Origin: Mucilaginibacter tolerans
Lineage (GTDB): Bacteria > Bacteroidota > Bacteroidia > Sphingobacteriales > Sphingobacteriaceae
Length of the DNA stretch: 64,000 bases
Assembly: GCF_030519375.1 (NCBI RefSeq)
Contig: NZ_JAUMKB010000005.1
Coordinates: forward strand, 186,001-250,000
Reading direction: 5' to 3'
Under the pieces are notes generated by a model, which saw nothing but the letters and a program-made list of their open reading frames with translations, had not been told where the DNA came from and searched no databases. Made by a program: the position numbers and the translations under genes. Positions 1 to 64,000 of the stretch are shown piece after piece; the first letter of the stretch is position 1; each line of letters starts with the position of its first letter.

Positions 1-930
1 ATCGGTGCTATTGGCTTTAATGCCTTTATTTGATAACTTCTTTAAAACCACTTCTGCAGGTTCAATTGTATCAAACAGCACGATATTGGTATCCACAGGC
101 AATACATTTTTCACCCAACTACATTGCACCAATTGTTCAGCAAGTACACGGGCGTGGGCATGATCTATATTCATCCGCCCTATGTGATGATCTAATGCAT
201 AAATACCTGCTGCGGCTAAAAAGCCGGCCTGGCGCATTCCTCCTCCCAAAACCTTACGCACCCGGCGCGCATATTTTATAGTCGCTTTATCAGCCAACAA
301 AACTGATCCCACGGGAGCGCCTAATCCTTTAGAAATGCATATTGAAATACCGTCAAAATATTTTCCATAATCAACAGCTTTATCACCTGTGTGAGTTAAA
401 GCATTAAAGATGCGCGCGCCATCGAGGTGCAGTTTCAAACCTTTATCCTTACACAACTCTGCAATCGGCTTAATATCCGCGATTGTATAACAACTGCCCC
501 CGCCTTTATTCACGGTGTTCTCCAATACAATCAAACTGGTGCGGGGATAGTGTACATTTTCAGCACTATTAATCTCCGGCCCTATCATTTCAGCAGTGAT
601 CCTGCCACGATCGCCATTTAATAGACGTGTTGACACAGCCGAGTTAAATGCAATGCCTCCACCTTCATAACGGTACACGTGCGAGGTTTGGTCGGCAATA
701 AGTTCGTCCATTGGTTGGGTAAAACATTTGATAGCGATCTGGTTGGTCATTGTTCCTGACGGACAAAACAATCCTGCTTCCATCCCGAACATTTTTGCAG
801 CTTTTTCTTCCAGAGCATTCACGGTCTCATCTTCACCAAAAACATCGTCCCCTACTTCAGCATGCCACATGGCTTCGAGCATGCCCGCGGTTGGTTTTGT
901 AACAGTATCGCTTCTTAGGTCAACAATCAT
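1..930 (-). CDS. L-threonine aldolase (low-specificity/allo type), C-terminus outside the window
   Basis: PLP-dependent cytosolic lyase that splits L-threonine or L-allo-threonine into glycine and acetaldehyde. The ATG is at 928-930 on the minus strand and the frame is open for 310 codons to the window edge, so about 30 residues of the usual ~340 are missing. Visible family signatures are the N-terminal MIVDLRSDTVTKPT, the glycine-rich VYRYEGGGIAF segment, HLDGARIFNA (PLP-pyridine Asp region) and SKGLGAPVGS, where Lys201 is the expected Schiff-base lysine. It is divergent from the secreted paralogue pair that follows, with 41 bp between the starts. Family assignment is firm; substrate stereospecificity cannot be read from the sequence. 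Confidence 0.93.
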   Translation of the reverse strand, partial: MIVDLRSDTVTKPTAGMLEAMWHAEVGDDVFGEDETVNALEEKAAKMFGMEAGLFCPSGTMTNQIAIKCFTQPMDELIADQTSHVYRYEGGGIAFNSAVSTRLLNGDRGRITAEMIGPEINSAENVHYPRTSLIVLENTVNKGGGSCYTIADIKPIAELCKDKGLKLHLDGARIFNALTHTGDKAVDYGKYFDGISICISKGLGAPVGSVLLADKATIKYARRVRKVLGGGMRQAGFLAAAGIYALDHHIGRMNIDHAHARVLAEQLVQCSWVKNVLPVDTNIVLFDTIEPAEVVLKKLSNKGIKANSTD

Positions 931-971
931 TGTATTATGAATATATTTATACGCTCAAATATCTAAATCTT

Positions 972-1601
972 ATGCGTACAATTTTATTCTTTTTGACGAT
1001 TCAGTTTTTAGTTTTACTTAATGCTGCAACGGCCCAGCAAAAAACACAGAGAGCATGGCAAACAGGTTGTTATTATGATTTGAAAGGAAATAAGTTTATT
1101 GGATGGGTCACCAGGGAACAAGACGTAGAGTATTATTTTCAGGAAGTACAAAATGCTATCTTCTTTAAAACTGTAGAAAATAGCAGGGGACGTAAAATAC
1201 CGGCGGATAGTATGCAAGCTTATGTTGCCATGGTCGATAGTTTTGTAGTTATCCATGCGTTTGGCATGAAAAGAAGGCCATTTATACGAGTAATTGTAGA
1301 TGGTACTGTCAAGTTATATGAATCAAAGTTTAATGAACAACCGCTTTTACAATCCATGCAATCAAATGGCATGATGGTCACGACTGGCGCAGGTAAACCA
1401 TACGAAAAGACCGTATATTATTATGGAACCAACCCTAATGATATTACTCAACTTAAGAGATCGAACTTTTTAAAGGAGATGACCGAAATATTTTCATCGG
1501 AGCCAGCGTTACTTGATGAAATAAAGTACCAGGAATATAAATATGATGATATGGATGCTATATTAAGTCATTATTTTTGGTATAAACGCCACGAAAAGTG
1601 A
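972..1601 (+). CDS. Secreted protein of unknown function, first of a tandem paralogue pair
   Basis: 209-residue exported protein. The ATG at 972 is preferred over one at 930 because it directly begins a signal peptide (MRTILFFLTIQFLVLLNAATAQ); the earlier one overlaps the start codon of the divergent aldolase gene. The mature part shares a scaffold with the next gene: W-Q-x-G-x-x-x-D-x-K-G-N-K at the N-terminus, a central D-S-F-V-V-x-H-A motif, a YYYGTN motif and a C-terminal D-Y/H-F-like helical end. No enzyme motif is visible. The gap to the next gene is 17 bp, so the two are probably co-transcribed. Function unknown. Confidence 0.75.
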   Translation: MRTILFFLTIQFLVLLNAATAQQKTQRAWQTGCYYDLKGNKFIGWVTREQDVEYYFQEVQNAIFFKTVENSRGRKIPADSMQAYVAMVDSFVVIHAFGMKRRPFIRVIVDGTVKLYESKFNEQPLLQSMQSNGMMVTTGAGKPYEKTVYYYGTNPNDITQLKRSNFLKEMTEIFSSEPALLDEIKYQEYKYDDMDAILSHYFWYKRHEK

Positions 1602-1618
1602 CCAGAAAACTGTAGAGG

Positions 1619-2326
1619 ATGACACGATATAAATTGACTGGATTGGCTTGTTGCTTATTATTATTCATAACAGTAGATGTTAAAGCCCAAAAATGGCAGC
1701 CCGGCTCGTTTACCGATATCAAAGGCAATAAGGTAACAGGACTGATCCGCGAGAACCCTACCAGTAAAGGTCCGATTAAAGACGAAGGCTACATTGAATT
1801 TAAGGACGACAGTAAAGCCAACCCCTACAAACTCAGCGCCAGCGATCTGAAATCGTTCATGATAGGTCGCGATAGTTTTGTTGTAGCGCACGCCCCCGGT
1901 AATTCAAACTGGAGTAAAAAGGAACTTGACTTTGTGCAGGTAGCGTTGGACGAAGAAACCAAATTGTATGCAGCTGATGTGGCTACAGGCGGTGGTGGTA
2001 CCGGCAAACGCGGCGTTTCTGTTTCGCCGGAGTTTGGCGGAGGTATTGGCACCGGGGGTTATGGAGGTTTTGGCGGAGGAGTAGGTATCAACCTCGGTGG
2101 TGGTGGCGGCGGAAAAGGTAAGGTAATAGCAACTTATTACTATGGCACCAATACGGCCACCATGCAGCAATTGACACCGATGAACTTTAAAGATGTAATG
2201 AGCGACATTATGGGCGACGAGCCCGATGTGGTAGATAAGATACAATCAGGCCAGTTTAATATTAATAATATTGGTAAACTGATCGATTACTTTAAGCAGG
2301 TGAAGGCTGCGCATAAGCAGCAGTGA
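1619..2326 (+). CDS. Secreted protein of unknown function with a glycine-rich insert, second of the tandem pair
   Basis: 235 residues with an N-terminal signal peptide ending near VDVKAQ. It is paralogous to the upstream gene: shared W-Q-x-G-x-x-x-D-x-K-G-N-K, DSFVVAHA and YYYGTN motifs and the same C-terminal helical region. It differs by an insert at about residues 124-167 made almost only of Gly with some Ser, Thr, Val, Phe and Tyr, which is likely flexible. An AGAGG sequence lies 4 bases before the ATG, which is unusual in this phylum. No known catalytic motif; probably a periplasmic or surface protein. Confidence 0.75.
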   Translation: MTRYKLTGLACCLLLFITVDVKAQKWQPGSFTDIKGNKVTGLIRENPTSKGPIKDEGYIEFKDDSKANPYKLSASDLKSFMIGRDSFVVAHAPGNSNWSKKELDFVQVALDEETKLYAADVATGGGGTGKRGVSVSPEFGGGIGTGGYGGFGGGVGINLGGGGGGKGKVIATYYYGTNTATMQQLTPMNFKDVMSDIMGDEPDVVDKIQSGQFNINNIGKLIDYFKQVKAAHKQQ

Positions 2327-2371
2327 TTTTAACTATTCAGGTAAATGTAAATCCAAACTAACTAGAAAATA

Positions 2372-2770
2372 ATGAAATACGTTGGCTTTATCACAAGATT
2401 TGATCCACGAAGACCTGGTGCTAAGGATTTACCTGACATGCTTCAAGAACAAAATGAGGATGACGGCTTGCGAAACGTTATAATCGATTATTTATCCGCG
2501 GGACATTTCCTATTTGGTTGGATGTCTTTTCTTCGTGAAGAGGATGGCACTCCAATAGGTAATAACGACTTTTTTTCGGATGGCGTTTATGTATGGCCAC
2601 TTTATTACCTATATTATCTGAAAAAGCATCCGAATTTAGAGATAGATGAAGAATTTATAGATCACGTTAGAAACAATAATTTCATCATTCCAAAAGTATC
2701 CAAGGAGAGTTTGCTTGCTTTGGAAAAACAGTACGATCTAGATGGTATTAGCTTCAATTCAAATAAATAA
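2372..2770 (+). CDS. Hypothetical protein, 132 aa
   Basis: Soluble, acidic protein with no signal peptide or membrane segment. It has an aromatic central stretch (VYVWPLYYLYYLKKHP) and a charged, helical C-terminus. I do not recognise the family. It stands 45 bp after the secreted pair on the same strand and faces the convergent GT87-type gene. Its size and isolation would fit a small immunity-like or orphan protein, but nothing in the sequence proves that. Confidence 0.6.
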   Translation: MKYVGFITRFDPRRPGAKDLPDMLQEQNEDDGLRNVIIDYLSAGHFLFGWMSFLREEDGTPIGNNDFFSDGVYVWPLYYLYYLKKHPNLEIDEEFIDHVRNNNFIIPKVSKESLLALEKQYDLDGISFNSNK

Positions 2771-2794
2771 TTTACCAAGCGCAAACTGCTGCCG

Positions 2795-2809
2795 CGAGCT
2801 TTCAGCTCG
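2795..2809. other. Short perfect hairpin between convergent genes
   Basis: CGAGCT-ttc-AGCTCG forms a 6-bp stem with a 3-nt loop in the 65-bp space between two convergent genes. There is no T-run beside it, so it is not a classical intrinsic terminator. It may be a remnant of a dispersed palindromic element or a weak 3' stabiliser. Confidence 0.35.
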
Positions 2810-2835
2810 TATTGAGCATTGTTAAAGCTCCCAGC

Positions 2836-4038
2836 TTATGGCCTAGCATACGCATTCGATAATACTAACTGCTCCTCCTTTAAAGATTCCTTGGAAATAA
2901 AATCCTTAAACAACAACTCCCACGATATCATCACCCAAACAACAATACAAGGCCAGGCTTTTATAGAGTATTTAGCAATAATATCCTGTCGTATGGGTTT
3001 GGGCATAGCATCGGTAAGACCAAGGCCGGTTACTACGAGCAATAATACGATCAGTATGATGTTGGTTGTAGTAAAAGGCTTTTGCTGAATCAGCATCCAC
3101 AGCATGCACCCGGCTACGGCAATGATGAAGGTTGGGTGCTCGGCGCCAGTACTGAAGATCACTACCATAATAAGAGAGGTGGCCAGTATCTGTAACCTGA
3201 ATTTGTAAGATTGAAACTGTTTAAACCGCAGCAAAGGCAAAACGAAAATAACAGCACCTGCTATAAGAAATGGCAGGTTAGGCACATGCACATTACCCGT
3301 TAATCGCCTTACAACCCCCATTATGCACATATCTTGTGAGGTATTCAACCCCGTATTCATGGCGTTTTTGATGCTAAGCGCTTCCATCCATTGATGATAG
3401 GATTGTATTACAAACGAAGGACCTGACACGATCATCGGTGCGAAGAACAACACTACTGCCCAAATAAAAGTCCATATCACAAACCGCTCTTTATGTTTTG
3501 AAAACAGGAAAAACGCCAGTCCGACAACCGGGTATAGTTTCACCAAAGTACCCGCGACGATCAGCAGCGTTGCCCATCGTTCCTTCTCCTTCTCTACGAG
3601 TATAAAACTGATGACGATCACCGCGGTAATCATCGGGTTGAACTGCATATAAAATATCGAATTGGCGAACTCTATGGCGCACAATAGCAGCATGATAGTT
3701 TTACGCTTGTTATTTAACGGCAACATACTTACGGCGAGGATCACGGCTAAGGCGTTCCCGACTTCCCACAGGAAAAAACCCACAAACTCGGGCGGAATAG
3801 CAAACGGGGCAACAAACAGGGTGAATAAAGGCCCGTAATAATAGATATCGCCATATTCTTTGGGATAAGCTGCATACAAATTCAGGTGTGCACGGGCATG
3901 ATACCACGAGTCACGGAAGATGAGGTAATTATTATCGATATGCCTGAAATATTTGAGCTGCCAGGTAAAAACAGCCACCGCCACATATAAAATGCAAGTC
4001 CATTGATAGCCTGTTAACCCAAGGAATTTTTTTGTCAT
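2836..4038 (-). CDS. GT87/DUF2029-type polytopic membrane glycosyltransferase
   Basis: 400-residue integral membrane protein with about nine to eleven hydrophobic segments. The first loop contains FRDSWYHARAHLNLY and YGDIYYYGPLF, where the early acidic residue and the Tyr-rich loop are typical of GT-C fold glycosyltransferases of family 87 (mannosyltransferase-like, using polyprenyl-phosphate sugar donors at the membrane). A TLVKLYPVVGL segment matches the conserved K-Y/L-P motif of DUF2029. The donor and acceptor cannot be told from the sequence. It lies 108 bp downstream of the flavoprotein gene on the same strand. Confidence 0.75.
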   Translation of the reverse strand: MTKKFLGLTGYQWTCILYVAVAVFTWQLKYFRHIDNNYLIFRDSWYHARAHLNLYAAYPKEYGDIYYYGPLFTLFVAPFAIPPEFVGFFLWEVGNALAVILAVSMLPLNNKRKTIMLLLCAIEFANSIFYMQFNPMITAVIVISFILVEKEKERWATLLIVAGTLVKLYPVVGLAFFLFSKHKERFVIWTFIWAVVLFFAPMIVSGPSFVIQSYHQWMEALSIKNAMNTGLNTSQDMCIMGVVRRLTGNVHVPNLPFLIAGAVIFVLPLLRFKQFQSYKFRLQILATSLIMVVIFSTGAEHPTFIIAVAGCMLWMLIQQKPFTTTNIILIVLLLVVTGLGLTDAMPKPIRQDIIAKYSIKAWPCIVVWVMISWELLFKDFISKESLKEEQLVLSNAYARP

Positions 4039-4146
4039 AGATCAAGGTAAGTTCAAAAGTACTTTTTGTAGGTGAAAACTGAAAGCGAAAGGTTTTAACT
4101 AAACAGCGATGCTTTTTGCTTTGGCCCTTCTGCTTTAACCTTTGAG

Positions 4147-5361
4147 CTACATATTCTGTGCTATAACAAATCCACTCGCCCAGGCCCATTGAAAATTATA
4201 GCCGCCAAGCCAGCCGGTTACATCCACACATTCGCCACCGAAAAATAAACCTGGAACTTTCTTTGCTTCTAATGTCTTGGATGATAGTTCGTCAGTTGAT
4301 ACACCGCCGCGCATTACTTCGGCTTTATCATAGCCTTTGTCCCCTGCCGGTTTTACTTTGAATTCGTGTACCAATACGGATATATTTTCCAGGTCAGCAT
4401 TACTTAATGAAGCCAGGTTTTTATCAACCGGCAGCTTGTCACTTATTGCCTCAGCAAATTTTCTCGTAAATAAATTAGAAAGGTAAGCCAGCAGCATTTT
4501 TTTGCCATTTGCTTCCCGTTCCTGTTGTATCAGTTCAATAATATTCTGATGCGGCAACAGGTCGATGTATATCCATTCTCCCGGTCGCCAATAAGAGGAT
4601 ATTTGAAGTATGGCCGGACCGCTCAATCCCCAATGGGTAAACAAAATATTTTCCTCAAAGCTTATCTTATCGTTCCAAACCCGGCAAAACAAGCTATTGC
4701 CTGATAGTTGGGCATACCAGTCCTGGTCTTTCCCGGTTATCGTGAGTGGCACAAGCGCTGGGGCCGTTTCAGCTATTTTCAACCCGAATTTCCGGGCAGT
4801 TTTCAACCCTAAATCAGTAGCACCCATTTTAGGGATCGGCAATCCCCCGGCAGCCATAACTACTTTTGGAACTGACAGTTTCTGTTCATTTCCATTTCTT
4901 ATGATATGGACTACAAAGTCGTTTTTAACCTTTTCAACACCTACAACCTCGGTATCACACCATATCTCCTGCTTAAAATCGTCGCAAAGATTGGTAAACA
5001 CACTTACTACATCCTTTGCCTTATCACTTACCGGAAAGAGCTGCCCCAAAGTTTTCTCCTTACCAATAATACCATAAGTCTCAAAGAAACTAACCGTATC
5101 ATCAACCGTCCACTGCGCAAAAGCCGACTTGCAGAAATGTTCGTTTTGCGATATAAATTGCTGTGGCGACGAATACAGGTTGGTGTAGTTACACCGTCCG
5201 CCACCGCTGATCAGTATTTTGGCACCCGGGCGATCATTCTTCTCCAGTACCAAAACACGCTTGCCCAGGTAGCCTGCCTGCACGGCACACATCAGTCCGC
5301 ATGCACCGGCACCTATTATTATTGCGTCAAAGTCTGTTTGTTTTCGTAAATTTGTAGTCAT
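4147..5361 (-). CDS. HI0933/YhiN-family FAD-dependent oxidoreductase
   Basis: 404-residue flavoprotein. A Rossmann FAD site is seen at the N-terminus (DAIIIGAGACGLMCA), followed by LEKNDRPGAKILISGGGRCNYTN, the hallmark of the HI0933/YhiN family, and a C-terminal GLFFGGECVDVTGWLGGYNFQWAWASG signature. The frame is open to an ATG at 5457, but the start at 5361 fits family length and begins 8 residues before the FAD motif. That ATG shares bases with the ATG of nuoA on the other strand. The family is linked to tRNA uridine modification (RdsA-like) in recent work, but the exact reaction here is inferred. Confidence 0.85.
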   Translation of the reverse strand: MTTNLRKQTDFDAIIIGAGACGLMCAVQAGYLGKRVLVLEKNDRPGAKILISGGGRCNYTNLYSSPQQFISQNEHFCKSAFAQWTVDDTVSFFETYGIIGKEKTLGQLFPVSDKAKDVVSVFTNLCDDFKQEIWCDTEVVGVEKVKNDFVVHIIRNGNEQKLSVPKVVMAAGGLPIPKMGATDLGLKTARKFGLKIAETAPALVPLTITGKDQDWYAQLSGNSLFCRVWNDKISFEENILFTHWGLSGPAILQISSYWRPGEWIYIDLLPHQNIIELIQQEREANGKKMLLAYLSNLFTRKFAEAISDKLPVDKNLASLSNADLENISVLVHEFKVKPAGDKGYDKAEVMRGGVSTDELSSKTLEAKKVPGLFFGGECVDVTGWLGGYNFQWAWASGFVIAQNM

Positions 5362-5983
5362 GCAAGGGGTTTCGCAAATATCAGAATTTGGCAAGATACT
5401 CATCTTTCTAATTATAGGAATTTTGATGGTGTCAGTAGCATTTTTTGTATCACGCATGATCGCCCCTAAAAACCCTACCCCCGAAAAGCTAACCTCCTAC
5501 GAATGCGGCGAAGAAACCGTCGGCAGTGCATGGGTTCCGTTTAATTCGAGATTTTATGTTATCGCACTGATCTTCTTGCTGTTCGATGTGGAAATGATCT
5601 TCATTTTACCCTGGGCGACGGTATTCGGTAGCCACGAAGCAGCAAAAATTGATTCCCGCTGGGGTTGGCTGTCACTGACAGAAATGTTCATATTTTTGGG
5701 CATACTGATATTAGGCCTGGTATATGTTTGGGTAAAAGGCGACCTTGACTGGATAAAACCAAAACCCATAAAACCTGTTGTAGATACACAGGTACCCGTT
5801 TCATTATATGAGAAACTAAATAAGAAGCAAAGTGCCTATACGGTAAAGGGATTTACTCTTGAAGCCGTTACACCTCCACCCACCCCGACTGCAACTGCTA
5901 CTACCACTACTACTGAGAACCCACAGCCTATAAGAAAACCGATGTTTAAACCAACTTTTAAAAAGCCCGGTAATGAATCCTGA
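5360..5983 (+). CDS. nuoA: NADH-quinone oxidoreductase subunit A, with a long C-terminal tail
   Basis: Membrane subunit of Complex I. Three transmembrane helices are visible, at about residues 10-33, 65-90 and 105-125, with the conserved loop [17 protein letters not shown] and the second-helix motif [13 protein letters not shown]. Typical NuoA is about 120-145 residues; this one has 207. The extra ~65 residues are hydrophilic, rich in Pro, Thr and Lys, with a threonine run. It overlaps nuoB by 11 bp, so the pair is translationally coupled. The promoter must lie inside the divergent flavoprotein gene because the two start codons overlap. Confidence 0.95.
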
Positions 5984-6482
5984 AAATATGAATGAAAGCG
6001 GCGGTGTGGTAGTGACCAAAATGAACGACCTGCTCAATTGGGCGCGGTTGTCATCTTTGTGGCCATTGAGTTTCGGTATTGCCTGCTGCGCCATAGAAAT
6101 GATGGGGTCCTTCGCCTCCACATACGACATGGACCGTTTTGGCGTATTCCCTCGTCCTTCAGCCCGTCAGGCTGATGTAATCATCATAGCAGGCACAGTA
6201 ACCTTTAAGATGGCTGAACGCATTAAACGCTTATACGAGCAAATGCCTGAGCCTAAATATGTAATATCGATGGGGTCTTGCTCCAACTGTGGCGGCCCGT
6301 ACTGGCAACATGGCTACCATGTAGTAAAAGGCGTCGACAGGGTAATACCTGTTGATGTATACGTACAAGGCTGCCCTCCCCGTCCTGAAGCCTTGATAGG
6401 CGCGATTATCGAGCTCCAGAAGAAAATAGAAGGCGAAAGTCTTTTCGGTAAAGCTAAAGCAGCAGGTACTCCAGTTGCTTAA
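5973..6482 (+). CDS. nuoB: NADH-quinone oxidoreductase subunit B
   Basis: 169-residue peripheral-arm subunit carrying the terminal 4Fe-4S cluster N2, which passes electrons to quinone. The cluster ligands are visible: the tandem cysteines in [11 protein letters not shown], the cysteine in [11 protein letters not shown] and the one in [10 protein letters not shown]. Length is normal. It overlaps nuoA by 11 bp. The usual next genes, nuoC and nuoD, are not here but about 8 kb downstream; an unrelated hydrolase follows after 43 bp. Confidence 0.97.
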
Positions 6483-6525
6483 ATAAGCTGATATGTCTAT
6501 CTTCATCGGATTATCCATGTTACCT

Positions 6526-7425
6526 ATGAAAAGGATTTTGTTTTTTATCAGCTTAGCTTTTATATCCTTAAAAATTTCAGCTCAAAATTTCAACCCTGTA
6601 AGAGATGTTTTCCCTGCTGGCACTGTGCATTACGACAATATCCCTTATGCCAATGACACCCTGAAAAAGCATATGTTGGATGTTTACGTACCGCCAACCG
6701 GAAAAAACAGTTACCCGGTGGTGGTCTGGATACATGGTGGTGCATGGATGTCCAACGACAAATATGCCGACATGGGTTACATGAAAAATACCCTCAAAGA
6801 ATTTATTGAAAAAGGCTATGCCGTGGCCTCAATTGATTACAGGTGGAGTACTATGGCCATTTTCCCTGCGCAAATACAAGACTGCAACCAGGCATTAGAG
6901 TTTCTTTACCAGAACGCGGACAAATATCAATTGGATAAAAACCGCATTGCGTTAATTGGCTTTTCCGCCGGAGGACACCTGGCGAATCTGGTTGGGCTAT
7001 CGAACAATAATACCGTTAAAGACTTTTATTCGGATGGCAAAAAGCCGCATTTCAAGGTAAAAGTTGTGTTGGATTTCTATGGCCCGATTGATCTGTTGAC
7101 ACTCAAGGGCCATGATTCAAATGATCCACGCAGCCCAATCACTCTGTTACTCGGCGGAATGGTTGCAGATAATGAACTCAAAGCAAAAAAAGCGAGTCCG
7201 GTTACCTATCTTGACAAGAACGACCCTCCATTTCTGATTGTCCAGGGTGAAAAAGACGAATCAGTTAATCCGGATCAGGCGATTTCGTTAAGTGAAAAGC
7301 TAAAAGCTGTAGGCGTAAAAAACGATCTGATCATTGTACCAAACGCACCTCACTACGGCGTTATGTTTGATGCTGAGAATATAAGACAGAAAATCTTCGA
7401 ATACCTCGGCGAGTACCTGAAGTAA
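6526..7425 (+). CDS. Exported alpha/beta hydrolase (BD-FAE/carboxylesterase-like)
   Basis: 299-residue serine hydrolase with signal peptide MKRILFFISLAFISLKISAQ. The ATG at 6526 is chosen because it begins the signal peptide; one at 6493 would prepend 11 residues. The oxyanion-hole motif is VVWIHGGAWM, the nucleophile elbow GFSAGG, with a C-terminal acid in QGEKDESV and His in PNAPHYG. This is the esterase/lipase class that removes acyl groups from sugars or small esters in the periplasm. It follows nuoB by 43 bp and may share its transcript, but it has no metabolic link to Complex I. Confidence 0.85.
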   Translation: MKRILFFISLAFISLKISAQNFNPVRDVFPAGTVHYDNIPYANDTLKKHMLDVYVPPTGKNSYPVVVWIHGGAWMSNDKYADMGYMKNTLKEFIEKGYAVASIDYRWSTMAIFPAQIQDCNQALEFLYQNADKYQLDKNRIALIGFSAGGHLANLVGLSNNNTVKDFYSDGKKPHFKVKVVLDFYGPIDLLTLKGHDSNDPRSPITLLLGGMVADNELKAKKASPVTYLDKNDPPFLIVQGEKDESVNPDQAISLSEKLKAVGVKNDLIIVPNAPHYGVMFDAENIRQKIFEYLGEYLK

Positions 7426-7434
7426 TAGAGAAAC

Positions 7435-8058
7435 TTACAACCAGGAAGATTTGCGGGCCCTGATTGGCTGTTTAATAATCTCCTTGAGCAAGGTCTGCAA
7501 AACGACCGCATTCCAATGGATGGAGAAAACACAGCATTTAGAAAGCGCCAGATCTTCAACGTGATGAATCACGAAATGGGTTTGATAACTACTTACAGCT
7601 ATTTCGTTCCAATTCAGGCTATTATCATCCCAACTTATACCATCGGAATTAAAAGTAACTCCTGACAATTCAAAAGTCTGCCTGATATTGAACAACTCCA
7701 TATAAAAGCTTAATTGGCTTTCCATATAAAAGTCCCAGAAGTAATCCAGCGACTCGGCCCAAACTTGATAATATGCTTCCCGCTTAAAGCCATAATAGCT
7801 ATTCAGTTTTAGGCGATATATCTTATTCTGATAATCTTTTACCTCGATAAAATATCTCCGGCAAAAGGTCATATCAAAAATGTGCATATCCTTAATGCCG
7901 AACCTAAAACCAGCTATATCTTCACATGGAATAAACAGATCGCCATCAATGCTTAATGGCTTCTCGATACTTAAGCCCGACTCAGCAAATACAATCTTTC
8001 TCACTATCTTTTTTGAGATTAGTGCAGGTATTTCGATGATATTAAGCGGATGGGCCAT
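7435..8058 (-). CDS. Hypothetical protein, 207 aa
   Basis: No signal peptide. The N-terminal half has alternating strands with a central IPCEDIAGFRFGIKDMHIF segment followed by FCRRYFIEVKDYQNKIYRLKLNSYYG, which resembles bacterial PH-like beta folds; the C-terminal half repeats a similar pattern (WDDNSLNWNEIAVSSYQTHFVIHH). This suggests two PH-like lobes, but that is an inference from pattern only. It is convergent with the hydrolase, with 9 bp between stop codons. Confidence 0.65.
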   Translation of the reverse strand: MAHPLNIIEIPALISKKIVRKIVFAESGLSIEKPLSIDGDLFIPCEDIAGFRFGIKDMHIFDMTFCRRYFIEVKDYQNKIYRLKLNSYYGFKREAYYQVWAESLDYFWDFYMESQLSFYMELFNIRQTFELSGVTFNSDGISWDDNSLNWNEIAVSSYQTHFVIHHVEDLALSKCCVFSIHWNAVVLQTLLKEIIKQPIRARKSSWL

Positions 8059-8273
8059 TATGTTTTAAAAATAAAAAAAACATTCCCTAATTATCAAGTA
8101 TTTAGACAACTCTTTTTAAAATAAAACGAAAAGCAAAAATACTGTCTCTGTAACCGACTATAGGGCACTAAATAGACCTACAAGAAACTTACGTTCAGTG
8201 AAGTAACTTGCTTATATAACGCTCAGAAATCGGCAATAGTTTTTGGTGTACAAAAGTATTTTTTGATCCATTG

Positions 8274-8308
8274 AAAAAGAAAAAGCCCGGACATTTTACA
8301 TCCGGGCT
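8274..8308 (-). terminator. Intrinsic terminator of the fasciclin gene
   Basis: On the minus strand an 8-bp GC-rich stem (AGCCCGGA/TCCGGGCT at 8301-8308 and 8284-8291) with a 9-nt loop is followed by a T-rich tract. It lies 31-55 bp after the stop of the fasciclin gene. Confidence 0.85.
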
Positions 8309-8338
8309 GTATACAGAAGAAATTTTGATTACTATGGT

Positions 8339-8890
8339 TTATTTGCCAACCAGCACGCCATTCAAACCATGGATTACTCCGTTTGATGCCGCAAGGTCAA
8401 ATGACGTAACTAACGCTGTGTTACCAGCGGCGTCTGCTAATTGCAGTTTGCCGTTAGCAACAGATAGTGTCAAATCCTGTCCGTCAAGAGTTTTTAAAGT
8501 GGCTTTACCTTTACCGGTAGTAAGTGCTTTTATTACGTCAGCCTTCATCAGCTTGCCGCTTATAATATGTCCTTTTACTACAGCAGCCAGCTTTGCTGGA
8601 TCTTTCATCAAGGCATCCAGCTGTGCTGAAGGAATCTTTCCAAATGCTTCATTTGTCGGTGCAAAAATGGTATATGGGCCAGCCCCTTCCAATGTTTCGG
8701 TCAAACCAGCTGCACGTAAGGCTAGTGAGAATGCAGTATAATTATCAGATGAAGTAGCAGAAGCAACTACATCGCCCCCACCTGCGGGTGCAGCAGTAGC
8801 CGGAGCAGCGGGTGCAGCTTGTGCGAATGATTGATTTGCAAATACGCTAAATGTTAAAAATGCAGCAACAATTAAAATAGGTTTTTTCAT
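8339..8890 (-). CDS. Secreted fasciclin (FAS1) domain protein
   Basis: 183 residues: signal peptide MKKPILIVAAFLTFSVFANQSFAQ, an Ala/Pro-rich linker (about residues 25-45) and one FAS1 domain from about 46 to the end. FAS1 signatures are AGLTETLEGAGPYTIFAPTNEAF (H1-like box), a KGHIISGKL box and the C-terminal NGVIHGLNGVLV box. FAS1 domains mediate adhesion or matrix binding outside the cell; here it is a single-domain periplasmic or surface protein. Monocistronic, with its own terminator. Confidence 0.9.
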   Translation of the reverse strand: MKKPILIVAAFLTFSVFANQSFAQAAPAAPATAAPAGGGDVVASATSSDNYTAFSLALRAAGLTETLEGAGPYTIFAPTNEAFGKIPSAQLDALMKDPAKLAAVVKGHIISGKLMKADVIKALTTGKGKATLKTLDGQDLTLSVANGKLQLADAAGNTALVTSFDLAASNGVIHGLNGVLVGK

Positions 8891-9082
8891 GTTCAGTTAT
8901 GTTCGTTAATAGTTTGTAATTCTAACCATTTATTTTTCTCAAACGAATAATCGTTCAAAAAATTCTATACCAGCTTAACTTTTGAAAGTTTAAAATAGTT
9001 TGAGAAAAATAAAAAACATTAGTTTAAAAACCATATTCAGCTAAATGTAAATTATATGTTACATGTCAAACCTACACATAAT

Positions 9083-9112
9083 ACAAAAGGTGCTAGCATG
9101 CAAGCACCTTTA
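9083..9112 (-). terminator. Intrinsic terminator
   Basis: AAGGTGCT (9087-9094) pairs with AGCACCTT (9103-9110) around an 8-nt loop. On the minus strand it is followed by a short T-tract. It ends the gene at 9144-9581. Confidence 0.75.
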
Positions 9113-9143
9113 TTTAATTATTCAGCGTGTACGTTCTCTATTC

Positions 9144-9581
9144 TTAATTTTTCTCTTCAAACTTATCTATCGGGAGTTGTATTTTATCATCAGGCTCTTC
9201 CTTGCTTTCGGCCCATAGGGTAATCTTCCCCTCTTTACCTTCTATCGTTACTGTATAATCACGTGATTGGCCATCATCGCGGCTAAGGGTAATATTAAGC
9301 AAGGTTTTTCCTGTTTTAAAAGGGGTCTGCCAATTGCAGATGTTTGAGTTTATTTTACCTGTCATTTTCTCCTCTTCTCCATTGTCTTTCGTAACTGAAA
9401 CCCAAATATCTGTTTTATTAAATTCAACTGTAGTTTTCTCGTCTTCAGCATGTTTTAGTTGACCGGATGCATCCAGATGTTCAGTTTTTGCGGAGACAAG
9501 GCTTACTTTTTTGTCGCATTGCGCCAAGCTCATAGTACTGCCGGCTACCAACAGGAATAGAGCAATAAGGATCGTTTTCAT
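9144..9581 (-). CDS. Small secreted protein of unknown function, 145 aa
   Basis: Signal peptide MKTILIALFLLVAGSTMSLAQ, then about 124 residues of predicted beta-rich, charged sequence with one early Cys (CDKKVS) and one central Cys (SNICNWQTPFKTG). The strand pattern (DIWVSVTKDNGEEEKMTGKI and SRDYTVTIEGKEGKITLWAE) suggests a lipocalin-like or immunoglobulin-like barrel. No family recognised. It is flanked by its own terminator and is likely monocistronic. Confidence 0.7.
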   Translation of the reverse strand: MKTILIALFLLVAGSTMSLAQCDKKVSLVSAKTEHLDASGQLKHAEDEKTTVEFNKTDIWVSVTKDNGEEEKMTGKINSNICNWQTPFKTGKTLLNITLSRDDGQSRDYTVTIEGKEGKITLWAESKEEPDDKIQLPIDKFEEKN

Positions 9582-9708
9582 GGTTTTTTGATTTAATTAT
9601 TTTGAATTAACTCAAATATATATGTTTTATATAGTATTATGCAATACATAGTTCTATAAAAATCCGCTTATATATGTAATTATCTGATTATAAGATAAAT
9701 AATTTTAA

Positions 9709-10263
9709 ATGAACAAATTTATTACAGAAAATGGCTTGATTTATCACTGCTATTTTGTCTACCTTCATGGAAATTTGGCCTCAATGGCAAGACGCCCCAA
9801 AAGTAAATGCGTTATTATCTTACAAACTTGCTTGCTAACAGGCACATTGGATGCTTTGGCTGCTATACTGATCAGTTATAAAATTCCTCCGGCTATTATA
9901 TTCAAGTTTATAGCAAGCGGCTGGTTTGGCAGGCAAGCTATGTCGGGTGGCACATATATGATTGTTTTCGGCTTGATTTTTCATTATCTGATTGCTGCAT
10001 TCTTTACCGTTATTTTGTTTTTGCTGTACCCGCGGGTAGTAAAAATCCTAAAAAGCCGATATTTGGTTGGTATAGTTTATGGTCTTGCAATATGGGGCAT
10101 CATGAATTATGTGGTCCTGCCGATGACTAACATCCCAAAAAGCCATGGGCATCTCGAATTAATCAGTTTACTTAAAGGAATTGTTGCTTTGATCGTATGC
10201 ATTGGTCTGCCGGTAGCACTCATTGCAGACAACGAAATGACAAAGAACCCTCAACCAGTGTAA
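9709..10263 (+). CDS. DUF1440/YagU-like membrane protein
   Basis: 184 residues with four predicted membrane helices. The sequence TGTLDALAAILISYKIPP at the first helix, FIASGWFGRQAMSGG and GLIFHYLIAAFFTVILF resemble the YagU/DUF1440 inner-membrane family. The start at 9709 has the AT-rich leader normal for this phylum; an alternative ATG at 9784 (MARRPKSK) would give a more family-like N-terminus. Function in the family is poorly defined (acid-stress-linked in E. coli). Confidence 0.75.
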   Translation: MNKFITENGLIYHCYFVYLHGNLASMARRPKSKCVIILQTCLLTGTLDALAAILISYKIPPAIIFKFIASGWFGRQAMSGGTYMIVFGLIFHYLIAAFFTVILFLLYPRVVKILKSRYLVGIVYGLAIWGIMNYVVLPMTNIPKSHGHLELISLLKGIVALIVCIGLPVALIADNEMTKNPQPV

Positions 10264-10322
10264 CGAGCACTGTTATTAATCACTTGTGACATTGCATTAA
10301 GACCGATAAGGAATAATTGCCT

Positions 10323-10330
10323 TAATTTTG
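10323..10330 (+). promoter_or_regulatory. Bacteroidota -7 promoter box
   Basis: TAATTTTG is a perfect TAnnTTTG match and ends 21 bases before the ATG at 10352. A convincing -33 TTTG at the usual 19-21 bp spacing is not present, so the promoter call rests on the -7 box. Confidence 0.5.
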
Positions 10331-10351
10331 CAACATATATATGCTATATCT

Positions 10352-10765
10352 ATGAAAGGACTACCGCTGATTTTACTGAAAACCATCATAATTGCAATTC
10401 TTATTTCCATCGCAGTTAACTGCATTTATTATGCTATCCTGACCCGCTCCGCTGAACATGATTATGGCCACGCCGTATCATTAATTATGGAGAGCACATT
10501 CTTTGTGGGAATTATCATCGCGGTTATGTCGCTGCCAATGTTATTTCTATATTATCCCAATTACTGGAATAGCACGATCAGTAGATTATTACTCTATTTT
10601 GAAGGATCGATACTGTTTATCATAGCAGTTTTCTTCGTAGCGACTAACCCTCTAACCAAAACATCTTATTTGCTGACTGGTACAGTGTTCTTTTTCACCA
10701 ACTGCATTTTTTACTACAGGCTAACCAGGAAGAAACAAGCTTCGGCAATCAGGACAAGAGAATAA
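10352..10765 (+). CDS. Hypothetical membrane protein, 137 aa
   Basis: Four hydrophobic segments (about residues 8-28, 45-65, 75-95 and 103-122) and a short basic cytosolic tail. The frame is open to a TTG at 10328, but that codon overlaps the -7 box, so the ATG at 10352 is used. No family motif recognised. It precedes purK by 35 bp on the same strand, but purK has its own -7-like box, so the two need not be co-transcribed. Confidence 0.7.
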   Translation: MKGLPLILLKTIIIAILISIAVNCIYYAILTRSAEHDYGHAVSLIMESTFFVGIIIAVMSLPMLFLYYPNYWNSTISRLLLYFEGSILFIIAVFFVATNPLTKTSYLLTGTVFFFTNCIFYYRLTRKKQASAIRTRE

Positions 10766-10800
10766 GGTTTAAAAAAATTTAGGTAAACTTGCATCAATAA

Positions 10801-11940
10801 ATGAAAGCATTTTACGGAGACCTCAAACTCGGAATTTTAGGCGGCGGACAACTTGGACGCATGCTGATTCAACAAGCCATCAACTATAACGTAACGGTAA
10901 AAGTGCTCGACCCAGACCGTGAAGCACCATGCAAAAAGCTATGCGACGAATTTGTAGTCGGCTCGTTGGGCGATTACGAGACGGTATATAAATTCGGCAA
11001 AAAGGTGGATATGCTGACCATCGAGATTGAGAAGGTAAACGTAGATGCGCTGGAACAACTGGCAAAAGAGGGCGTACTGGTTTATCCGCAGCCGCGCATT
11101 ATCCGCCTCATCCAGGATAAAGGCTTGCAGAAACAGTTTTTTAAAGAAAACGATATACCTACAGCTGAGTTCCAGATCATTTCATCGCCAGAGCAATTAA
11201 ACAACAGTCATATCCCGTTCCCATATATCCAAAAGCTACGCCGCGACGGCTACGATGGTAAAGGCGTTTATAGAGTTGTTGATGAATCCTATCTTCCAAA
11301 TGCGTTTAAAGAACCAAGCCTGATTGAGCGCTTGGTTGATTTTGAAAAGGAAATAGCAGTAATAGTTGCCCGGAACGAGGATGGCGAAATAAAAGCTTTC
11401 CCAATGGTGGAAATGGAATTTAATCCACAGGCCAACCTGGTAGAATTTCTGATCGCCCCTTCTACCCTTCCGTTTGAGGTGCATCAGGAAGCCGAGCGTA
11501 TTGCCAAACGTGTGGCTGAATGCCTGAATATAGTTGGTTTGCTGGCAGTAGAAATGTTCCTTGACAGAAATGGGAAAATACTGGTAAATGAGCTGGCGCC
11601 ACGACCGCATAACAGCGGTCATCAAACCATCGAAGGAAATGTGGTCTCGCAATTCGAGCAGCATTTACGTGCCATATTCAATCAACCCTTAGGAGATACT
11701 GCCTGTCTTAATAATGCCATCATGATCAATGTATTAGGTGAGGCAGGCTATGAAGGACCGGCGATATACAAGGGTATTGAAGATGTGTTAAAATGCCCGG
11801 GTGTTTATATACATTTATATGGAAAAGCCTTAACCAAACCTTTTCGTAAAATGGGCCACGTTACAATAGTGGATATTGACAGGGATAAAGCCATTGAAAA
11901 GGCAAGGTTTGTGCAGAAGACTTTGAAAGTGATAAGCTGA
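10801..11940 (+). CDS. purK: 5-(carboxyamino)imidazole ribonucleotide synthase
   Basis: 379-residue ATP-grasp enzyme of purine synthesis that converts AIR, ATP and bicarbonate to N5-CAIR. The N-terminal nucleotide-binding fold (KLGILGGGQLGRMLIQ), the ATP-grasp core (KLRRDGYDGKGVY, IVARNEDGEIKAFP), the metal ligands in EMFLDRNGKILVNELAPRPHNSGH and the FEQHLRA motif are all intact. Length is normal. A TAAACTTG box ends 9 bp before the ATG. purE follows after one intervening gene. Confidence 0.97.
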   Translation: MKAFYGDLKLGILGGGQLGRMLIQQAINYNVTVKVLDPDREAPCKKLCDEFVVGSLGDYETVYKFGKKVDMLTIEIEKVNVDALEQLAKEGVLVYPQPRIIRLIQDKGLQKQFFKENDIPTAEFQIISSPEQLNNSHIPFPYIQKLRRDGYDGKGVYRVVDESYLPNAFKEPSLIERLVDFEKEIAVIVARNEDGEIKAFPMVEMEFNPQANLVEFLIAPSTLPFEVHQEAERIAKRVAECLNIVGLLAVEMFLDRNGKILVNELAPRPHNSGHQTIEGNVVSQFEQHLRAIFNQPLGDTACLNNAIMINVLGEAGYEGPAIYKGIEDVLKCPGVYIHLYGKALTKPFRKMGHVTIVDIDRDKAIEKARFVQKTLKVIS

Positions 11941-11954
11941 GCACTTATGCATCA

Positions 11955-12614
11955 ATGAAAAAAAGCATACTAGTCTTACTGGTCTCAATTTTCACACTAA
12001 CGGTTTATGGCCAGCATAAACCTAACTATGTCCAAAACATTGCAAACGAGGCTATCGTTTCGTTTCCCGATACACCCAGGATCACAACACACCTAACTAG
12101 TGTCGCCTACGAAGTTGCTTACCATGACGTCATTTATTCAGCAAGCAGTTATGGCGTCGAAGAGGGCTCCGTTGACTTTTTGTACAGAAACTTTGCTAGC
12201 TCATTATACAGGGAATCAATAGCAAATTTTCTTAAAACCATTCATGGTAAATTAATTTACAAAAAAGAAATAACCGTAGACGGGGTTAAAGGTGTGGAAT
12301 TTGAGTGTCATAGCACCCAGGATACTGTTGGATATTACCTTTATTACCGCACTTTTTATTATAATAAAAAGTTGATTAGCGAGGGGATGTGGTTTAGCCA
12401 ACCTGTTCAAAGGAATGATGAGCGTTTAAATTCCTTTTTTAGTACCTTTAAATTTACAGGCCGGGCAAAGCACAATTCGGTTTGGAGCGACAAAACCCTG
12501 GTCATTAAAGGTGTTAAATACGCGTTTGTAATTATTTTAATAATAACCCTTATTATCGGATCGATCATATTTATTGCCAGACGATCCTCAAAAAAGTCAA
12601 TCAAGAATGAATAA
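11955..12614 (+). CDS. Hypothetical membrane-anchored periplasmic protein between purK and purE
   Basis: 219 residues: signal peptide [20 protein letters not shown], a ~165-residue extracytoplasmic domain and a C-terminal transmembrane helix (about 187-209) with a basic cytosolic tail. The domain has a PsbP/Mog1-like pattern (an early strand with F-P-D-T-P and later [11 protein letters not shown]), but this is tentative. It starts 14 bp after purK and overlaps purE by 8 bp, so translation is coupled within a purK-X-purE operon although its role is not obviously in purine synthesis. Confidence 0.7.
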
Positions 12615-13101
12615 CCAACCTAAAATAGGCATCATCATGGGTAGCAAATCTGACCTTAACGTGATGCAGGACGCAGCCGATGTTTTAAAAGAATTAGGTG
12701 TCCCTTACGAGATCACCGTAGTATCAGCCCACCGCACACCCGAACGCATGTTTAGCTACGCCAAATCAGCTGCTGATCGCGGTTTGAAGGTCATTATAGC
12801 CGGAGCCGGTGGTGCCGCACATTTGCCGGGCATGGTCGCTTCGTTAACTCACCTGCCTGTAATTGGCGTCCCTGTAAAGTCAAGCAATTCCATCGATGGC
12901 TGGGATTCTATCCTATCCATTCTGCAAATGCCTAATGGCATTCCTGTGGCAACAGTAGCCCTCAATGCCGCTAAAAATGCCGGTATTCTGGCAGCCCAGA
13001 TCGTATCAACAGCAGACGAGTATATTGTAAAAAACCTGATCGATTACAAAGAAAATCTCAAGAAAAAAGTAGAGGAATCGGCAAGGGAGATGGAGGGATA
13101 G
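12607..13101 (+). CDS. purE: N5-CAIR mutase, class I
   Basis: 164-residue enzyme that rearranges N5-CAIR to CAIR, the partner of PurK. Family motifs: [12 protein letters not shown] (phosphate site), [10 protein letters not shown] (catalytic His), [13 protein letters not shown] and SKNSxxGxDSI-like [18 protein letters not shown]. The ATG at 12607 is chosen: it lies inside the end of the preceding gene (8-bp overlap) and gives the standard N-terminus. An alternative further upstream would add 11 unrelated residues. Confidence 0.97.
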
Positions 13102-13186
13102 TCAGGAAGTCGGCAAGTCAGCATAAGTCCGTAAGATCTTTTATGGTTGCCGATAATTTCTTTCCGACTTACTGTCTTCCGGACTC
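13101..13186. repeat. Periodic inverted repeat, locus A (AAGTC iterations)
   Basis: The left arm (13101-13138) iterates AAGTC at about 8-10 bp spacing. The right arm (13161-13186), read on the other strand, carries AGTCC, AAGAC and AAGTC at 7-8 bp spacing. The arms can fold into a long imperfect hairpin around a ~22-nt loop. The element begins at the last base of the purE stop codon and ends 4 bp before the convergent yqgE stop. Confidence 0.7.
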
Positions 13187-13189
13187 GAA

Positions 13190-13753
13190 TCAATTCATAT
13201 CCGGATTCTCGGGAAAATTGGCGATGTGGGCATAGCGCTGTCCCATACTTATAATTACCTGCCGCCAGATGTTCTGATCATCATGAGAGAATATAATGTC
13301 GGGCGTAAATTTATCGGTCACTATCCAGGTATCCTCGGCAATCTCGTCATCAAGCTGGCCGGGTGTCCAGCCCGAATAGCCGGTAAAAAACCGTATTTCG
13401 CTATCGGTTAATTGATAATTGGTTACCAGGGTTTTTACGGTATCAAAGTTACCACCCCAATAGATACCATTTGCTATTTCGATACCGTCTTCGATTTTTT
13501 CCGGGCAGCGGTGAATAAAGTGCAATGTATCCTCCCCCACAGGTCCACCAATATAAACAGGCATTTCTGAGTAAGGCAGCTCGGGCAAAAGATCACCAAG
13601 CATGTATTCACTCTGATGATTCAACACAAACCCCATAGAACCCGTACTTCCGTATTCCGTTAGCAGTATTACCGACCGCTTAAAATTGGGGTCGATCATA
13701 AAGGGTTCAGATATCAGTAAACGTCCCGACTCAGGTGAAATAGTACTTAGCAT
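13190..13753 (-). CDS. YqgE/AlgH family protein (UPF0301)
   Basis: 187 residues. The first possible codon is TTG at 13759; the ATG at 13753 is preferred. Family signatures: GRLLISEPFMIDPNFKRSVILL, GSMGFVLNH, YIGGPVGEDTLHFIHRCP and FTGYSGWTPGQLDDEI. The molecular role of the family is not settled; it is linked to alginate regulation in Pseudomonas by name only. Convergent with purE. Confidence 0.93.
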   Translation of the reverse strand: MLSTISPESGRLLISEPFMIDPNFKRSVILLTEYGSTGSMGFVLNHQSEYMLGDLLPELPYSEMPVYIGGPVGEDTLHFIHRCPEKIEDGIEIANGIYWGGNFDTVKTLVTNYQLTDSEIRFFTGYSGWTPGQLDDEIAEDTWIVTDKFTPDIIFSHDDQNIWRQVIISMGQRYAHIANFPENPDMN

Positions 13754-13852
13754 AAACAATTAATATATAATTAGGGGTAACATATAAACGTAAAACTAGA
13801 TGCATTTGTTAAATTAAAAAATACCTAGTTAATATACGGTACAATTAATTTG

Positions 13853-13860
13853 TAAGTTTG
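13853..13860 (+). promoter_or_regulatory. -7 promoter box of pdxH
   Basis: TAAGTTTG is a perfect TAnnTTTG match ending 5 bases before the pdxH ATG at 13866. This spacing predicts an almost leaderless transcript. No clear -33 TTTG at standard spacing. Confidence 0.5.
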
Positions 13861-13865
13861 CAATA

Positions 13866-14513
13866 ATGAACCCAAAAGATATAAAAGATATACGAAGCGA
13901 ATACCTTTCGGCCTCTTTATCTGAAAAAGATACGAATTCTGATCCAATAAAACAATTCGAAAAGTGGTTTAACGAAGCTTTGAAGGCGGAAGTTGCCGAA
14001 CCAACGGCAATGACGCTGGCGACTGCAACTTCCGATGGCCGGCCATCTGCAAGAATTGTATTATTAAAAGGTTTTGATGATAACGGCTTTGTTTTTTACA
14101 CTAATTACCTTAGCCGCAAAGGAAAAGAAATTGCAAAAAATCCGCTGGGGTCACTCCTTTTCTATTGGATTAGTCTGGAACGACAAGTACGCATTGAAGG
14201 CACAATCGAAAAAATCAGTAAAGAGGAATCTGACGAATATTTTCATAGCCGTCCGCGTGCCAGTCAGTTAGGCGCTATTGCTTCGCCACAAAGCCAGGAG
14301 ATCGGCGATCGCGAAATTTTGGAAAGTAAATTCAATGAGGCAGAAACACAATACGCAGATAAAGAGATACCAAAACCATCTTACTGGGGTGGATATATTT
14401 TGAAGCCAAGACTGATCGAGTTCTGGCAGGGAAGAAGCAGCAGGCTGCATGACCGTATCCTCTACAAAAAAATTGATAACAAAACCTGGAAGAAAGTACG
14501 CCTGGCACCATGA
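13866..14513 (+). CDS. pdxH: Pyridoxamine/pyridoxine 5'-phosphate oxidase
   Basis: 215-residue FMN enzyme that oxidises PNP or PMP to PLP, the last step of vitamin B6 supply. Motifs: PTAMTLATATSDGRPSARIVLLKG (FMN-binding), FYTNYLSRKGKEI, SPQSQEI, and the C-terminal WGGYILKPRLIEFWQGRSSRLHDR followed by W-x-x-x-R-L-A-P. Full length. It overlaps nuoC by 4 bp (ATGA), so vitamin B6 and Complex I genes share a transcript here. Confidence 0.97.
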   Translation: MNPKDIKDIRSEYLSASLSEKDTNSDPIKQFEKWFNEALKAEVAEPTAMTLATATSDGRPSARIVLLKGFDDNGFVFYTNYLSRKGKEIAKNPLGSLLFYWISLERQVRIEGTIEKISKEESDEYFHSRPRASQLGAIASPQSQEIGDREILESKFNEAETQYADKEIPKPSYWGGYILKPRLIEFWQGRSSRLHDRILYKKIDNKTWKKVRLAP

Positions 14514-15007
14514 ACCTCGAAGAGATCAAATCCATTCTTATTCAGAAATTCGGTGAAAATATTATTGTTGGTGAAGAAACAACAGGTTTGCAGCCTGCTC
14601 TGTTAATCGATCCAGACCGAATAGCCGGTGTATGCCTGGAGTTGCGCGATAATCCACAAACTTATTTTGATTTTCTTTCCTGTCTCAGCGGAGTCGATTA
14701 TGGTGTCGAAGAAAATCGGTTCGGAGTAGTTTATCACCTGGCATCTATACCCTATCAAACTCAACTGACTTTAAAAATCAGCAAAGAAAATAACCGGGAT
14801 TTGGATAATTTGCCATCTTTTCCAACTATCTCATCTGTTTACCGCTCAGCCGACTGGCATGAGCGTGAAGCATTTGATATGGAAGGGATATTCTTTGAAG
14901 GCCACCCTGATCTGCGGCGTATCCTTATGCCAGACGACTGGGAAGGGTACCCTTTAAGAAAAGACTATAAAACAGCGGAATATTATAAAGGAATAAAAAT
15001 AGATTGA
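14510..15007 (+). CDS. nuoC: NADH-quinone oxidoreductase subunit C
   Basis: 165-residue peripheral-arm subunit (30-kDa type). The family motif [26 protein letters not shown]-like region is present near residues 114-139 and the end GYPLRKDY at about 149-156 is conserved. The overlap of 4 bp with pdxH indicates translational coupling. It is separate from NuoD, unlike the fused NuoCD of enterobacteria. Confidence 0.96.
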
Positions 15008-15014
15008 TCGCACT

Positions 15015-16256
15015 TTGAACATCACAAACTCAAAATACGAAGAAGCATTAGAACGCTACAACAAGAAGATTACGGAGGCCTCCGCTCAGGAAATGGTGCT
15101 GAATATGGGTCCGCAGCATCCGTCAACACATGGTGTTTTGCGGCTGGAGCTGATCACTGATGGCGAAATTGTAAAGGAAGTAATCCCCCACATGGGTTAT
15201 CTGCACCGTTGTTTTGAGAAGCACGCTGAGTCGTTAACCTACCAGCAGACTATACCTTTCACTGACCGCATGGATTACCTCGCATCCATGAACAACAGTC
15301 ATATCTGGACGATGGGCGTTGAACGGATGATGGGCATCGATAAAGATATTCCAAAACGTATTGAATATATCCGTGTACTGGTTTGCGAACTCAACCGTAT
15401 TGCTTCCCACCTCATTGCTATCGGGACCTACGGCATTGATATTGGTGCCTTTACTCCTTTCTTATGGTGTTTCAGGGACAGAGAGCATATTATGGGCATG
15501 CTGGAATGGGCTTCAGGCTCACGAATGCTCTATAATTATATATGGGTGGGTGGTTTGTTTTATGATCTTCCTGTTGGTTTCGAGGAGCGTTGTCGTGAAT
15601 TTGTGGATTACTTCAAACCAAAATTAACCGAGCTTAATGATCTATTGACCAACAACCAGATATTCATCAGTCGTACTGCAAATGTGGGCGTGTTACCCAT
15701 GGATGTGGCTATCAACTATGGCTGTTCAGGACCCATGCTGCGTGGTTCGGGTTTAAAATGGGATCTGCGTCGCATTGACGGGTATTCCGTTTATCCTGAA
15801 TTGGAGTTTGAAGTTCCGGTAGGCGCAGGCGAAATGGGCACTGTGGGGGACTGCTGGGATCGTTATAAAGTGCGTGTGGATGAAGTGGCACAATCGCTTA
15901 GAATTGTTGAGCAATGCCTTGACCGCCTACAAAAAGAATTAAAACGCACTCCCGATTTTGATCCGCGGGCTAAAATGCCGAGAAAGTTGGTACCTAAGCC
16001 CCAAGATTTTTATATAAGAGGTGAAGGTGCCAAGGGCGAGCTGGGTTTTTACTTTATTCATCAAAAAGTAAAAGCAATAGATAAAACCGGTAATATAAGA
16101 TATGATGATACGGAAATTCCACTCCGTGTAAAATCCCGCGGACCGAGCTTCTGCAACTTGTCAGTGCTACCAGCCATCGCGAAAGATGTTATGATAGCCG
16201 ACCTGATCGCCATTATCGGTTCAATAGATTTCGTATTAGGCGAAGTAGATCGTTGA
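15015..16256 (+). CDS. nuoD: NADH-quinone oxidoreductase subunit D
   Basis: 413-residue 49-kDa-type subunit that forms the quinone pocket with NuoB. Motifs: [17 protein letters not shown] (His and Ser/Thr of the quinone site), [42 protein letters not shown] and the C-terminal [18 protein letters not shown]. There is no ATG upstream of the conserved region within the open frame except an internal one at codon 27; TTG at 15015 is the most reasonable start, 7 bp after nuoC. nuoE onwards are not in the window; transcription ends at a hairpin 45 bp on. Confidence 0.96.
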
Positions 16257-16296
16257 TGTGAAGGTTATTTGATTTGATAATTTGAAAATGACTTGC

Positions 16297-16327
16297 ATAA
16301 AAAATGCCCTGTAAAAGAGCATTTTCA
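16297..16327. terminator. Hairpin terminator between nuoD and the convergent protease gene
   Basis: AAAATGC (16301-16307) pairs with GCATTTT (16319-16325) around an 11-nt loop. A/T-rich flanks on both sides allow it to serve both convergent transcripts. Confidence 0.6.
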
Positions 16328-16351
16328 CTATTAAATATTTTAATTTTCAAA

Positions 16352-17437
16352 TTAATATACTTTCACCATAAACACATATGGCTTAATCTTTTTAACCTGT
16401 TGCTGACGGGTAAGATTAGCTAAAGTGTTCTCTGTGTTTAAAACAGGAATTTTGGTCAGCGAATCTTCCGGGATGTTTTTAATCGCATTCAATAAGTAAC
16501 CCGATTTAAGTGCAAAATGCACCCCTTCCAAACGGGTTTCTTTAGCCTTTACTATACCTATCACATTTCCTTTGCTATCCAGCAATGGGCCGCCACTATT
16601 TCCCGGGTTGATCGGAACCGATATTTCATAATCCAGCGTATCACCGTTCAAACCGTTCGCTGAAGTTAGCCTGCCATCGCCATACACAGGAGAATCCTGT
16701 GGAAAGCCAAAGGTGAACACATTTTCAGCTAAATCACTCTCTGAACGTTTAAAGGTATAAGGGACTTGTCCCAGGTTTTTGAACGAACTGTCAACCACCT
16801 TTAAGATAGATACATCACTTTGCGGATCATTATAAATTACTTTTACTTTATATGATCTTCCGGCAACATCCTGAACGTATACAGAATCGGCCCCGCTGAT
16901 TACGTGATAACTTGTTGCAATCAGTCCATTCGAAGTAATTGCAAATCCGGTACCACGGTATTTATCTGACGGCAATGGCCTTTGAGCCGACTTGATATCA
17001 TTAATGGATTTGATGATCTTTTTGTTTGAGTTATTCAGGATATCAACCTTCCGCCCCAACTCAGTATACGAATTATTGTTATTTAAATAGCCGGAAAAAA
17101 ACAGGGTAGCTAATACCGCAATAATAGCGATAGAAGCAGCCACCGATATTTTTGAATGATGGTGCCTCCACAATTGCACTATCCACGACGGATGAGCGGT
17201 TACCTCGTCGGCTATTGCATGTACGTCTATCTCCTGATGGATGGCATTCAAACGTTTTTCAAGCGCTACCCGCTCACCATATTGCCTTAACAACGCAGTG
17301 AATTGCTGGTGTTCAACAACACGGCTGTCAATTTCAGCGTTCTCACGGCGAAGTTGCTCAAACGCATTACGCTCTTCGGCGGTCATCTCGCCATTGAGGT
17401 AGCGTTCAATTGCTTCTATAAGTTGCTCGTCTCTCAT
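16352..17437 (-). CDS. Membrane-anchored anti-sigma-like/trypsin-like serine protease fusion
   Basis: 361 residues in three parts. Residues 1-95 are charged and helical, begin with IEAIERYLNGEMTAEERNAF, a pattern of Bacteroidota anti-sigma N-termini, and should be cytosolic. Residues 98-118 form one transmembrane helix. Residues 155-320 are a periplasmic trypsin-like (S1C, Do/HtrA-like) domain: GTGFAITSNGLIATSYHVI with His178, DPQSDVSILKV with Asp208, and PINPGNSGGPLL with Ser281, so the catalytic triad is intact. No PDZ domain follows. It lies 12 bp after the ECF sigma gene in the same operon. The likely role is to hold the sigma factor inside the cell and sense or degrade envelope substrates outside; this is inference. 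Confidence 0.85.
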   Translation of the reverse strand: MRDEQLIEAIERYLNGEMTAEERNAFEQLRRENAEIDSRVVEHQQFTALLRQYGERVALEKRLNAIHQEIDVHAIADEVTAHPSWIVQLWRHHHSKISVAASIAIIAVLATLFFSGYLNNNNSYTELGRKVDILNNSNKKIIKSINDIKSAQRPLPSDKYRGTGFAITSNGLIATSYHVISGADSVYVQDVAGRSYKVKVIYNDPQSDVSILKVVDSSFKNLGQVPYTFKRSESDLAENVFTFGFPQDSPVYGDGRLTSANGLNGDTLDYEISVPINPGNSGGPLLDSKGNVIGIVKAKETRLEGVHFALKSGYLLNAIKNIPEDSLTKIPVLNTENTLANLTRQQQVKKIKPYVFMVKVY

Positions 17438-17449
17438 TTCTTTGCTCCT

Positions 17450-18019
17450 TTATTTCTGCTGAAAAAATAACTTCTTCAGCCTTTGCAGGCATTTATATTT
17501 CTGTGTTTTGGCATTATCCGCATTGGTATAACCAAAACTCTCACAGATCTCCTGCATCGATCTGTTGTGGATATAAAAATCCTCTATGATAGTTTTGCAA
17601 GGTTCGCCCAGCAGCTGCAGGGCACTTTGCATTTTAGTAAACTGAATATCCCGTTCTCCCTGCTCTTCTACTTCACTCTCTACGGGCAAGTGCTCATGAA
17701 AATCATGAATATCGCCACCGTATCGGTTCATCTGGCTCAGTCTTTTTAACCAAAGCCGCCTGCAAACCGAATAAATAAATGTCTTTAGCTTGCTGTTAAG
17801 CTCAAAATCACCTTTTTTTACTTTATTATAAAGAACAATGATCGCCTCCTGGTATATATCCTTCGCGTCGTCCGGCGTTCCGTTGTTATTTAGTATCAGC
17901 TGCATCACCATCGGAAAATAGGCTACATACAGCCTTCTTATCGCATTTTCCGAGTTATTTAGGATCCCAAAAACAATCTCGCTGTCGGTTGGTATTGAAC
18001 TCTTTGATTCTGTATTCAC
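17450..18019 (-). CDS. ECF-type RNA polymerase sigma factor
   Basis: 189 residues. Region 2 spans about 25-95 (LYVAYFPMVMQLIL, DDAKDIYQEAIIVLYNKV, SKLKTFIYSVCRRLWLKRL) and region 4 about 125-185 (LLGEPCKTIIEDFYIHNRSMQEICESFGYTN, then a basic recognition-helix segment). The linker is acidic. The start codon is GTG at 18019 with no ATG before codon 37. A promoter-like element shared with the neighbouring lipoprotein genes lies immediately upstream, which points to self-activation. Operon with the membrane protease. Confidence 0.9.
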   Translation of the reverse strand: MNTESKSSIPTDSEIVFGILNNSENAIRRLYVAYFPMVMQLILNNNGTPDDAKDIYQEAIIVLYNKVKKGDFELNSKLKTFIYSVCRRLWLKRLSQMNRYGGDIHDFHEHLPVESEVEEQGERDIQFTKMQSALQLLGEPCKTIIEDFYIHNRSMQEICESFGYTNADNAKTQKYKCLQRLKKLFFQQK

Positions 18020-18020
18020 T

Positions 18021-18050
18021 ATTAATACTATTTAAGCGAAATTGTAACCC
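18021..18050 (-). promoter_or_regulatory. Candidate sigma-dependent promoter of the sigma gene (autoregulatory)
   Basis: Read on the minus strand: GGGTTAC (18050-18044), 15 bp, then GTATTAAT (18028-18021). The same -35/-10-like pair with the same spacing precedes the lipoprotein genes at 18863 and 19224, and with 16 bp the one at 18478. The -10 part ends two bases before the annotated GTG, so either the transcript is nearly leaderless or translation begins further in. Confidence 0.7.
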
Positions 18051-18154
18051 ATTAATTGCAAATTATTTAAAAACAAATTTAAAAGTATTGCCGTTATCTG
18101 CTTGTGCTCAACATACCATTTTTAATTCAATCCATTAAATAATTCATCATCAAC

Positions 18155-18349
18155 ATGAAAAACATTAGTAAATTAACTTTAGCCGTCCTGATTACCGGTT
18201 CATTTGCCGCTTGTAAAGGCACCCATTCAACCAGCACTACCGATACCACCAAGGTAGTCGATTCAACTAAAACAACCGTGGTTGATACAACCAAAAAAGC
18301 TCCGATGACAACAGATACAACTAAAAAGGATACGACCAAAAAGCCGTAA
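18155..18349 (+). CDS. Small Thr/Lys-rich lipoprotein 1 of a tandem array
   Basis: 64 residues. Signal peptide with lipobox GSFAAC; the lipidated residue would be Cys20. The mature part is a low-complexity run of D-T-T-K and D-S-T-K units ending TTKKP. No enzyme motif. It is divergent from the sigma factor gene and paralogous to the next three genes. Its upstream region has only a degraded version of the shared promoter element (CCGTTAT, 15 bp, ATACCATT near 18091-18119), so its regulation may differ. Confidence 0.75.
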   Translation: MKNISKLTLAVLITGSFAACKGTHSTSTTDTTKVVDSTKTTVVDTTKKAPMTTDTTKKDTTKKP

Positions 18350-18378
18350 TGTTTGAGCTATTAATTCTGTTCGATCGT

Positions 18379-18412
18379 AAAAGGTAACCCGTTTCTGGGC
18401 TGCCTTTTTTTA
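18379..18412 (+). terminator. Terminator of lipoprotein gene 1
   Basis: GG-taa-CCC and GGG-ctg-CC pair with a 3x3 internal loop (18383-18404), followed by a T-run. Part of this stem (GGTAACCC) is also the complement of the array's promoter -35 element. Confidence 0.6.
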
Positions 18413-18424
18413 TATTTTTTTGCC

Positions 18425-18455
18425 GGGTTACCTTTCCTGATTTTGCTGTATCAAT
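18425..18455 (+). promoter_or_regulatory. Shared promoter element, copy before lipoprotein 2
   Basis: GGGTTAC at 18425-18431, 16 bp, GTATCAAT at 18448-18455. The predicted start of transcription is about 18 nt before the ATG at 18478. Confidence 0.7.
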
Positions 18456-18477
18456 GCAAAACTTTAAACATTAAATC

Positions 18478-18684
18478 ATGAAAACATCATTAAAAATCGG
18501 GGTACTGGCAGTGGCATTTATGTTCTCAATTTCCTCATGTTCATCATGCGTGAGTAAAAACAAAAGCGGCTCGGAAGAAAAAATAGACACTCCTAAAACG
18601 ACAATCGATACGACCCAAAAAACAATAGATACAACCGGCAGAGCCGGGAGAGAACCGGTAAAGAAAGATAGTTTGAAAAAATAG
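18478..18684 (+). CDS. Small Thr/Lys-rich lipoprotein 2 of a tandem array
   Basis: 68 residues. Signal peptide with lipobox-like FSISSC (Cys21) and a second Cys three residues on. The mature part is hydrophilic with DTTQKTIDTT units and ends KKDSLKK. It is the most divergent of the four paralogues. It has its own upstream GGGTTAC/GTATC element and its own terminator. Confidence 0.75.
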   Translation: MKTSLKIGVLAVAFMFSISSCSSCVSKNKSGSEEKIDTPKTTIDTTQKTIDTTGRAGREPVKKDSLKK

Positions 18685-18713
18685 CAACCAATTTAAATAC
18701 GTGTTATAGTTTG

Positions 18714-18749
18714 GGGGTGGTTCCACAGCAGCGGGCTGCCCCTTTTTAT
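18714..18749 (+). terminator. Terminator of lipoprotein gene 2
   Basis: GGGGTGG (18714-18720) pairs with CTGCCCC (18736-18742), with two wobble pairs, followed by five T residues. Confidence 0.7.
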
Positions 18750-18808
18750 TGTTACCCCGGATATTTTATCAATCTGACAAATAATTTAATATTTTTTTAA
18801 AAAATGTA

Positions 18809-18838
18809 GGGTTACCTTTTCTGATTTGCTGTATTAAT
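18809..18838 (+). promoter_or_regulatory. Shared promoter element, copy before lipoprotein 3
   Basis: GGGTTAC at 18809-18815, 15 bp, GTATTAAT at 18831-18838. The ATG is 54 bp after the start of the element, as in copy 2 (53 bp). Confidence 0.72.
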
Positions 18839-18862
18839 GCTAAACATTAAACAAACTTTAAC

Positions 18863-19063
18863 ATGAAAAATTCGTTCAAAATTGGTTTCTTAGCTCTTGC
18901 TATCGCTGTTTCTGCTGCTGCTTGCAAAGGTAGCTCATCTGCTTCATCTGCTGACTCAGCTAAAGCTGATACTGCAAAACCTGCTGCTGTAGATACTGCT
19001 AAAAAAGACACTACTAAAGCTGCTGTTGACACTGCAAAAAAAGACACTACTAAAAAGAAATAA
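18863..19063 (+). CDS. Small Ala/Thr/Lys-rich lipoprotein 3 of a tandem array
   Basis: 66 residues. Signal peptide MKNSFKIGFLALAIAVSAAAC with lipobox Cys21. The mature part is built of D-T/S-A/T-K units (ADSAK, ADTAK, VDTAKKDTTK twice) and ends TTKKK. Codon use is strongly biased (nearly all Ala as GCT, Thr as ACT), as in abundantly expressed proteins. The first 23 residues are identical to lipoprotein 4. The terminal lysines recall peptidoglycan-linked lipoproteins, but no such link is shown. Confidence 0.8.
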   Translation: MKNSFKIGFLALAIAVSAAACKGSSSASSADSAKADTAKPAAVDTAKKDTTKAAVDTAKKDTTKKK

Positions 19064-19071
19064 TTTCTGAA

Positions 19072-19115
19072 CAGTACTAATTCATTTTAGTTTCTGTACT
19101 GATTATTAGTTTTTT
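19072..19115 (+). terminator. Terminator of lipoprotein gene 3
   Basis: CAGTAC (19072-19077) can pair with GTACTG (19096-19101), or ACTAAT with ATTAGT just before a run of T residues at 19110-19115. Confidence 0.5.
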
Positions 19116-19156
19116 ATACTTTTTTTGAAGGTAATCTATAATTTTTTGAAAATTAC

Positions 19157-19186
19157 GGGTTACCTTTTTTCATTTATGGTATTAAT
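19157..19186 (+). promoter_or_regulatory. Shared promoter element, copy before lipoprotein 4
   Basis: GGGTTAC at 19157-19163, 15 bp, GTATTAAT at 19179-19186, 67 bp before the ATG at 19224. Confidence 0.72.
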
Positions 19187-19223
19187 AGGCAAAACTATTA
19201 ATCACTTATTTAAAAAAACTAAA

Positions 19224-19448
19224 ATGAAAAATTCATTCAAAATCGGTTTCTTAGCTTTAGCTATCGCTGTTTCTGCTGCTGCTTGTAAAGGTAAAGGTGG
19301 TTCAGGATCTGCTGACTCTGCTAAGATGGCTGACTCAGCGAAAATGGCTGACTCAGCGAAAATGGCTACAGACACTGCTAAAAAAGACACTAGCAAAATG
19401 AAAATGTCTGCTGACACCACTAAAAAAGACACTACTAAAAAGAAATAA
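19224..19448 (+). CDS. Small Ala/Thr/Lys-rich lipoprotein 4 of a tandem array
   Basis: 74 residues. The start at 19224 is chosen because it begins the same signal peptide as lipoprotein 3; the frame extends to 19125 but that would place the start before the promoter element. Lipobox SAAAC, Cys21. The mature part holds three tandem ADSAKM repeats (two encoded by identical 18-bp units) and then DTAKKDTSK and DTTKKDTTKKK. Codon bias is strong. It is followed by a strong terminator. Confidence 0.8.
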   Translation: MKNSFKIGFLALAIAVSAAACKGKGGSGSADSAKMADSAKMADSAKMATDTAKKDTSKMKMSADTTKKDTTKKK

Positions 19449-19466
19449 TCCTTTTTAGTTTGAAAA

Positions 19467-19508
19467 AGAAAGCGCTCCCGGGTTTGCCAGGGGGCGCTTT
19501 TGTTTTTA
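19467..19508. terminator. Strong bidirectional terminator
   Basis: AAGCGCTCCC (19470-19479) pairs with GGGGGCGCTT (19490-19499) with one mismatch, followed by TTTGTTTTT. It serves the lipoprotein array on the plus strand and overlaps the end of the small minus-strand gene at 19506. Confidence 0.85.
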
Positions 19509-19670
19509 CTTCCTGGTGAACAAAGAGATAATCCAGATAATGATGATCACGACCACCAGTATCGCGATCACCCCAACTGCCACCCCCGCTTTAAATATGC
19601 CCGTAATAACCGAGCAGCTGCTTAGGGCAAATAATACCATTGTCAGCAGCAATAAGTTTAGCTTTTTCAT
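19506..19670 (-). CDS. Tiny lipoprotein with one membrane helix, 54 aa
   Basis: Short gene: signal segment MKKLNLLLLTMVLFALSSC with lipobox Cys19, then SVITGIFKAGVAVG and a long hydrophobic stretch (about residues 28-48) ending SLFTRK. This C-S-V-I-x-G-I-F-K-A-G pattern recurs in small Bacteroidota proteins that databases often label phosphatidate cytidylyltransferase by error; it has no enzymatic domain. It faces the lipoprotein array and shares its terminator. Confidence 0.75.
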   Translation of the reverse strand: MKKLNLLLLTMVLFALSSCSVITGIFKAGVAVGVIAILVVVIIIIWIISLFTRK

Positions 19671-19821
19671 AGATAGATTTGTTCTGATAATTACAAATGA
19701 AGTTGCTTTAAAGTTTGGTTAGACTGGTGATATCCATTTTATTGGTTTGAATCTTTATAGCTACCACCACTAATACAATCCACAAACAAAATCCCTAAAT
19801 TGCCCCCGCATATTACCATCA

Positions 19822-21321
19822 ATGAATACTGCTTTACTATCCGTTAATCATGCTTCCCTTAAACTGGGTAATACGTTGGTTTTTTCAGATCTGAACTTTA
19901 TTATAAATCGTGGCGAGCATTGGGCGGTCGTTGGTGAAAGCGGATCTGGTAAAAGCGCATTATTACAAACCATTGCGGGCAAGCTCCATATTTCTGCGGG
20001 CGATATCCAATATAATTTTCATGAAGATTATTTGAAGGAGCATCGTTCCGGCCAGGCACACCTTACATTTCATAAACTAATAGGCTTTGTTGAACAACGA
20101 CACCATTTCCGAAACTTGTCAAACATCAGCGATTTTTATTATCAGCAGCGTTATAACTCATCTGATTCGGAAGACGCTTTGACAGTTGAGGAATACCTGG
20201 GTGCAATCAAACATTACTCAGAGACTATCGGCTATTGGGATTTGCCAAGAGTATTGCAAAGGCTTAATTTGAATGCTTTAAGATCCAAGCAACTGATCAA
20301 ATTATCTAACGGCGAAACCAAACGCCTTTTGATCGCGGCAGCGTTGATAAAAAACCCGTTGATATTGCTGTTAGATAATCCATTAACAGGGCTCGATGTA
20401 CAGACCCGTGCAGAGTTTAATCAGATCATTGCTGCTATTATTTCATCAGGGATATCAGTCATTATGGCGACATCGCCTTTTGAGATCCCGGACGCTATAA
20501 CCCATGTAGCTGTACTTAAAGATGGGCTTATAAACCAACAAGTACCAGCAAAAGAGTTTGATGCATCTTGCTTTGCTCAGGTCGACAAGGGCAAACTGGA
20601 TTTGGAAGAATTATCGGCGCTCTTAAATATGACCACTATCCCATCCTACGAATGGATAGTGAGAATGAACAACATCAACATTACCTATAGCGAAAAGGAA
20701 ATTCTGAAAAATATAGACTGGCAGATCAAACAAGGAGACCGATGGGCGTTATTAGGACCAAACGGTGCTGGCAAATCCACCTTGTTGAGTCTGGTTAATG
20801 CGGATAACCCGCAAGCGTATGCCAACGATATTATTCTTTTCGACCGCAAACGCGGCACAGGTGAAAGCATCTGGGATATTAAAAGTAAAACCGGTTTTAT
20901 ATCACCTGAACTATACCAATATTTCCCCACAGATAACAGTTGCCTGCAGGTGATCGAATCGGGTTTTTATGATACGATGGGATTATTTCGTCCGAGCGAT
21001 CCGAAAAAATCGGCAATTGCTTTGCGATGGATGAAAGCTTTGGAGATCGACCGTTATGCTCGGGTGTTATTGAAAAACATTCCCGCAAGTGTCCAAAGGC
21101 TATGCTTACTGGCTCGTGCACTCATTAAAAATCCAACGCTGTTGATATTCGACGAGCCCTGCCAGGGAATGGACCTGCACCAGCAATTGCATTTTAAAAT
21201 GCTGGTTGATACTATTTGCGAACTGAGTAATGTCACGCTGATCTACGTAACCCATTACCAAAACGAAATACCGGATAGTGTGGATAAGGTGCTGCGATTG
21301 GATAAGGGAAAAGTAGTTTGA
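19822..21321 (+). CDS. Duplicated-ATPase ABC protein (ModF-like)
   Basis: 499 residues with two ABC ATPase domains in one chain and no membrane part. Domain 1: Walker A GESGSGKS (38-45), signature LSNGE, and Walker B ending LLLDNP, where Asn replaces the catalytic Glu. Domain 2: Walker A GPNGAGKS (312-319), a degenerate signature region (NIPASVQR in place of LSGGQ) and an intact Walker B LLIFDEP. So only the composite site made of domain 2 Walker motifs and domain 1 signature is canonical. It resembles ModF of E. coli, whose role is poorly defined. A periodic inverted repeat begins at its stop codon. Confidence 0.87.
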   Translation: MNTALLSVNHASLKLGNTLVFSDLNFIINRGEHWAVVGESGSGKSALLQTIAGKLHISAGDIQYNFHEDYLKEHRSGQAHLTFHKLIGFVEQRHHFRNLSNISDFYYQQRYNSSDSEDALTVEEYLGAIKHYSETIGYWDLPRVLQRLNLNALRSKQLIKLSNGETKRLLIAAALIKNPLILLLDNPLTGLDVQTRAEFNQIIAAIISSGISVIMATSPFEIPDAITHVAVLKDGLINQQVPAKEFDASCFAQVDKGKLDLEELSALLNMTTIPSYEWIVRMNNINITYSEKEILKNIDWQIKQGDRWALLGPNGAGKSTLLSLVNADNPQAYANDIILFDRKRGTGESIWDIKSKTGFISPELYQYFPTDNSCLQVIESGFYDTMGLFRPSDPKKSAIALRWMKALEIDRYARVLLKNIPASVQRLCLLARALIKNPTLLIFDEPCQGMDLHQQLHFKMLVDTICELSNVTLIYVTHYQNEIPDSVDKVLRLDKGKVV

Positions 21322-21404
21322 ATACGATCATAGGATTGATAAGATTATCATGATTTTGCAACAAGATCATCCTGTCAATCGCTTAATCTGTTTAATCGTA
21401 TTCA
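21319..21404. repeat. Periodic inverted repeat, locus D (GAT iterations)
   Basis: TGAATACGAT (21319-21328, including the TGA stop of the ABC gene) is perfectly inverted as ATCGTATTCA (21395-21404). In each arm GAT recurs about every 8-9 bp at matching offsets (4, 12/13, 21 and 30 from the TAC). The arms can form a long imperfect hairpin just upstream of the mqnC promoter. Confidence 0.7.
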
Positions 21405-21423
21405 CCTTTCCCCTCCTACTTTG

Positions 21424-21431
21424 TATCTTTG
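21424..21431 (+). promoter_or_regulatory. -7 promoter box of mqnC
   Basis: TATCTTTG is a perfect TAnnTTTG match ending 5 bases before the ATG at 21437. It supports that start over the one at 21350 and predicts a very short leader. Confidence 0.55.
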
Positions 21432-21436
21432 CTACC

Positions 21437-22561
21437 ATGAATACAGCCGATCTGCTGCAACGCGCGTCGAATTTTGATTTCCTAAGTATTGAGGAAGGCG
21501 TTCATTTATATCATCATGCTCCAACTTCTGAGCTGATGTTTGTGGCTAACGAACTGCGTAAAAAGCAGGTTCCGCATGGTAAAGTTACCTGGCAGATAGA
21601 CCGGAATGTGAACACCACCAATGTTTGCATCGCCAACTGCAAGTTTTGCAATTTCTTCCGTCGTCCAGGGCATGAGGATAGCTATATCACAGATATAGAA
21701 ACCTATAAAATAAAGATCGAGGAAACTTTCCGTTATGGAGGCGATCAGCTGTTACTTCAGGGAGGACATCACCCTGATCTTGGATTAAAATTCTATGCTG
21801 GTCTGTTCAGGCAGCTAAAAGAATTATATCCCACCTTAAAATTACATTCATTAGGTCCGCCGGAGATTGCTCATGTGGCAAAGCTGGAGAATATGAACCA
21901 TATTGATGTACTCAGTGAACTAAAAGCAGCCGGTCTCGATTCGCTGCCCGGTGCTGGTGCAGAGATATTGAATGACCGTGTGCGTCGCTTAATTTCCAAA
22001 GGCAAATGTGGTGGTAAAGAATGGCTGGATGTGATGCGTGCCGCCCATAAGATCAACCTGCCAACTTCGGCTACCATGATGTTCGGTCATATTGAAACTA
22101 TCGAAGAACGGTTTGAACACCTGGCTTGGATACGCGAAGTCCAGGCTGAAAAACCTGAGGGTCATTACGGGTTTATTGCCTTTATACCGTGGCCATTCCA
22201 GGATGATGGTACTTTATTGCGTAAAGTTCGCGGCATAACCAGCAATGTCTCGGGTGATGAATATATCCGCATGATTGCACTAAGCCGCATCATGCTACCG
22301 AATGTCAAAAATATACAGGCATCGTGGCTTACAGTAGGTAAACAAGTGGCCCAGATATGCCTCCATGCCGGTGCCAACGACTTTGGCTCCATCATGATCG
22401 AGGAAAACGTAGTATCCGCTGCAGGTGCACCACATCGTTTTACGGCCAAAGGCATTCAGGATTCTATCAGAGAAGCAGGTTTCGTGCCGCAATTGCGTAC
22501 CCAAAAATATGAGTGGCGTGAAATCCCCGCGCAAATAGAAGAACAGGTTATTAACTATTAA
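21437..22561 (+). CDS. mqnC: Cyclic dehypoxanthinyl futalosine synthase
   Basis: 374-residue radical SAM enzyme of the futalosine route to menaquinone, which cyclises dehypoxanthine futalosine. The 4Fe-4S motif is CIANCKFCNFF (CxxxCxxC), followed by GGDQLLLQGGHHP, SLGPPEI, DSLPGAGAEIL and SATMMFGHIE, all typical of MqnC. The start at 21437 follows a -7 box; the frame is open to 21350, but the extra residues lie within the preceding inverted repeat. Menaquinone is the electron acceptor of the Complex I also encoded in this window. Confidence 0.95.
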   Translation: MNTADLLQRASNFDFLSIEEGVHLYHHAPTSELMFVANELRKKQVPHGKVTWQIDRNVNTTNVCIANCKFCNFFRRPGHEDSYITDIETYKIKIEETFRYGGDQLLLQGGHHPDLGLKFYAGLFRQLKELYPTLKLHSLGPPEIAHVAKLENMNHIDVLSELKAAGLDSLPGAGAEILNDRVRRLISKGKCGGKEWLDVMRAAHKINLPTSATMMFGHIETIEERFEHLAWIREVQAEKPEGHYGFIAFIPWPFQDDGTLLRKVRGITSNVSGDEYIRMIALSRIMLPNVKNIQASWLTVGKQVAQICLHAGANDFGSIMIEENVVSAAGAPHRFTAKGIQDSIREAGFVPQLRTQKYEWREIPAQIEEQVINY

Positions 22562-22995
22562 TTACGAACAGAGCCGGGAGTCAAGAATCAAGAGACAGAA
22601 AAGGCCCAGCTTTTCACTGACAAAATACTAGTCTTGGATCTTGTATCTTAGTTCTTGAGTCTAAAAAGAAAGGCCGGTTACTCTCGCAGTTTCCGGCCTC
22701 TACATCTACCTATGAAAAACAGCCCTTTGTGGGGGTCGCATAATATAAGCCAAATCTTGTGCCACATTTTAGTAAGTCTGCTTTTTGCTATAAAATAAGT
22801 TAACCATTACTTTATTTATTAATTGACTGTGGAATTAATTTCCACCACGTATTGCATTTTTTTCCTCAATGTTTGCTTTTCCATCAAAAATTTTCCCCAA
22901 TTGTGAAAATCTATCCGGAATAAGTTTATGAGGCATTAACTATCTGCACTAAACATATCTTTTTGCATATTTGAATTTTAAAGAGTAACTAATAA
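22562..22995. other. 434-bp gap between mqnC and scpB
   Basis: It holds the periodic inverted repeat B (22579-22662), a 7-bp hairpin AGGCCGG/CCGGCCT (22671-22677 and 22693-22699), a 28-codon reading frame at 22712-22798 and an AT-rich stretch leading to scpB. No tRNA or known RNA motif is seen. The hairpin is followed by T-rich sequence only on the minus strand, where no gene precedes it. Confidence 0.5.
22579..22662. repeat. Periodic inverted repeat, locus B (CAAGA iterations)
   Basis: The left arm (22579-22600) reads AGTCAAGA-ATCAAGAG-ACAGAAAA. The right arm (22628-22662), read on the minus strand, reads ACTCAAG-AACTAAG-ATACAAG-ATCCAAG-ACTAG, a clear heptad rhythm. TCAAGAA (22581-22587) is inverted as TTCTTGA (22652-22658). 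It starts 18 bp after the mqnC stop. Confidence 0.7.
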
Positions 22996-23556
22996 ATGGA
23001 GAATCCCGAACTATATATCGAAGCACTCATTTTTTCTTCTGAACAAAGTATCCGGCTTGAAGAGATTATGTACTGCCTTCAATCAGCATTTGAGCGTGAT
23101 TTTTCCAAAGAAGAGGTTATACTGAACCTGGATAAAATTATAAAGAAATACCAGGACGATAATTTCGCAATCGAATTGGTTCATATCTCGAATGGATACC
23201 AATTCCTCACCAAAAAGCAATATCACCCCGTTATCAGCTTGTTGCAATTACAGCGTTCAAAAAAGAAGCTGAGCCCGGCTGCATTAGAAACTCTGGCTAT
23301 CATTGCCTACAAGCAATCGGTAACCAAACTGGAGATAGAACAGATACGCGGAGTTAACAGCGAATACTCTATTCAAAAGTTGTTGGAAAAGGAATTGATT
23401 ACCATAGTTGGGAAGTCTGATACCGTCGGCAGGCCTATTTTATATAGCACAAGTCAACAATTTATGGATTACTTTGGTATAAATGACCTGAACGAATTAC
23501 CTCAAATAAAAGAGTTTACAGATAGCTCCACTTCAATAGGCGAACAAATAGAATAA
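22996..23556 (+). CDS. scpB: Segregation and condensation protein B
   Basis: 186-residue kleisin-associated subunit of the SMC-ScpAB condensin. Two winged-helix domains; the conserved second-domain motif KLSPAALETLAIIAYKQSVTKLEIEQIRGVNSE-like region lies near residues 93-126, followed by a GR-P-x-L-Y-x-T segment (VGRPILYSTSQQFMDYFG). Length is normal. scpA is not in the window. Confidence 0.93.
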   Translation: MENPELYIEALIFSSEQSIRLEEIMYCLQSAFERDFSKEEVILNLDKIIKKYQDDNFAIELVHISNGYQFLTKKQYHPVISLLQLQRSKKKLSPAALETLAIIAYKQSVTKLEIEQIRGVNSEYSIQKLLEKELITIVGKSDTVGRPILYSTSQQFMDYFGINDLNELPQIKEFTDSSTSIGEQIE

Positions 23557-23691
23557 TTTTTAAATGTATTTTCTTTGAAAATGATTTTAATTATTTTTGA
23601 GATAGCAATTGCAGCAGCCAAAATTGATGGCAATTGCATTTGAATTGATTTAAATTTTTCTTGATTAATATTTTTTAAACAGATCGTCGCA

Positions 23692-23892
23692 ATGGGAACG
23701 CCAAAAAAACCAGTTAAAAAAACGACCGCTCCGAAAAGCCCGGCCGCTAAGAAACCGGATGGCAAGTCATCTGATTTGCCTGCGAAAAAAAGGATTATAG
23801 ATGATGATGACGATGAAGATTTTGATATGCCTCTTGACGACCTTGGAAGATATGAATCTTTTGAGGGGTACGATGAAGACGACGATTATTAA
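23692..23892 (+). CDS. Small bipolar protein: basic N-terminus, acidic C-terminus, 66 aa
   Basis: Residues 1-34 are rich in Lys, Pro and Ala (KKPVKKTTAPKSPAAKKP); residues 36-66 are rich in Asp, Glu and aromatic residues with a run of five Asp. It is probably disordered and could bind nucleic acid or a basic partner. It lies 135 bp after scpB on the same strand and is followed by its own terminator. Family unknown to me. Confidence 0.65.
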   Translation: MGTPKKPVKKTTAPKSPAAKKPDGKSSDLPAKKRIIDDDDDEDFDMPLDDLGRYESFEGYDEDDDY

Positions 23893-23927
23893 TAATTAAT
23901 AGCTATTTTTGAGCATATTAAATTGAG

Positions 23928-23957
23928 AGCATTCAGAATTAATCTGGATGCTTTTTT
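23928..23957 (+). terminator. Intrinsic terminator
   Basis: AGCATTCAGA (23928-23937) pairs with TCTGGATGCT (23943-23952), one mismatch, 5-nt loop, followed by TTTTTA. It overlaps an ATG at 23948, which rules that codon out as a start for the next gene. Confidence 0.85.
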
Positions 23958-23980
23958 ATATGCATATTTCATCGGCCAGC

Positions 23981-25102
23981 ATGAAAATTATTGAGGTTAA
24001 GACAAAAACAGATAAAAAAGCATTTTTAGACGTAGCCCGGATAATTTACAAAGATGATAAAAACTGGATATGTCCCCTGGATAATGATATAGAAGCAGTA
24101 TTTGACCCGGAGAAAAACCCTTTCTTTAAGCATGGCCAATGCACGCGCTGGATCCTGACGGATGACAATGGCCATCTGATCGGGCGCGTTGCAGCATTCA
24201 TTAACGAAAAAAAAGCATATAACTACGAGCAGCCCACAGGCGGCATGGGCTTTTTTGAGTCTATTAATAATGAGAACGCTGCATTCCTGCTATTTGACAC
24301 CGCAAAGGATTGGCTTAAAGCGCGCGGCATGAAAGCTATGGACGGCCCCATCAATTTTGGTGAAAACGATAATTTTTGGGGATTGCTTGCCGACGGCTTT
24401 GTACCTCCCTCTTATGGAATGAATTATAACCCGCAGTATTATCTTAGTTTCTTTGAAAAATATGGTTTTAAAACTCAATATGAGCAGATTACTAACCATG
24501 TAGATGCCCACAAACCTTTTCCTGAAAGATTTACAAAAATCGCCGAATGGGTGGCCCAAAAGCCTGGTTATGAATTCAAACACCTGAAAGCATCGCAAAT
24601 AGAAAAGTTTGCGGAAGACTTTATGGAAATCTATAACGATGGCTGGAAAGACTTTGAAAATTTTGTGCCGATCGTCAAAGCGACCATACTGGAAAGTTTC
24701 AGGAAGATGAAACCTTTGATGGATGAAAATCTGATCTGGTTTGCTTACGTAAACGGAGAACCAGCTTCATTTGTGGTGATCTTACCTGACGCCAACCAGA
24801 TGATCAAAGGATTGAATGGCAAGCTTAACCTTTTAGGGAAACTCAAATTTCTGTACAATAAATGGAAGGGAGTAAAAAGAATGCGGGCTATTGTAATGGG
24901 TACCAAGCAAAAGTACCAGAAGCATGGTTTGGAGTCGGGTTTGTTTATTAAATTGAAAGAATATGTACTGCCTTTGAAGCAATATGATGAACTGGAGTTA
25001 TCATGGGTAGGTGATTTTAACGACAAAATGATAGCCCTCCACCATAGTATGGGTGGCGTATTTGGGAAGAAACATTTAACGATGCGGTATATTTTTGGTT
25101 AG
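23981..25102 (+). CDS. GNAT-fold protein of the YghO-like type
   Basis: 373 residues. The ATG at 23981 is used because the upstream ATG lies inside a terminator. The N-terminal DVARIIYKDDKNWICPLDNDIEAVFDPEKNPFF and RWILTDDNGHLIGRVAAFIN are typical of a two-domain acetyltransferase-like family; a second GNAT-like lobe lies in the C-terminal half (AFVNGEPASFVVILPD-like and RAIVMGTKQKYQKHGLESGLF). Cytosolic; substrate unknown. Confidence 0.75.
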   Translation: MKIIEVKTKTDKKAFLDVARIIYKDDKNWICPLDNDIEAVFDPEKNPFFKHGQCTRWILTDDNGHLIGRVAAFINEKKAYNYEQPTGGMGFFESINNENAAFLLFDTAKDWLKARGMKAMDGPINFGENDNFWGLLADGFVPPSYGMNYNPQYYLSFFEKYGFKTQYEQITNHVDAHKPFPERFTKIAEWVAQKPGYEFKHLKASQIEKFAEDFMEIYNDGWKDFENFVPIVKATILESFRKMKPLMDENLIWFAYVNGEPASFVVILPDANQMIKGLNGKLNLLGKLKFLYNKWKGVKRMRAIVMGTKQKYQKHGLESGLFIKLKEYVLPLKQYDELELSWVGDFNDKMIALHHSMGGVFGKKHLTMRYIFG

Positions 25103-25120
25103 GCCAGGCAAGTAGGGTTA

Positions 25121-25148
25121 AGCTGCTGCAACTTATGCAGTAGCTTTT
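25121..25148 (+). terminator. Terminator overlapping the end of the convergent XRE gene
   Basis: AGCTGCTGCA (25121-25130) pairs with TGCAGTAGCT (25135-25144), one mismatch, 4-nt loop, followed by TTTT. It serves the plus-strand GNAT-fold gene and includes the stop codon of the minus-strand regulator. Confidence 0.75.
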
Positions 25149-25474
25149 GAATGCCTTAACTCTTCAAATAATTCAATTACTTTCTTTTGCAAGTCGATAA
25201 CTTCTGAATCTCGATCCATCAATTTTTTATTAACTACTTCCAACTCATTAATAAATTTCTGATCGTGCTCTTCGTCATTAAAGGTAAGCAATTGCACCAC
25301 AGTCATGTCAAACAAGATCGCAATTTGCTCCAGGCGGGACAAATTGATATCAGTTATGCCTGTTTCTATTTTAGAAAAAGCAGGAATTGAAATGTCAAGC
25401 TTTTTAGCTACATCTTCCTGACTCCAGCCCTTCTGGTGGCGGAGTAATCTGATCTTTTTTCCGAGTGCTTTCAT
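25133..25474 (-). CDS. XRE-family transcriptional regulator
   Basis: 113 residues. An N-terminal helix-turn-helix of the Cro/CI type (about 5-62: LGKKIRLLRHQKGWSQEDVAKKLDISIPAFSKIETGITDINLSRLEQIA region) is followed by an acidic, coiled-coil-like C-terminus (about 70-108) suited to dimerisation. Target genes are not evident. It lies 75 bp downstream of mpl on the same strand. Confidence 0.88.
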   Translation of the reverse strand: MKALGKKIRLLRHQKGWSQEDVAKKLDISIPAFSKIETGITDINLSRLEQIAILFDMTVVQLLTFNDEEHDQKFINELEVVNKKLMDRDSEVIDLQKKVIELFEELRHSKATA

Positions 25475-25549
25475 GTTTTTTTGTTTCTTTAGATAAGGTT
25501 TTTCTCAGTAGTTAATAAAGTTACAATAAAAAAATTAATATTAAGCTTA

Positions 25550-26908
25550 TTATTTATAATATTTTTTTGACAATTTCTGCAAATCAATTCCGCCAAAATT
25601 TCCCGAGCTCATCATAAGCAGGTTGGTGTTGTCTATTTCAATGTTTTCGAGGTATTCCTCTAATACCGATGGATCATTATAAAACATTAAATCATTTCTT
25701 GAGAACGCATCTTTCACTGTTTCAGCCGGATATGGCTCCATCTTTTTCTGCTCAAACGTCTTTTTATCGATAAAAACAATCACCACATCGGCCTGATCCA
25801 TCGCATGAGCATACTCATTGAGGAAATCTTTATTCAAACTGCTGAAAGTATGAAGCTCGATACAAGCGACTAATCTTCTGTCAGGAAATTGAGAACGCAC
25901 CGCATGAATAGTAGCTTTTAGCTTGGAAGGTGAGTGTGCGAAGTCCTTAAAAAAGCTCGAACTTTCGTTTTTACCCATTAGCTCAAGCCTGCGTGCTGCA
26001 CCTTTGAAAGTAGTAATTTGAGTATAAAAATCTTCTGAATTTATACCCAGGCTCCCACATACCAACCTGGCAGCTTCAATATTCAACAGATTATGCTCAC
26101 CAAAAACCAGCAAAGGATATTCCTTCTTATTATTTATAATATTTGTAATACCATTTTTAATATTATAATCCGGCAAATGATAAGGTATTTTTTCTACTTT
26201 GGATTGATCCTTTTTAACCAGGTCATTTAAAACCTCATCTGTTTCGCTGTATATCAGTTTCCCGTTAGGCTGTATGGTTTCGATAAAAACCCGGAATTGA
26301 TCTACATAATTCTCAAACGTCGGGAATACATTAATATGATCCCAGGCAATGCCGCTGATCACGCCAATATTGGCCTTATACAAGTGAAATTTAGGCTTTC
26401 TGTCGATTGCAGAGGATAAATACTCATCTCCCTCAATTACAATTACCTGCGCTTCATTAGTCAGCTTTACCATGGTGTCGAACCCCTCTAACTGGGCACC
26501 AACCAAGTAATCAAACTCTTTGCCGGAGTTCTTCAATACATGTAAAATCATGGAGGTGATGGTAGTTTTACCATGGCTTCCCCCAATTACTACCCGCAGT
26601 TTATTTTTTGAGTGCTCATAAATATACTCCGGGTATGAATATATTTTCAACCCCAGTTCCTGTGCCTTTTGCAGTTCCGGGTTGTCGGCACGGGCATGCA
26701 TGCCCAATATAATGGCGTCGATATCCGTTGTGATTTTCCCCGGAAACCATCCATTATCCTCGGGCAAAAGTCCATACCTTGAAAGTCGCGAAACAGATGG
26801 TTCGAAAAGCACATCGTCTGAACCGGTTACTTTAAACCCTTTTTTGTGCAAAGCAATGGCCATATTATGCATGGCACTGCCACCTATGGCTATGAAATGG
26901 ATCCGCAT
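25550..26908 (-). CDS. mpl: UDP-MurNAc:L-Ala-gamma-D-Glu-meso-DAP ligase
   Basis: 452-residue Mur-ligase-family enzyme that reattaches the recycled murein tripeptide to UDP-MurNAc. The N-terminal MRIHFIAIGGSAMHNMAIAL nucleotide-binding motif, the ATP loop GSHGKTT (110-116), the VIEGDEYLSS motif and FKDFAHSPSKLKATIHAVR in the last domain distinguish Mpl from MurC. It indicates a cell-wall recycling route with meso-DAP peptidoglycan. Length is normal. Confidence 0.95.
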   Translation of the reverse strand: MRIHFIAIGGSAMHNMAIALHKKGFKVTGSDDVLFEPSVSRLSRYGLLPEDNGWFPGKITTDIDAIILGMHARADNPELQKAQELGLKIYSYPEYIYEHSKNKLRVVIGGSHGKTTITSMILHVLKNSGKEFDYLVGAQLEGFDTMVKLTNEAQVIVIEGDEYLSSAIDRKPKFHLYKANIGVISGIAWDHINVFPTFENYVDQFRVFIETIQPNGKLIYSETDEVLNDLVKKDQSKVEKIPYHLPDYNIKNGITNIINNKKEYPLLVFGEHNLLNIEAARLVCGSLGINSEDFYTQITTFKGAARRLELMGKNESSSFFKDFAHSPSKLKATIHAVRSQFPDRRLVACIELHTFSSLNKDFLNEYAHAMDQADVVIVFIDKKTFEQKKMEPYPAETVKDAFSRNDLMFYNDPSVLEEYLENIEIDNTNLLMMSSGNFGGIDLQKLSKKYYK

Positions 26909-27009
26909 TAAAAAATATAACTGTTAAGAAAGATTTGACAAATAAACGTAAAATGCTCTTTTCTTTAAAATATATATTTTTTAAGGTTGTGTGGATAACT
27001 AAAATCCTA

Positions 27010-27858
27010 TTATTTTAATAATAATACGGGCACAGCACAATGCACCGTTAGCTGCTGAGATACGCTGCCATGTAATAAAGACTGAAAAAAGCTGTATTTG
27101 TGCGGCAATGCGATCACCATTTGCGCGTGATGACCTTTAGCGAAGCTCAGAATACCATTAAGGACATCGCTTTCATTATTATAGTAGTAGCGGGGATGGT
27201 ATTCCTGCAACATTTTATGGAGTACGGTTTCTTCTGCCAATTGTTCCGGATCCGTGTTTTTGTGTTTAGCCGCTTTATCAATATTTACAACCTCCAGTTC
27301 AACCTCATGCCTCTGTAAAAGTCTTTTCAAAGGTTCCAGTGGAACAGCATCTTTTACTTTATTAAAATCGCAGGCCATAACTACACGCTTGATCTTTTCA
27401 TAATGGCAAAGCGGGGGAACTACAATAACAGGCACAGGACTCAGTTTAGCTATATTAATCACATTGCTCCCAATATGACTACTATGAATATTGTCGCTCC
27501 CGTTACTCCCCAATATGACTATATCAGCATGAAACTGGTCAATTGTTTCAATAATGGCCCGTACCAACGGTGAGCGGTTGATGCGAATGTGAACAGTAAC
27601 ACCATCACGTACCTGTTTATGTATCCGGTCACGAAGATTTTCCAATTTCTTTGTCCTTTCAATCACCTGTTCTTCTATCTCCTCCTCGCTCGGGATAAGC
27701 ATATCCGGCGTGGGCAACACACTTTCGTAAACGGACACATGGTAGGAATGCAGCAGGTAAACATCCTTCACATCTGTTTGATTGGTTAATAATGCTGTAA
27801 ACTCTGCAGCATGAACCGATGTTTCGGAGAAATCAATTGGAACTATATAGGTTTTCAT
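27010..27858 (-). CDS. Universal stress protein with tandem USP domains
   Basis: 282 residues, two UspA-fold domains (about 1-145 and 146-282). Domain 1 has the IVPIDFSETS start and a nucleotide-loop-like G-S-N-G-S-D-N...GSNV-x-x-I-A-K-L-S-P-V-P-V-I-V-V-P end; domain 2 ends HGSVSQQLTVHCAVPVLLLK. The first domain's loop is close to ATP-binding USPs. Divergent from the Rrf2 gene. Confidence 0.9.
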   Translation of the reverse strand: MKTYIVPIDFSETSVHAAEFTALLTNQTDVKDVYLLHSYHVSVYESVLPTPDMLIPSEEEIEEQVIERTKKLENLRDRIHKQVRDGVTVHIRINRSPLVRAIIETIDQFHADIVILGSNGSDNIHSSHIGSNVINIAKLSPVPVIVVPPLCHYEKIKRVVMACDFNKVKDAVPLEPLKRLLQRHEVELEVVNIDKAAKHKNTDPEQLAEETVLHKMLQEYHPRYYYNNESDVLNGILSFAKGHHAQMVIALPHKYSFFQSLLHGSVSQQLTVHCAVPVLLLK

Positions 27859-28054
27859 GAGAATAAAATTTAGATCACTCCATTTTGGTCTAAAAGTAAA
27901 ATGATGTCAAATTTATCAGGTCAGGGTTTATAATTGCCAGTTGCAACACATATTATTTATGTTCATTAATACATGCATTTCACTTTAAGAAATATACAAA
28001 ATTTCCCTCAATTGTCGAGCTAATGTCAAAACAAATATTTCGGCATAAAGTGTT

Positions 28055-28085
28055 TTTGTTGTTCTATAAAGAACACCTACCTTTA
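28055..28085 (+). promoter_or_regulatory. Promoter of the Rrf2 gene
   Basis: -33 TTTG (28055-28058), 19 bp, -7 TACCTTTA (28078-28085), one mismatch to TAnnTTTG. This is the canonical Bacteroidota spacing. The predicted transcription start falls inside the adjoining operator. Confidence 0.6.
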
Positions 28086-28106
28086 CTGTAATATTTATTA
28101 TTACAG
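28086..28106. promoter_or_regulatory. Operator O1 of the Rrf2 regulator
   Basis: Perfect palindrome CTGTAATA-N5-TATTACAG, abutting the ATG at 28107 and immediately after the -7 box. Its core TGTAA-N9-TTACA recurs before the next gene. Position predicts autorepression. Confidence 0.7.
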
Positions 28107-28514
28107 ATGAACGGACGATTTCCTATTGCATTGCATATCCTGACGTTGCTTAGCAAGACGGAGGAGGAATTAATGTCATCTGATTACATTGCGGGAAGTA
28201 TAAACATCAACCCTGCACTGGCTCGTAAAGAGATCAGCAACCTGCGCAACCTGGGTTTGATTAGCAGCAAGGAAGGGAAAAGCGGGGGCTACACTTTGGC
28301 TAAAGCGGCTGAACAAATAACACTTGCTGATGTATATCAGGCTGTAATGAGTCAGCCGGTGCTGGGTGTAGCTAAAAACACACCTAATCCCGACTGCCCC
28401 GTAGGCAAACAGATCAATAAAAAGATCGATGAGCTCTATACTGACCTTGATAAAATTTTACTAAAAAAACTGGGTAGTATTACGATTGAAGATTTCGCCA
28501 ATCAATTCGATTAA
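28107..28514 (+). CDS. Rrf2-family transcriptional regulator (YwnA-like)
   Basis: 135 residues. Winged helix at the N-terminus with ARKEISNLRNLGLISSKEGKSGGYTLAKAAEQITLADVYQAV, the standard Rrf2 wing and dimerisation helix. Unlike IscR or NsrR it lacks the three clustered cysteines; a single Cys (NPDCPVG, about residue 97) remains, so it should not hold an Fe-S cluster. With the NAD(P)-binding gene that follows it matches the YwnA/YwnB-type pairing of Bacillus. Palindromic operators precede both genes. Confidence 0.9.
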   Translation: MNGRFPIALHILTLLSKTEEELMSSDYIAGSININPALARKEISNLRNLGLISSKEGKSGGYTLAKAAEQITLADVYQAVMSQPVLGVAKNTPNPDCPVGKQINKKIDELYTDLDKILLKKLGSITIEDFANQFD

Positions 28515-28531
28515 TTTTTTTTAATATAAAC

Positions 28532-28550
28532 TGTAACATAATTAATTACA
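28532..28550. promoter_or_regulatory. Operator O2, before the oxidoreductase gene
   Basis: TGTAA (28532-28536), 9 bp, TTACA (28546-28550), the same half-sites and spacing as in O1, 18 bp before the ATG of the target gene. Confidence 0.65.
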
Positions 28551-28568
28551 ATTAAACAAAACCATCAT

Positions 28569-29213
28569 ATGAAAATAGCACTTATCGGAGCCACTGGATT
28601 TGTAGGCTCAGCCGTATTGAACGAAGCATTGAACCGCGGGCATGAAGTAACAGCCATTGCCCGTGATACCAGCAAAATAACTGCAAAGAACGACAACCTC
28701 ACCGTAGTAACGGCCGACGTGTATAACATCGACGCACTGGCAAAAGTACTTGCTGGCCATGATGCCGTTGTGAACACTTTTAATGCTGGCTGGACTAACC
28801 CTAATTTATACAATGATTTTATCAAGGGATCAGAATCCATCCAACAGGCTGTAAAAATTTCAGGTGTTAAACGCTTGCTTGTAGTAGGTGGTGCAGGCAG
28901 TTTAGAAATTGCACCTGGAGTTCAACTGGTAGATACCCCCCAGTTCCCGGCAGAATGGAAAAGCGGAGCTACTGCTGCACGAGATTACCTGAATATTATT
29001 AAAAAAGAAAACGACCTGGATTGGACTTTCCTTAGCCCTGCTATACACCTGCATCCGGGTGAGCGTACCGGAGTATTTCGGTTAGGCACCGATCAACCCG
29101 TGTTTAACGATAAAAATCAGGCTGAAATTTCTGTGGAAGATATGGCTGTGGCTATTATTGATGAACTGGAGCAAAACCAGTTTATTAAAAAGCGTTTTAC
29201 ACTGGGATATTAA
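28569..29213 (+). CDS. NAD(P)-dependent oxidoreductase, NmrA/YwnB-like
   Basis: 214 residues, atypical short-chain dehydrogenase fold. NAD(P) motif MKIALIGATGFVGSAVLNEAL at the N-terminus; central LLVVGGAGSLEIAPG; DWTFLSPA near residue 158. The usual catalytic YxxxK is absent, as in NAD(P)H-sensing or quinone-reducing relatives. Likely target of the upstream Rrf2 regulator and perhaps induced by electrophiles or redox stress (inference). Confidence 0.87.
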   Translation: MKIALIGATGFVGSAVLNEALNRGHEVTAIARDTSKITAKNDNLTVVTADVYNIDALAKVLAGHDAVVNTFNAGWTNPNLYNDFIKGSESIQQAVKISGVKRLLVVGGAGSLEIAPGVQLVDTPQFPAEWKSGATAARDYLNIIKKENDLDWTFLSPAIHLHPGERTGVFRLGTDQPVFNDKNQAEISVEDMAVAIIDELEQNQFIKKRFTLGY

Positions 29214-29217
29214 TTAA

Positions 29218-29260
29218 AGAGATGTAGAGATGCGATAAATCGTGTCTCTACGTCTATTAT
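29218..29260. terminator. Long hairpin between convergent genes, dispersed-repeat type
   Basis: GTAGAGATGCGAT (29224-29236) pairs with ATCGTGTCTCTAC (29239-29251), one G-T wobble, minimal loop, followed by ATTATTTTT. It ends the oxidoreductase gene and its minus-strand version precedes nothing but the end of prmA, so it can act in both directions. GTAGAGAC-type palindromes recur in many Bacteroidota genomes. Confidence 0.7.
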
Positions 29261-30093
29261 TTTTCAAATCGGGTAGCCACCCAATCTTTGGTTTTTTTAT
29301 GACTTGTGTAGGTCATTCCATGTTTGGCAGCTTCTTCTTTTATAATATCCAGATCAGGAGATTGATAAAAACCGCTGAAATAGATCTCTCCTCCGCTTTT
29401 TAAAACTTCGCCATATCGCGCCATTTGATCAAGGAGAATGTTACGATTGATGTTGGCTAGTATAATATCGAACTGCGCATCAGGTATTGCCTCTTTCGAG
29501 CCGCAGATCGCTTTAATGTTGACGATATGATTCAATGCGGAGTTCTCGATCGTGCTTTCATAGCAAACAGGGTCATAATCAATAGCAATGATATTCTTTG
29601 CACCAAGTTTGCTTGCCAGGATAGCTAAAATGCCCGTTCCGCAGCCCATGTCCAGTACATCTTTTCCAGCAAAATCAGTATCCAGCATCAGGTCCATCAT
29701 CATTGAGGTTGTCTGGTGATGCCCGGTACCAAATGCCATTTTAGGGTCGATCACGATTTCCATCGGAAACTCGGCTTTGGGCTGGTGAAAAGTCGCCCTC
29801 ACATACACCTTATCCCTGATCTGTATTGGCTCAAAGTTGCTTTCCCATACTTCGTTCCAGTTTTTTTGCTGAATAATGTTTACCTCATAACTAAAGCTGA
29901 AAATTTCATGGTAAGGCGCGAGATTTTTCTCTAACGCCTCCATATCCAAATCAGCTTCAGGAATATACGCCTTGAAACCATTTTCTACTTCCTCAAAAGT
30001 ATCAAATCCAATACTAGCAAGCGCATCTATAAGCAGATCCTGCTGGTAACCCTCTGCTGGGTTGGTGGTAAAAAGCAATTCGTAATAATCCAT
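29257..30093 (-). CDS. prmA: Ribosomal protein L11 methyltransferase
   Basis: 278-residue class I SAM methyltransferase. An N-terminal L11-binding part precedes the FGTGHHQTTSMM motif, the SAM site DVLDMGCGTGILAILASKLG and the IILANINRNIL motif 4. These are the diagnostic PrmA features. First gene downstream of a heptad repeat (30101-30128), in a minus-strand run with a membrane protein and tpiA. Confidence 0.93.
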   Translation of the reverse strand: MDYYELLFTTNPAEGYQQDLLIDALASIGFDTFEEVENGFKAYIPEADLDMEALEKNLAPYHEIFSFSYEVNIIQQKNWNEVWESNFEPIQIRDKVYVRATFHQPKAEFPMEIVIDPKMAFGTGHHQTTSMMMDLMLDTDFAGKDVLDMGCGTGILAILASKLGAKNIIAIDYDPVCYESTIENSALNHIVNIKAICGSKEAIPDAQFDIILANINRNILLDQMARYGEVLKSGGEIYFSGFYQSPDLDIIKEEAAKHGMTYTSHKKTKDWVATRFEK

Positions 30094-30100
30094 TTTTTTT

Positions 30101-30128
30101 AGATATCAGATTTGAGACGCAAGATAGG
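30101..30128. repeat. Single-arm heptad repeat, locus E
   Basis: Four contiguous 7-bp units: AGATATC, AGATTTG, AGACGCA, AGATAGG. It lies between the prmA start codon and the stop of the upstream membrane-protein gene. The unit is the same as in locus C at 30606-30681. Confidence 0.75.
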
Positions 30129-30132
30129 AGGC

Positions 30133-30600
30133 TTACTCCGCCGGTTGTTCTGCTTCTTCGGTTATTTGCTCCGACTTTTTGGTTAGGAAATATAATACAA
30201 CCAGGTTTACGGCCCAATATACCAGCTGCACACCGGTCATAAATATGCAAACTTTGATGACATGCCACCGGCTTGATTGCCTGTCCCAGATACAATAGCT
30301 GATAAATGCTGCAAAAAGTAAACATATCAGGCAGAGTATCAACACTGAAATAAACTTACCTCTAGTAGATTTGAGAAATACTCTGTTCCACACCGGCACA
30401 ACGATCAAGTGCTGGGTAAGAACCGCTACCACAAATAACAAAGGCATAAAGTACCTGAAGTAAGCCATAAAGCTCTCTATGGTTCCTTCCCCCAACTCAT
30501 CTATCCGAAGGGTAAAATAAACCGAGCTAAAGCGCACGGCCAGAAAATACGCTCCGAAACCAATAAAAGGCGGTAAAAGTACTTTTAGCAGGTTCCTCAT
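30133..30600 (-). CDS. Hypothetical membrane protein, 155 aa
   Basis: Four hydrophobic segments (about 10-30, 43-65, 78-100 and 118-140) and an acidic C-terminal tail (TKKSEQITEEAEQPAE). No recognised family. It lies between tpiA and prmA, with AGATNTG heptad repeats on both sides. Confidence 0.7.
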   Translation of the reverse strand: MRNLLKVLLPPFIGFGAYFLAVRFSSVYFTLRIDELGEGTIESFMAYFRYFMPLLFVVAVLTQHLIVVPVWNRVFLKSTRGKFISVLILCLICLLFAAFISYCIWDRQSSRWHVIKVCIFMTGVQLVYWAVNLVVLYFLTKKSEQITEEAEQPAE

Positions 30601-30605
30601 GATTT

Positions 30606-30681
30606 AGATATGAGATTTGAGATAGGAGATTTGAGATTTTAACCTGTGATCATTGGGTCTCATATCTCATATCTCACATCT
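30606..30681. repeat. Periodic inverted repeat, locus C (perfect AGATNTG heptads)
   Basis: The left arm holds five contiguous heptads (AGATATG, AGATTTG, AGATAGG, AGATTTG, AGATTTT; 30606-30640). The right arm holds CATATCT, CATATCT, CACATCT (30661-30681), the inverse of the same unit, preceded by GGGTCT. It directly follows the tpiA stop codon on the minus strand. Confidence 0.8.
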
Positions 30682-31446
30682 TTAATTAAACGTTTTCGCT
30701 ATATCGATAAAATCACGCGATTTTAAGGATGCACCGCCGATCAATCCGCCATCAATATCTGGCTGACCAAACAGATCGCCCGCATTTTTAGCGTTACAGC
30801 TGCCACCATATAAAATAGTCGTACTATCGGCCAATTCTTGTCCATATTTTTTAGCGATTTCCTTGCGGATAAAAACATGTATCTCCTGTGCCTGAGCTGA
30901 TGTGGCGGTTACGCCTGTACCAATGGCCCATACAGGTTCGTAGGCCAATACTACCTGACCAAACTGTTCTTCACTTAAATGAAAAACACCTTCTTCCAAC
31001 TGCGTTTTGATCACATCAAAATGCACATTGGTTTCGCGCTCCTGTAAGGTTTCGCCAATGCAGAAGATCGGTTTTAAGCCATTGGCCAAAGCCGTATCGG
31101 TCTTCTTAGCCAGCAATTCGTTAGTCTCTCCAAAATATTGGCGACGCTCTGAGTGGCCCAAAATCACATATTCAGCGCCGGTTGAATGGATCATTTTAGC
31201 AGATGTCTCGCCGGTATAAGCGCCTGATTCGGCCTGATGAGCATTTTGAGCACCTACAGAAACTTTAATATTACCTTTTGCCAATTGTACCAGGCTATGC
31301 AGGTGAATAAACGGGCTGCATACCACAATGTGCTGTTTACCGGTTACCTCGTCGTGTGCCATGTTTACGACTTCTGAAAACAAAGACAAACCTTGCTCAT
31401 AGTCCATGTTCATTTTCCAGTTCCCGGCGACAATTTTTTTTCTCAT
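30682..31446 (-). CDS. tpiA: Triosephosphate isomerase
   Basis: 254-residue glycolytic TIM barrel that interconverts DHAP and glyceraldehyde-3-phosphate. N-terminal AGNWKMN (catalytic Lys), YVILGHSERR (catalytic His), LAYEPVWAIGTG (catalytic Glu and loop 6) and the phosphate-binding ILYGGS/GGLIGGASL are all present. Length is normal. It lies 39 bp downstream of the GlmU-like gene on the same strand. Confidence 0.97.
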   Translation of the reverse strand: MRKKIVAGNWKMNMDYEQGLSLFSEVVNMAHDEVTGKQHIVVCSPFIHLHSLVQLAKGNIKVSVGAQNAHQAESGAYTGETSAKMIHSTGAEYVILGHSERRQYFGETNELLAKKTDTALANGLKPIFCIGETLQERETNVHFDVIKTQLEEGVFHLSEEQFGQVVLAYEPVWAIGTGVTATSAQAQEIHVFIRKEIAKKYGQELADSTTILYGGSCNAKNAGDLFGQPDIDGGLIGGASLKSRDFIDIAKTFN

Positions 31447-31485
31447 GATTAATTTATATTGATTGTTTTAGTGTGTTGTTGTTAA

Positions 31486-32676
31486 TTAAAGTCCGATGTG
31501 CCTGTATTCATTAGTAAGTTCAAAAACCGTCTTCAAAATATTCCGCTCTACATCATCAAATTTACGGTGATCACGGCGGGCAAATACCTTTTCCATTGTT
31601 TCAAAAGCTTTTTTTGGGCTGTAGGTTTCAAATCCATGCGGCCCTCCCCATGAAAAGTCCGGAACGAAATTACGTGGGAAGCCTGCTCCGAAAACATTGG
31701 CGCTCACACCTACTACTGTTCCTGTATTAAACATGGTGTTAATAGCGCATTTGGAATGATCAGCCATAACCAGTCCGCAAAACTGCAAGCCTGTAGCACG
31801 AAACCGCTGCGAGGTATAATCCCAAAGCTTTACTTCGGCATAATTATTCTTCAGGTTCGAGTTATTGCTGTCAGCGCCGATATTGCACCACTCTCCCATT
31901 ACTGAGTTCCCCAGGTAGCCTTCGTGTCCTTTGGATGAATAACCCCAAATCACAGAATTATTGATCTCACCACCAACGCGGCAATATGGGCCAACTGTAG
32001 TGCCTCCGTATATATTCGTTCCCATCTTCACCTGTGAGTTATTACACAAGGCGAACGAACCGCGAATGTGCGTTCCTTCCCAAACCTCCGTAGTCTTAGC
32101 CAGGTAGATTGGCCCGTTAGTAGTATTAAAAGATGAACATTCGGCAACTGCACCTTCTTCAGCAAAAAAATCATTACCAATAATGGTATTGGTTGAACTG
32201 ATAGCAGCACTGCTGCGACCCTTGGTAAGCAACTGGAAATCCTTTTTCAGCTCGGTATCATTGTTCCTGAAAATATCTTCAGGGTATTTGATTACTATAG
32301 GTGAACCGTTGTAATCTATTGTTCGGTCAAATTGGGCTTTGTCGTCGAAAGTTTTCGCAGCACTTTCTGAGAGCCTAACCGCTATTAGTCGCCCGTCAAG
32401 TTTTAACGCTTCTCCGGTTTTTAATTTATTGATAGCCTCCAGCAACTGCTCATCAGGACAAACGGCACCGTGAATAAATAAATTTTCAGATTGAATGTCA
32501 ATCGGGAACTTGACGCTTAAATAAGACTGGGTATGATAGGAGAAATCTTGTTTCAGGTATTTCGCCCACTTTTCGGCGATCGTCAGGATGCCCAAGCGCA
32601 GATCGGCCACGGGGCGGGTATATGTTAAAGGCAGTAATGTTTGGTATGCATTACCATCAAATAAAATAATTGCCAT
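31486..32676 (-). CDS. GlmU-like putative sugar-1-phosphate nucleotidyltransferase
   Basis: 396 residues. An N-terminal nucleotidyltransferase-like domain starting AIILFDGNAYQTLLPLTYTRPVADLRLGIL and a C-terminal left-handed beta helix (hexapeptide repeats around residues 195-330, for example NNSVIWGYSSKGHEGYLGNSVMGEWCNIGADSNNSNL region). It is the Bacteroidota GlmU-family protein and lacks the usual GxGTRM loop of active pyrophosphorylases (LFDGNAYQTL instead), so its activity is uncertain. Likely cell-envelope sugar metabolism. Confidence 0.85.
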   Translation of the reverse strand: MAIILFDGNAYQTLLPLTYTRPVADLRLGILTIAEKWAKYLKQDFSYHTQSYLSVKFPIDIQSENLFIHGAVCPDEQLLEAINKLKTGEALKLDGRLIAVRLSESAAKTFDDKAQFDRTIDYNGSPIVIKYPEDIFRNNDTELKKDFQLLTKGRSSAAISSTNTIIGNDFFAEEGAVAECSSFNTTNGPIYLAKTTEVWEGTHIRGSFALCNNSQVKMGTNIYGGTTVGPYCRVGGEINNSVIWGYSSKGHEGYLGNSVMGEWCNIGADSNNSNLKNNYAEVKLWDYTSQRFRATGLQFCGLVMADHSKCAINTMFNTGTVVGVSANVFGAGFPRNFVPDFSWGGPHGFETYSPKKAFETMEKVFARRDHRKFDDVERNILKTVFELTNEYRHIGL

Positions 32677-32687
32677 GGCGCAAAAAT

Positions 32688-32716
32688 AAAAAAAGTCCCC
32701 CGATGTACCGGGAGAC
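32688..32716 (-). terminator. Terminator of rpmE
   Basis: GTCTCCCG and CGGGGGAC (32709-32716 and 32695-32702) form an 8-bp stem with one G-T pair, followed on the minus strand by a run of seven T residues. It lies just before the GlmU-like gene start, so L31 is monocistronic. Confidence 0.88.
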
Positions 32717-32744
32717 CTGTAAATAATTTATCACGAAGCTAAAA

Positions 32745-32993
32745 TTACTTTTTAGCGTAACGGGTACGGAATTTATCGATACGTCCTGCTGTATCTACCA
32801 GTTTCATTTTACCGGTATAGAACGGGTGAGATGTATGAGAAATTTCTAATTTCACCAGTGGATATTCGTTGCCATCTTCCCATTTTACTGTTTCGCGGGT
32901 ATCGATGCATGATTTTGTTAAGAAAGAATAGTCGTTTGACATATCTTTAAAAACAACTAATCTATAGTTTTTTGGATGCAAATCTTTTTTCAT
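32745..32993 (-). CDS. rpmE2: 50S ribosomal protein L31, type B
   Basis: 82 residues: [44 protein letters not shown] and [10 protein letters not shown]. It is the zinc-free type B form: only one Cys remains of the four-Cys zinc site. Type B L31 is often induced when zinc is scarce, although here it may be the only copy. Confidence 0.95.
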
Positions 32994-33376
32994 CGTTTAT
33001 GGTTCTCCTAAAAGAGGTGCAAATATATCATTATTAATCAAAACTAAAAAGCAAAAAATAAAAAAGGTCTTTTATCCTCCTCCGGCTCCCCTGAGATCAG
33101 GGAAGAAGATATCTATTCTGCTAAATTTTCATTCAATCATAATCTAATAATTCTCTCTCTAAACTTAGGGAGAGTTATCCGGCGAAGCGTCGACAGAGTG
33201 GGTAAAATACGGCTGAAAAAATATTTTAAAATATTTTCAAAAAAGTATAACCTTCTGTAAAACGCCTGCGTATAACTACGTGGTTAATAAATAAAAGATT
33301 AAATATTTTTAATTGGTTTGAAGAATGGTTAAAATCCCCGGTAGTGAATGGCCGGGGATTTTTATTTTATCTATAC
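32994..33376. other. 383-bp gap between rpmE and the receptor gene
   Basis: No reading frame of note. A 10-bp hairpin CTCTCTCTAA/TTAGGGAGAG (33153-33162 and 33165-33174) precedes a C/G-richer stretch that looks like a degraded dispersed repeat. A strong terminator of the receptor gene lies at 33332-33361. The rpmE promoter must be in the first ~100 bp. Confidence 0.45.
33332..33361 (-). terminator. Bidirectional terminator of the receptor gene
   Basis: AAATCCCCGG (33332-33341) pairs with CCGGGGATTT (33352-33361), 10 bp, 10-nt loop, with T-rich tails on both strands. Confidence 0.85.
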
Positions 33377-35827
33377 CTATAACCTGCTCCGTTCCTCCCC
33401 TGCTCCGCTGTCTCTTTTCTGCTGATTTTTGTTCCCTGTTGAGCCAAACGGACGATAATAAGTAAGCTTGATAATAGGCGTAATTCGCGATTCTCCATAA
33501 TAAATTACATGTACTTTGCTGTTAAAGGCATCCGTAGTAAGCATACCTAAGTCGCTTTTATAACTCCCCGATCTGAAGACATCCGTAACCGACAGCTTCA
33601 AACTGCCATTGCCAAGCTGTTTCTTTACACCCAGGTTAACTACAGCATTACCGTAAGCCCGCCAATTGGCGTCATAAGTTGGCGAATAGTGATAGCCGGA
33701 TAACTCGGCGGAAAGCCCATGCTGAAATTTAAAGTTCTCGCTGAAATTAAATGAGCCGGCCAGAAAAGTCTTCTCAAAATGCTGGGGAGTGAATGATATC
33801 TTGTATTGTCTCAGTCCCCCGGTAAGAGTATAATTCATGTCCCACCAATCGCTGATTTTGACCGGTATGGTTGCCTGCAGGGTAATTGAATTCCGCCAAT
33901 CCGCATTTTCAGGCCGCAGATAAACCACTCCTTTTACCGGCCCGGTTGTAACCTGGGTTCCCAAAATAGGATCATCATCGCGGCTGAACAATAAGGAAAA
34001 CAGGTAGTCATGATAATTATAGCCTAATTTAAGGTTACGCGTTATGGCAGGCTTCAACAGAGGGTTTCCTGTAAAAACCGATACTGGGTCGTTATAGCTG
34101 ACGTAGGATGTGAGGTCGTTGTACGACGGTCTTGTGATGCGTTCCGTATAAGACAGATTCCATGATGAATTATTGTTTATTTTTCGGGTAAAGAACACCG
34201 AGGGAAAAAGCCGGCCCAGTTTGCGATCCACCCTGTAGTTGGTATCCGCTGATCTATCCGTATAATTATGTGAATACTCATAACGGGCACCTGCAACAAG
34301 ACTTGTGACCGAGTCAAGCTGTATATTGAAAGTGAGATAACCTGCATCTATCGTCTCATAGGTGATAAAGTTATTGGCTGACCCTACAGTGTTTGGTACC
34401 CAAATGCCGTTTTCAAAATCCTCAATACCGGAGCGGGCAGTGGTGCGGCTGTAAGTAGCTTTGGCACCGGCCTCCAGCTTTATTTTCTTATTCAGTTGCT
34501 TGGAATAATCCAGCTTGCCGATCAGCACTTTTATCACCGTGTTGCCAAAATCACGTTGCATGGGCGAAAAAAGGCTGTCGGCGTTGCCCGCCGGATTACC
34601 CTGGTTATCCGTAAATGTACTTTGCGAATTGTACAGTGACCGCGTATGGTAATACAGATAATCCAAATCAGCTCGAATGGTCTGCTTCCCTGCCAGGGTT
34701 TTGTCGAGGTACAAATTGGCAATTCCATTACCGAGATGGCTGGAATTATTAAAAAACGAATTATAAGTAAGCGTCGCATCCGAAGATTGATAATAGCCGT
34801 AATTATGAGGGAGGTTAGTGTTGCCACCACCCCAATAATTAAGGCTGGCGCCGATGGTTGTTACAGTGTCAAGCTTTATATCCGCACCCAATGTACCATC
34901 ATTATAATTAGAAATTGGTTTGCTGATGCCTGTATAACTAAAATCCGTTTGCCCACCTACCAACTGATCATACTCGGAGCCGGTTGCATTGAGATGTCCG
35001 TAGTCATGATCGTGCCAGTAAGAGTAAGACCCATATAGGTTGACCTTACCTGTATTGTGATTAATATTAAGCCCTGCAGAAGCCTTTTGATACATACCAT
35101 AACCAGCGGTCAGCGTTACAGAGCCATTTGATCCGCGCTTTTTGTTTTTTTTTGTCACGATATTAATGATACCTGCATTACCTTCAGCGTCGTAGTTAGC
35201 CGGTGGCGTATTCATCAATTCTATTTGAGCGATATTATCTGCGCTCATCCCGCTTAATAAAGTGATCAACTGATCCATCGACATACGCATAAGCCGACCA
35301 TCCAGCATCACCATTACTCCTGTTTTTCCGTTGAGTGAGATAGTATTGTTATGCTGATCGAGGATGACACCCGGCGACCGCTGCAGCACATCCAGTACCG
35401 AGCTACCCTGCGTCATGATGCTGTTTTGCACATTCACCGTCACGCCCTGGGCTGTTTGCTGTACCTGTGGTTTGTCAGCTTTGATTACTACTTCGCCTAA
35501 TTGCTTACTGGTACTCTTTAGTACGATTGCACCCAAATCTTTTTGGCTGCTATCTGCGCTTAATTCAAAGCTTTCAGAATTATAAGTTTGATAACCTATC
35601 ACACTGATCCGCATGAGGTATTTACCACCAGGGACATCCGTGATTTGAAATATACCCTTATCGTTGGTTAATGCCGATTTCACTATGGTACTATCGGCAG
35701 TTTGCATCAATGCAGCTGTCGCAAAGGGCACAGCCTGGTTATTTTGATCGGTCAATTTTCCCGTCACCTGTCCAAATACGGTTTGGAAAGTGATTGATAG
35801 CAACAGACAAAGCGTTAATTGTTTCAT
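33377..35827 (-). CDS. TonB-dependent receptor-like outer-membrane protein with carboxypeptidase-regulatory-like domain
   Basis: 816 residues: signal peptide MKQLTLCLLLSITFQTVFGQ, a CarboxypepD_reg-like beta-sandwich (about 22-105: VTGKLTDQNNQAVPFATAAL), a plug-like domain (about 115-220, with SSVLDVLQRSPGVILDQHNNTISLNGKTGVMVMLDG) and a C-terminal barrel (about 230-800). It belongs to the outer membrane beta-barrel family related to TonB receptors. The ATG at 35827 is preferred over one 30 bp upstream because it begins the signal peptide and is preceded by a Shine-Dalgarno-like AAAGGA held in a hairpin. Divergent from a LytS/LytTR pair that may control it. Confidence 0.87.
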   Translation of the reverse strand: MKQLTLCLLLSITFQTVFGQVTGKLTDQNNQAVPFATAALMQTADSTIVKSALTNDKGIFQITDVPGGKYLMRISVIGYQTYNSESFELSADSSQKDLGAIVLKSTSKQLGEVVIKADKPQVQQTAQGVTVNVQNSIMTQGSSVLDVLQRSPGVILDQHNNTISLNGKTGVMVMLDGRLMRMSMDQLITLLSGMSADNIAQIELMNTPPANYDAEGNAGIINIVTKKNKKRGSNGSVTLTAGYGMYQKASAGLNINHNTGKVNLYGSYSYWHDHDYGHLNATGSEYDQLVGGQTDFSYTGISKPISNYNDGTLGADIKLDTVTTIGASLNYWGGGNTNLPHNYGYYQSSDATLTYNSFFNNSSHLGNGIANLYLDKTLAGKQTIRADLDYLYYHTRSLYNSQSTFTDNQGNPAGNADSLFSPMQRDFGNTVIKVLIGKLDYSKQLNKKIKLEAGAKATYSRTTARSGIEDFENGIWVPNTVGSANNFITYETIDAGYLTFNIQLDSVTSLVAGARYEYSHNYTDRSADTNYRVDRKLGRLFPSVFFTRKINNNSSWNLSYTERITRPSYNDLTSYVSYNDPVSVFTGNPLLKPAITRNLKLGYNYHDYLFSLLFSRDDDPILGTQVTTGPVKGVVYLRPENADWRNSITLQATIPVKISDWWDMNYTLTGGLRQYKISFTPQHFEKTFLAGSFNFSENFKFQHGLSAELSGYHYSPTYDANWRAYGNAVVNLGVKKQLGNGSLKLSVTDVFRSGSYKSDLGMLTTDAFNSKVHVIYYGESRITPIIKLTYYRPFGSTGNKNQQKRDSGAGEERSRL

Positions 35828-35831
35828 GTGA

Positions 35832-35853
35832 TCCTTTGGTTTTACCCAAAGGA
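35832..35853 (-). promoter_or_regulatory. Hairpin covering a Shine-Dalgarno-like sequence of the receptor gene
   Basis: On the minus strand TCCTTTGG (35853-35846), loop GTAAAA, CCAAAGGA (35839-35832), then TCAC and the ATG. The AAAGGA is fully paired in the stem. It could switch translation on or off; no known riboswitch fold is seen. Confidence 0.5.
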
Positions 35854-36058
35854 ACACGCGTTCGCTGTTCGCTCAAAAATGGATTGACGAAGTGTTACAC
35901 ATAATTGATTAAACGCAGAAAGTGTTCAAAAACGAGGATAAATCAGTATTAGAATACCTTATCGGCAACTTGTCCTTTCGCAAATGCATTTGGTCAATTA
36001 TTTCAACCCTTTCAGATAGCGCATTTTATTAATATCATCAATAGCCTTACCTTTAGCT

Positions 36059-37189
36059 ATGCCTGATTTGAAGCCGAAACAACATTGGTTTATCCGATAC
36101 AAATTGTACCACATCCCTTTTTGGATGTTGTATAACTACGTATTTTGGGCGCTGTATACCGGAAGCGCGTATGAGGCTGCCCATGAAATGTATTTTTCTG
36201 CCTTATGGGTTAAAGCCTTCTTCTATACGATTTTTCCGGCCTTCGCGGTATATTTTAATTTGTATTTTCTCATCCCACGGTACCTGCAAAAGGGGCAATA
36301 TGGCTTGTACATCTTTTTCCTGGCATTAATTATCATTGCTTCTTCATTTCTAATCGTGCCGGGGTATTTCGTTAGTGCCTGGCTCGCAGGCAGTAATGCC
36401 AAAAAATATTTTGGCATTACAAGCGACTGGAGCGGTTTCTATAATGCAGCCAAGACAGAGCCTTTAAAATCGACAATAGCCGCAATCACATTGGGCATGA
36501 GCATAAAGCTCACCAAAAATTGGATAGAAACCCAAAGGCGTCAGCAGGCGCTGGAAAAGGAAAAACTGGAGACTGAGCTTAAGTTTTTGAAATACCAGTT
36601 CAACCCGCATTTTTTGTTCAATAGTATTAATTCGATTTTTTTCCTGATCCATAAGAATCCGGATATGGCGTCGGCTTCACTGGCAAAGTTTTCCGAGCTA
36701 TTGCGTCACCAGCTTTATGAGTGTAACGATGAACAAATTCCCTTAAGCAAAGAAGTAACTTACCTCGAGAATTTTATCGAACTGGAAAAACTTCGTCAGA
36801 GTCCCAGCCTACAGGTTAATGTCAATATAGATGAAGGTTATTCATCCGGTACAGGTATCGCCCCTTTTATTTTGATGACTTTTGTTGAGAATGCCTTTAA
36901 GCATGTGTCCAAGCATAAAACCAAATCAAACTGGATCAATATTGATCTGGTGTTAGCAGGTACCCAGCTTAGTTTTACAGTGAGCAACAGTGCTGCAAAA
37001 AACGAATCGCGTGATGTGGTCAACTATGGCGGCATCGGTTTAAAAAATGTACAGCGCAGGCTCGATCTTGTTTATCCCGGTCAATATCAACTAGATATCC
37101 AGGACAACCAAGACGCTTTTTTAGTTAAGCTGGATCTGCAATTGTCCGCAATCACCATCAACCCATCTGTACAACTTATAACCGAATAA
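36059..37189 (+). CDS. LytS-type sensor histidine kinase
   Basis: 376 residues. Four transmembrane helices in the first ~150 residues with no separate sensor domain, a short coiled coil (about 158-175), then the His_kinase domain: LKYQFNPHFLFNSINSI with phosphoacceptor His184, and the ATP-binding N-box FVENAFKHV and GGIGLKNVQRRL. It is followed with zero spacing by its LytTR response regulator. Divergent from the receptor gene. Confidence 0.92.
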   Translation: MPDLKPKQHWFIRYKLYHIPFWMLYNYVFWALYTGSAYEAAHEMYFSALWVKAFFYTIFPAFAVYFNLYFLIPRYLQKGQYGLYIFFLALIIIASSFLIVPGYFVSAWLAGSNAKKYFGITSDWSGFYNAAKTEPLKSTIAAITLGMSIKLTKNWIETQRRQQALEKEKLETELKFLKYQFNPHFLFNSINSIFFLIHKNPDMASASLAKFSELLRHQLYECNDEQIPLSKEVTYLENFIELEKLRQSPSLQVNVNIDEGYSSGTGIAPFILMTFVENAFKHVSKHKTKSNWINIDLVLAGTQLSFTVSNSAAKNESRDVVNYGGIGLKNVQRRLDLVYPGQYQLDIQDNQDAFLVKLDLQLSAITINPSVQLITE

Positions 37190-37927
37190 ATGATCAACTG
37201 TGTAATAATTGATGATGAACCATTAGCGAGAGAGGGCCTTGCTAATTATGTGCGTGAAGTTGATTTTCTGAACCTTGGCGGCATAGGGGAAAACCCGCTT
37301 GAATTATTGCATCTGATCGATCAGCAGAAAGTCGACCTGATATTTTTGGACATCCAGATGCCCAAAATGAATGGAATCGAGTTCCTGAAGATAATGCAGA
37401 AGCCTCCTATGGTGGTCATCACTACTGCCTACCCTTCTTATGCCTTGGAAGGGTTTCAATTGAATGTATTGGATTACCTGCTTAAACCCATCACGTTTGA
37501 ACGATTTTTCAAGGCCGTGGCCAAAGCGCGGGATTACCATAAGCTATTAAACGGTGATCATGCCAAGCAAAATGAAGATTACTTTTTCATCAAATGCGGC
37601 AACAAATACGAAAAGATTCCCTTTGAAGATATCCTGTATGTGGAAGGGATGCAGAACTATGTAAACATCTATACAGATAAAGGCAAATTCGTTACCATGC
37701 TGTCGCTCAAAAGTTTAGAGGAAAATCTTGACGGGCGGTCATTCATCCGGGTGCATAAGTCGTACATCGTAGCCATCAACAAAATAAACGGTATCGAGGG
37801 TAACGAGATTTTTATACAAAGTAATCGCATTCCTATCAGCCGGAATTACAGGCAAGGGGTACTTGAAAAAGTGGTATCCAAGCGGCTTTGGGATGGGATG
37901 TCAAAGAAACTGTGGGATAAGAAATAA
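37190..37927 (+). CDS. LytTR-family response regulator
   Basis: 245 residues. Receiver domain 1-120 with acidic pocket DDE (8-10), phosphorylated Asp54 (IFLDIQMPKMNG), Thr/Lys switch residues (VITTAYPSYA, LLKPI); LytTR DNA-binding domain about 135-235 (FFIKCGNKYEKIPFEDILYVEGMQNYVNIYT region). The ATG directly follows the kinase stop. Its stop codon abuts the stop codon of the convergent methyltransferase gene. Confidence 0.94.
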   Translation: MINCVIIDDEPLAREGLANYVREVDFLNLGGIGENPLELLHLIDQQKVDLIFLDIQMPKMNGIEFLKIMQKPPMVVITTAYPSYALEGFQLNVLDYLLKPITFERFFKAVAKARDYHKLLNGDHAKQNEDYFFIKCGNKYEKIPFEDILYVEGMQNYVNIYTDKGKFVTMLSLKSLEENLDGRSFIRVHKSYIVAINKINGIEGNEIFIQSNRIPISRNYRQGVLEKVVSKRLWDGMSKKLWDKK

Positions 37928-38419
37928 CTAATCAGCCCAAACCTTATTTTCCACCTTTATCCGCACTGAAAGCATAATTGCATTTAGTACACTGAAAATT
38001 ATGGCAGTATAATAAAGGTGAAATACCAAAGGGATAATTGCTATCTCGAGAACAACATCAACATAATTGGGATGCTTAAATAATTTATAAGGCCCCCTGC
38101 GCACAGCTACTGCGCCGGGTATCCGGTAAATACGGGTATTCCAGTACAGTCCTAAAGAACTCAATACCCAATATTTGAAGGCAAGCAGCAATACAAAAAG
38201 CAACAGAAAAATATAACTCACCGGCTGTCCACCGGTCAAATAATATTCTGCGATGAGCGACAAGATAAATAAGGTATGCAACGCAACTATGTAAGGATAA
38301 TGCTCCCGGCCATACTCAATAGCTCCCTGCGACAATAACCATTTCTCGTTCCGTTTAGAAATATAAAGCTCTGTGAAGCGCTGTGTAATAAGGAAAACGA
38401 TGAAGATAATAAATAGCAT
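37928..38419 (-). CDS. Isoprenylcysteine carboxyl methyltransferase (ICMT)-family protein, BpsB-like
   Basis: 163-residue polytopic membrane protein (about five helices). The C-terminal half carries the conserved SAM-dependent ICMT pattern: YWNTRIYRIPGAVAVRRGPYKLFKHPNYVDVVLEI. It follows the type III polyketide synthase by 5 bp, so it should methylate that enzyme's product. Such a pair (BpsA/BpsB in Bacillus, SrsA/SrsB in Streptomyces) makes methylated alkylpyrones or alkylresorcinols. Confidence 0.88.
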   Translation of the reverse strand: MLFIIFIVFLITQRFTELYISKRNEKWLLSQGAIEYGREHYPYIVALHTLFILSLIAEYYLTGGQPVSYIFLLLFVLLLAFKYWVLSSLGLYWNTRIYRIPGAVAVRRGPYKLFKHPNYVDVVLEIAIIPLVFHLYYTAIIFSVLNAIMLSVRIKVENKVWAD

Positions 38420-38424
38420 ATTAA

Positions 38425-39483
38425 TTACTTATTCCTCATTTTTAAAAGAACCATTTCACTCGAAAAGCCCGGCCCCATGGCCATCATCAGGCCATAGCCA
38501 TCTTCAAAACCTTCGTTCATAAATTTCTCCAGCACATACAGTACCGTAACGCTAGACATATTGCCATAATTGTTCATTACCGAACGTGTCTTTTGAAGAA
38601 AATCACCTTCAACGCCCAATGCATCTGCGTAGGCATCCAGCACTTTCTTGCCGCCGGGATGAAAAATGAAATTTTTAATATCACTAAGCTTTAGTCCCTG
38701 CCCGGTCAGGAAATTATCAATATCTTCCCTGACATGCTGATTAATGAACGTCGGGATATCTTTTGAGAACAATACTTTAAAACCGGTATCTCTAAAATCC
38801 CAGCCCATTACCTCCAGCGAATCGTAATACAGCTTACTGCTTGATGCCTGGTAGCTTACTTTTTTATTGTCAGGATGATTATCGCCTTTGACAATACAGG
38901 CTGCTATTCCGTCTGAAAACAGGCTTGATCCGATGAAATTACTCTTGCTGTAATCATTGGTGAGCAGTGTTAATGAGCACAATTCAACAGCGACTAATAA
39001 AACTACAGCATCAGGATTTGCTTTTGCCAGGGCGTTTGCCTTAGCCATACCAGAAACACCTCCCCCGCAACCTAAACCAAAGATCGGCATGCGATTAATA
39101 TGCGGGTTCAATCTCATATGATTAATAATCAGTGCATCCATGCTTGGGGTTGCCAGTCCGGTAGTCGAGACAAATAAAATATCCGTAATATCCAACTTGT
39201 CGATATTTGCCGATTTGATACAATCCTCAATTGCCTTTACTGACCATATTAATGCCTTTTCAAGATATTCACCGTTGCGTTCCTCAAAAGTATTAGGACT
39301 AGTATAGTAGGTAAGTGGCTCGCAAAAATTGCGCGTTACTATTTCTGTATTGTCAAATGCCTGAATGAGCCTGTCTACCTGCGGAAAGTTTTTTGCAAAC
39401 ATGGCTCTGGCCTGTTCTTTGGCCTCCTGCTGGGCAATGCGATGAGGAAGGTCTATTTTAGATACTGATGCTATAAAGGGCAT
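38425..39483 (-). CDS. Type III polyketide synthase (chalcone-synthase-like, BpsA-like)
   Basis: 352 residues. Condenses acyl starters with malonyl units without an acyl carrier protein. The catalytic triad is visible: Cys139 in IFGLGCGGGVSG, His275 in FIFHPGGKKVLDAY and Asn308 in NNYGNMSS. GPGFSSEMVLL near the C-terminus is the usual GFGPG-like loop. Likely product: alkylpyrone or alkylresorcinol from a fatty acyl starter, methylated by the next gene. Chain length cannot be predicted. Confidence 0.94.
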   Translation of the reverse strand: MPFIASVSKIDLPHRIAQQEAKEQARAMFAKNFPQVDRLIQAFDNTEIVTRNFCEPLTYYTSPNTFEERNGEYLEKALIWSVKAIEDCIKSANIDKLDITDILFVSTTGLATPSMDALIINHMRLNPHINRMPIFGLGCGGGVSGMAKANALAKANPDAVVLLVAVELCSLTLLTNDYSKSNFIGSSLFSDGIAACIVKGDNHPDNKKVSYQASSSKLYYDSLEVMGWDFRDTGFKVLFSKDIPTFINQHVREDIDNFLTGQGLKLSDIKNFIFHPGGKKVLDAYADALGVEGDFLQKTRSVMNNYGNMSSVTVLYVLEKFMNEGFEDGYGLMMAMGPGFSSEMVLLKMRNK

Positions 39484-39596
39484 ATTTTAAGATTATTCTA
39501 TAATATATAAATGAATGGGAACCACTTTAGTTTTTATTTAAAACCTGTACGCCCTTAGCTAAACTACGTTTTCTAATTCATCTTGGTTGCCCGCAT

Positions 39597-39622
39597 AAAA
39601 AAAGCCGCCAATTTATGGCGAC
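39597..39622 (-). terminator. Terminator of the acyltransferase-like gene
   Basis: On the minus strand GTCGCCA (39621-39615) pairs with TGGCGGC (39610-39604), one wobble, 4-nt loop, followed by a run of T residues. Confidence 0.82.
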
Positions 39623-39666
39623 TTCCGTGAGATTGAGATTTAGTTGATTTTAGTAGAAGATCTTAT

Positions 39667-40788
39667 TTATACTCTGATGTATATTTTCTTTTTGTCTAAA
39701 ACATAGCCTACCAGCCAGCAAACCAGCATAAAACTAATCGCAAATAACAACGAGCCTATTTTGCCGGGCGCAATTGCCTGAAAAGCTGAAGTCCACATAG
39801 CAGGCAATACTTTGCCTCCTACTGAAATCCATGCCAGCATAATGAGCAGTATTTCAGAAAGTACGTATATAGGCAATGGATTTTTCCCTACAACCGTAAA
39901 GAAATTTGCCCAGTTACCTTTATTCCAGCTCTTTACTTCTAAAGCATACAACAGGAATGATATAATAACCAGATCAAGGCCCGTAGTTACGAATACAAAT
40001 GAACTGGTCCATAGTTTTTTGTTCATCGGAAATGCCGGATCCCAGCAAATAGCGATGAATATAAACAAACAACCGGTGAGTAAAAGCTTTGATATCGTCT
40101 CGTAACCCTTGCCTTTTTCCTGAATAAACTTACCAGCATAATAACCAATAATTACATTCACAATAGCCGGTAGGGTACTTAAAAAGCCTTCCGGTTCAAA
40201 TGCTATGCCTTCTCCATGATACATGTGAGCATCGCCTAATATCCATTTATCTAAATAAAATCCTGCATTCCCGGTCATTGTCAGTTGCGCGCCCTGATCG
40301 CCAAAAACAAGCAGTATTATCCAATAACCCAGTAATAACAATCCGGATAAAACATAAACTGTACGCGTTGATAAGTAATGAATCATCAGCGAAGCAAAGC
40401 AATAGCATAAAGCTATACGCTGCAATACCCCAACGATACGTGTATGCGATATTGGGGCCAACGACCATTGGCCATGATCTATCTTGAAAAATGGGAACCA
40501 ATACATCAGGTAGCCTATCATGAAGATCAGGAAAGTTCTTTTGAAGATCTTCAACAGTACCGCAGAATTATCCATTTGTTGAAACTTCTTCATTGTAAAG
40601 CTCATCGCATTACCTACAGCAAAAAGGAAGGAAGGGAAAACCAGGTCAGTTGGTGTAAAGCCGTTCCATTTAGCATGGTTGAGTGGCCAAAAGGCTTCGC
40701 CCCCTGGGTTATTGACAATAATCATGAAACAAATAGTCAAACCACGGAATACATCCAGGGACAAAAATCTAGGAGAAGTTTCGGCCAT
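39667..40788 (-). CDS. HGSNAT-like/DUF5009 membrane acyltransferase (paralogue 1)
   Basis: 373 residues with about eleven membrane helices. N-terminal SPRFLSLDVFRGLTICFMIIVNNPGG and an early Arg-Gly pair are typical of the heparan-alpha-glucosaminide N-acetyltransferase-like family, which moves acetyl groups across a membrane onto terminal glucosamine. The start at 40788 is used; one at 40833 would add a poorly matching 15 residues. It is paralogous to the gene at 58532-59689, but stands alone here. Substrate inferred by family only. Confidence 0.85.
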   Translation of the reverse strand: MAETSPRFLSLDVFRGLTICFMIIVNNPGGEAFWPLNHAKWNGFTPTDLVFPSFLFAVGNAMSFTMKKFQQMDNSAVLLKIFKRTFLIFMIGYLMYWFPFFKIDHGQWSLAPISHTRIVGVLQRIALCYCFASLMIHYLSTRTVYVLSGLLLLGYWIILLVFGDQGAQLTMTGNAGFYLDKWILGDAHMYHGEGIAFEPEGFLSTLPAIVNVIIGYYAGKFIQEKGKGYETISKLLLTGCLFIFIAICWDPAFPMNKKLWTSSFVFVTTGLDLVIISFLLYALEVKSWNKGNWANFFTVVGKNPLPIYVLSEILLIMLAWISVGGKVLPAMWTSAFQAIAPGKIGSLLFAISFMLVCWLVGYVLDKKKIYIRV

Positions 40789-40962
40789 AATTTTAGATCG
40801 ATTGAATTGGAAAGCCCAATGTAACAATAACAATCTAAATTTTAAAGGAAATGTTAAATAGATTATGAAACTTTTTAAAAAAAATTGAAAAGTATTTACC
40901 CCGTAATAATATAGCGAGTGGAATAAGACGAGAAACGATTGCCCGGGATCATAAACAAGTGT

Positions 40963-41241
40963 TTAATCCAAATATCCCGCAAGCTCGGGCTCATTATACT
41001 CCCTTATAAATTCTACAATCCGGTGTACATTTTCATCGGCCAGAATATCCTCACTATTCCATTCACATTCAACCGACTCACCATCAACCCGTATCTCGCC
41101 TATAGTTGTACCCCGGTCGATTAAAATATATCGCCCGGTAGCAAACAGGTCACCTCCGGCAATTTCTTCATAAACGGGCTCAATTGTAATCAGGCACTCT
41201 CCCGTGCTTGTATGCAGCTGATAATTTACAGGATTTACCAT
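40963..41241 (-). CDS. Hypothetical protein, 92 aa
   Basis: Small acidic protein without signal peptide or membrane segment. Beta-rich N-terminal half (QLHTSTGECLITIEPVYEEIAGGDLF) and a helical end (ENVHRIVEFIREYNEPELAGYLD). No family recognised. It begins a block of small orphan genes (40.9-42.4 kb). Confidence 0.55.
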   Translation of the reverse strand: MVNPVNYQLHTSTGECLITIEPVYEEIAGGDLFATGRYILIDRGTTIGEIRVDGESVECEWNSEDILADENVHRIVEFIREYNEPELAGYLD

Positions 41242-41809
41242 AACCTATATTTTCACATTTAAGACGTTGCATAACGCGTTTTGTTTCATAAAATCCAATT
41301 TCTAACCGCCCTTTAATGTCATATAAAGGAACGCACCCTGGAATTTAAGAATCAAGTAGTCAAACTAAATTTTTTGAAGGCTTAAGCACCGAAAAACGAA
41401 CGATCAAAGATACTTTTATCCGAAGGTAGGGTCGGATATAGCGCAATCGTTATTTTCACCCACAGTTAACACATATCTAACATAATACTTTAGCTGCACA
41501 TTTCAAAGTATTTCCTGCAATAAATTATTAAGATAAGTTACTAATTCACAGCACGCTAAAATGGGTTTTTACCAGCTTGGGTCTGCCTTTTATCGGATCA
41601 TTTCTAAACCTGTAAAAATCCTGTATCCGCAAAGCGTGAGTCAGGGTAAAAAAATTCACAATCTTTACTTTAAATAATCTTTATATCTCCACTTATTAAC
41701 AGTTAATTATGAGTTTAACGAAAGAATTATCCGAATTACATTAAATTAGTTGGCAATGAAACAAAATGGTACATTTTTTGACAAGTGTTAGCAATACATA
41801 TATCAGCAG
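41242..41809. other. 568-bp AT-rich gap
   Basis: No clear gene. A 38-codon frame at 41561-41677 (basic, starting MGFYQLGSAFYRIISK) is the best candidate. I see no tRNA, repeat or terminator. It lies between two divergent orphan genes and must contain their promoters. Confidence 0.4.
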
Positions 41810-42109
41810 ATGCTATCGTCCAACTTTTACTTAGTACAAACAGAGAGCGGTGACATGATCAGGGATGTCAAATCCATGCTAACCATCAGCGTCCATCACT
41901 TAAATAAGGATTCATTTCAGCCAAATCCATCAGAACTACAATTCTACAGCCGTTATCCGGGCGATTTATTAGCATTTGAAACCGTGAATATTAAGGATTA
42001 CCTGCGACCAATGGTCGCATCTGCGCTTTTGTGGTATGCTCAATACATCGGCTATCCCGAGATGAACATCAGTAGCGAAGATCCACGCCCGTCACTCAAA
42101 GCGGGTTGA
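41810..42109 (+). CDS. Hypothetical protein, 99 aa
   Basis: Soluble protein with an amphipathic C-terminal helix (RPMVASALLWYAQYIGYPEM). No family recognised. Its stop codon abuts that of the convergent 106-residue gene, which favours both being real genes rather than chance frames. Confidence 0.5.
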   Translation: MLSSNFYLVQTESGDMIRDVKSMLTISVHHLNKDSFQPNPSELQFYSRYPGDLLAFETVNIKDYLRPMVASALLWYAQYIGYPEMNISSEDPRPSLKAG

Positions 42110-42430
42110 TCAAAGCATTAGCAGATATTTCTCAAATTGGGGAATAAAATCATCAAACAATTCACATCCACTTGCTTTTTCGTATTCGCTTTTTGTGAAA
42201 GTGTAAATAATATAACCATTTTTTACACATTCCATTTGATACTCCCACTCGTCGATTTTCCAAGCAATAGCCAGGCTACCTGATTTTGTAGGCTTAAAGC
42301 TTAAATTCTGCTCTAAATTAATATCCTCTATGTAATTAAGCACCTTTTCGGCATTATAGCGGGCTAGATCATTTGGTTTGGGATGATATGGATTGCGCAA
42401 ATTCAGCACCGATATTAAATGTGGATGCAT
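42110..42430 (-). CDS. Hypothetical protein, 106 aa
   Basis: Soluble, mixed alpha-beta protein (SGSLAIAWKIDEWEYQMECV, then a helical FDDFIPQFEKYLLML end). The pattern resembles small immunity or effector-adaptor proteins but no family is recognised. Convergent with its neighbour with zero intergenic bases. Confidence 0.5.
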   Translation of the reverse strand: MHPHLISVLNLRNPYHPKPNDLARYNAEKVLNYIEDINLEQNLSFKPTKSGSLAIAWKIDEWEYQMECVKNGYIIYTFTKSEYEKASGCELFDDFIPQFEKYLLML

Positions 42431-42580
42431 GTGTCAAATTAATTAGGTTGCAGGCATTTTATACGGAGACGCGGTAAATAGGTTCAAATTTTCTTAATGG
42501 TACATCATTTGCATATAAGTTAAAAGCACAGCAGTATAAAGCTGAAATGTGTTTACTTGAGACCTATAAAAAATATCACC

Positions 42581-42973
42581 ATGTGTAAACTTGTACTAAT
42601 TGATGACAATCCTATTGATCATTATATCATGCGGACCATGCTTTACAATAATGAAGCATGCAAACAAGCCACTTACACTTTTGATGGCAGTATGATATTG
42701 GAGTATATAGAAGAGAACAGATCAGCGACAGAGAAACTGCCTGATGTGATCTTTCTTGATCTGACCATGCCCGACTTTAGCGGGTGGGAGTTCCTGGACA
42801 GATTTGAGCAAATAAAGAATAGTTTTAAGAAAAACATTGAGGTATATGTGATGACTTCCTCAGTCAGAGAATCGGACAAAGAGCGGTCAAGCAAATACAA
42901 ATGCGTTAATTCTTTTATCAGTAAGCCGCTATCAAAACAAACGCTTAACTATATCTGCGAGCACAGCGTTTGA
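42581..42973 (+). CDS. Single-domain response regulator (CheY/Rcp1-like)
   Basis: 130 residues, receiver domain only. Acidic pocket IDDN (7-10), phosphorylated Asp60 (VIFLDLTMPDFSGWEF), switch Thr/Ser in VMTSSVRESD and Lys in FISKPLS. The ATG at 42581 is used because it begins the first beta strand. No partner kinase lies next to it. It ends in a hairpin terminator shared with the convergent operon. Confidence 0.88.
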   Translation: MCKLVLIDDNPIDHYIMRTMLYNNEACKQATYTFDGSMILEYIEENRSATEKLPDVIFLDLTMPDFSGWEFLDRFEQIKNSFKKNIEVYVMTSSVRESDKERSSKYKCVNSFISKPLSKQTLNYICEHSV

Positions 42974-43021
42974 TAACCACGAATCAGTTTTGATTTTTCA
43001 TTCATAGTTTTTTAAATCAGT

Positions 43022-43048
43022 ACGCGCCGGGCTTTTTCCGGCGCTGCT
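43022..43048. terminator. Hairpin between convergent genes
   Basis: GCGCCGG (43024-43030) pairs perfectly with CCGGCGC (43038-43044) around a T-rich 7-nt loop, between the response regulator and the end of the 43-48 kb operon. Confidence 0.65.
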
Positions 43049-43062
43049 ATTTAAAACCGGTT

Positions 43063-44292
43063 TTATTTGAAAGCAGACTGGATATCCGCTAAAGAAACAC
43101 CTAACATTCTCGAGGCAATGGCATTCAATCCCGCTGCATCTCCCGTAAAATGGAAAATATAATGCTGATGAGTCAGTTTTTCATCAGGTTTTAAAAAAGC
43201 ACCTGGCGATACGCTTTCCAACTCATAAAATGGCCCTAACTGATTACCGCTAGCCAAAGGGCCATCGTTATAAGCATTCACAGCATCGCCAACTAATGGA
43301 TCTTTGTCTGTTTTCCATTCCTGGTTAAGGTAAGTGGCTTTTTTATCTACATCAAACAACACAATGGTCAGTACATTATTAATTGCATCGTAACTTCCGG
43401 CGATAGCGAGAGTCCTTGCAGCAGTCATGCCTAATTTCCCTCTCGATTTGCCATCGGCCTTAAAAAACAAATGAGCTTTCTTTGTGGTTACCCGGTCTGC
43501 CGGAATTTGCCCAAAGTAATCTGTTGTAGCTACTTTGCCACCTGCCTTTTCATCATAAGGAATAATGACAGTAGCCTTCGGTGATGGAGCAAACATATCC
43601 AGGTTCCATAAACAAGGCGCGCCCGTTTGTTTTGTCCATTCATCCTTACCAGTATTAGTGATGCTATTATCCGTTTTGATGCCGACTACCTTAATTGCAC
43701 TATCCAAATGCATCTTTAGGATGTTACCGATGTCATTCCTTTCCAATATGCTAATCTTACGGTCGACTCTCAAATCCAACTGCGTTCCTTTATAGTTCAC
43801 CAGGCTCATATTTTTTGTAAGAAATAGTTGATGATCGCTCACTCCCACGGTCTTCCAGCTCTCGCGGTCAAAAGGTGCTGGCGTAACCCAATTGTCGAAC
43901 ACCATTTTGGCGTCCTTTTTAAAGAATAAGGCAAACTTCCCCCCTTCCGGGCCAAGCCAAAGCCGGTCTTCCCCGCCATAAGCATTCATGTGCGGATCAA
44001 CCGGAGCGTCGAATGCTTTATAATTGATCCAGCCAAAACTTTTGCCGGTATCACCCTCCGCAGTCGAAGTAAATACTTTACCCTGGTATTTCGCTGAAAT
44101 GGCCACTGCCGCTGCGCCGCTGCTGTCACGTAACACAATAACATTGTCTTTTTTTCGAAGGAAATCAAGGTCATAGCCAAATGTTCCCTTTTGAGGAGCC
44201 ACGGCAGTATTAAAGCTGTTGTTCTTTTTGCCATGGCATGAGCATAGCAATATAGTAACGACAGATAATGTAAGGATAGGGTTCGGTTTCAT
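43063..44292 (-). CDS. DUF6786-family lipoprotein
   Basis: 409 residues with lipobox VVTILLCSC (Cys19). Conserved blocks include GTFGYDLDFLRKKDNVIVLRD, STAEGDTGKSFGWINY, YGGEDRLWLGPEGGKFALFF and the C-terminal HQHYIFHFTGD. The family has a mutarotase-like beta-sandwich feel and is found in sugar-degrading operons of Bacteroidota; function unknown. It follows the GH172 gene by 5 bp. Confidence 0.8.
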   Translation of the reverse strand: MKPNPILTLSVVTILLCSCHGKKNNSFNTAVAPQKGTFGYDLDFLRKKDNVIVLRDSSGAAAVAISAKYQGKVFTSTAEGDTGKSFGWINYKAFDAPVDPHMNAYGGEDRLWLGPEGGKFALFFKKDAKMVFDNWVTPAPFDRESWKTVGVSDHQLFLTKNMSLVNYKGTQLDLRVDRKISILERNDIGNILKMHLDSAIKVVGIKTDNSITNTGKDEWTKQTGAPCLWNLDMFAPSPKATVIIPYDEKAGGKVATTDYFGQIPADRVTTKKAHLFFKADGKSRGKLGMTAARTLAIAGSYDAINNVLTIVLFDVDKKATYLNQEWKTDKDPLVGDAVNAYNDGPLASGNQLGPFYELESVSPGAFLKPDEKLTHQHYIFHFTGDAAGLNAIASRMLGVSLADIQSAFK

Positions 44293-44297
44293 AAATT

Positions 44298-45461
44298 TTA
44301 GTTTACTTCCAGTTGATCTTTAGCAGGTAACTTGGGGAAGGGGTTATGTGGTTCGGTTTGATACCAAAATACTGTAGATGCGATATCATCCTGCAATGGC
44401 ATATACCGGCCATCATTGTGCCAACCCAAATCCTGAATGGTTACTTTCAAATCTTTATCGAAACGGATCGGGTCCATAATATGCCAGCGATATAAACCGA
44501 AACGTTGTGCAATCTCATAATGGCCGTCTCCTCGTATTACTTGCGGTAAACCGGTATATGGGCCGCTGAACTCCGTGTATTCGCTCTTCTCAACACCTGC
44601 TTTATTCTTCTTTTGCGTATCAAAATCATAAGCTCCGCAAAAATAATCCTCTGTACCGGTGCCATTGATAGTTGGGAACTCGGTGTCTCCATCCATGAAG
44701 AATTTGATCTCTCCTTCGCCCCACCAGCCATTCTTGTTTGAGCCATAAGCCATATAGGTACCCACGTACTGACCTTTACCCCTGATGCTGTCCACTAGTA
44801 CATAATCTTTTTTAAGCGGCAATGGGTTCACCCTGCGGAACTGCGCATGTAGGTAACCAGCATCTTTGGGCACTTCGGTCAGGGTATAGTCTACCTGGTA
44901 ATAGAGCACCATATCATGATCATCAATGTTTTCCATGGTAATGCGGCATTTCTTACGGAAAGGCATTGGCCAGTAGCAGTTTAAACCACTGCCCGGATTT
45001 GCCACCACTGCCAGCGATGTGACTGGAGCAAATTTACCCCATCCCAAACAAAAAAAGTCGCCTACGGGTACTTCGATGGATGGTGTAGTTTCTTCGTCCC
45101 AGTAAAAACGGAATATAGAGTAACGCCAGTTACCGGTTGGGGTCATCCAGATATGCTGGACTGCACCGGGACCGTCAATTTCTGCTATTGTATAAACCGT
45201 ATGTTTTTTGATCACAACACTTGGGCTCACTTTCCATTTTTGACCCAGCTCCCGCGAGGGGCCTGCCCCTGTACCTGTGGTGGCCATTCCGCCTTTACCT
45301 TTTTCGCCATTAAAATTTTCAGGACTGATGGAACGTGTTTTCGCATCCGACGTACGATAAAGATTGCTTAGATTGACATCAAGGCCATTAAACTTTTGTT
45401 GCGCATCTGCCGAAAACACAACCAAACCAAACATCAAAAAGCCAAGTAGCTGTTTTTTCAT
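44298..45461 (-). CDS. DUF2961 glycoside hydrolase, family GH172
   Basis: 387 residues, signal peptide MKKQLLGFLMFGLVVFSADAQ. The first frame codon would be TTG at 45470; the ATG at 45461 is chosen. Jelly-roll features: DGPGAVQHIWMT, WDEETTPSIEVPVGDFFCLGWG, GSGLNCYWPMPF and INGTGTEDYFCGAYDF; Glu residues in the last are the expected catalytic region. GH172 enzymes act on fructofuranosyl or arabinofuranosyl linkages. Operon with DUF6786, a FAH-family enzyme and a glucoamylase-like enzyme. Confidence 0.88.
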   Translation of the reverse strand: MKKQLLGFLMFGLVVFSADAQQKFNGLDVNLSNLYRTSDAKTRSISPENFNGEKGKGGMATTGTGAGPSRELGQKWKVSPSVVIKKHTVYTIAEIDGPGAVQHIWMTPTGNWRYSIFRFYWDEETTPSIEVPVGDFFCLGWGKFAPVTSLAVVANPGSGLNCYWPMPFRKKCRITMENIDDHDMVLYYQVDYTLTEVPKDAGYLHAQFRRVNPLPLKKDYVLVDSIRGKGQYVGTYMAYGSNKNGWWGEGEIKFFMDGDTEFPTINGTGTEDYFCGAYDFDTQKKNKAGVEKSEYTEFSGPYTGLPQVIRGDGHYEIAQRFGLYRWHIMDPIRFDKDLKVTIQDLGWHNDGRYMPLQDDIASTVFWYQTEPHNPFPKLPAKDQLEVN

Positions 45462-45474
45462 TGTGATCAAATAA

Positions 45475-46326
45475 TTATAATGGTTTAAAACTTACAATAT
45501 TTACTAAAGTGCCAATATGATCGATGCTGATAGACACTACGTCATTCTCCTGCAGGGTAAAATCGTTGGAAGGCACCAGGCAGGTGCCAGTCATCAGGAA
45601 GCTTCCATTGGGGAAGTCGCATTCACGGTATAAATAGCCTGCTAATTCAGGGAAAGTTCTCTTCATCCTACCGATAGCGGTCTCATCACAATAGACTTCA
45701 CTACCATTTCGGCTGATATTCATTTTGATAGTCGTATCTAACGATACGGGCTGCTCCGGAACATACAGACAAGGTCCTAGTGCAGCACTGCGTTCATATA
45801 TTTTTGCCTGAGGCAGATAAAGCGCATTTTCGCCTTCAATACTGCGCGAGCTCATATCATTACCAACGGTATAGCCTTGTATATTTCCTTTTGAGTTGAT
45901 GAACAGCGTCATTTCAGGTTCAGGCACATTCCATGAAGAATCCCTTCTGATATAAACTCGCTGATTATGCCCTGCCACCCGGTGCGGCATTGACTTAAAG
46001 AAAAGCTCTGGTCTTTCAGCAGCATAAACCTTGTCATAAAGATCGGCAGCACCCGAATCTGCAGATTCTTCCATCCGCGCTTCACGGCTCCTCAGGTAGG
46101 TAACGCCTGCTGCCCAAACCTCCTGCCTGCCGATGGGTGGTAACAAACTCTCGTTGATATGAGCAGAAGCCATCGCTTCAGTAAGCACGGGCAACTCAGG
46201 GACTATCTCTTTTAAATGGTTATACAACCCATCCCGGTTAATGAGCGAATCCCAATCGTTTTGTATCAGGTAATTGGCATTGTTATGCTGCAAAATAATC
46301 CCGGCAGAGAGCTTGTAAAGTTTCAT
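45475..46326 (-). CDS. Fumarylacetoacetate hydrolase (FAH)-family protein
   Basis: 283 residues. The FAH-fold metal site is visible: [42 protein letters not shown] region with acidic ligands, and ending F-x-x-G-D-V-V-S-I-like [14 protein letters not shown]. Members of this branch handle 2-keto-3-deoxy sugar acids (dehydratase or aldolase-like steps), so it may process sugar acids from the neighbouring hydrolases; this is inference. Separated by 13 bp from the GH172 gene. Confidence 0.85.
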
Positions 46327-46412
46327 CAGGTAATAATTGGAAATACAATATACAAGCTTTCCGAAATGTTATGAAAGACTTTTTCAAATCTTCAGCAAAT
46401 CGTTACAAACAG

Positions 46413-47843
46413 CTATTGCTTTATCCATTTACTGTTAAACCCTAATCTCTTCAAACCATTCTGCACATCAGGATTATTCATAAACAATTTCCATATCAGC
46501 CCGGTGCGGTAGTTTTCGATCATTACCACAATTGGCCCCTGGTCAATCGCCAAATGGGTTTTGGCATACCAGTTATGCGATTCACTGAAGCCATCGGCAA
46601 AGCCGTACGGCCCCCATATTTTATCGCCCATGTCATAATAAAAATGTTTTAATGCCTGCATTGAATATTCAGGAGTATATGGAAAAGAGGATAATGCCGC
46701 TGTTGGCTGTATTACCCCGCGGTCATCTTCCGGACAGTGGGCAACATAGCCTTTCCAACTGTCGCCGGCTGTTAAGCCCCAGCAGTTGGCACCGTATCCT
46801 TTAAAGTGTTTAGGGTTGTCGATACAATAAGCCCGGTTGATCAGTGTATGATTTTTTGTCTGAACAGCATAATCGATATCATGATCGTCAGCCAAACCAT
46901 TCGGATCAATGCCCAAATAGGTATACTGTTCAAAAAACAGCGGCCCACCACCGTTATAGTTACCCAAAGGGAGAACATAATTGTAGTAGGTTTTACCATT
47001 CTTCCAGCCCGAGCCTTTTACCCAGCTATTTTCATAGAGTTCTTTTGATATCGGGTGACCAGGTGAGGCAGCAGCAATTATATAAGTAATCAATGCCTCG
47101 TCATAACCAAACACCGGGAAGTTCATATCAAAATCGTTATAAGGGCTCCAGTGCCAGTATAGATGTTGATTGCCTCCATTGCTGTGCCAGTTCCAATCGG
47201 CTGCATACCACATTTGTTGAACCCGCTTCTGAAAATATCTTTCGGGCAGGCTGTTTCCTTTAAAGTATTCTTTTGCCGTCAGCAAGCCCATCATCAGATA
47301 GGATGTTTCGACAATATCAGCGCCGTCATCTATTCGGCCAAATGGAATGGTTTTACCTGTTTTGCCATTCATAAAATGCGGGTAAATGCCGTGATAACAA
47401 TCTGCTTTGATCAGAAAGTCAACAATTTTTATCAGGCGTTTTAAAGCCGTATCGCGGCCTATCCATCCACGGTTTACTGCAACCACAGTCGAGAGAATTC
47501 CCATGCCTGTACCACCAATAGCACAAGCCTCCGGTCCGAAGGTAGATTTGCTCAGGTTCGGTTCGTTATCTGCTTCATTAATGTAATCCCAATAATATTC
47601 AGCTTTTACCGTATTGTCGCGTTCGCGTGCCAGGCCGCTTACCGGATGAGCAAAGTCCCAGAAATAGCGAAATGTTTGTCGCTGCACAATATCCAGCAAT
47701 GCTGAATCGCTGATGTTTTTCACCACACCGACTGGGGTAATGTCAACGGGTCCGGCTGTTTTAATGGCAGTATGTTTCTTTTGTGCGAATGCAGCAACAA
47801 CAAAAGCAATTAAGACAAAAGCAAGAATAAAGCTCTTTTTCAT
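46413..47843 (-). CDS. Secreted glucoamylase-like protein (PF10091 type)
   Basis: 476 residues, signal peptide MKKSFILAFVLIAFVVAAFAQ. An (alpha/alpha)6 barrel is expected. Typical blocks: TFRYFWDFAHPVSGLARERD, IGGTGMGILSTVVAVNRGWI, HFMNGKTGKTIPF, DDGADIVETSYLMMGLL, and the acidic WNWHSNGGNQHLYWHWSPYNDFDMN. Bacteroidota homologues often act on beta-glucans or other glycans in the periplasm. First gene of the 43-48 kb operon. Confidence 0.88.
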   Translation of the reverse strand: MKKSFILAFVLIAFVVAAFAQKKHTAIKTAGPVDITPVGVVKNISDSALLDIVQRQTFRYFWDFAHPVSGLARERDNTVKAEYYWDYINEADNEPNLSKSTFGPEACAIGGTGMGILSTVVAVNRGWIGRDTALKRLIKIVDFLIKADCYHGIYPHFMNGKTGKTIPFGRIDDGADIVETSYLMMGLLTAKEYFKGNSLPERYFQKRVQQMWYAADWNWHSNGGNQHLYWHWSPYNDFDMNFPVFGYDEALITYIIAAASPGHPISKELYENSWVKGSGWKNGKTYYNYVLPLGNYNGGGPLFFEQYTYLGIDPNGLADDHDIDYAVQTKNHTLINRAYCIDNPKHFKGYGANCWGLTAGDSWKGYVAHCPEDDRGVIQPTAALSSFPYTPEYSMQALKHFYYDMGDKIWGPYGFADGFSESHNWYAKTHLAIDQGPIVVMIENYRTGLIWKLFMNNPDVQNGLKRLGFNSKWIKQ

Positions 47844-48017
47844 TTATAATTTGATAGAAATGACGGAATAAAGGCAAGGCTGCCTATTGGTTTATGGTAC
47901 TAAGGTAGTACAATTATTTGTTCGGGGTAAAGTTAAAACAGGGTTTAATACTTATGCATCTATCAAAGCGGTTACTACAAATTACTTAAATATCCATTAT
48001 CTTTAAACTTCTAAACT

Positions 48018-49361
48018 ATGAAGCTGACGCGCAACCCTTATTTCATTTTTTTGCCATTCCTTGTTTTGTATGTCGTTGTTATCTTTATCAATAAGTGGCC
48101 AACGCTATATGGAGATGAGATTCGTTACGCTGATTTTGCCTGGCATCTGCTGCATGGTTACTATTCACCACCAAAACCACATATTGATTTATGGAACGGT
48201 CCCGGATATCCATTAACCATTGTACCGTTCATGTGGCTCAGGATCCATTCACTCACGATCACGTTAATGAATGCGGTGTACCAGTATTTTGCTTTGGTTT
48301 TTCTGTATAAGGCGCTCAAGCTGGTTACCAATCATAAAATGGCCCTATTGTTTACTTTACCGCTTGCCATTTATCCCAATGCGCTTTCGATACTACCCAT
48401 TATGTATACCGAGGCATTTACCTGCTTGCTGGTTTCATCATTTATTTATTCGCTGACGTTATGTTACACACGCGGCAGCATTAAATATGGCATCATCGCA
48501 GGTTTGATATTAGGCTATCTCACATTAACTAAGATCGTCTTCGGTTATGTTCTGCTAGTCGGTCTTGTTATTTGCCTTATTTTATTATTCTTTAAAAAGA
48601 ACCGGCCATATCATTTATTGTCAGTAAAAGTTTTGCTCGTAGCTTTTGCCGTAACCATGCCTTATCTGTTCTATACTTATCACATGACAGGCAAAATTTT
48701 TTATTGGGGGAATTCAGGCGGGATGAGTTTGTACTGGATGAGTTCGCCCTATAATAATGAATATGGTGACTGGAAATTACCCGAACTCAGCAATAACCAA
48801 TACCCGATGCTATTCAAGTCGCCTGAAGGAGCTGTGATGCTGAAGAAAAATCATTTTAAAGAGATAAAATTTATTCTAAAACATGAAGGGGTTGAGCAAG
48901 ACGCTCTTTTTAAGCAGGCAGCGATCAGGAATATTGAAAATCATCCATTTAAATTTATAGTAAACTATTATTACAACTGCTCGCGCATGCTGTTTAATTT
49001 CCCTTATAGCTATTCGTACCAGGATGGCACTATTGTCGGGAACATCATTCGCGGATCGTTACTTTTGTGGTCATCGCTTATTGGCGTTGCCATTACTTTA
49101 TTAAACTGGAAAAGGATAATCTATCCGGTGAAATTCCTGCTGTTGCTTACCGGCATTTATTTAGGCTTAAGTGGTGCTTTGAGTGCCTATCCCCGCCAAC
49201 TGGATGTAATGGTACCGGTGTTGTTGTTCTGGCTGGGTACTTTAGCCTTTCATTTGAAAAAACCATCTATCCGGTTCGCAGAGGATGAAATTGCAGAAGA
49301 AATCAGTCTGTCTGATCTGAAAGACGTCGGCATAAATCAAGCCGAAAATACCACTGCATAA
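48018..49361 (+). CDS. Polytopic membrane glycosyltransferase (GT39/PMT-like GT-C)
   Basis: 447 residues with about ten helices. The first periplasmic loop carries WPTLYGDEIRYADFAWHLLHG, the Asp-Glu motif of GT-C enzymes, and later GPGYPLTIVPF. The C-terminus is acidic and cytosolic. Donor is probably a lipid-linked sugar. It is divergent from the glucoamylase operon, with a -7-like TATCTTTA at 47998-48005. Confidence 0.75.
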   Translation: MKLTRNPYFIFLPFLVLYVVVIFINKWPTLYGDEIRYADFAWHLLHGYYSPPKPHIDLWNGPGYPLTIVPFMWLRIHSLTITLMNAVYQYFALVFLYKALKLVTNHKMALLFTLPLAIYPNALSILPIMYTEAFTCLLVSSFIYSLTLCYTRGSIKYGIIAGLILGYLTLTKIVFGYVLLVGLVICLILLFFKKNRPYHLLSVKVLLVAFAVTMPYLFYTYHMTGKIFYWGNSGGMSLYWMSSPYNNEYGDWKLPELSNNQYPMLFKSPEGAVMLKKNHFKEIKFILKHEGVEQDALFKQAAIRNIENHPFKFIVNYYYNCSRMLFNFPYSYSYQDGTIVGNIIRGSLLLWSSLIGVAITLLNWKRIIYPVKFLLLLTGIYLGLSGALSAYPRQLDVMVPVLLFWLGTLAFHLKKPSIRFAEDEIAEEISLSDLKDVGINQAENTTA

Positions 49362-49415
49362 AAATTTCAAAAAATATTTAAAATGTTTTTGGAGTTGATT
49401 CGTCTAACTGCTTAG

Positions 49416-49880
49416 ATGTATTTTTTTCTATTGGCTTTACACTCTCTCGTTCGCTGGCTTGTACTTATCAGCTTGCTTTATTCTATATTCATAGCTTATC
49501 GTGGCTGGTTACTCAAAAAACCATTTACCAAAGCTGATGGAATAATCCGGTCAGTCGCTACAACAATAGCACATACCCAGTTAGTTATCGGCGTATGGCT
49601 ATATTGTATTAGTCCGGTGGTCAGTTATTTCCTGCATAATTCCAGTACAGCAGTACGTGAGCGGCAAATACGCTTTTTCGGAATGGAACACATCACGATG
49701 ATGGTAATTGCCATTTCGGTACTTACCATCGGCTCAGCAAAGGCTAAACGTAAAACTACTGACCAGCAGAAATTCAAAACGATGGCCATATGGTTTACAG
49801 TTGCTTTGGTGATCATTCTGTCGTCTGTCCCGTGGTCATTTTCACCGCTGACCGCTCGCCCAAACTTCAGGCCTTTTTAA
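49416..49880 (+). CDS. Small membrane protein of the cytochrome-b-like type
   Basis: 154 residues with four helices. Histidines sit within helices (ALHSLVRWLVL, IAHTQLVIGVWLY, GMEHITMMVIAISV), the pattern of bacterial proteins annotated as cytochrome b-like; haem binding is possible but not proven. The gap to the metallophosphoesterase gene is 20 bp, so co-transcription is likely. Confidence 0.7.
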   Translation: MYFFLLALHSLVRWLVLISLLYSIFIAYRGWLLKKPFTKADGIIRSVATTIAHTQLVIGVWLYCISPVVSYFLHNSSTAVRERQIRFFGMEHITMMVIAISVLTIGSAKAKRKTTDQQKFKTMAIWFTVALVIILSSVPWSFSPLTARPNFRPF

Positions 49881-49900
49881 CTTAATTTATTCAAACAAAA

Positions 49901-51076
49901 ATGAGCGCACGAATTCCATTGATATTATTACTACTGGTTACTGCCGATATCTATTTTTACCAGGCAGTTGAAACGTTGACTAACAACTCTTTTATTTTAT
50001 CTGGCTATTGGCTGCTTGATCTGTTCTTAATGGTCGGACTCCTATTCGCCTTTACTCAACGTAAGTCAATGCCTAAGCTGGCACCTATATTGATGACTAT
50101 GCTCCTTCTAACACTGGTGCCCAAGCTATTCGGCATGCCGGTTTTAGCATTGGAGGACTTCACAAGGATTTTTCGCGGCTTTCCACTCAGAAACCCTTTA
50201 GTTAGTGAGTTGGCCTTGGTTATAGCAGCTATTCCGTTTATAGGTTTGCTTTATGGTTTGACACGTGGACGCCATAATTACCGGGTACATAAGGAGACCT
50301 TATATTTCAATGACCTACCTGAGGCATTTGATGGGTTTACTATTACGCAGTTATCGGATATTCACTCCGGTAGCTTCACCAGCGAAAAAGGGGTTGCGAA
50401 AGGTATCAAATTGGTAAATCAGCAAAATAGCGATCTGATTTTGTTCACAGGCGATTTGGTAAACAACCTGGCATCTGAAATGGACCGCTGGGTGCCTTTC
50501 TTCTCTAAACTTAAAGCGCCATACGGCAAGTTTTCGGTGTTAGGTAACCATGATTATGGCGATTATGTAAAATGGGAAAGCAAGCAGCACCAACAAGCTA
50601 ATTTAAACCAGTTAAAAAATGTGCATAGAGAGATAGGATTTAACCTGCTATTGAATGAAGCTGTTCCGGTAAAGAAAGCGGATGAATCAGTAGCGTTGAT
50701 TGGCGTAGAGAACTGGGGTAAAGGAGGCTTTCATAAATATGGTGACCTGGACAAGGCTACACGCCATGTTCCGGATGGTGCGTTTAAAATATTAATGTCG
50801 CACGACCCATCTCACTGGGACGCCGTAACGCTGGATCACGATCAGCATATTCACCTTACGCTTTCAGGGCATACCCATGGCATGCAGTTCGGTATCGAAT
50901 TGTTTGGCTGGAAATGGAGCCCGATCAAATATGTTTACAAACAATGGGCAGGTTTGTATAAAAAGAGTGGGAAATACCTGTACGTAAACCGGGGTTTTGG
51001 TTTCCTAGGATTAAAAGGCCGTGTAGGCATCTGGCCGGAAATAACTGTACTGACACTGAAGAAAGCTATTGCCTGA
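49901..51076 (+). CDS. Membrane-bound metallophosphoesterase (YkuE-like)
   Basis: 391 residues. Four N-terminal helices (to about residue 125) and a calcineurin-like phosphoesterase domain: TITQLSDIHSGS, ILFTGDLVNN, FSVLGNHDYGDY, MSHDPSHWD and LTLSGHTHGMQFG give the two-metal site. Related enzymes hydrolyse phosphodiester bonds of lipids or lipid A precursors at the outer face of the membrane. The exact substrate is unknown. Confidence 0.9.
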   Translation: MSARIPLILLLLVTADIYFYQAVETLTNNSFILSGYWLLDLFLMVGLLFAFTQRKSMPKLAPILMTMLLLTLVPKLFGMPVLALEDFTRIFRGFPLRNPLVSELALVIAAIPFIGLLYGLTRGRHNYRVHKETLYFNDLPEAFDGFTITQLSDIHSGSFTSEKGVAKGIKLVNQQNSDLILFTGDLVNNLASEMDRWVPFFSKLKAPYGKFSVLGNHDYGDYVKWESKQHQQANLNQLKNVHREIGFNLLLNEAVPVKKADESVALIGVENWGKGGFHKYGDLDKATRHVPDGAFKILMSHDPSHWDAVTLDHDQHIHLTLSGHTHGMQFGIELFGWKWSPIKYVYKQWAGLYKKSGKYLYVNRGFGFLGLKGRVGIWPEITVLTLKKAIA

Positions 51077-51080
51077 TAGA

Positions 51081-51686
51081 TTATCGGTAGATGAATATGG
51101 TAAAATCGGCCTCGTCGTAGTCTATTTTAAGTACTACGTTTGGACTCAGCATTTTGCAAAAAGAAAGTATGTCATCTGGATCGTAAGCAACTAAAGTACC
51201 GTCAACAGGCATATGTCGCAGTAGATTAAAACCCAAACCCATACCGCAATGGCTATAAAGTTTTTTAATCGCTGAATAAATAAAACCATTGATAGAGCTA
51301 CCATAGTTTAGCGAACCGCTGGCTAGTACATAATCGCACAATGGGAGATCGGCATGTAAAAAATTGTGGGCAATAAAGGTGGTATCCGGCAAATGCCCAT
51401 ATTGCAGTATAGCTTTATCCACTAATTCTGTTATTTGTTCTACGCCATGGTAATGGGTCATTAAGGGATAGCGCTCTTTCAGGAAGGGGTACAAATCGGC
51501 ATAACCACAACCAGCATCCATTATCGTTCTCCCATTCAGGTCGGCAATGTCTGCCAATGCCTCAAACCGCACTTGCTGATCGTGTTTATTTCGCCAGCCT
51601 AAAGCAAAACTGCTTTCGGCGCCATGGACGGCAATCATAGCGCGGTGATAATGAAATATCCGTGAAGAATCGTCAAGAGAACCCAC
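51081..51686 (-). CDS. Class I SAM-dependent methyltransferase
   Basis: 201 residues. SAM motif I is IMDAGCGYADLYPFLKERYP; motif II-like DYVLASGSLNYG follows. The start is GTG at 51686: no ATG is available, and the frame is open upstream only to the stop codon of the preceding adhesin-like gene, which lies in the same frame. Substrate unknown. It lies at the downstream end of the type IX secretion cargo operon. Confidence 0.8.
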   Translation of the reverse strand: MGSLDDSSRIFHYHRAMIAVHGAESSFALGWRNKHDQQVRFEALADIADLNGRTIMDAGCGYADLYPFLKERYPLMTHYHGVEQITELVDKAILQYGHLPDTTFIAHNFLHADLPLCDYVLASGSLNYGSSINGFIYSAIKKLYSHCGMGLGFNLLRHMPVDGTLVAYDPDDILSFCKMLSPNVVLKIDYDEADFTIFIYR

Positions 51687-51731
51687 AGACCGAAGATAAT
51701 CAGAAATCTGCTTACTAATAAAACCAGTTAT

Positions 51732-52910
51732 TTATTGCGACACCACACTTGGCGTAGGTGGCAGCGGCGAAACCGTTACCGGTATTGCAGTCTCCGGACT
51801 TTGACATCCGCCCAACGTGGTTGATACATAATAAGTGGTGCTGCTTGTCAAAACAGGTGTTGTAATGCTTGAGGAAGTACAGTTACATACCAGGTTATGA
51901 TTGACATCATACCAGTGATATGGCCCACCGGGGGCGATTGCGTTAAGGGTAGCTGTATTTCCTGTGCAAATGGTTACCGGAGGGGCGGTAGGCGCTACAG
52001 GAGTGGTTACCGTCATGTTTATTGACTGGCTCATCGCCCCACAGCCGGCGGCGGCAGACTGATCGGACTGATCGTTTATCGAAACGCTATATGTGCCAGC
52101 CGTGCTGACCGAGATGGATGGCGTGGTCGCTCCATTGCTCCATAAATAACTGTATGCCGGCTTACCTCCGCTCGGTGTTGCGGTTAATGTAACTGAACCA
52201 CCCGAGCAAATGGTAGGGTTAGAGGAAGCCAGTGATACAGTAAGCGGAGCGTAAGTATAAACTCTTACCGTATCACTTTTGGTGAGCGTACTGCACGGTG
52301 ATTGTTCAATTCCTGTAACCTGATAATCGATATAAGCCGGTGAGCTTGCCCCTGGGGTTACATTCACGGTTGAAACACCTGATGTCTGGCTCAGGTAGGA
52401 GTTATAAGCGCCCTGTGTGCCGGGGTAAATCGATGTCCAGGTAATGGTTGACGTCTGCAATCCGGTAACGCTCATCGAGCCTGTACATCCCTGTCTTAAA
52501 TTCATATCAGGAGAAGTGGAAATACCGGTTGTTGTTGTGAATGTAATATCAATTGCATTATTACCCGGTTTGCAAAAAGTTATGATAACAGAACTTTTTC
52601 CCGATATACACGCGGATTGATTAACATTATATGGGCCGGCACAATCCAGATAATACTTATCTGACGCAGCGAACTGGCCGGATGTGATAGCCAATACATC
52701 TGTCTGCGGATTGATCAGTACTTTATAACTTATACAGTTGGTTCCACCGCAACAGTTTCCGCTCCGGCTACTCCCCGGCTGAGTGTATGTGGTATCAGCA
52801 TGACCAGATAGATCCACAACAATAGGTACGGAACATTGTGCAAATCCCTTATCGGTCAGAACAACGAATAGAATAAACAGCAAGCCTATTCTGGCATAAT
52901 TATTATACAT
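51732..52910 (-). CDS. Secreted Ig/PKD-like repeat protein without sorting domain
   Basis: 392 residues. Signal peptide MYNNYARIGLLFILFVVLTDKGFAQ; the ATG at 52910 is used although the frame is open to 52985. A Cys-rich N-terminal part (GNCCGGTNCISYKVLIN, SACISGKSSVIITFCKPGNN) is followed by Ig/PKD-like modules (ICSGGSVTLTATPSGGKPAYSYLWSNGATTPSISVS). It ends abruptly in the Pro-rich linker that would normally join the next module and has no C-terminal sorting domain. Confidence 0.75.
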   Translation of the reverse strand: MYNNYARIGLLFILFVVLTDKGFAQCSVPIVVDLSGHADTTYTQPGSSRSGNCCGGTNCISYKVLINPQTDVLAITSGQFAASDKYYLDCAGPYNVNQSACISGKSSVIITFCKPGNNAIDITFTTTTGISTSPDMNLRQGCTGSMSVTGLQTSTITWTSIYPGTQGAYNSYLSQTSGVSTVNVTPGASSPAYIDYQVTGIEQSPCSTLTKSDTVRVYTYAPLTVSLASSNPTICSGGSVTLTATPSGGKPAYSYLWSNGATTPSISVSTAGTYSVSINDQSDQSAAAGCGAMSQSINMTVTTPVAPTAPPVTICTGNTATLNAIAPGGPYHWYDVNHNLVCNCTSSSITTPVLTSSTTYYVSTTLGGCQSPETAIPVTVSPLPPTPSVVSQ

Positions 52911-52972
52911 AATCAGCCTGGCCGGTAATGAAATTAAAAACCGAAATATTTGATTTATGCTATGGCTTGATT

Positions 52973-53953
52973 TTAGTAATAACATTTTTCATTTATTGAT
53001 TTCAACTTGCCTTCTTTTAGAAATATGCCTATCGAAATTTCATGTGAACCATAATTATAATTGGCGAGCGGTGTTAAAGAATAATCAAAAGAGTAGCCAA
53101 CCCGCAACTTCTCATTAACAAAAAATTGTACCATTCCCACCAGCGCATTTGATTTTTGAAGATTGCTTTGCAGATTAGGTTTTTTGTATAACGGAACAGC
53201 TGTACGATATGTTCCCCCTACCCAAACACGTTCGCTCAAAAGCATAAAAGTATTCAAATCCAAACTAGTCGGGCCACCCCTGTCATCTTTCAGCATAATT
53301 GATGGCCTCAGCATAATATCGTCATTGACTGGCATATAAAAGCCCGTGGTAAAATAAAAATGCGGAATCGGAACGGGCACACTGACGGTTTTATCCACGG
53401 AGCTTTTCGCCAGCCAGCTTGATAAAAGATTATCTACTGAAGCGCCGATAAAAAACTTATTATCAGTGTACAAAACCCCAAGTCTTGCGTCGGGAAGAAT
53501 AGCGCCCTGGTATCCTGCGGGTATATCAGCATCACCATTTTGGGCAGCGTTTAATTTTGAGCCATCGATACCCGCCTGCGAAATACCGGCACCGATACCA
53601 AAGGCCAGGCGGCTTTTCCCGTCCTCGTCCATTTGAAGGCGGTAGGCGTAATTAGCATACACAGATGTCGCACTTTGGGCCCCAATCCTGTCATTTGCAA
53701 CAAGAAGGCCGAGTCCTACTTTAGTATCATTTACCGAACCATCTACCGACACAGAAAAACTTTGAGGCGCACCCTCAAAACCCGTCCATTGCGACCGGTA
53801 AAACGAGTACAAATAAATATCCTGCTTATAGCCCGCATAAGCCGGATTGATAAATAAGCCATTGAACATGTATTGGCTATATTGCGCATCCTGCTGGGCA
53901 AATGCAGTTAACCCGGCAAACAGAAAAAATGCTATGACACAAATCCTTTTCAT
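52973..53953 (-). CDS. PorP/SprF-family type IX secretion membrane protein
   Basis: 326 residues with signal peptide [20 protein letters not shown]. The outer-membrane barrel signatures are [24 protein letters not shown] and the C-terminal [32 protein letters not shown]. SprF-like proteins partner specific cargo with a type B sorting domain for export through the type IX system. The start overlaps the stop of the CTD protein by 4 bp (ATGA), so the pair is coupled. Confidence 0.93.
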
Positions 53954-54912
53954 TGTTTTTTTCTTAGCAGGGTTAAATAACCATGATAATCTTCCCAAAT
54001 CTCTGCTGCACTTTTCACTTTCAAAACATAGAAATAGGTACCTTCACTTAAGCCGGTCCCGGGCCATTCATTGTGATAGTTTTTCTCCTGGAAAACGCTA
54101 TTGCCCCACCTGTTAAAAATTACAAGCTCGTTTTCGGGGTATTTATTCAGGTCCTTGATAATAAATGTGTCGTTAAATCCATCACCGTTAGGAGTAAACA
54201 CATTTGGTATCTCAAGTCCTAATATGTTTTTTGTATCAGATGAAACGTTATCAGCCAGGTTTGCATCGTCTTGTTTTGACGAAACGGAAACGGTGTTGGT
54301 AAGACGGCCATGATTAAGCGCCCGCGCCAAATAAGTAAGTTCAGCAGAGCCATTTATGGCTAATTCGCCAACTGACCATGTCAACGTGCGGCTCGTGGGA
54401 TCATAATTTGCCGAGCCTGATGATACGTTATTAACTGACAAATATTCCAATTTCTCAGGCAAAGTATCCTTTGCCACAACATTGGTAGCAACCAGGGGCC
54501 CTTTATTCCTTACATTCAATGTGTATTCAAAAGGCTCGTTCTCTCTCACCTGCTTATTTTCGGAGCGTTTAGCAATACCTACGTCTACCAAATTGTCGAT
54601 CACTTTAACCTCGACCGCAGCGGAAGCATCCGAAGCACAGCCTTCCTGGTTAAAGGCCACAACGGTATAAACACCCGACACCGACACTGTTAAACTATTT
54701 GTAGTAGCTCCACCGACAATCTGGCCGTCTTTATACCACTGATAGGATACCGCATTTTGTGTATTCACACGCAGTTTAACGGATTGCCCCTTATAAATAG
54801 TTATTACCGCATTACCTTCGCCATATGCTTTGGAACGGGATGCCATGACCAACCCTATAACAAATAGTATTATAAGAAACTTAAAAAAGTACTTTATACA
54901 GTCCTTTTTCAT
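53950..54912 (-). CDS. Type IX secretion cargo: Ig-like and DUF11 domains with type B sorting domain
   Basis: 320 residues. Signal segment (about 1-30), an Ig-like domain (about 35-105), a DUF11-type domain (about 110-225: [31 protein letters not shown]) and the gliding-motility C-terminal sorting domain (about 230-320: [38 protein letters not shown]). Exported to the cell surface by the type IX system. It is coupled to the SprF-like gene. Confidence 0.92.
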
Positions 54913-54955
54913 ACGTATCTATTCAGGTCATCCAACAACTTTAGTTGTCAGCTGC

Positions 54956-55651
54956 CTAGTTCCATTGTATAGTAGGTGTAGCAGGTATTGGGTTCACAGT
55001 TATTGTCTGTGTAGCCGTTACGGTACAAGTCGCTGGACTAAATGTCGATGAATAAGAAACATCAACAGTATAAGTGACAGAGCCTGCCGCTGTTTCAGTT
55101 CCCGTATAGGTACTTAAAGTAGCACCAGGTAAAGCTACCCCATTCCTTTTCCATTGATAAGTATAACTGTAATTGGCATCATTTACCGGGGTTGCCGTCA
55201 GAGTAATTGAAGTCGGGTTACTTGCCGTGCTCGCACAGACAGCAGTAGGACCGGCGATTACCGGGGTTATTGGCGGCAGTACAAATACATTGTACGGTGT
55301 TGACATATCAGACAAACAACCAGTGGCATTTTCTGTCACAAGGGCATAAGTATAGTAACCGGAACCCGCGGCAGTAGCCGGAGATGCAGTTTCTGTATAA
55401 GTGTTGCTGGCGCTTGACTGCACTAACACCATAGTGCCCGATGAATTCTTTTTATACCACAGGTACTGTGTGGCAACAGTTGAACTTTTGAGTAATATCT
55501 GGCCGCCACTACAAACATACTGTTGTATGTTTCCTGACGGAACCGATGGATCGCTGGGTCCTGAAAATGGCGCCTGCGCAGATGCGGCAATTGAAATGCA
55601 AGAAATCAGAACTGTAAAGAGTGCTTTAATAAGCTTTGAGCTGGTTTTCAT
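54956..55651 (-). CDS. Secreted Ig-like protein without sorting domain
   Basis: 231 residues. Signal peptide MKTSSKLIKALFTVLISCISIAASAQ; then an Ig-like module (YVCSGGQILLKSSTVATQYLWYKKNSSG) and a second (TAVCASTASNPTSITLTATP). It ends in the ITVNPIPATPTIQWN linker, so, as with the other such gene in this operon, the chain stops where a further module would begin. First gene of the operon, 44 bp before the CTD protein. Confidence 0.78.
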   Translation of the reverse strand: MKTSSKLIKALFTVLISCISIAASAQAPFSGPSDPSVPSGNIQQYVCSGGQILLKSSTVATQYLWYKKNSSGTMVLVQSSASNTYTETASPATAAGSGYYTYALVTENATGCLSDMSTPYNVFVLPPITPVIAGPTAVCASTASNPTSITLTATPVNDANYSYTYQWKRNGVALPGATLSTYTGTETAAGSVTYTVDVSYSSTFSPATCTVTATQTITVNPIPATPTIQWN

Positions 55652-55789
55652 TTTATTGTGATGGGGGTTAATCTCCCCTTTTTACGAAATCCACACTCAA
55701 TAGTTTATTTTCATTTACATAAAATTAAGTTTATTAACCTTTGGATAATTAATTGTACAACAGCGGAATATGAAACATACTTAAATATG

Positions 55790-55807
55790 TGTAACATAAT
55801 AGTTACA
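55790..55807. promoter_or_regulatory. Palindromic operator candidate before the adhesin operon
   Basis: TGTAAC (55790-55795), ATAATA, GTTACA (55802-55807) is a perfect 6-bp inverted repeat about 140 bp before the start at 55651. Half-sites resemble those of the Rrf2 operators but the spacing is 8 rather than 9 between TGTAA and TTACA. Confidence 0.35.
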
Positions 55808-55932
55808 AAAAAATAATCCTTAAATAATATTCACAACAATATCCTGTGTAAGAAATACAAGGCAGAAATGGGCATTTCAAGGGAAAATTCGAAAGCCAGC
55901 CGTTTACATCTGTCTGTGGGTATTATCAAACA

Positions 55933-55963
55933 AACAGCCCTTTATGATATATAAAGAGCTGTT
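55933..55963 (-). terminator. Terminator of the inositol oxygenase gene
   Basis: AACAGCCCTTTA (55933-55944) pairs with TAAAGAGCTGTT (55952-55963), one mismatch, 7-nt loop. On the minus strand it is followed by TGTTTG. It lies 31 bp after the stop. Confidence 0.75.
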
Positions 55964-55993
55964 AAAAGTTTATAAAACACACTTAATGATACT

Positions 55994-56866
55994 TTATAAC
56001 TTTACAGTTTCGGGGAGATATTTAGCAATCAGATCCTCATAATAAGGTCTTAATTCAGAAACAACCGGTGTAACCGGGCTTTTTGAATACAGATCATAAG
56101 GGTTAAACTTCTCCACCCATTGAAACATCTGCTGATCATGGTCATTCAGCAAATGATCATAAGCCTTTTCCCGGTGTTGCGAATAAAATGAATGGTAGCG
56201 GATCATATAAAGAGCAGGCTCAGGCAAATAATCTTTTGTCAACTGATATAAATACTCATCGTGCCCCCACGATATCTGCACATTATCCATTCCGCAATGG
56301 GGCGAATAAACGCCATATTTAGTATTGTAGCGTTCATCGTAAGTGTCCGGGTTGTCGGCAAAAAACTCAGGATAAACAATCTTGTCCGAAAATTTGCATC
56401 CTACCGGGAAGGTGTCGCCTACTACATTCCATTGAGGTTCGCCAAACAGGCAGAGCACTTTACCTAAATCATGGATAAATCCAGTCAACACAAACCAATC
56501 CGGATGCCCGTCGGCACGTATAGCTTCGGCAGTCTGCAGCAAATGTTGCAACTGGTCGAGCTGCAGATCAGGATCTGATTCATCTATCAAAGTATTGAGG
56601 TACTCCATAGCGGCCCACCACGGCATTTCTTTTTGCTCAAACTTCAGGAAACGCTCCTTCTTAGCAAGCACGTTTTCATAAGTTTGATATTTATGATTTA
56701 AACGATAAAACTCACGCACGGTATCAACCTCCGGGTTATCGTAGTTCCTGAATTCTTCTTTCGCTTTAGCTATATTGCCAGGTTCAGGATATCGTTTAAG
56801 TACATCTTCTTCCCACTCGTCGAGGCTCGACAAAGGGAACATTTCCTTCTTGGTTAATTTTTCCAT
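55994..56866 (-). CDS. Inositol oxygenase
   Basis: 290-residue di-iron enzyme that cleaves myo-inositol with O2 to D-glucuronate. The sequence matches eukaryotic MIOX closely: [28 protein letters not shown] (metal ligands His-Asp), [19 protein letters not shown] and [21 protein letters not shown]. Full length relative to the animal and plant enzymes. It is rare in bacteria and lies beside a GH28-containing sugar locus, so glucuronate may feed uronate catabolism. Confidence 0.95.
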
Positions 56867-56973
56867 AATTTGATTATAGTTGATGTAATATATTTAGTTA
56901 AACACCTTTATATAAATTTGTTAGCTTAAATTTCCGATTTATTTACGTAATCGTTTTCGTTAAAAGCTCTTTC

Positions 56974-58521
56974 TTACTTCACTTCAATATTTTTATTCCG
57001 ATCACCAGGTATCCGTATACCTTTCAAATACGATTGACTCACCTTATTCAATAATATAACAGGCAGTGATGTTGTCATGGGAATATTTACATCATTCAAG
57101 CTCAGTCCGCCCACATCGTCGGCTATAAACGCCGGCCTGTAATCTTTCCCATTACAAGTTAGCACTATGTTCCTGATTTTAATACCATCAGCATGCCTGA
57201 TGTAAAATCCCCAGGCCGGCAGTTCGCCAAACATCGAAAACTCGGGATAGTTCTTAATCTGCTCCGGTACTTTATTCAAACTATCCTTGCTTACATATGC
57301 AATTTCCTTTTGAGCGTCGCCGGAGTAATTGATTTTAATGTTTTCAAGAGTAACATCTTCTACCCTGCCTGATGGTATGCCTACTATGGATGATGGAAAA
57401 ACGTTATGCGGATCGCGTACTGCGGGGCCTTCCATCTGGTAGCCTGCATCGGGCTTACCTGCCGGCACATCAACAGCTACATTGCTGATGTGGATCCCAC
57501 GCACTTTGCCTACCGGCGCTTTTTGGTTGCGATGACCAAGCCTGATAAAAATGGCATTCCCTGTATTGGTAGCTTTAATGTTATCGACATTAATATCCTC
57601 CAGGGTGCCGCCATCAACGGATTCCAGCGCAATGGCTGAGCGGAACGTATCATAAACAATGATATTTTTTACTGTGATATTCTTAAATCCACCATGTGAG
57701 GCTGTTCCGAATTTGATCGCACTGGCACTTGATCTCACTTTACAATCGGCCACGTAAACATTTTCACAAACCTCTTGAGAATTCTCAGATTTCAGACAAA
57801 TTCCGTCATCAGCTGCATTAAAAAAACTATTAGTAAGTCTTGCATTTTTGCAATCTACTATATCAATGCCGTCATTGTTCCAAAATGTTACGCTCTCAAC
57901 CGTTATATGATCTACAATCAGGTTCGAACAACTTTTATAGTTCTGTACCCAGCACAGACCGTTTTTAATGGTAATATCCTTAATCCTGACGTCATCACAG
58001 TTTTTGAATTCGATTAATTTGGGGCGATTATCTTCTTCAGGTCGTACCTGGTGCCATGGATTCTCTGTTTTCCATTCCGTATCACGTAAAGTTCCGGCAT
58101 TTAGCCTGACATAAATATCTTTTAGCAATGCATCTCCCTGTCCGTCAATTGTACCCTGTCCGGTTATGGCAATATGATGCTGATGATTAGAAACGATTAA
58201 CGCAGATGCCTTGCCATCACCATAATCCGCCCTGACGGGGCTTCCCAGAAGAAAAGCATCTTTATCCAGGTGTAGTTCAACATTTGATTTAATATTGATG
58301 ACGCCGCTAACAAACTTACCAGCAGGAATAAGCACTATGCCTCCTCCTTGTACTGAGGCTTCATCAATCATTTTTTGGATAACAGTTGTATTATTGGTTT
58401 TGCCATCGGCAACTGCACCGTAGCGCATAATATTGTAGACCTTTATTTGTGCTGATGCCCCTATGGTAGCACAACCCAGTAGTGAAGCAGTAATGAATAA
58501 TTTTATTTGTGAGCGTTTCAT
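56974..58521 (-). CDS. Glycoside hydrolase family 28 (polygalacturonase-like)
   Basis: 515 residues, signal peptide MKRSQIKLFITASLLGCATIGASAQ; the frame is open to 58590 but the ATG at 58521 begins the signal peptide. Right-handed beta helix with the GH28 active site: WNNDGIDIVDCKN (Asp), NAADDGICLKS (Asp pair) and KFGTASHGGFKN (His), then the R-x-G-H-R region. It should cleave galacturonan or related uronic-acid glycans in the periplasm. It follows the HGSNAT-like gene by 10 bp. Confidence 0.93.
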   Translation of the reverse strand: MKRSQIKLFITASLLGCATIGASAQIKVYNIMRYGAVADGKTNNTTVIQKMIDEASVQGGGIVLIPAGKFVSGVINIKSNVELHLDKDAFLLGSPVRADYGDGKASALIVSNHQHHIAITGQGTIDGQGDALLKDIYVRLNAGTLRDTEWKTENPWHQVRPEEDNRPKLIEFKNCDDVRIKDITIKNGLCWVQNYKSCSNLIVDHITVESVTFWNNDGIDIVDCKNARLTNSFFNAADDGICLKSENSQEVCENVYVADCKVRSSASAIKFGTASHGGFKNITVKNIIVYDTFRSAIALESVDGGTLEDINVDNIKATNTGNAIFIRLGHRNQKAPVGKVRGIHISNVAVDVPAGKPDAGYQMEGPAVRDPHNVFPSSIVGIPSGRVEDVTLENIKINYSGDAQKEIAYVSKDSLNKVPEQIKNYPEFSMFGELPAWGFYIRHADGIKIRNIVLTCNGKDYRPAFIADDVGGLSLNDVNIPMTTSLPVILLNKVSQSYLKGIRIPGDRNKNIEVK

Positions 58522-58531
58522 TGATGATGAT

Positions 58532-59689
58532 TCATATTTTAAAAAACAACTTGTTACGGTACAAAAACCATAGCAGTATGAGTTGAACAAGGGTGACGCT
58601 TATTGCGGTGTATACTGCTTGCCAAGCTACCGGTGTCAGATGGATCAACCCGCCGAAAAGATATGCGGCCGTATGCCCAAAATTAACCAGTCCTTCAGAA
58701 CATAAATAGATCAGGATAGAGTTAGTACCAATCCACACAAAAGGTATCGACCATTTTTTTACCCCGGCTACATCAATAAGCAAATAGAAAACAGCCAGAA
58801 ATTGCAAACTCCAGCCCCCCACATATAAAACAAATGAGCTTGACCATAAGCGTTTATTGATCGGGAACTCCAGGTTCCAGATACTACCCAGTAGGATAAG
58901 TATGAGTCCTGCTGCAAAAAGCATCAAACCTTTCTTAAGCATCGTCCATTTAGGGGAATGCCATCTTAAAAAGCTCCCGGTAAGCACGCCAAGCAACGCC
59001 GTACTTATAGCAGGAATGGTAGATAAAATACCTTCAGGATCGTGTATTTTATCATGTAATCTGCCTGGTATTAACAGCGTATCAATGTATGACTCAAGGG
59101 AGCCCTGCATGGTCAACACACCTGCTCCATATCCTGGCACAGGGATAAACATCATCGCGGCCCAATATCCGGCCAAAAAACCAGCAAACCACAGTATTTG
59201 CCCACGAAGGCCGCAATTTAAATAAACAATTCCTGCAAAAAACCACGCCAGACCTATGCGCCCGAGTACACTGGCAAATCGTGTATTCTCATAACCATTG
59301 AATTTTAAAGCACCGTTTACCATCATACCTAATAAAATGAGTATGACAGCGCGCTTCAACATCGACAGATAAATATCTCTTTTTGTTTTACCTGAAAGCT
59401 GCCAGGCCTCCTGAACGCCGGCCTTGGCCACTTTGCTTCCCACAGAATAGGGCATCGAAACGCCCGCTATAAAAAGAAAAAGCGGGAATATCATATCGTA
59501 AAATGTGATGCCGTTCCACACGGTATGATGCAGTTGACCAGAAAGCCATAGCAACAGCGGCCACTGGGTAACTTTTGCAAGAGTATGGACAATCTGCTCG
59601 CCGCTCATGATCCAGAACATATCAAATCCCCGAAGCGCATCGAGCGACAAAAGCCGGCCTGGTTTGTATGAAGTGAGTTGTTCTGTCAT
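58532..59689 (-). CDS. HGSNAT-like/DUF5009 membrane acyltransferase (paralogue 2)
   Basis: 385 residues, about eleven helices. Begins with GRLLSLDALRGFDMFWIMSG, has WNGITFYDMIFPLFLFIAGVSMPYSV and EFPINKRLWSSSFVLYVGGWS. In the human homologue HGSNAT a luminal His carries the acetyl group to terminal glucosamine of heparan sulfate. It is 9 bp downstream of GH89, the homologue of the enzyme that acts next in human lysosomes. Confidence 0.87.
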   Translation of the reverse strand: MTEQLTSYKPGRLLSLDALRGFDMFWIMSGEQIVHTLAKVTQWPLLLWLSGQLHHTVWNGITFYDMIFPLFLFIAGVSMPYSVGSKVAKAGVQEAWQLSGKTKRDIYLSMLKRAVILILLGMMVNGALKFNGYENTRFASVLGRIGLAWFFAGIVYLNCGLRGQILWFAGFLAGYWAAMMFIPVPGYGAGVLTMQGSLESYIDTLLIPGRLHDKIHDPEGILSTIPAISTALLGVLTGSFLRWHSPKWTMLKKGLMLFAAGLILILLGSIWNLEFPINKRLWSSSFVLYVGGWSLQFLAVFYLLIDVAGVKKWSIPFVWIGTNSILIYLCSEGLVNFGHTAAYLFGGLIHLTPVAWQAVYTAISVTLVQLILLWFLYRNKLFFKI

Positions 59690-59698
59690 TTAATTCGT

Positions 59699-61924
59699 TT
59701 AGTTTTCATAGGCAGCACCTATTACCGTGCGGTATTTTTTATAAATAGCCTGGCATTCGGGAATGCTATTACCAACCGTAATAACAGGATAATTTTTATG
59801 ACCATTTACCCATTCCCATTCCCAATGCCTGATCGTATTGTCAAATGCTTTCACATCGACTTCCTTCCCCGCTTTCATCGCTCCCCTCACGTCAACAAAA
59901 AACTTTTCCCATCGAACCTTATAAAAATCATTCAATAAACCACTCCACTGCCTGCACGAATACTCATGCAACGGGCTGTTCTCATCGCCCCATAAGGTGA
60001 TCAGATCGCGGGCATTGCGTTCATAAATATCTTGTTCGTCTTTATTAATGCCCTGTTTGCGTGCATCTGCAATCCACGTCCCTAATAAGAAGTCCTTACG
60101 GGTAGCTAGTAGTCTATCCATATCACTTATTAAATCAAGAAACTGGCCGCTGTATTTATTAAAGGCTGCTATATTTTTTTGCCGGTAGGCATCAACCCAC
60201 CTCTTTTGCAATGGCAAGGCATAATTAGCCAATGCTTGCCTGGTAACATCCACCAGGTCGTATCTAAAACCATCGCTATTTTTACTTAATGGAATAGCGC
60301 TGATCATAGCATCCCACGCAGGCAGGAAATCTCTCGGCTTATAATTAAAAGTAGTATGCGTCCAAACAGTGTTGGAATCTAATGTAGGCCGGCCGGTAAC
60401 GATCGACTCAGATCCATCTCTTATGATCGATCCGCCGCTGTAAACTGTTTTCCGCAATACGTTCCAAGCTTCTGTGGTATATTTATTAATAGTACCATAG
60501 CGGTTCAACTGGTATTGTTTTATCCAGTCATCCAAATTAATGGGCTCGGTTTGCCAAGTGTTTGCTGTCATCAACTCATAAAGTACCGGATTTTGCTCAA
60601 TGGCTTCCATAGTAAGGCCTATGCCTTCCATTTTTTTTGAGGCCGGATCTTTCAGCGCATTTGCAGGACCATCCGCCACACCGTTCATTCGACCAAACAT
60701 CACGATATTACCGCCAAAATTGTGCAGCATGTTCCATATCCAGGGTTTGCCGTAGAAGGCCTCTGTTCGTTTCCAAACGGGCTGTATTTCAGCAGCCAGA
60801 TCAAGTACGATCATACGATCATCGGGCACCGCATTCAACAGTGCTTTTACCTGTGGCTGTTTCCAGAATTTGCGGTCGCTATAAAAAAGCCAGCCCTGCA
60901 TCACCCAGATTCCCTTTTTATCGGCAATATTTATAGCTTGGTATACACGATTGCCTAAAGCCGATAAGTAAGTGGTGTCGTCTGTCGGCGGCTCATTCTC
61001 GTTGAACGTATCTGCAGAGTACAAATGATCTGTTCCGTATAATTTTGTCTGCTCTTCAATAAACTTTTGGCCTATTTTGGCGAACATGGGATCTTCTGTA
61101 TCTAACAGATAAGTATCATTAAAACCATTGTGCCAATTGGTCTTTTTCAGTTTTGAATCAGGAAAATATTTTGAAAACGATGCAGGCACATGCCCTGTAA
61201 ATGATTGCAGGATAGGCCTCATGCCCAGTTCTCTTTGGCGCTTCAATATTTTTTGCTGCAAATCGCGATGACTCTCCATCCAGTTTAGGGGCAATGGGCC
61301 GCCCCATCCATCCAAGTTGCCCATCCAAAACCAGGCAAAATACGCCGGGCCGCAGAAGAAACTTTTCAGATCTTCGTCGCTAAAGCCCATGTTTTTATAA
61401 ACCTTGTACCAGGTATATTCCTGTCCGGTAAGTGCAAGCGGCATATTAATGCCATGCATGGCCATCCAGTCAATTTCTTTTTGCCAGCGGTCCCAACCCC
61501 ACCAGCTCATGCTGTAATTGTAAGTACAATAATTCAGATAATAGCGATACGTGTAGGGCGTTGCCTTATGAATCTTCCGGGTTACAACCGGTAATTTTTG
61601 GGGTAATTTCAGGTTGGTACCGTTCCATGTCACCTGGCAATGGCAATATTGATTCAGATAATAATACAGGGCCGAAGCTATGGCAACACCGTTGTTACCC
61701 CGCAAAATGATCTTACTGCCCCTGCTTTCAACTTCAAATGCGTCTTTACCATCTGTATGAAGCTGTTCAATTGCGAAAGCGGCCGCATGCTGTGGAATTA
61801 TCCTTTTTATAAGCGCATAAGAAGCTTCCTTGTTTACCTGGGCATATAATGGGTTGATCGTTAACATCGCACATGACAACATCAAACCAAACAGGAAACA
61901 ACGGGATAGCACAGTTTTTTTCAT
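59699..61924 (-). CDS. Alpha-N-acetylglucosaminidase, family GH89
   Basis: 741 residues. Signal peptide (about 1-28), N-terminal small domain, then the TIM barrel with RYYLNYCTYNYSMSWWGWDRWQKEIDWMAMHGINMPLALTGQE region, NTFNENEPPTD (catalytic Glu) and WIWNMLHNFGGNIVMFG, and an all-helical C-terminal domain. It removes terminal alpha-linked GlcNAc. Human NAGLU is the same family. Part of a PUL with SusC/SusD. Confidence 0.95.
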   Translation of the reverse strand: MKKTVLSRCFLFGLMLSCAMLTINPLYAQVNKEASYALIKRIIPQHAAAFAIEQLHTDGKDAFEVESRGSKIILRGNNGVAIASALYYYLNQYCHCQVTWNGTNLKLPQKLPVVTRKIHKATPYTYRYYLNYCTYNYSMSWWGWDRWQKEIDWMAMHGINMPLALTGQEYTWYKVYKNMGFSDEDLKSFFCGPAYFAWFWMGNLDGWGGPLPLNWMESHRDLQQKILKRQRELGMRPILQSFTGHVPASFSKYFPDSKLKKTNWHNGFNDTYLLDTEDPMFAKIGQKFIEEQTKLYGTDHLYSADTFNENEPPTDDTTYLSALGNRVYQAINIADKKGIWVMQGWLFYSDRKFWKQPQVKALLNAVPDDRMIVLDLAAEIQPVWKRTEAFYGKPWIWNMLHNFGGNIVMFGRMNGVADGPANALKDPASKKMEGIGLTMEAIEQNPVLYELMTANTWQTEPINLDDWIKQYQLNRYGTINKYTTEAWNVLRKTVYSGGSIIRDGSESIVTGRPTLDSNTVWTHTTFNYKPRDFLPAWDAMISAIPLSKNSDGFRYDLVDVTRQALANYALPLQKRWVDAYRQKNIAAFNKYSGQFLDLISDMDRLLATRKDFLLGTWIADARKQGINKDEQDIYERNARDLITLWGDENSPLHEYSCRQWSGLLNDFYKVRWEKFFVDVRGAMKAGKEVDVKAFDNTIRHWEWEWVNGHKNYPVITVGNSIPECQAIYKKYRTVIGAAYEN

Positions 61925-61983
61925 AAGATCAAGTTACGAACCATGCAGGACATCTGCACATTTATCCGGCTAAATAAGAAATA

Positions 61984-62006
61984 GAATGTGGGCCGAAGCC
62001 CACACT
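61984..62006 (-). terminator. Terminator of susD with a TTCG tetraloop
   Basis: On the minus strand GTGGGC (62003-61998), loop TTCG, GCCCAC (61993-61988), then an AT-rich tail with T residues. It may partly separate the SusC/D transcript from the enzymes downstream. Confidence 0.72.
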
Positions 62007-62040
62007 CTCACCTAACTTATCTCAACCTACTATTAACTTT

Positions 62041-63633
62041 CTAATATCCGGGGTTTTGAATCAGCTTACTGTTCAACTGCAATTCAGGCGTTGGTATCGG
62101 GAATATACGTTTGTTGGGGTCGGCATCTGTTTTTATGCCCCATGGCTTCTCGTATTGCCCGAACCTTATCAAGTCATTCCTGCGCCAGCCTTCATCAGCA
62201 AATTCACGTGCACGTTCCGCTAACAGAGCATTCAGATCAACTGAGCTAAAGGCTGCCGCCTGAGCTCTTGCCCGCACCTGGTTTACTAATGATAGAGGAG
62301 AATCACCATTGGTGGCATTAGCGCCACGTAATATTGCTTCAGCTTTTTCCAGCAAAATATCAGCATACCTGAAAAGAGCCACATCATTGCTCTGGTTACG
62401 GGTCGGTGCCTGGCTGTCCGGGTAGTACTTATTGTTCCGGTACCCCTCTTCATTGGCTAATTCGTCGTTACCAATATCAAAAGTCGAAGGATTTCTCCAA
62501 ACAATGTTTGGAGTAAATTCCAATTGATGATGTACTGTATCACTTGGATTTGGTCCACTATAGCTAGCATCAAGGCCTACTTTTGTCGTAATGATAATAA
62601 TTGGCGCTCCATTAAAATCATACTGTTTGCCTGTAAGGTATTGTCCGTTACGAATATCGTTAGGATCATTAAAGTTAGCGTAGTATGATGGATAAGTGTA
62701 AACCGGCCCATCAGGATTATATGGCATATTATATTTCGTCTTCAAAGCTGGGTGTAATGTCCAACGGGCGTAGTACATACCTTGTGCATAAACCCCATCA
62801 TAAGGAATGGCATAAATAAAGTCCTTTATTTGGGGACCGTTATTAGGTTTAAACATACCCAGGTAATCAGCGTCAAGTTTATATACGTTTGCCGAGATTA
62901 TATTGTCACACATGGTCACGCAATCCTGGTACCTTGCAGTTCCGGTATAATACTCCGCATTAAGATACATTTTGGCTAAAATGGCGTAAGCCAGGTATTT
63001 GGTTGGCCTGCCGTAAGTTGTTGCATCTACAGTACTGCTTAAATTTGGAATTTGCGCCAGCAGTTCACTTTCAATAAAAGCAAATACTTTTGCCCTTGGT
63101 TGTGTACCCATACCGGTGGTATCGCCAAACTTGGTAATAATTGGCACATTAGCGAAGTTGTCCATCATAAAATAATAACACATTGCCCGCATAGCTTTTA
63201 TTTCAGCTATCGTTTGAGTTTTGCTTGAACTTTCGGGAGCTGAGTTGAACAACGACAAAACCTGGTTACAAGTGCTGATAGTACCAAATCCCCACTGCCA
63301 CATAGTCTCAAGATTTCCGTTGTCGCCAGTGTAAGTATGAAGGTTCAAAGTAGAATAGTTACCACCATCAAACCAATTTCCTCCACGTGCCACTAAAACC
63401 TCCATATCAGTACTTAAATTTTCGACTAACCACCACTGCCTGCCCGGTGCACCTCTAAACGATGTGTAAATAGGCCCGGTAGCTGCCACAAATTGCGCCG
63501 CAGTTGTTGGGAAATTCGCGGGAGTAAGTGCCGAGGTTGGCTTTACATCTAACTTGGTACAGCCCGACAAACAGACGGTGACTGTACAAACGGCTAAAAT
63601 GCCGGTATATAAATTTCTTTTAAAACGATTCAT
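62041..63633 (-). CDS. SusD/RagB-family nutrient-uptake outer-membrane lipoprotein
   Basis: 530 residues. Lipobox VCLSGC (Cys25), TPR-rich core and the typical PUL-SusD end (RYADILLEKAEAILRGANA, QVRARAQAA, REFADEGWRRNDLIRFGQYEKP, IPTPELQLNSKLIQNPGY). It binds the target glycan at the cell surface and delivers it to the SusC channel. It follows susC by 22 bp. Confidence 0.95.
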   Translation of the reverse strand: MNRFKRNLYTGILAVCTVTVCLSGCTKLDVKPTSALTPANFPTTAAQFVAATGPIYTSFRGAPGRQWWLVENLSTDMEVLVARGGNWFDGGNYSTLNLHTYTGDNGNLETMWQWGFGTISTCNQVLSLFNSAPESSSKTQTIAEIKAMRAMCYYFMMDNFANVPIITKFGDTTGMGTQPRAKVFAFIESELLAQIPNLSSTVDATTYGRPTKYLAYAILAKMYLNAEYYTGTARYQDCVTMCDNIISANVYKLDADYLGMFKPNNGPQIKDFIYAIPYDGVYAQGMYYARWTLHPALKTKYNMPYNPDGPVYTYPSYYANFNDPNDIRNGQYLTGKQYDFNGAPIIIITTKVGLDASYSGPNPSDTVHHQLEFTPNIVWRNPSTFDIGNDELANEEGYRNNKYYPDSQAPTRNQSNDVALFRYADILLEKAEAILRGANATNGDSPLSLVNQVRARAQAAAFSSVDLNALLAERAREFADEGWRRNDLIRFGQYEKPWGIKTDADPNKRIFPIPTPELQLNSKLIQNPGY

Positions 63634-63655
63634 CTTTTTTGATCTTAAAGTTTAA

Positions 63656-64000
63656 TTATAAATCCACTTGTATGCCACCAAGGAATGTGCGGGTTTTTGG
63701 ATAGTAGTTATTCATATCCACACCAATAAACTGTCCGCTTTGCTGGTTATTAAGGGTCAGATTTAATTCAGGATCTACACCCTTGTACTTGGTTATGATA
63801 AACAGGTTGCTACCTGTAACATATAAACGCACAGCATGAATGTAGTTGCCGTTAACTTTAAACCTATAGGATAATGTCGCATTGCTCAACCTGATAAATG
63901 CACCGCTTTCAAGATAGCGGGTCGAGTATAGGTTGGCATTTACATCACTTATCGGCTCACTTAAAGTCATTACCGGTACGTTATGGGTCGAAGCTGAATA
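63656..64000 (-). CDS. SusC/RagA TonB-linked outer-membrane protein, C-terminal part
   Basis: The last 114 residues of the barrel, open at the window edge. Typical end: SGAFIRLSNATLSYRFK, VRLYVTGSNLFIITKYKGVDPE, ending with a strand (RTFLGGIQVDL). It is the import channel partner of the SusD-like protein, in the same operon. Confidence 0.92.
   Translation of the reverse strand, partial: YSASTHNVPVMTLSEPISDVNANLYSTRYLESGAFIRLSNATLSYRFKVNGNYIHAVRLYVTGSNLFIITKYKGVDPELNLTLNNQQSGQFIGVDMNNYYPKTRTFLGGIQVDL

Follow-up and report, generated by a model that had tools for sequence, protein, structure and literature searches.

A conserved two-block motif as the predicted autoregulated promoter of an ECF sigma factor and nearby lipoprotein genes in Mucilaginibacter

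In E. coli, the ECF sigma factor RpoE works with positive feedback, a membrane anti-sigma factor (RseA), and an HtrA-family protease (DegS) that starts its activation, and its targets belong to the cell envelope (PMC8103513). An ECF sigma factor is likewise joined to a membrane anti-sigma factor in the AlgU/MucA/MucD system of P. aeruginosa and in the SigW/RsiW pair of B. subtilis, and RsgI9 of C. thermocellum (PDB 7sjy), a transmembrane anti-sigma factor, carries an extramembrane S1C (HtrA-like) domain. Among the Bacteroidota, ECF promoters have been described for F. psychrophilum SM6, whose targets include a sigma/anti-sigma pair, and for P. gingivalis SigP (PMC9723704, PMC4800418). A class I anti-sigma neighbour has been recognised for no more than about 6% of the ECF sigma factors of Bacteroidetes (PMC7406223), and the locus described here is a concrete candidate for the way in which the others may be controlled. 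Predicted counterparts of the RpoE, RseA, and DegS features listed above are found in it from sequence alone.

The window, that is, the whole stretch of DNA analysed, comprises 64,000 nt of the soil bacterium Mucilaginibacter tolerans (contig NZ_JAUMKB010000005.1, positions 186,001–250,000, forward strand; assembly GCF_030519375.1) and belongs to a genome of 5.2 Mb; the nearest relatives of the locus are found in Mucilaginibacter. The sigma factor gene (17450–18019, minus strand) has a GTG start and encodes a protein of 189 aa in which TIGR02937 (sigma70-ECF, E=7.6e-19) spans residues 26–183 and Pfam finds region 2 (Sigma70_r2, E=3e-8), so that the protein has the make-up of an ECF sigma factor, with regions 2 and 4, without regions 1 and 3, and a length of about 190 aa. 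The partner gene (16352–17437, minus strand; 361 aa) lies 12 bp downstream. Four genes for small lipoproteins point away from this pair on the plus strand: lipoprotein 1 (18155–18349, 64 aa), lipoprotein 2 (18478–18684, 68 aa), lipoprotein 3 (18863–19063, 66 aa), and lipoprotein 4 (19224–19448, 74 aa; the start at 19224 was preferred over a longer TTG ORF). Genes 2–4 and their upstream stretches are mutually similar. Lipoproteins 2 and 3 show a weak PG1828_fam_lipo match, and all four proteins score 20–29 bits against the PG1828 family lipoprotein model (NF050142), under its curated cut-off of 50 bits.

The earlier note on this DNA had located four copies of the motif GGGTTAC-N15/16-GTATYAAT and read them as an ECF promoter through which the sigma factor activates itself and an adjacent gene array. 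All four are exact, have the spacers reported (15, 16, 15, and 15 bp), and are the only ones in the window. The predicted promoter of the sigma/partner operon (18021–18050, minus strand) has a 15-bp spacer, and the GTG start follows one base after GTATTAAT. On the plus strand, the predicted promoters of lipoproteins 2, 3, and 4 lie at 18425–18455 (16-bp spacer; ATG 22 nt downstream), 18809–18838 (15-bp spacer; ATG 24 nt downstream), and 19157–19186 (15-bp spacer; ATG 37 nt downstream). Lipoprotein 1, upstream of which the window scan found no motif, is therefore placed outside the predicted regulon. Dinucleotide shuffles of the window gave no match in 100 runs. Two further GGGTTAC words were said to lack a proper second block: the one near 40102 is followed by a degenerate second block only, and in the window scan no site with up to three mismatches starts at the one near 61579.

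The genome-wide search that the earlier note proposed returned five copies in 5.2 Mb, against 0.13 per genome expected from an estimate based on base composition, and none for the reversed pattern. The fifth copy lies 25 nt before the gene for a 284-aa DUF4349 lipoprotein, and the motif stands at a single sigma gene of the genome. The relaxed pattern GGGTTAC-N15/16-GTAT matched the genome 10 times against 8 in the control, so its five additional matches are not trusted, and genome scans with two mismatches gave about as many matches as their controls, with no credible additions beyond the window copy. A one-mismatch copy that the earlier note did not mention, GGGTTAC-N16-GAATTAAT, occupies 18360–18390 on the minus strand and is directed antisense into lipoprotein 1. 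It overlaps the terminator hairpin of that gene (~18379–18408, AAAGGTAACCC...GGGCTGCCTTT); its GAATTAA block is shared by the window with L066, L067, and L068, the closest relatives only, and among the other relatives examined it was seen in none except L257, which is the same locus as L066. This copy is probably a by-product of the terminator, and it may be a weak antisense promoter.

Conservation was assessed on 80 sigma orthologs picked by protein and not by motif, with 801 kb of surrounding loci. GGGTTAC-N15/16-GTATTAA precedes the sigma gene in every one of them, with a spacer of 15 bp in 59 and 16 bp in 21. In the ortholog alignment, where the search pattern set the blocks and only the flanks and spacer could vary, T is preferred immediately 5' of GGGTTAC and A-T-T after the variable base that follows it, while the remaining spacer is largely free or merely A/T-rich. 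The sigma loci contain 237 sites against 0 for the full reversed pattern, which was used as the control; the word CATTGGG is unsuitable for this, being contaminated by the conserved CATTGGGTTAC context. Chance occurrence at non-promoter places, which the earlier note named as grounds for giving up its reading, is not borne out, as 87% of these sites have an ORF start no more than 60 nt downstream, compared with 22% of random positions under the same rule; about 13% of the sites are not near an ORF start by this rule. The motif stands on the coding strand throughout, near start codons, and from its sequence pattern it is directional, bipartite, and non-palindromic, with ECF-like spacing.

Across 101 genomes of the genus, 149 motif sites were counted against 13 for the backward pattern (a manual sum), and an ORF starts within 60 nt of 91 of the 104 distinct sites. 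By a rough assignment rule combined with reading of the list, 38 distinct sites precede small lipoproteins, about 34 precede DUF4349-type lipoproteins (one protein tested against Pfam, the others assigned by resemblance), and nine precede the sigma gene itself. Most of the remaining sites belong to genes for short membrane proteins; DUF2459, DUF4294, and MscS-like genes account for one each. The theme of the predicted regulon is the cell envelope. Some species carry two tandem copies, ~150–215 bp apart, before one DUF4349-type lipoprotein gene (L233, L210, L033). In several genomes of the genus (L013, L022, L214, L229), a well-conserved copy (GGGTTACTTTTTAACATTGGGGGTATTAAT and near-identical forms) has no clear ORF after it and might be the promoter of a small RNA or of a short gene missing from the annotation. 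The MscS-like mechanosensitive channel gene, seen in one genome (L247), has the motif 176 nt upstream.

The motif and the sigma system also occur together. Among 151 genomes of the family, a looser form of the motif is present in 134 of the 136 that have the sigma factor and in 3 of the 15 that do not (P=2e-13), and among 296 genomes of the phylum it is present in 18 of 21 with a full-length partner gene and in 3 of 275 without one (P=6e-23); both P values assume independent genomes, which these are not, so the direction of the association is clear and its exact size is not. In the two family genomes that have the sigma factor but not the exact motif, AGGTTAC, one base off, stands in the right place. 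Of the three sigma-negative family genomes with the motif, two are assemblies of limited completeness (87% and 77%); one of these two has its site before a DUF4294 gene, a kind of gene that also carries the motif in one Mucilaginibacter genome. Relatives from four families (f1, f2, f9, f10) have the partner gene next to the sigma gene; in the last three, families of the same class, nearly every such pair is accompanied by the motif or a minor variant of it, with a degenerate motif in L191, and a second GGGTTAC in the opposite orientation often lies some dozens of bases away.

An autoregulated promoter common to the regulon is typical of ECF sigma factors, though not universal, and at the level of sequence this arrangement is found in all 80 orthologs and at the linked genes. 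Together with the direction of the motif and its near absence from genomes without the sigma system, this supports the reading of the earlier note, and we infer, with a probability of about 0.87, that GGGTTAC-N15/16-GTATYAAT is a promoter recognised by the sigma factor encoded at 17450–18019, which would thereby regulate itself.

A conserved two-block element could in principle also bind a dimeric regulator, in which case the motif would be the operator of an unlinked transcription factor and the genes would be read by the housekeeping sigma factor or by another ECF. The sigma gene does have a sigma-A-like box farther upstream, TAAATTTG, which could be a housekeeping promoter of that gene. However, the lack of a palindrome, the fixed direction and distance, and the overlap with the place of a core promoter do not suit an operator, the presence of the motif follows that of the sigma system from genome to genome, and no sigma-A TAnnTTTG box was found before lipoproteins 2–4 in the stretches checked; an operator is accordingly improbable. 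The constant coding-strand orientation and the closeness to start codons would also fit an element that acts at the RNA level, in a leader or as a regulatory RNA, but in 72 of the 80 orthologs it ends 0–3 nt from the sigma start codon, and the tight 15/16 spacing around a largely variable spacer is what two contact regions of a sigma factor would produce, which makes a role in RNA very improbable. That the lipoprotein genes share their upstream blocks through recent duplication, with the sigma copy a coincidence, would explain why the three genes and their upstream stretches are alike. It is scarcely credible in view of the sigma copy, which has a different spacer and is kept in every ortholog, and it is contradicted by the motif at unrelated genes of other species (DUF4349, DUF4294, DUF2459, and small membrane proteins).

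If the motif is the promoter of the sigma gene, its position bears on the start of the sigma mRNA. The first in-frame GTG or TTG follows GTATTAA by 0–3 nt in the 72 orthologs mentioned above and by 13–17 nt in the other eight. ECF transcripts usually begin several bases beyond the -10 core, so the sigma mRNA of most species is expected to start at or beside the start codon, and a leaderless sigma mRNA is predicted for most orthologs, whereas the lipoprotein genes have room for predicted leaders of roughly 15–30 nt. Leaderless mRNAs account for 5.5% in F. psychrophilum and are a minority in the phylum (PMC9723704), in which conserved leaderless initiation would thus be predicted here.

The partner protein consists of an anti-sigma-like N-terminal domain (~1–77), a membrane helix within ~85–114, and an HtrA/DegS-like domain (~160–320). 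The predicted structure of residues 1–77 has helices at 3–14, 20–32, and 34–69, with a pLDDT of ~88–94 up to residue 60 and lower values after it. In Foldseek, the top eight matches of the N-terminus are all anti-sigma chains (RsiW, RslA, MucA); each is weak by itself (best E=1.6, Z 5.5–6.3), and for this reason the domain is called only anti-sigma-like. The zf-HC2 family matches weakly in 21 of 40 partner family members (best E=0.0016), and the NCBIfam search of the domain gave weak anti-sigma matches only. Nuclear-receptor matches of the N-terminus, obtained in a profile search against solved structures, had E values of at least 0.07 and were judged to be chance. The C-terminal half matches Trypsin_2 (Pfam, E=1e-23) and the structure of DegS delta-PDZ (E=1.5e-11), and its catalytic triad H178/D208/S281 is 99% conserved in 102 partner sequences. 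Pfam finds no PDZ domain; the trypsin match ends at 295–300, and ~60 residues remain. With an anti-sigma-like N-terminus and a DegS match that retains the triad, the chain resembles RseA and DegS joined, and the partner is predicted to be a single-chain equivalent of the two, without the PDZ domain. It probably acts as an anti-sigma factor.

In the circuit that we propose, the sigma factor would activate its own operon, and with it the partner gene, as well as an envelope regulon made up of lipoproteins 2–4 and the distant DUF4349 lipoprotein, to which small membrane proteins would be added in other species. Without stress, the N-terminal domain of the partner would hold the sigma factor at the inner membrane; an envelope signal acting on the periplasmic HtrA-like domain would lead to proteolysis, and the freed sigma factor would set off positive feedback and a burst of lipoprotein synthesis. 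Activation by proteolysis is about an even bet. The fuller picture is tentative, with the odds somewhat against it: an envelope-stress circuit, widespread in the Bacteroidota, that combines sensor, site-1 protease, and anti-sigma factor in one protein (an RseA–DegS fusion, possibly self-cleaving), makes its ECF sigma factor from a leaderless mRNA with a GUG start, and switches on surface lipoproteins. With its conserved sigma factor, protease-bearing anti-sigma-like protein, sharply defined promoter, and short regulon, the locus makes these predictions testable in culturable Mucilaginibacter and Pedobacter, and it offers a candidate regulatory context for DUF4349, DUF4294, and the small lipoproteins.

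A search of open-licence papers found no description of the motif or of the fusion in Sphingobacteriales; the ECF re-classification database may have an automatic group or motif for this system. E. coli makes RseA and DegS as separate proteins, the latter with a PDZ sensor, whereas the partner is one chain without PDZ; RpoE also reads other -35/-10 sequences, and the predicted Mucilaginibacter regulon is centred on lipoproteins. The cytoplasmic domains of MucA and RsiW are the top fold matches of the partner N-terminus, and MucD is among the matches of its protease, but the AlgU/MucA/MucD and SigW/RsiW systems have separate protease and anti-sigma genes and a different regulon and promoter. 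SM6 uses a CGT -10 box and has type IX secretion targets (PMC9723704, PMC4800418), in contrast to GTATYAAT and lipoproteins here. RsgI9, which is among the structure matches of the partner, is its nearest described relative in design. RsgI9 belongs to the anti-SigI class and not to the ECF systems, has an additional NTF2 domain, and carries an S1C-like domain for which polysaccharide binding is reported (PMC12203970), whereas the partner keeps the H/D/S triad (99%). The locus would therefore represent an ECF circuit of a known kind in a variant form, with a protease-fused anti-sigma-like partner, a promoter code of its own, and a predicted leaderless sigma mRNA.

Follow-up and report, generated by a model that had tools for sequence, protein, structure and literature searches.

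The window, a stretch of 64,000 nucleotides from a contig of Mucilaginibacter tolerans, contains an array of small lipoprotein genes that faces an ECF sigma factor gene and, behind it, the gene of a putative anti-sigma factor with a protease domain. In the reading that we favour, with a probability of roughly 0.55, the locus would hold a dedicated ECF sigma circuit that amplifies itself and yields mainly a tandem-duplicated, O-glycosylated, mucin-like coat of outer-membrane lipoproteins produced on envelope stress. The regulatory unit of sigma factor, protease-domain protein and lipoproteins is well supported by its conservation, while the glycosylated nature of the coat is predicted from the composition of the lipoprotein tails.

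The array comprises four genes, placed head to tail between positions 18155 and 19448 with start-to-start distances of 323, 385 and 361 bp:

18155-18349, plus strand: lipoprotein gene 1, 64 aa, 5 predicted O-glycosylation sequons
18478-18684, plus strand: lipoprotein gene 2, 68 aa, 3 predicted sequons
18863-19063, plus strand: lipoprotein gene 3, 66 aa, 6 predicted sequons, codon use of abundant proteins
19224-19448, plus strand: lipoprotein gene 4, 74 aa, 7 predicted sequons, codon use of abundant proteins

An earlier note on this DNA had described a tandem set of four small, hydrophilic lipoproteins, the last two of them with a common signal peptide and the codon bias of abundant proteins, and this description was borne out. 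All four products are hydrophilic and carry a lipoprotein-type signal peptide with a cysteine at residues 20-21, and the first 23 residues of lipoproteins 3 and 4 are identical. The codon adaptation index (CAI) of genes 3 and 4 (0.744 and 0.678) lies in the range of five ribosomal-protein genes (0.613-0.756) and above the maximum found among 39 window genes of at least 200 aa (0.617). The bias holds for these two genes only, genes 1 and 2 (0.555 and 0.540) having an ordinary codon use, unlike that of ribosomal-protein genes. Genes 3 and 4, at least, look like highly expressed genes as judged from codon use.

Divergently from the array, two genes separated by 12 bp are found on the same strand:

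17450-18019, minus strand: ECF sigma factor, divergent from the array (TIGR02937, 67.9 bits, cut-off 42.9)
16352-17437, minus strand: putative anti-sigma factor with a DegS-like (S1C) domain, 361 residues (Trypsin_2, 84.7 bits, cut-off 27.6)

The sigma factor is also matched by Sigma70_r2 (33.6 bits, cut-off 24). The downstream gene is predicted to encode a cytoplasmic N-terminus of about 90 residues, one membrane helix and a periplasmic serine protease domain, whose triad (H178, D208 and S281) does not vary among the 45 sequences compared. An AlphaFold model built on these 45 sequences (pLDDT 83.9), which supersedes one from 17 close relatives (pLDDT 51.6), is composed of a helical N-terminus, a long helix (residues 85-114) that covers a hydrophobic stretch, and the protease domain. 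A fold search restricted to residues 151-327 retrieved the protease domains of DegS and HtrA1 at Z values of about 20, including DegS 2qf0_G with Z 20.6 and rmsd 2.1 over 164 residues. No PDZ family was present among the Pfam matches, the DegS equivalog model TIGR02038 scored 51.4 against a cut-off of 422.95, Pfam recognized no anti-sigma domain, zf-HC2 staying below its cut-off (12.1 bits, cut-off 22.2), and the N-terminus rendered no useful match in the PDB. It is from position, topology and analogy that this membrane protein is considered a putative anti-sigma factor, and a role of the array as an envelope-stress output fits the presence of a DegS-like domain in it.

The following regulatory elements were recognized around the genes:

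18022-18049, minus strand: predicted autoregulatory promoter of the sigma gene, GGTTAC-N15-GTATTAA
18093-18119, plus strand: degenerate promoter remnant of lipoprotein gene 1 (GTTATC; GGTTACC at the same place in the relatives L041 and L044)
18425-18454, plus strand: sigma-type promoter of lipoprotein gene 2, motif match
18809-18837, plus strand: sigma-type promoter of lipoprotein gene 3, motif match
19157-19185, plus strand: sigma-type promoter of lipoprotein gene 4, motif match
18379-18408, plus strand: terminator hairpin after gene 1, -12.6 kcal/mol, with a T run
18713-18743, plus strand: terminator hairpin after gene 2, -15.9 kcal/mol, with a T run
19071-19110, plus strand: weak hairpin after gene 3, -7.1 kcal/mol
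19468-19501, plus strand: terminator hairpin after gene 4, -22.5 kcal/mol, with a T run

The element GGGTTACCTTT-N-GTAT(T/C)AAT found upstream of genes 2, 3 and 4 is matched exactly at these three places and nowhere else in the genome (5.2 Mb). The idea that each gene forms a separate promoter-gene-terminator module is supported: the promoter is clear for genes 2-4 and degenerate before gene 1, and a terminator follows genes 1, 2 and 4 but is weak after gene 3. None of these array hairpins was listed on the plus strand by a standard terminator scan of the window.

The arrangement is widely kept. Relatives of gene 4 are present in 95 of 100 Mucilaginibacter genomes, and 40 regions were taken for comparison; two without the sigma gene (L047, at a contig end, and L055, a second locus) were dropped, which with the window gave 39 loci. 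In all 39, the sigma and protease genes lie on one side and the divergent lipoprotein genes on the other, and the same holds for each of the 20 loci examined in ten further genera of the Sphingobacteriaceae. The array members, whose count across relatives had been put forward as a check, number 2-4 per Mucilaginibacter locus (120 in total) and 1-4 in the ten other genera. At the class level, in loci from eight other families picked among full-length or nearly full-length matches to the protease protein, a small lipoprotein gene adjoins the sigma gene in 19 of 20 cases (25 genes). To be counted as a lipoprotein, a product had to show a lipobox pattern and a suitable composition after residue 20, the fraction of D/T/K/S/A/N having to exceed 0.55 in Mucilaginibacter and 0.58 in the family set (in which 35 of 38 candidates were kept, one protein having been counted twice), and that of D/T/K/S/A/N plus E having to exceed 0.5 in the class set; at L243 no lipoprotein was found by this filter. 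The protease protein itself was matched in 300 of 301 family genomes at E 1e-10, weakly in some genera, where the matches may be other HtrA proteins, and at the class level in 66 of 296 genomes at E 1e-40, some of these matches covering the protease domain only. The link of the array to an ECF sigma factor, claimed in the earlier note, is supported by the divergent sigma gene, the shared promoter and the conserved gene order.

The promoter of the lipoprotein genes in Mucilaginibacter can be written as GGGTTACC-N~14-GTATTAA. The full motif precedes 91 of the 120 lipoprotein genes of the genus and is absent from 29; it is found before the last lipoprotein gene in 39 of 39 loci and before the first in 20 of 39. 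Outside the genus it stands before 22 of 35 lipoprotein genes in the ten other family genera (17 of 20 loci) and before 7 of 25 in the eight other families, where the -35 part alone is found in 17 of 25. A close variant, GGGTTAC-N15-GTATTAA, precedes the sigma gene in all 39 Mucilaginibacter loci, and in most of the 39 upstream sequences the GTG start of this gene lies 2 or 3 bases past GTATTAA. The presence of its own promoter and of a GTG just past the -10 element suggests autoregulation of the sigma factor and an mRNA that is probably leaderless. Use of the promoter by this sigma factor, both at its own operon and at each lipoprotein gene, is supported by conservation.

As for the extent of the putative regulon, the relaxed pattern GGTTACN{14,17}GTATYAA is matched 9 times in the whole 5.2 Mb. 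Four matches lie within 1.2 kb of each other at the locus; of the five others, four are inside open frames of at least 323 aa and one is in a frame of 71 aa. Outside coding frames, the motif is in this genome nearly confined to the locus, which makes the array look like the chief output of a dedicated, self-amplifying circuit. In 60 genomes the pattern gave 260 matches, compared with 37 for a reversed control pattern. Fifteen sites away from the recognized arrays, picked for their resemblance to array sites, were inspected. The one in L129 belongs to that genome's own array, given that the protease gene is 1.3 kb away, and the remaining 14 precede genes for DUF4349-type proteins (6, with a match for each of the three that were scanned), DUF2459 proteins (2) and small membrane-like proteins (5), or no clear gene (1). 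Some species thus have targets beyond the array.

What the array would produce is suggested by the tails of the lipoproteins. The earlier note stressed that they are lysine-rich, which, as their essential feature, the comparison between genera does not sustain. Lysine makes up 20.5% of the tails in Mucilaginibacter vs 9.8% in the ten other genera, the mean net charge changes from +3.2 to -3.4 and the terminal lysine varies as well, which rules out lysine as the conserved feature, whereas the density of D-(S/T)-(A/I/L/M/T/V) remains constant (10.8 and 11.0 per 100 residues, respectively). According to the excerpted text of a 2025 review (PMC12871550), D-(S/T)-x is the sequon for O-glycosylation in Bacteroidota, the third residue is one of L/I/V/T/A/S in about 90% of cases, and almost complete modification is the rule for such sites outside the cytoplasm.

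We counted D[ST][LIVTASM] in four sets of proteins and in shuffled versions of their tails. The sequon was observed 702 times vs 146 in the 120 Mucilaginibacter proteins, 202 vs 53 in the 35 proteins of the other family genera, 63 vs 12 in the 25 class-level proteins and 83 vs 14 in 23 proteins of the PG1828 family (see below) that are not beside a sigma gene, an enrichment of about 4 to 6 times; because tandem repeats inflate these counts, which are dependent within one protein, comparing the lineages carries more weight. In the same order (genus, other genera, class, PG1828 family), the residue after D is S or T in 751/784, 205/217, 65/93 and 87/102 cases, and the third residue obeys the sequon rule in 702/748, 202/204, 63/65 and 83/85. 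The repeat units vary by lineage (DTTKK, DSAKM, DSTVKV, DSAAAKV and DTTVK) and have the sequon in common; one Mucilaginibacter locus (L077) has D-S-P units, which are disfavoured by the rule. In the window, lipoproteins 1-4 have 5, 3, 6 and 7 sequons compared with shuffled means of 1.3, 0.5, 1.0 and 1.0, and the array genes are the four sequon-densest of 129 open reading frames of at least 55 aa. The tails thus qualify as predicted substrates of Bacteroidota O-glycosylation and would be modified, a reading that fits the family well and the distant relatives less: no more than one sequon is present in 10 of the 25 proteins of the class set, with tails that are acidic, in some cases strongly so, or rich in alanine, so that glycosylation cannot be the whole of the conserved function. 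One of the last two positions is occupied by a basic residue (K, R or H) in 115/120, 29/35 and 20/25 proteins (Mucilaginibacter, other genera and class, respectively).

Regarding the side of the outer membrane at which the tails would be exposed, the surface-export signal of Bacteroidota lipoproteins is acidic. No acidic residue is found at positions +2 to +5 after the cysteine in 98 of the 120 Mucilaginibacter proteins, so that such a signal is not evident and a periplasmic face is favoured.

Taken together, these features would be compatible with the following mechanism. In the resting cell, the putative anti-sigma factor would hold the sigma factor through its cytoplasmic N-terminus. By analogy with DegS and RseA, and in view of the fold, periplasmic stress may act on the DegS-like domain, leading to cleavage of the anti-sigma factor and release of the sigma factor, which would then transcribe its own operon and, via the shared promoter, each of the lipoprotein genes. 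The exported lipoproteins would acquire their lipid at the cysteine and become attached to the outer membrane, and the general Bacteroidota system could place O-glycans on several D-(S/T)-x sites of their disordered tails of about 45 residues. The outcome would be a lipid-anchored, mucin-like brush of glycans, located probably on the periplasmic side, with a padding, spacing or shielding role in the envelope, and duplication of the lipoprotein genes would be a simple means of raising the dose. That a dedicated stress circuit for making such a periplasmic mucin, in the form of small lipid-anchored proteins consisting of hardly anything but O-glycan acceptor sites, is conserved in much of the class Bacteroidia is a bolder proposal, which we advance only tentatively. 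If true, it would represent the Bacteroidota counterpart of the Braun lipoprotein in its role of an abundant small lipoprotein, with the envelope spaced by glycans in place of a coiled coil.

The alternative that we consider nearest to the main reading, although a good deal less probable, is that the tails are an unmodified polymer brush, that is, disordered hydrophilic spacers whose composition drifts with the lineage and in which D-(S/T)-x would be a by-product of low complexity. Aromatic residues are indeed nearly absent from the tails in all sets, and several distant sigma-linked relatives have tails rich in E, A, P and V with few sequons; the gene arrangement extends wider than sequon richness, and what all loci share may be no more than a disordered brush. 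Against this reading stand the enrichment of the sequon over shuffled tails in all four sets, whose repeat units differ, the fit of its third residue to the rule in 94-99% of cases, and the nearly full modification that is generally described for sites outside the cytoplasm (PMC12871550, in part). Somewhat less likely still is a tether of the Braun type, in which an L,D-transpeptidase would join a C-terminal lysine to peptidoglycan and the array would set the distance between outer membrane and wall. Lipoproteins 2, 3 and 4 of the window end in lysine, lysine is within the last two residues in 114 of the 120 Mucilaginibacter proteins, and the small size and high-expression codons would suit such a role. 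The alanine-zipper Lpp/OprI model NF040598 is weakly matched by 3 of 40 aligned sequences, and the discussion of PMC5607195 refers to an altered intermembrane distance in sigP and sigH ECF mutants of Porphyromonas gingivalis. Nevertheless, a lysine at the very C-terminus is found in no more than 65/120, 11/35 and 11/25 proteins of the Mucilaginibacter, other-genera and class sets, 23 of the 39 last genes of the arrays end in K-M, and the spacing of D[ST] in the genus, mainly 5-8 with 5 (44%), 6 (23%) and 7 (15%) the most frequent values, is not a strict heptad, so that an alanine-zipper coiled coil is hardly to be expected in Mucilaginibacter.

It can also be the case, with a low probability, that the lipoproteins serve as a gauge, the protease domain of the anti-sigma factor reading them (for instance, their unglycosylated or mislocalised tails) and thereby measuring the capacity for export or glycosylation. 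In E. coli, DegS reads protein ends, and here a DegS-like domain with a fully conserved triad is encoded next to the output in nearly all loci examined. The lack of a PDZ domain among the Pfam matches weighs against this possibility, as does the fact that a reporter would need neither a 2 to 4 fold amplification nor a strong codon bias. Finally, low-complexity tails in tandem copies could in principle represent chance open reading frames or a recent, functionless parasitic repeat, but the occurrence in 95 of 100 genomes, the conserved gene order and promoter and the codon bias already refute this explanation, to which we assign a negligible probability.

The function of O-glycosylation in Bacteroidota is called largely unknown in the excerpted text of PMC12871550, and the locus would be a handle on it, being a compact protein set with almost nothing but predicted acceptor sites. 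Likewise, only 6% of Bacteroidetes ECF factors have a class I anti-sigma partner nearby, as given in an extract of PMC7406223, and the locus offers a protease-fused candidate anti-sigma factor, together with a well-defined promoter motif and a ready reporter.

The nearest named family of the window lipoproteins is PG1828 (NF050142), likewise formed by small lipoproteins with a low-complexity tail. The four proteins score 21.8, 20.3, 25.2 and 28.9 bits, below the cut-off of 50, and the model is matched by 33 of 40 aligned relatives at E <=0.01 (best, 4.4e-15), so bridging the distance and making PG1828 the closest family, if a distant one. Low-complexity matches to New_glue, DUF3439, LpqN and other Pfam and NCBIfam models were below their cut-offs for the window proteins and were discarded. 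The 23 further PG1828-family members analysed across the class, which are not beside a sigma gene within the 3 kb stretches read, come from 30 loci, seven having been left out (one larger protein and six beside a sigma gene or in Sphingobacteriaceae). In P. gingivalis, PG1828 presumably directly follows PG1827 (SigH), going by the locus-tag numbers, and the two may constitute the same sigma-lipoprotein pair. PG1827 is described as the ECF factor SigH in the part of PMC5607195 consulted, and a term search for PG1828 in a glycoproteome paper on P. gingivalis (PMC8729774, main text) gave no hit. No description of the PG1828 family in connection with sigma control or sequon density was found, nor one of the present system in the open-access literature, a scope outside which most subscription papers fall. 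The statement of the earlier note that no such system was known to be described is right in part, since NCBIfam already names a family of distant relatives.

Among known systems, the DegS-RseA-sigmaE pathway of E. coli combines a periplasmic DegS-type protease, an ECF sigma factor and an envelope output. The locus described here shares the DegS-type periplasmic domain, the ECF sigma factor and the envelope output, and differs in that the protease and the putative anti-sigma factor would be one protein, without PDZ, and in that the output is mainly one lipoprotein family, compared with the broad regulon of sigmaE. General O-glycosylation in Bacteroidota acts on D-(S/T)-x in exported proteins, the sequon of the array tails, and the excerpted text of PMC12871550 makes no mention of a dedicated set of small lipoproteins that are packed with sequons and driven by a sigma factor. 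Dma1 and Dma2 of Bacteroides thetaiotaomicron (PMC13088901, extract) are likewise membrane anti-sigma factors with envelope outputs via ECF sigma factors. According to that extract, they reach from the outer membrane into the cytosol and influence both vesicles and loci for polysaccharides, and no protease domain is described for them. The periplasmic part of the putative anti-sigma factor of the window is modelled as a protease domain. RsgI9 of Clostridium thermocellum (PDB 7sjy; PMC12203970, in part) resembles this putative anti-sigma factor in being an anti-sigma factor with an S1C protease-like domain beyond the membrane, but is a SigI-type, carbohydrate-binding protein of a Gram-positive bacterium and an orphan without a known sigma factor, unlike the protein of this locus.

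The start codon of the ECF sigma factor gene that diverges from the array is a GTG (window 18019, minus strand), and the mRNA is probably leaderless, since this codon lies only two bases 3' of the gene's own -10 element. A comparison of upstream sequences showed a similar spacing in most of the 39 Mucilaginibacter loci compared. In other Mucilaginibacter, the promoter motif of the array is also followed by genes for DUF4349-type proteins, at six sites (L118, L121, L122, L123, L125 and L128), and for DUF2459 proteins, at two (L116 and L127).

Past the array lies a further gene:

19506-19670, minus strand, small lipoprotein-like membrane protein

No family match was found for this protein, relatives of which occupy the equivalent position in many Mucilaginibacter loci. 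Farther along the window, GATTTGA is tandemly repeated in 5.7 copies (30601-30639).

Outside the array, the same genome encodes a fifth paralogue of the lipoproteins, of 85 aa (region L003, C29:106805), at which the GGTTACC promoter is absent. It is flanked on both sides:

L003:568-912, unnamed protein of about 115 aa, first copy
L003:1501-1758, fifth paralogue
L003:1911-2258, unnamed protein, second copy

Lipoproteins of the PG1828 family with D-(S/T)-x repeats and, within stretches of 3 kb, no adjoining sigma gene are spread over the class (23 counted among regions L253-L282).
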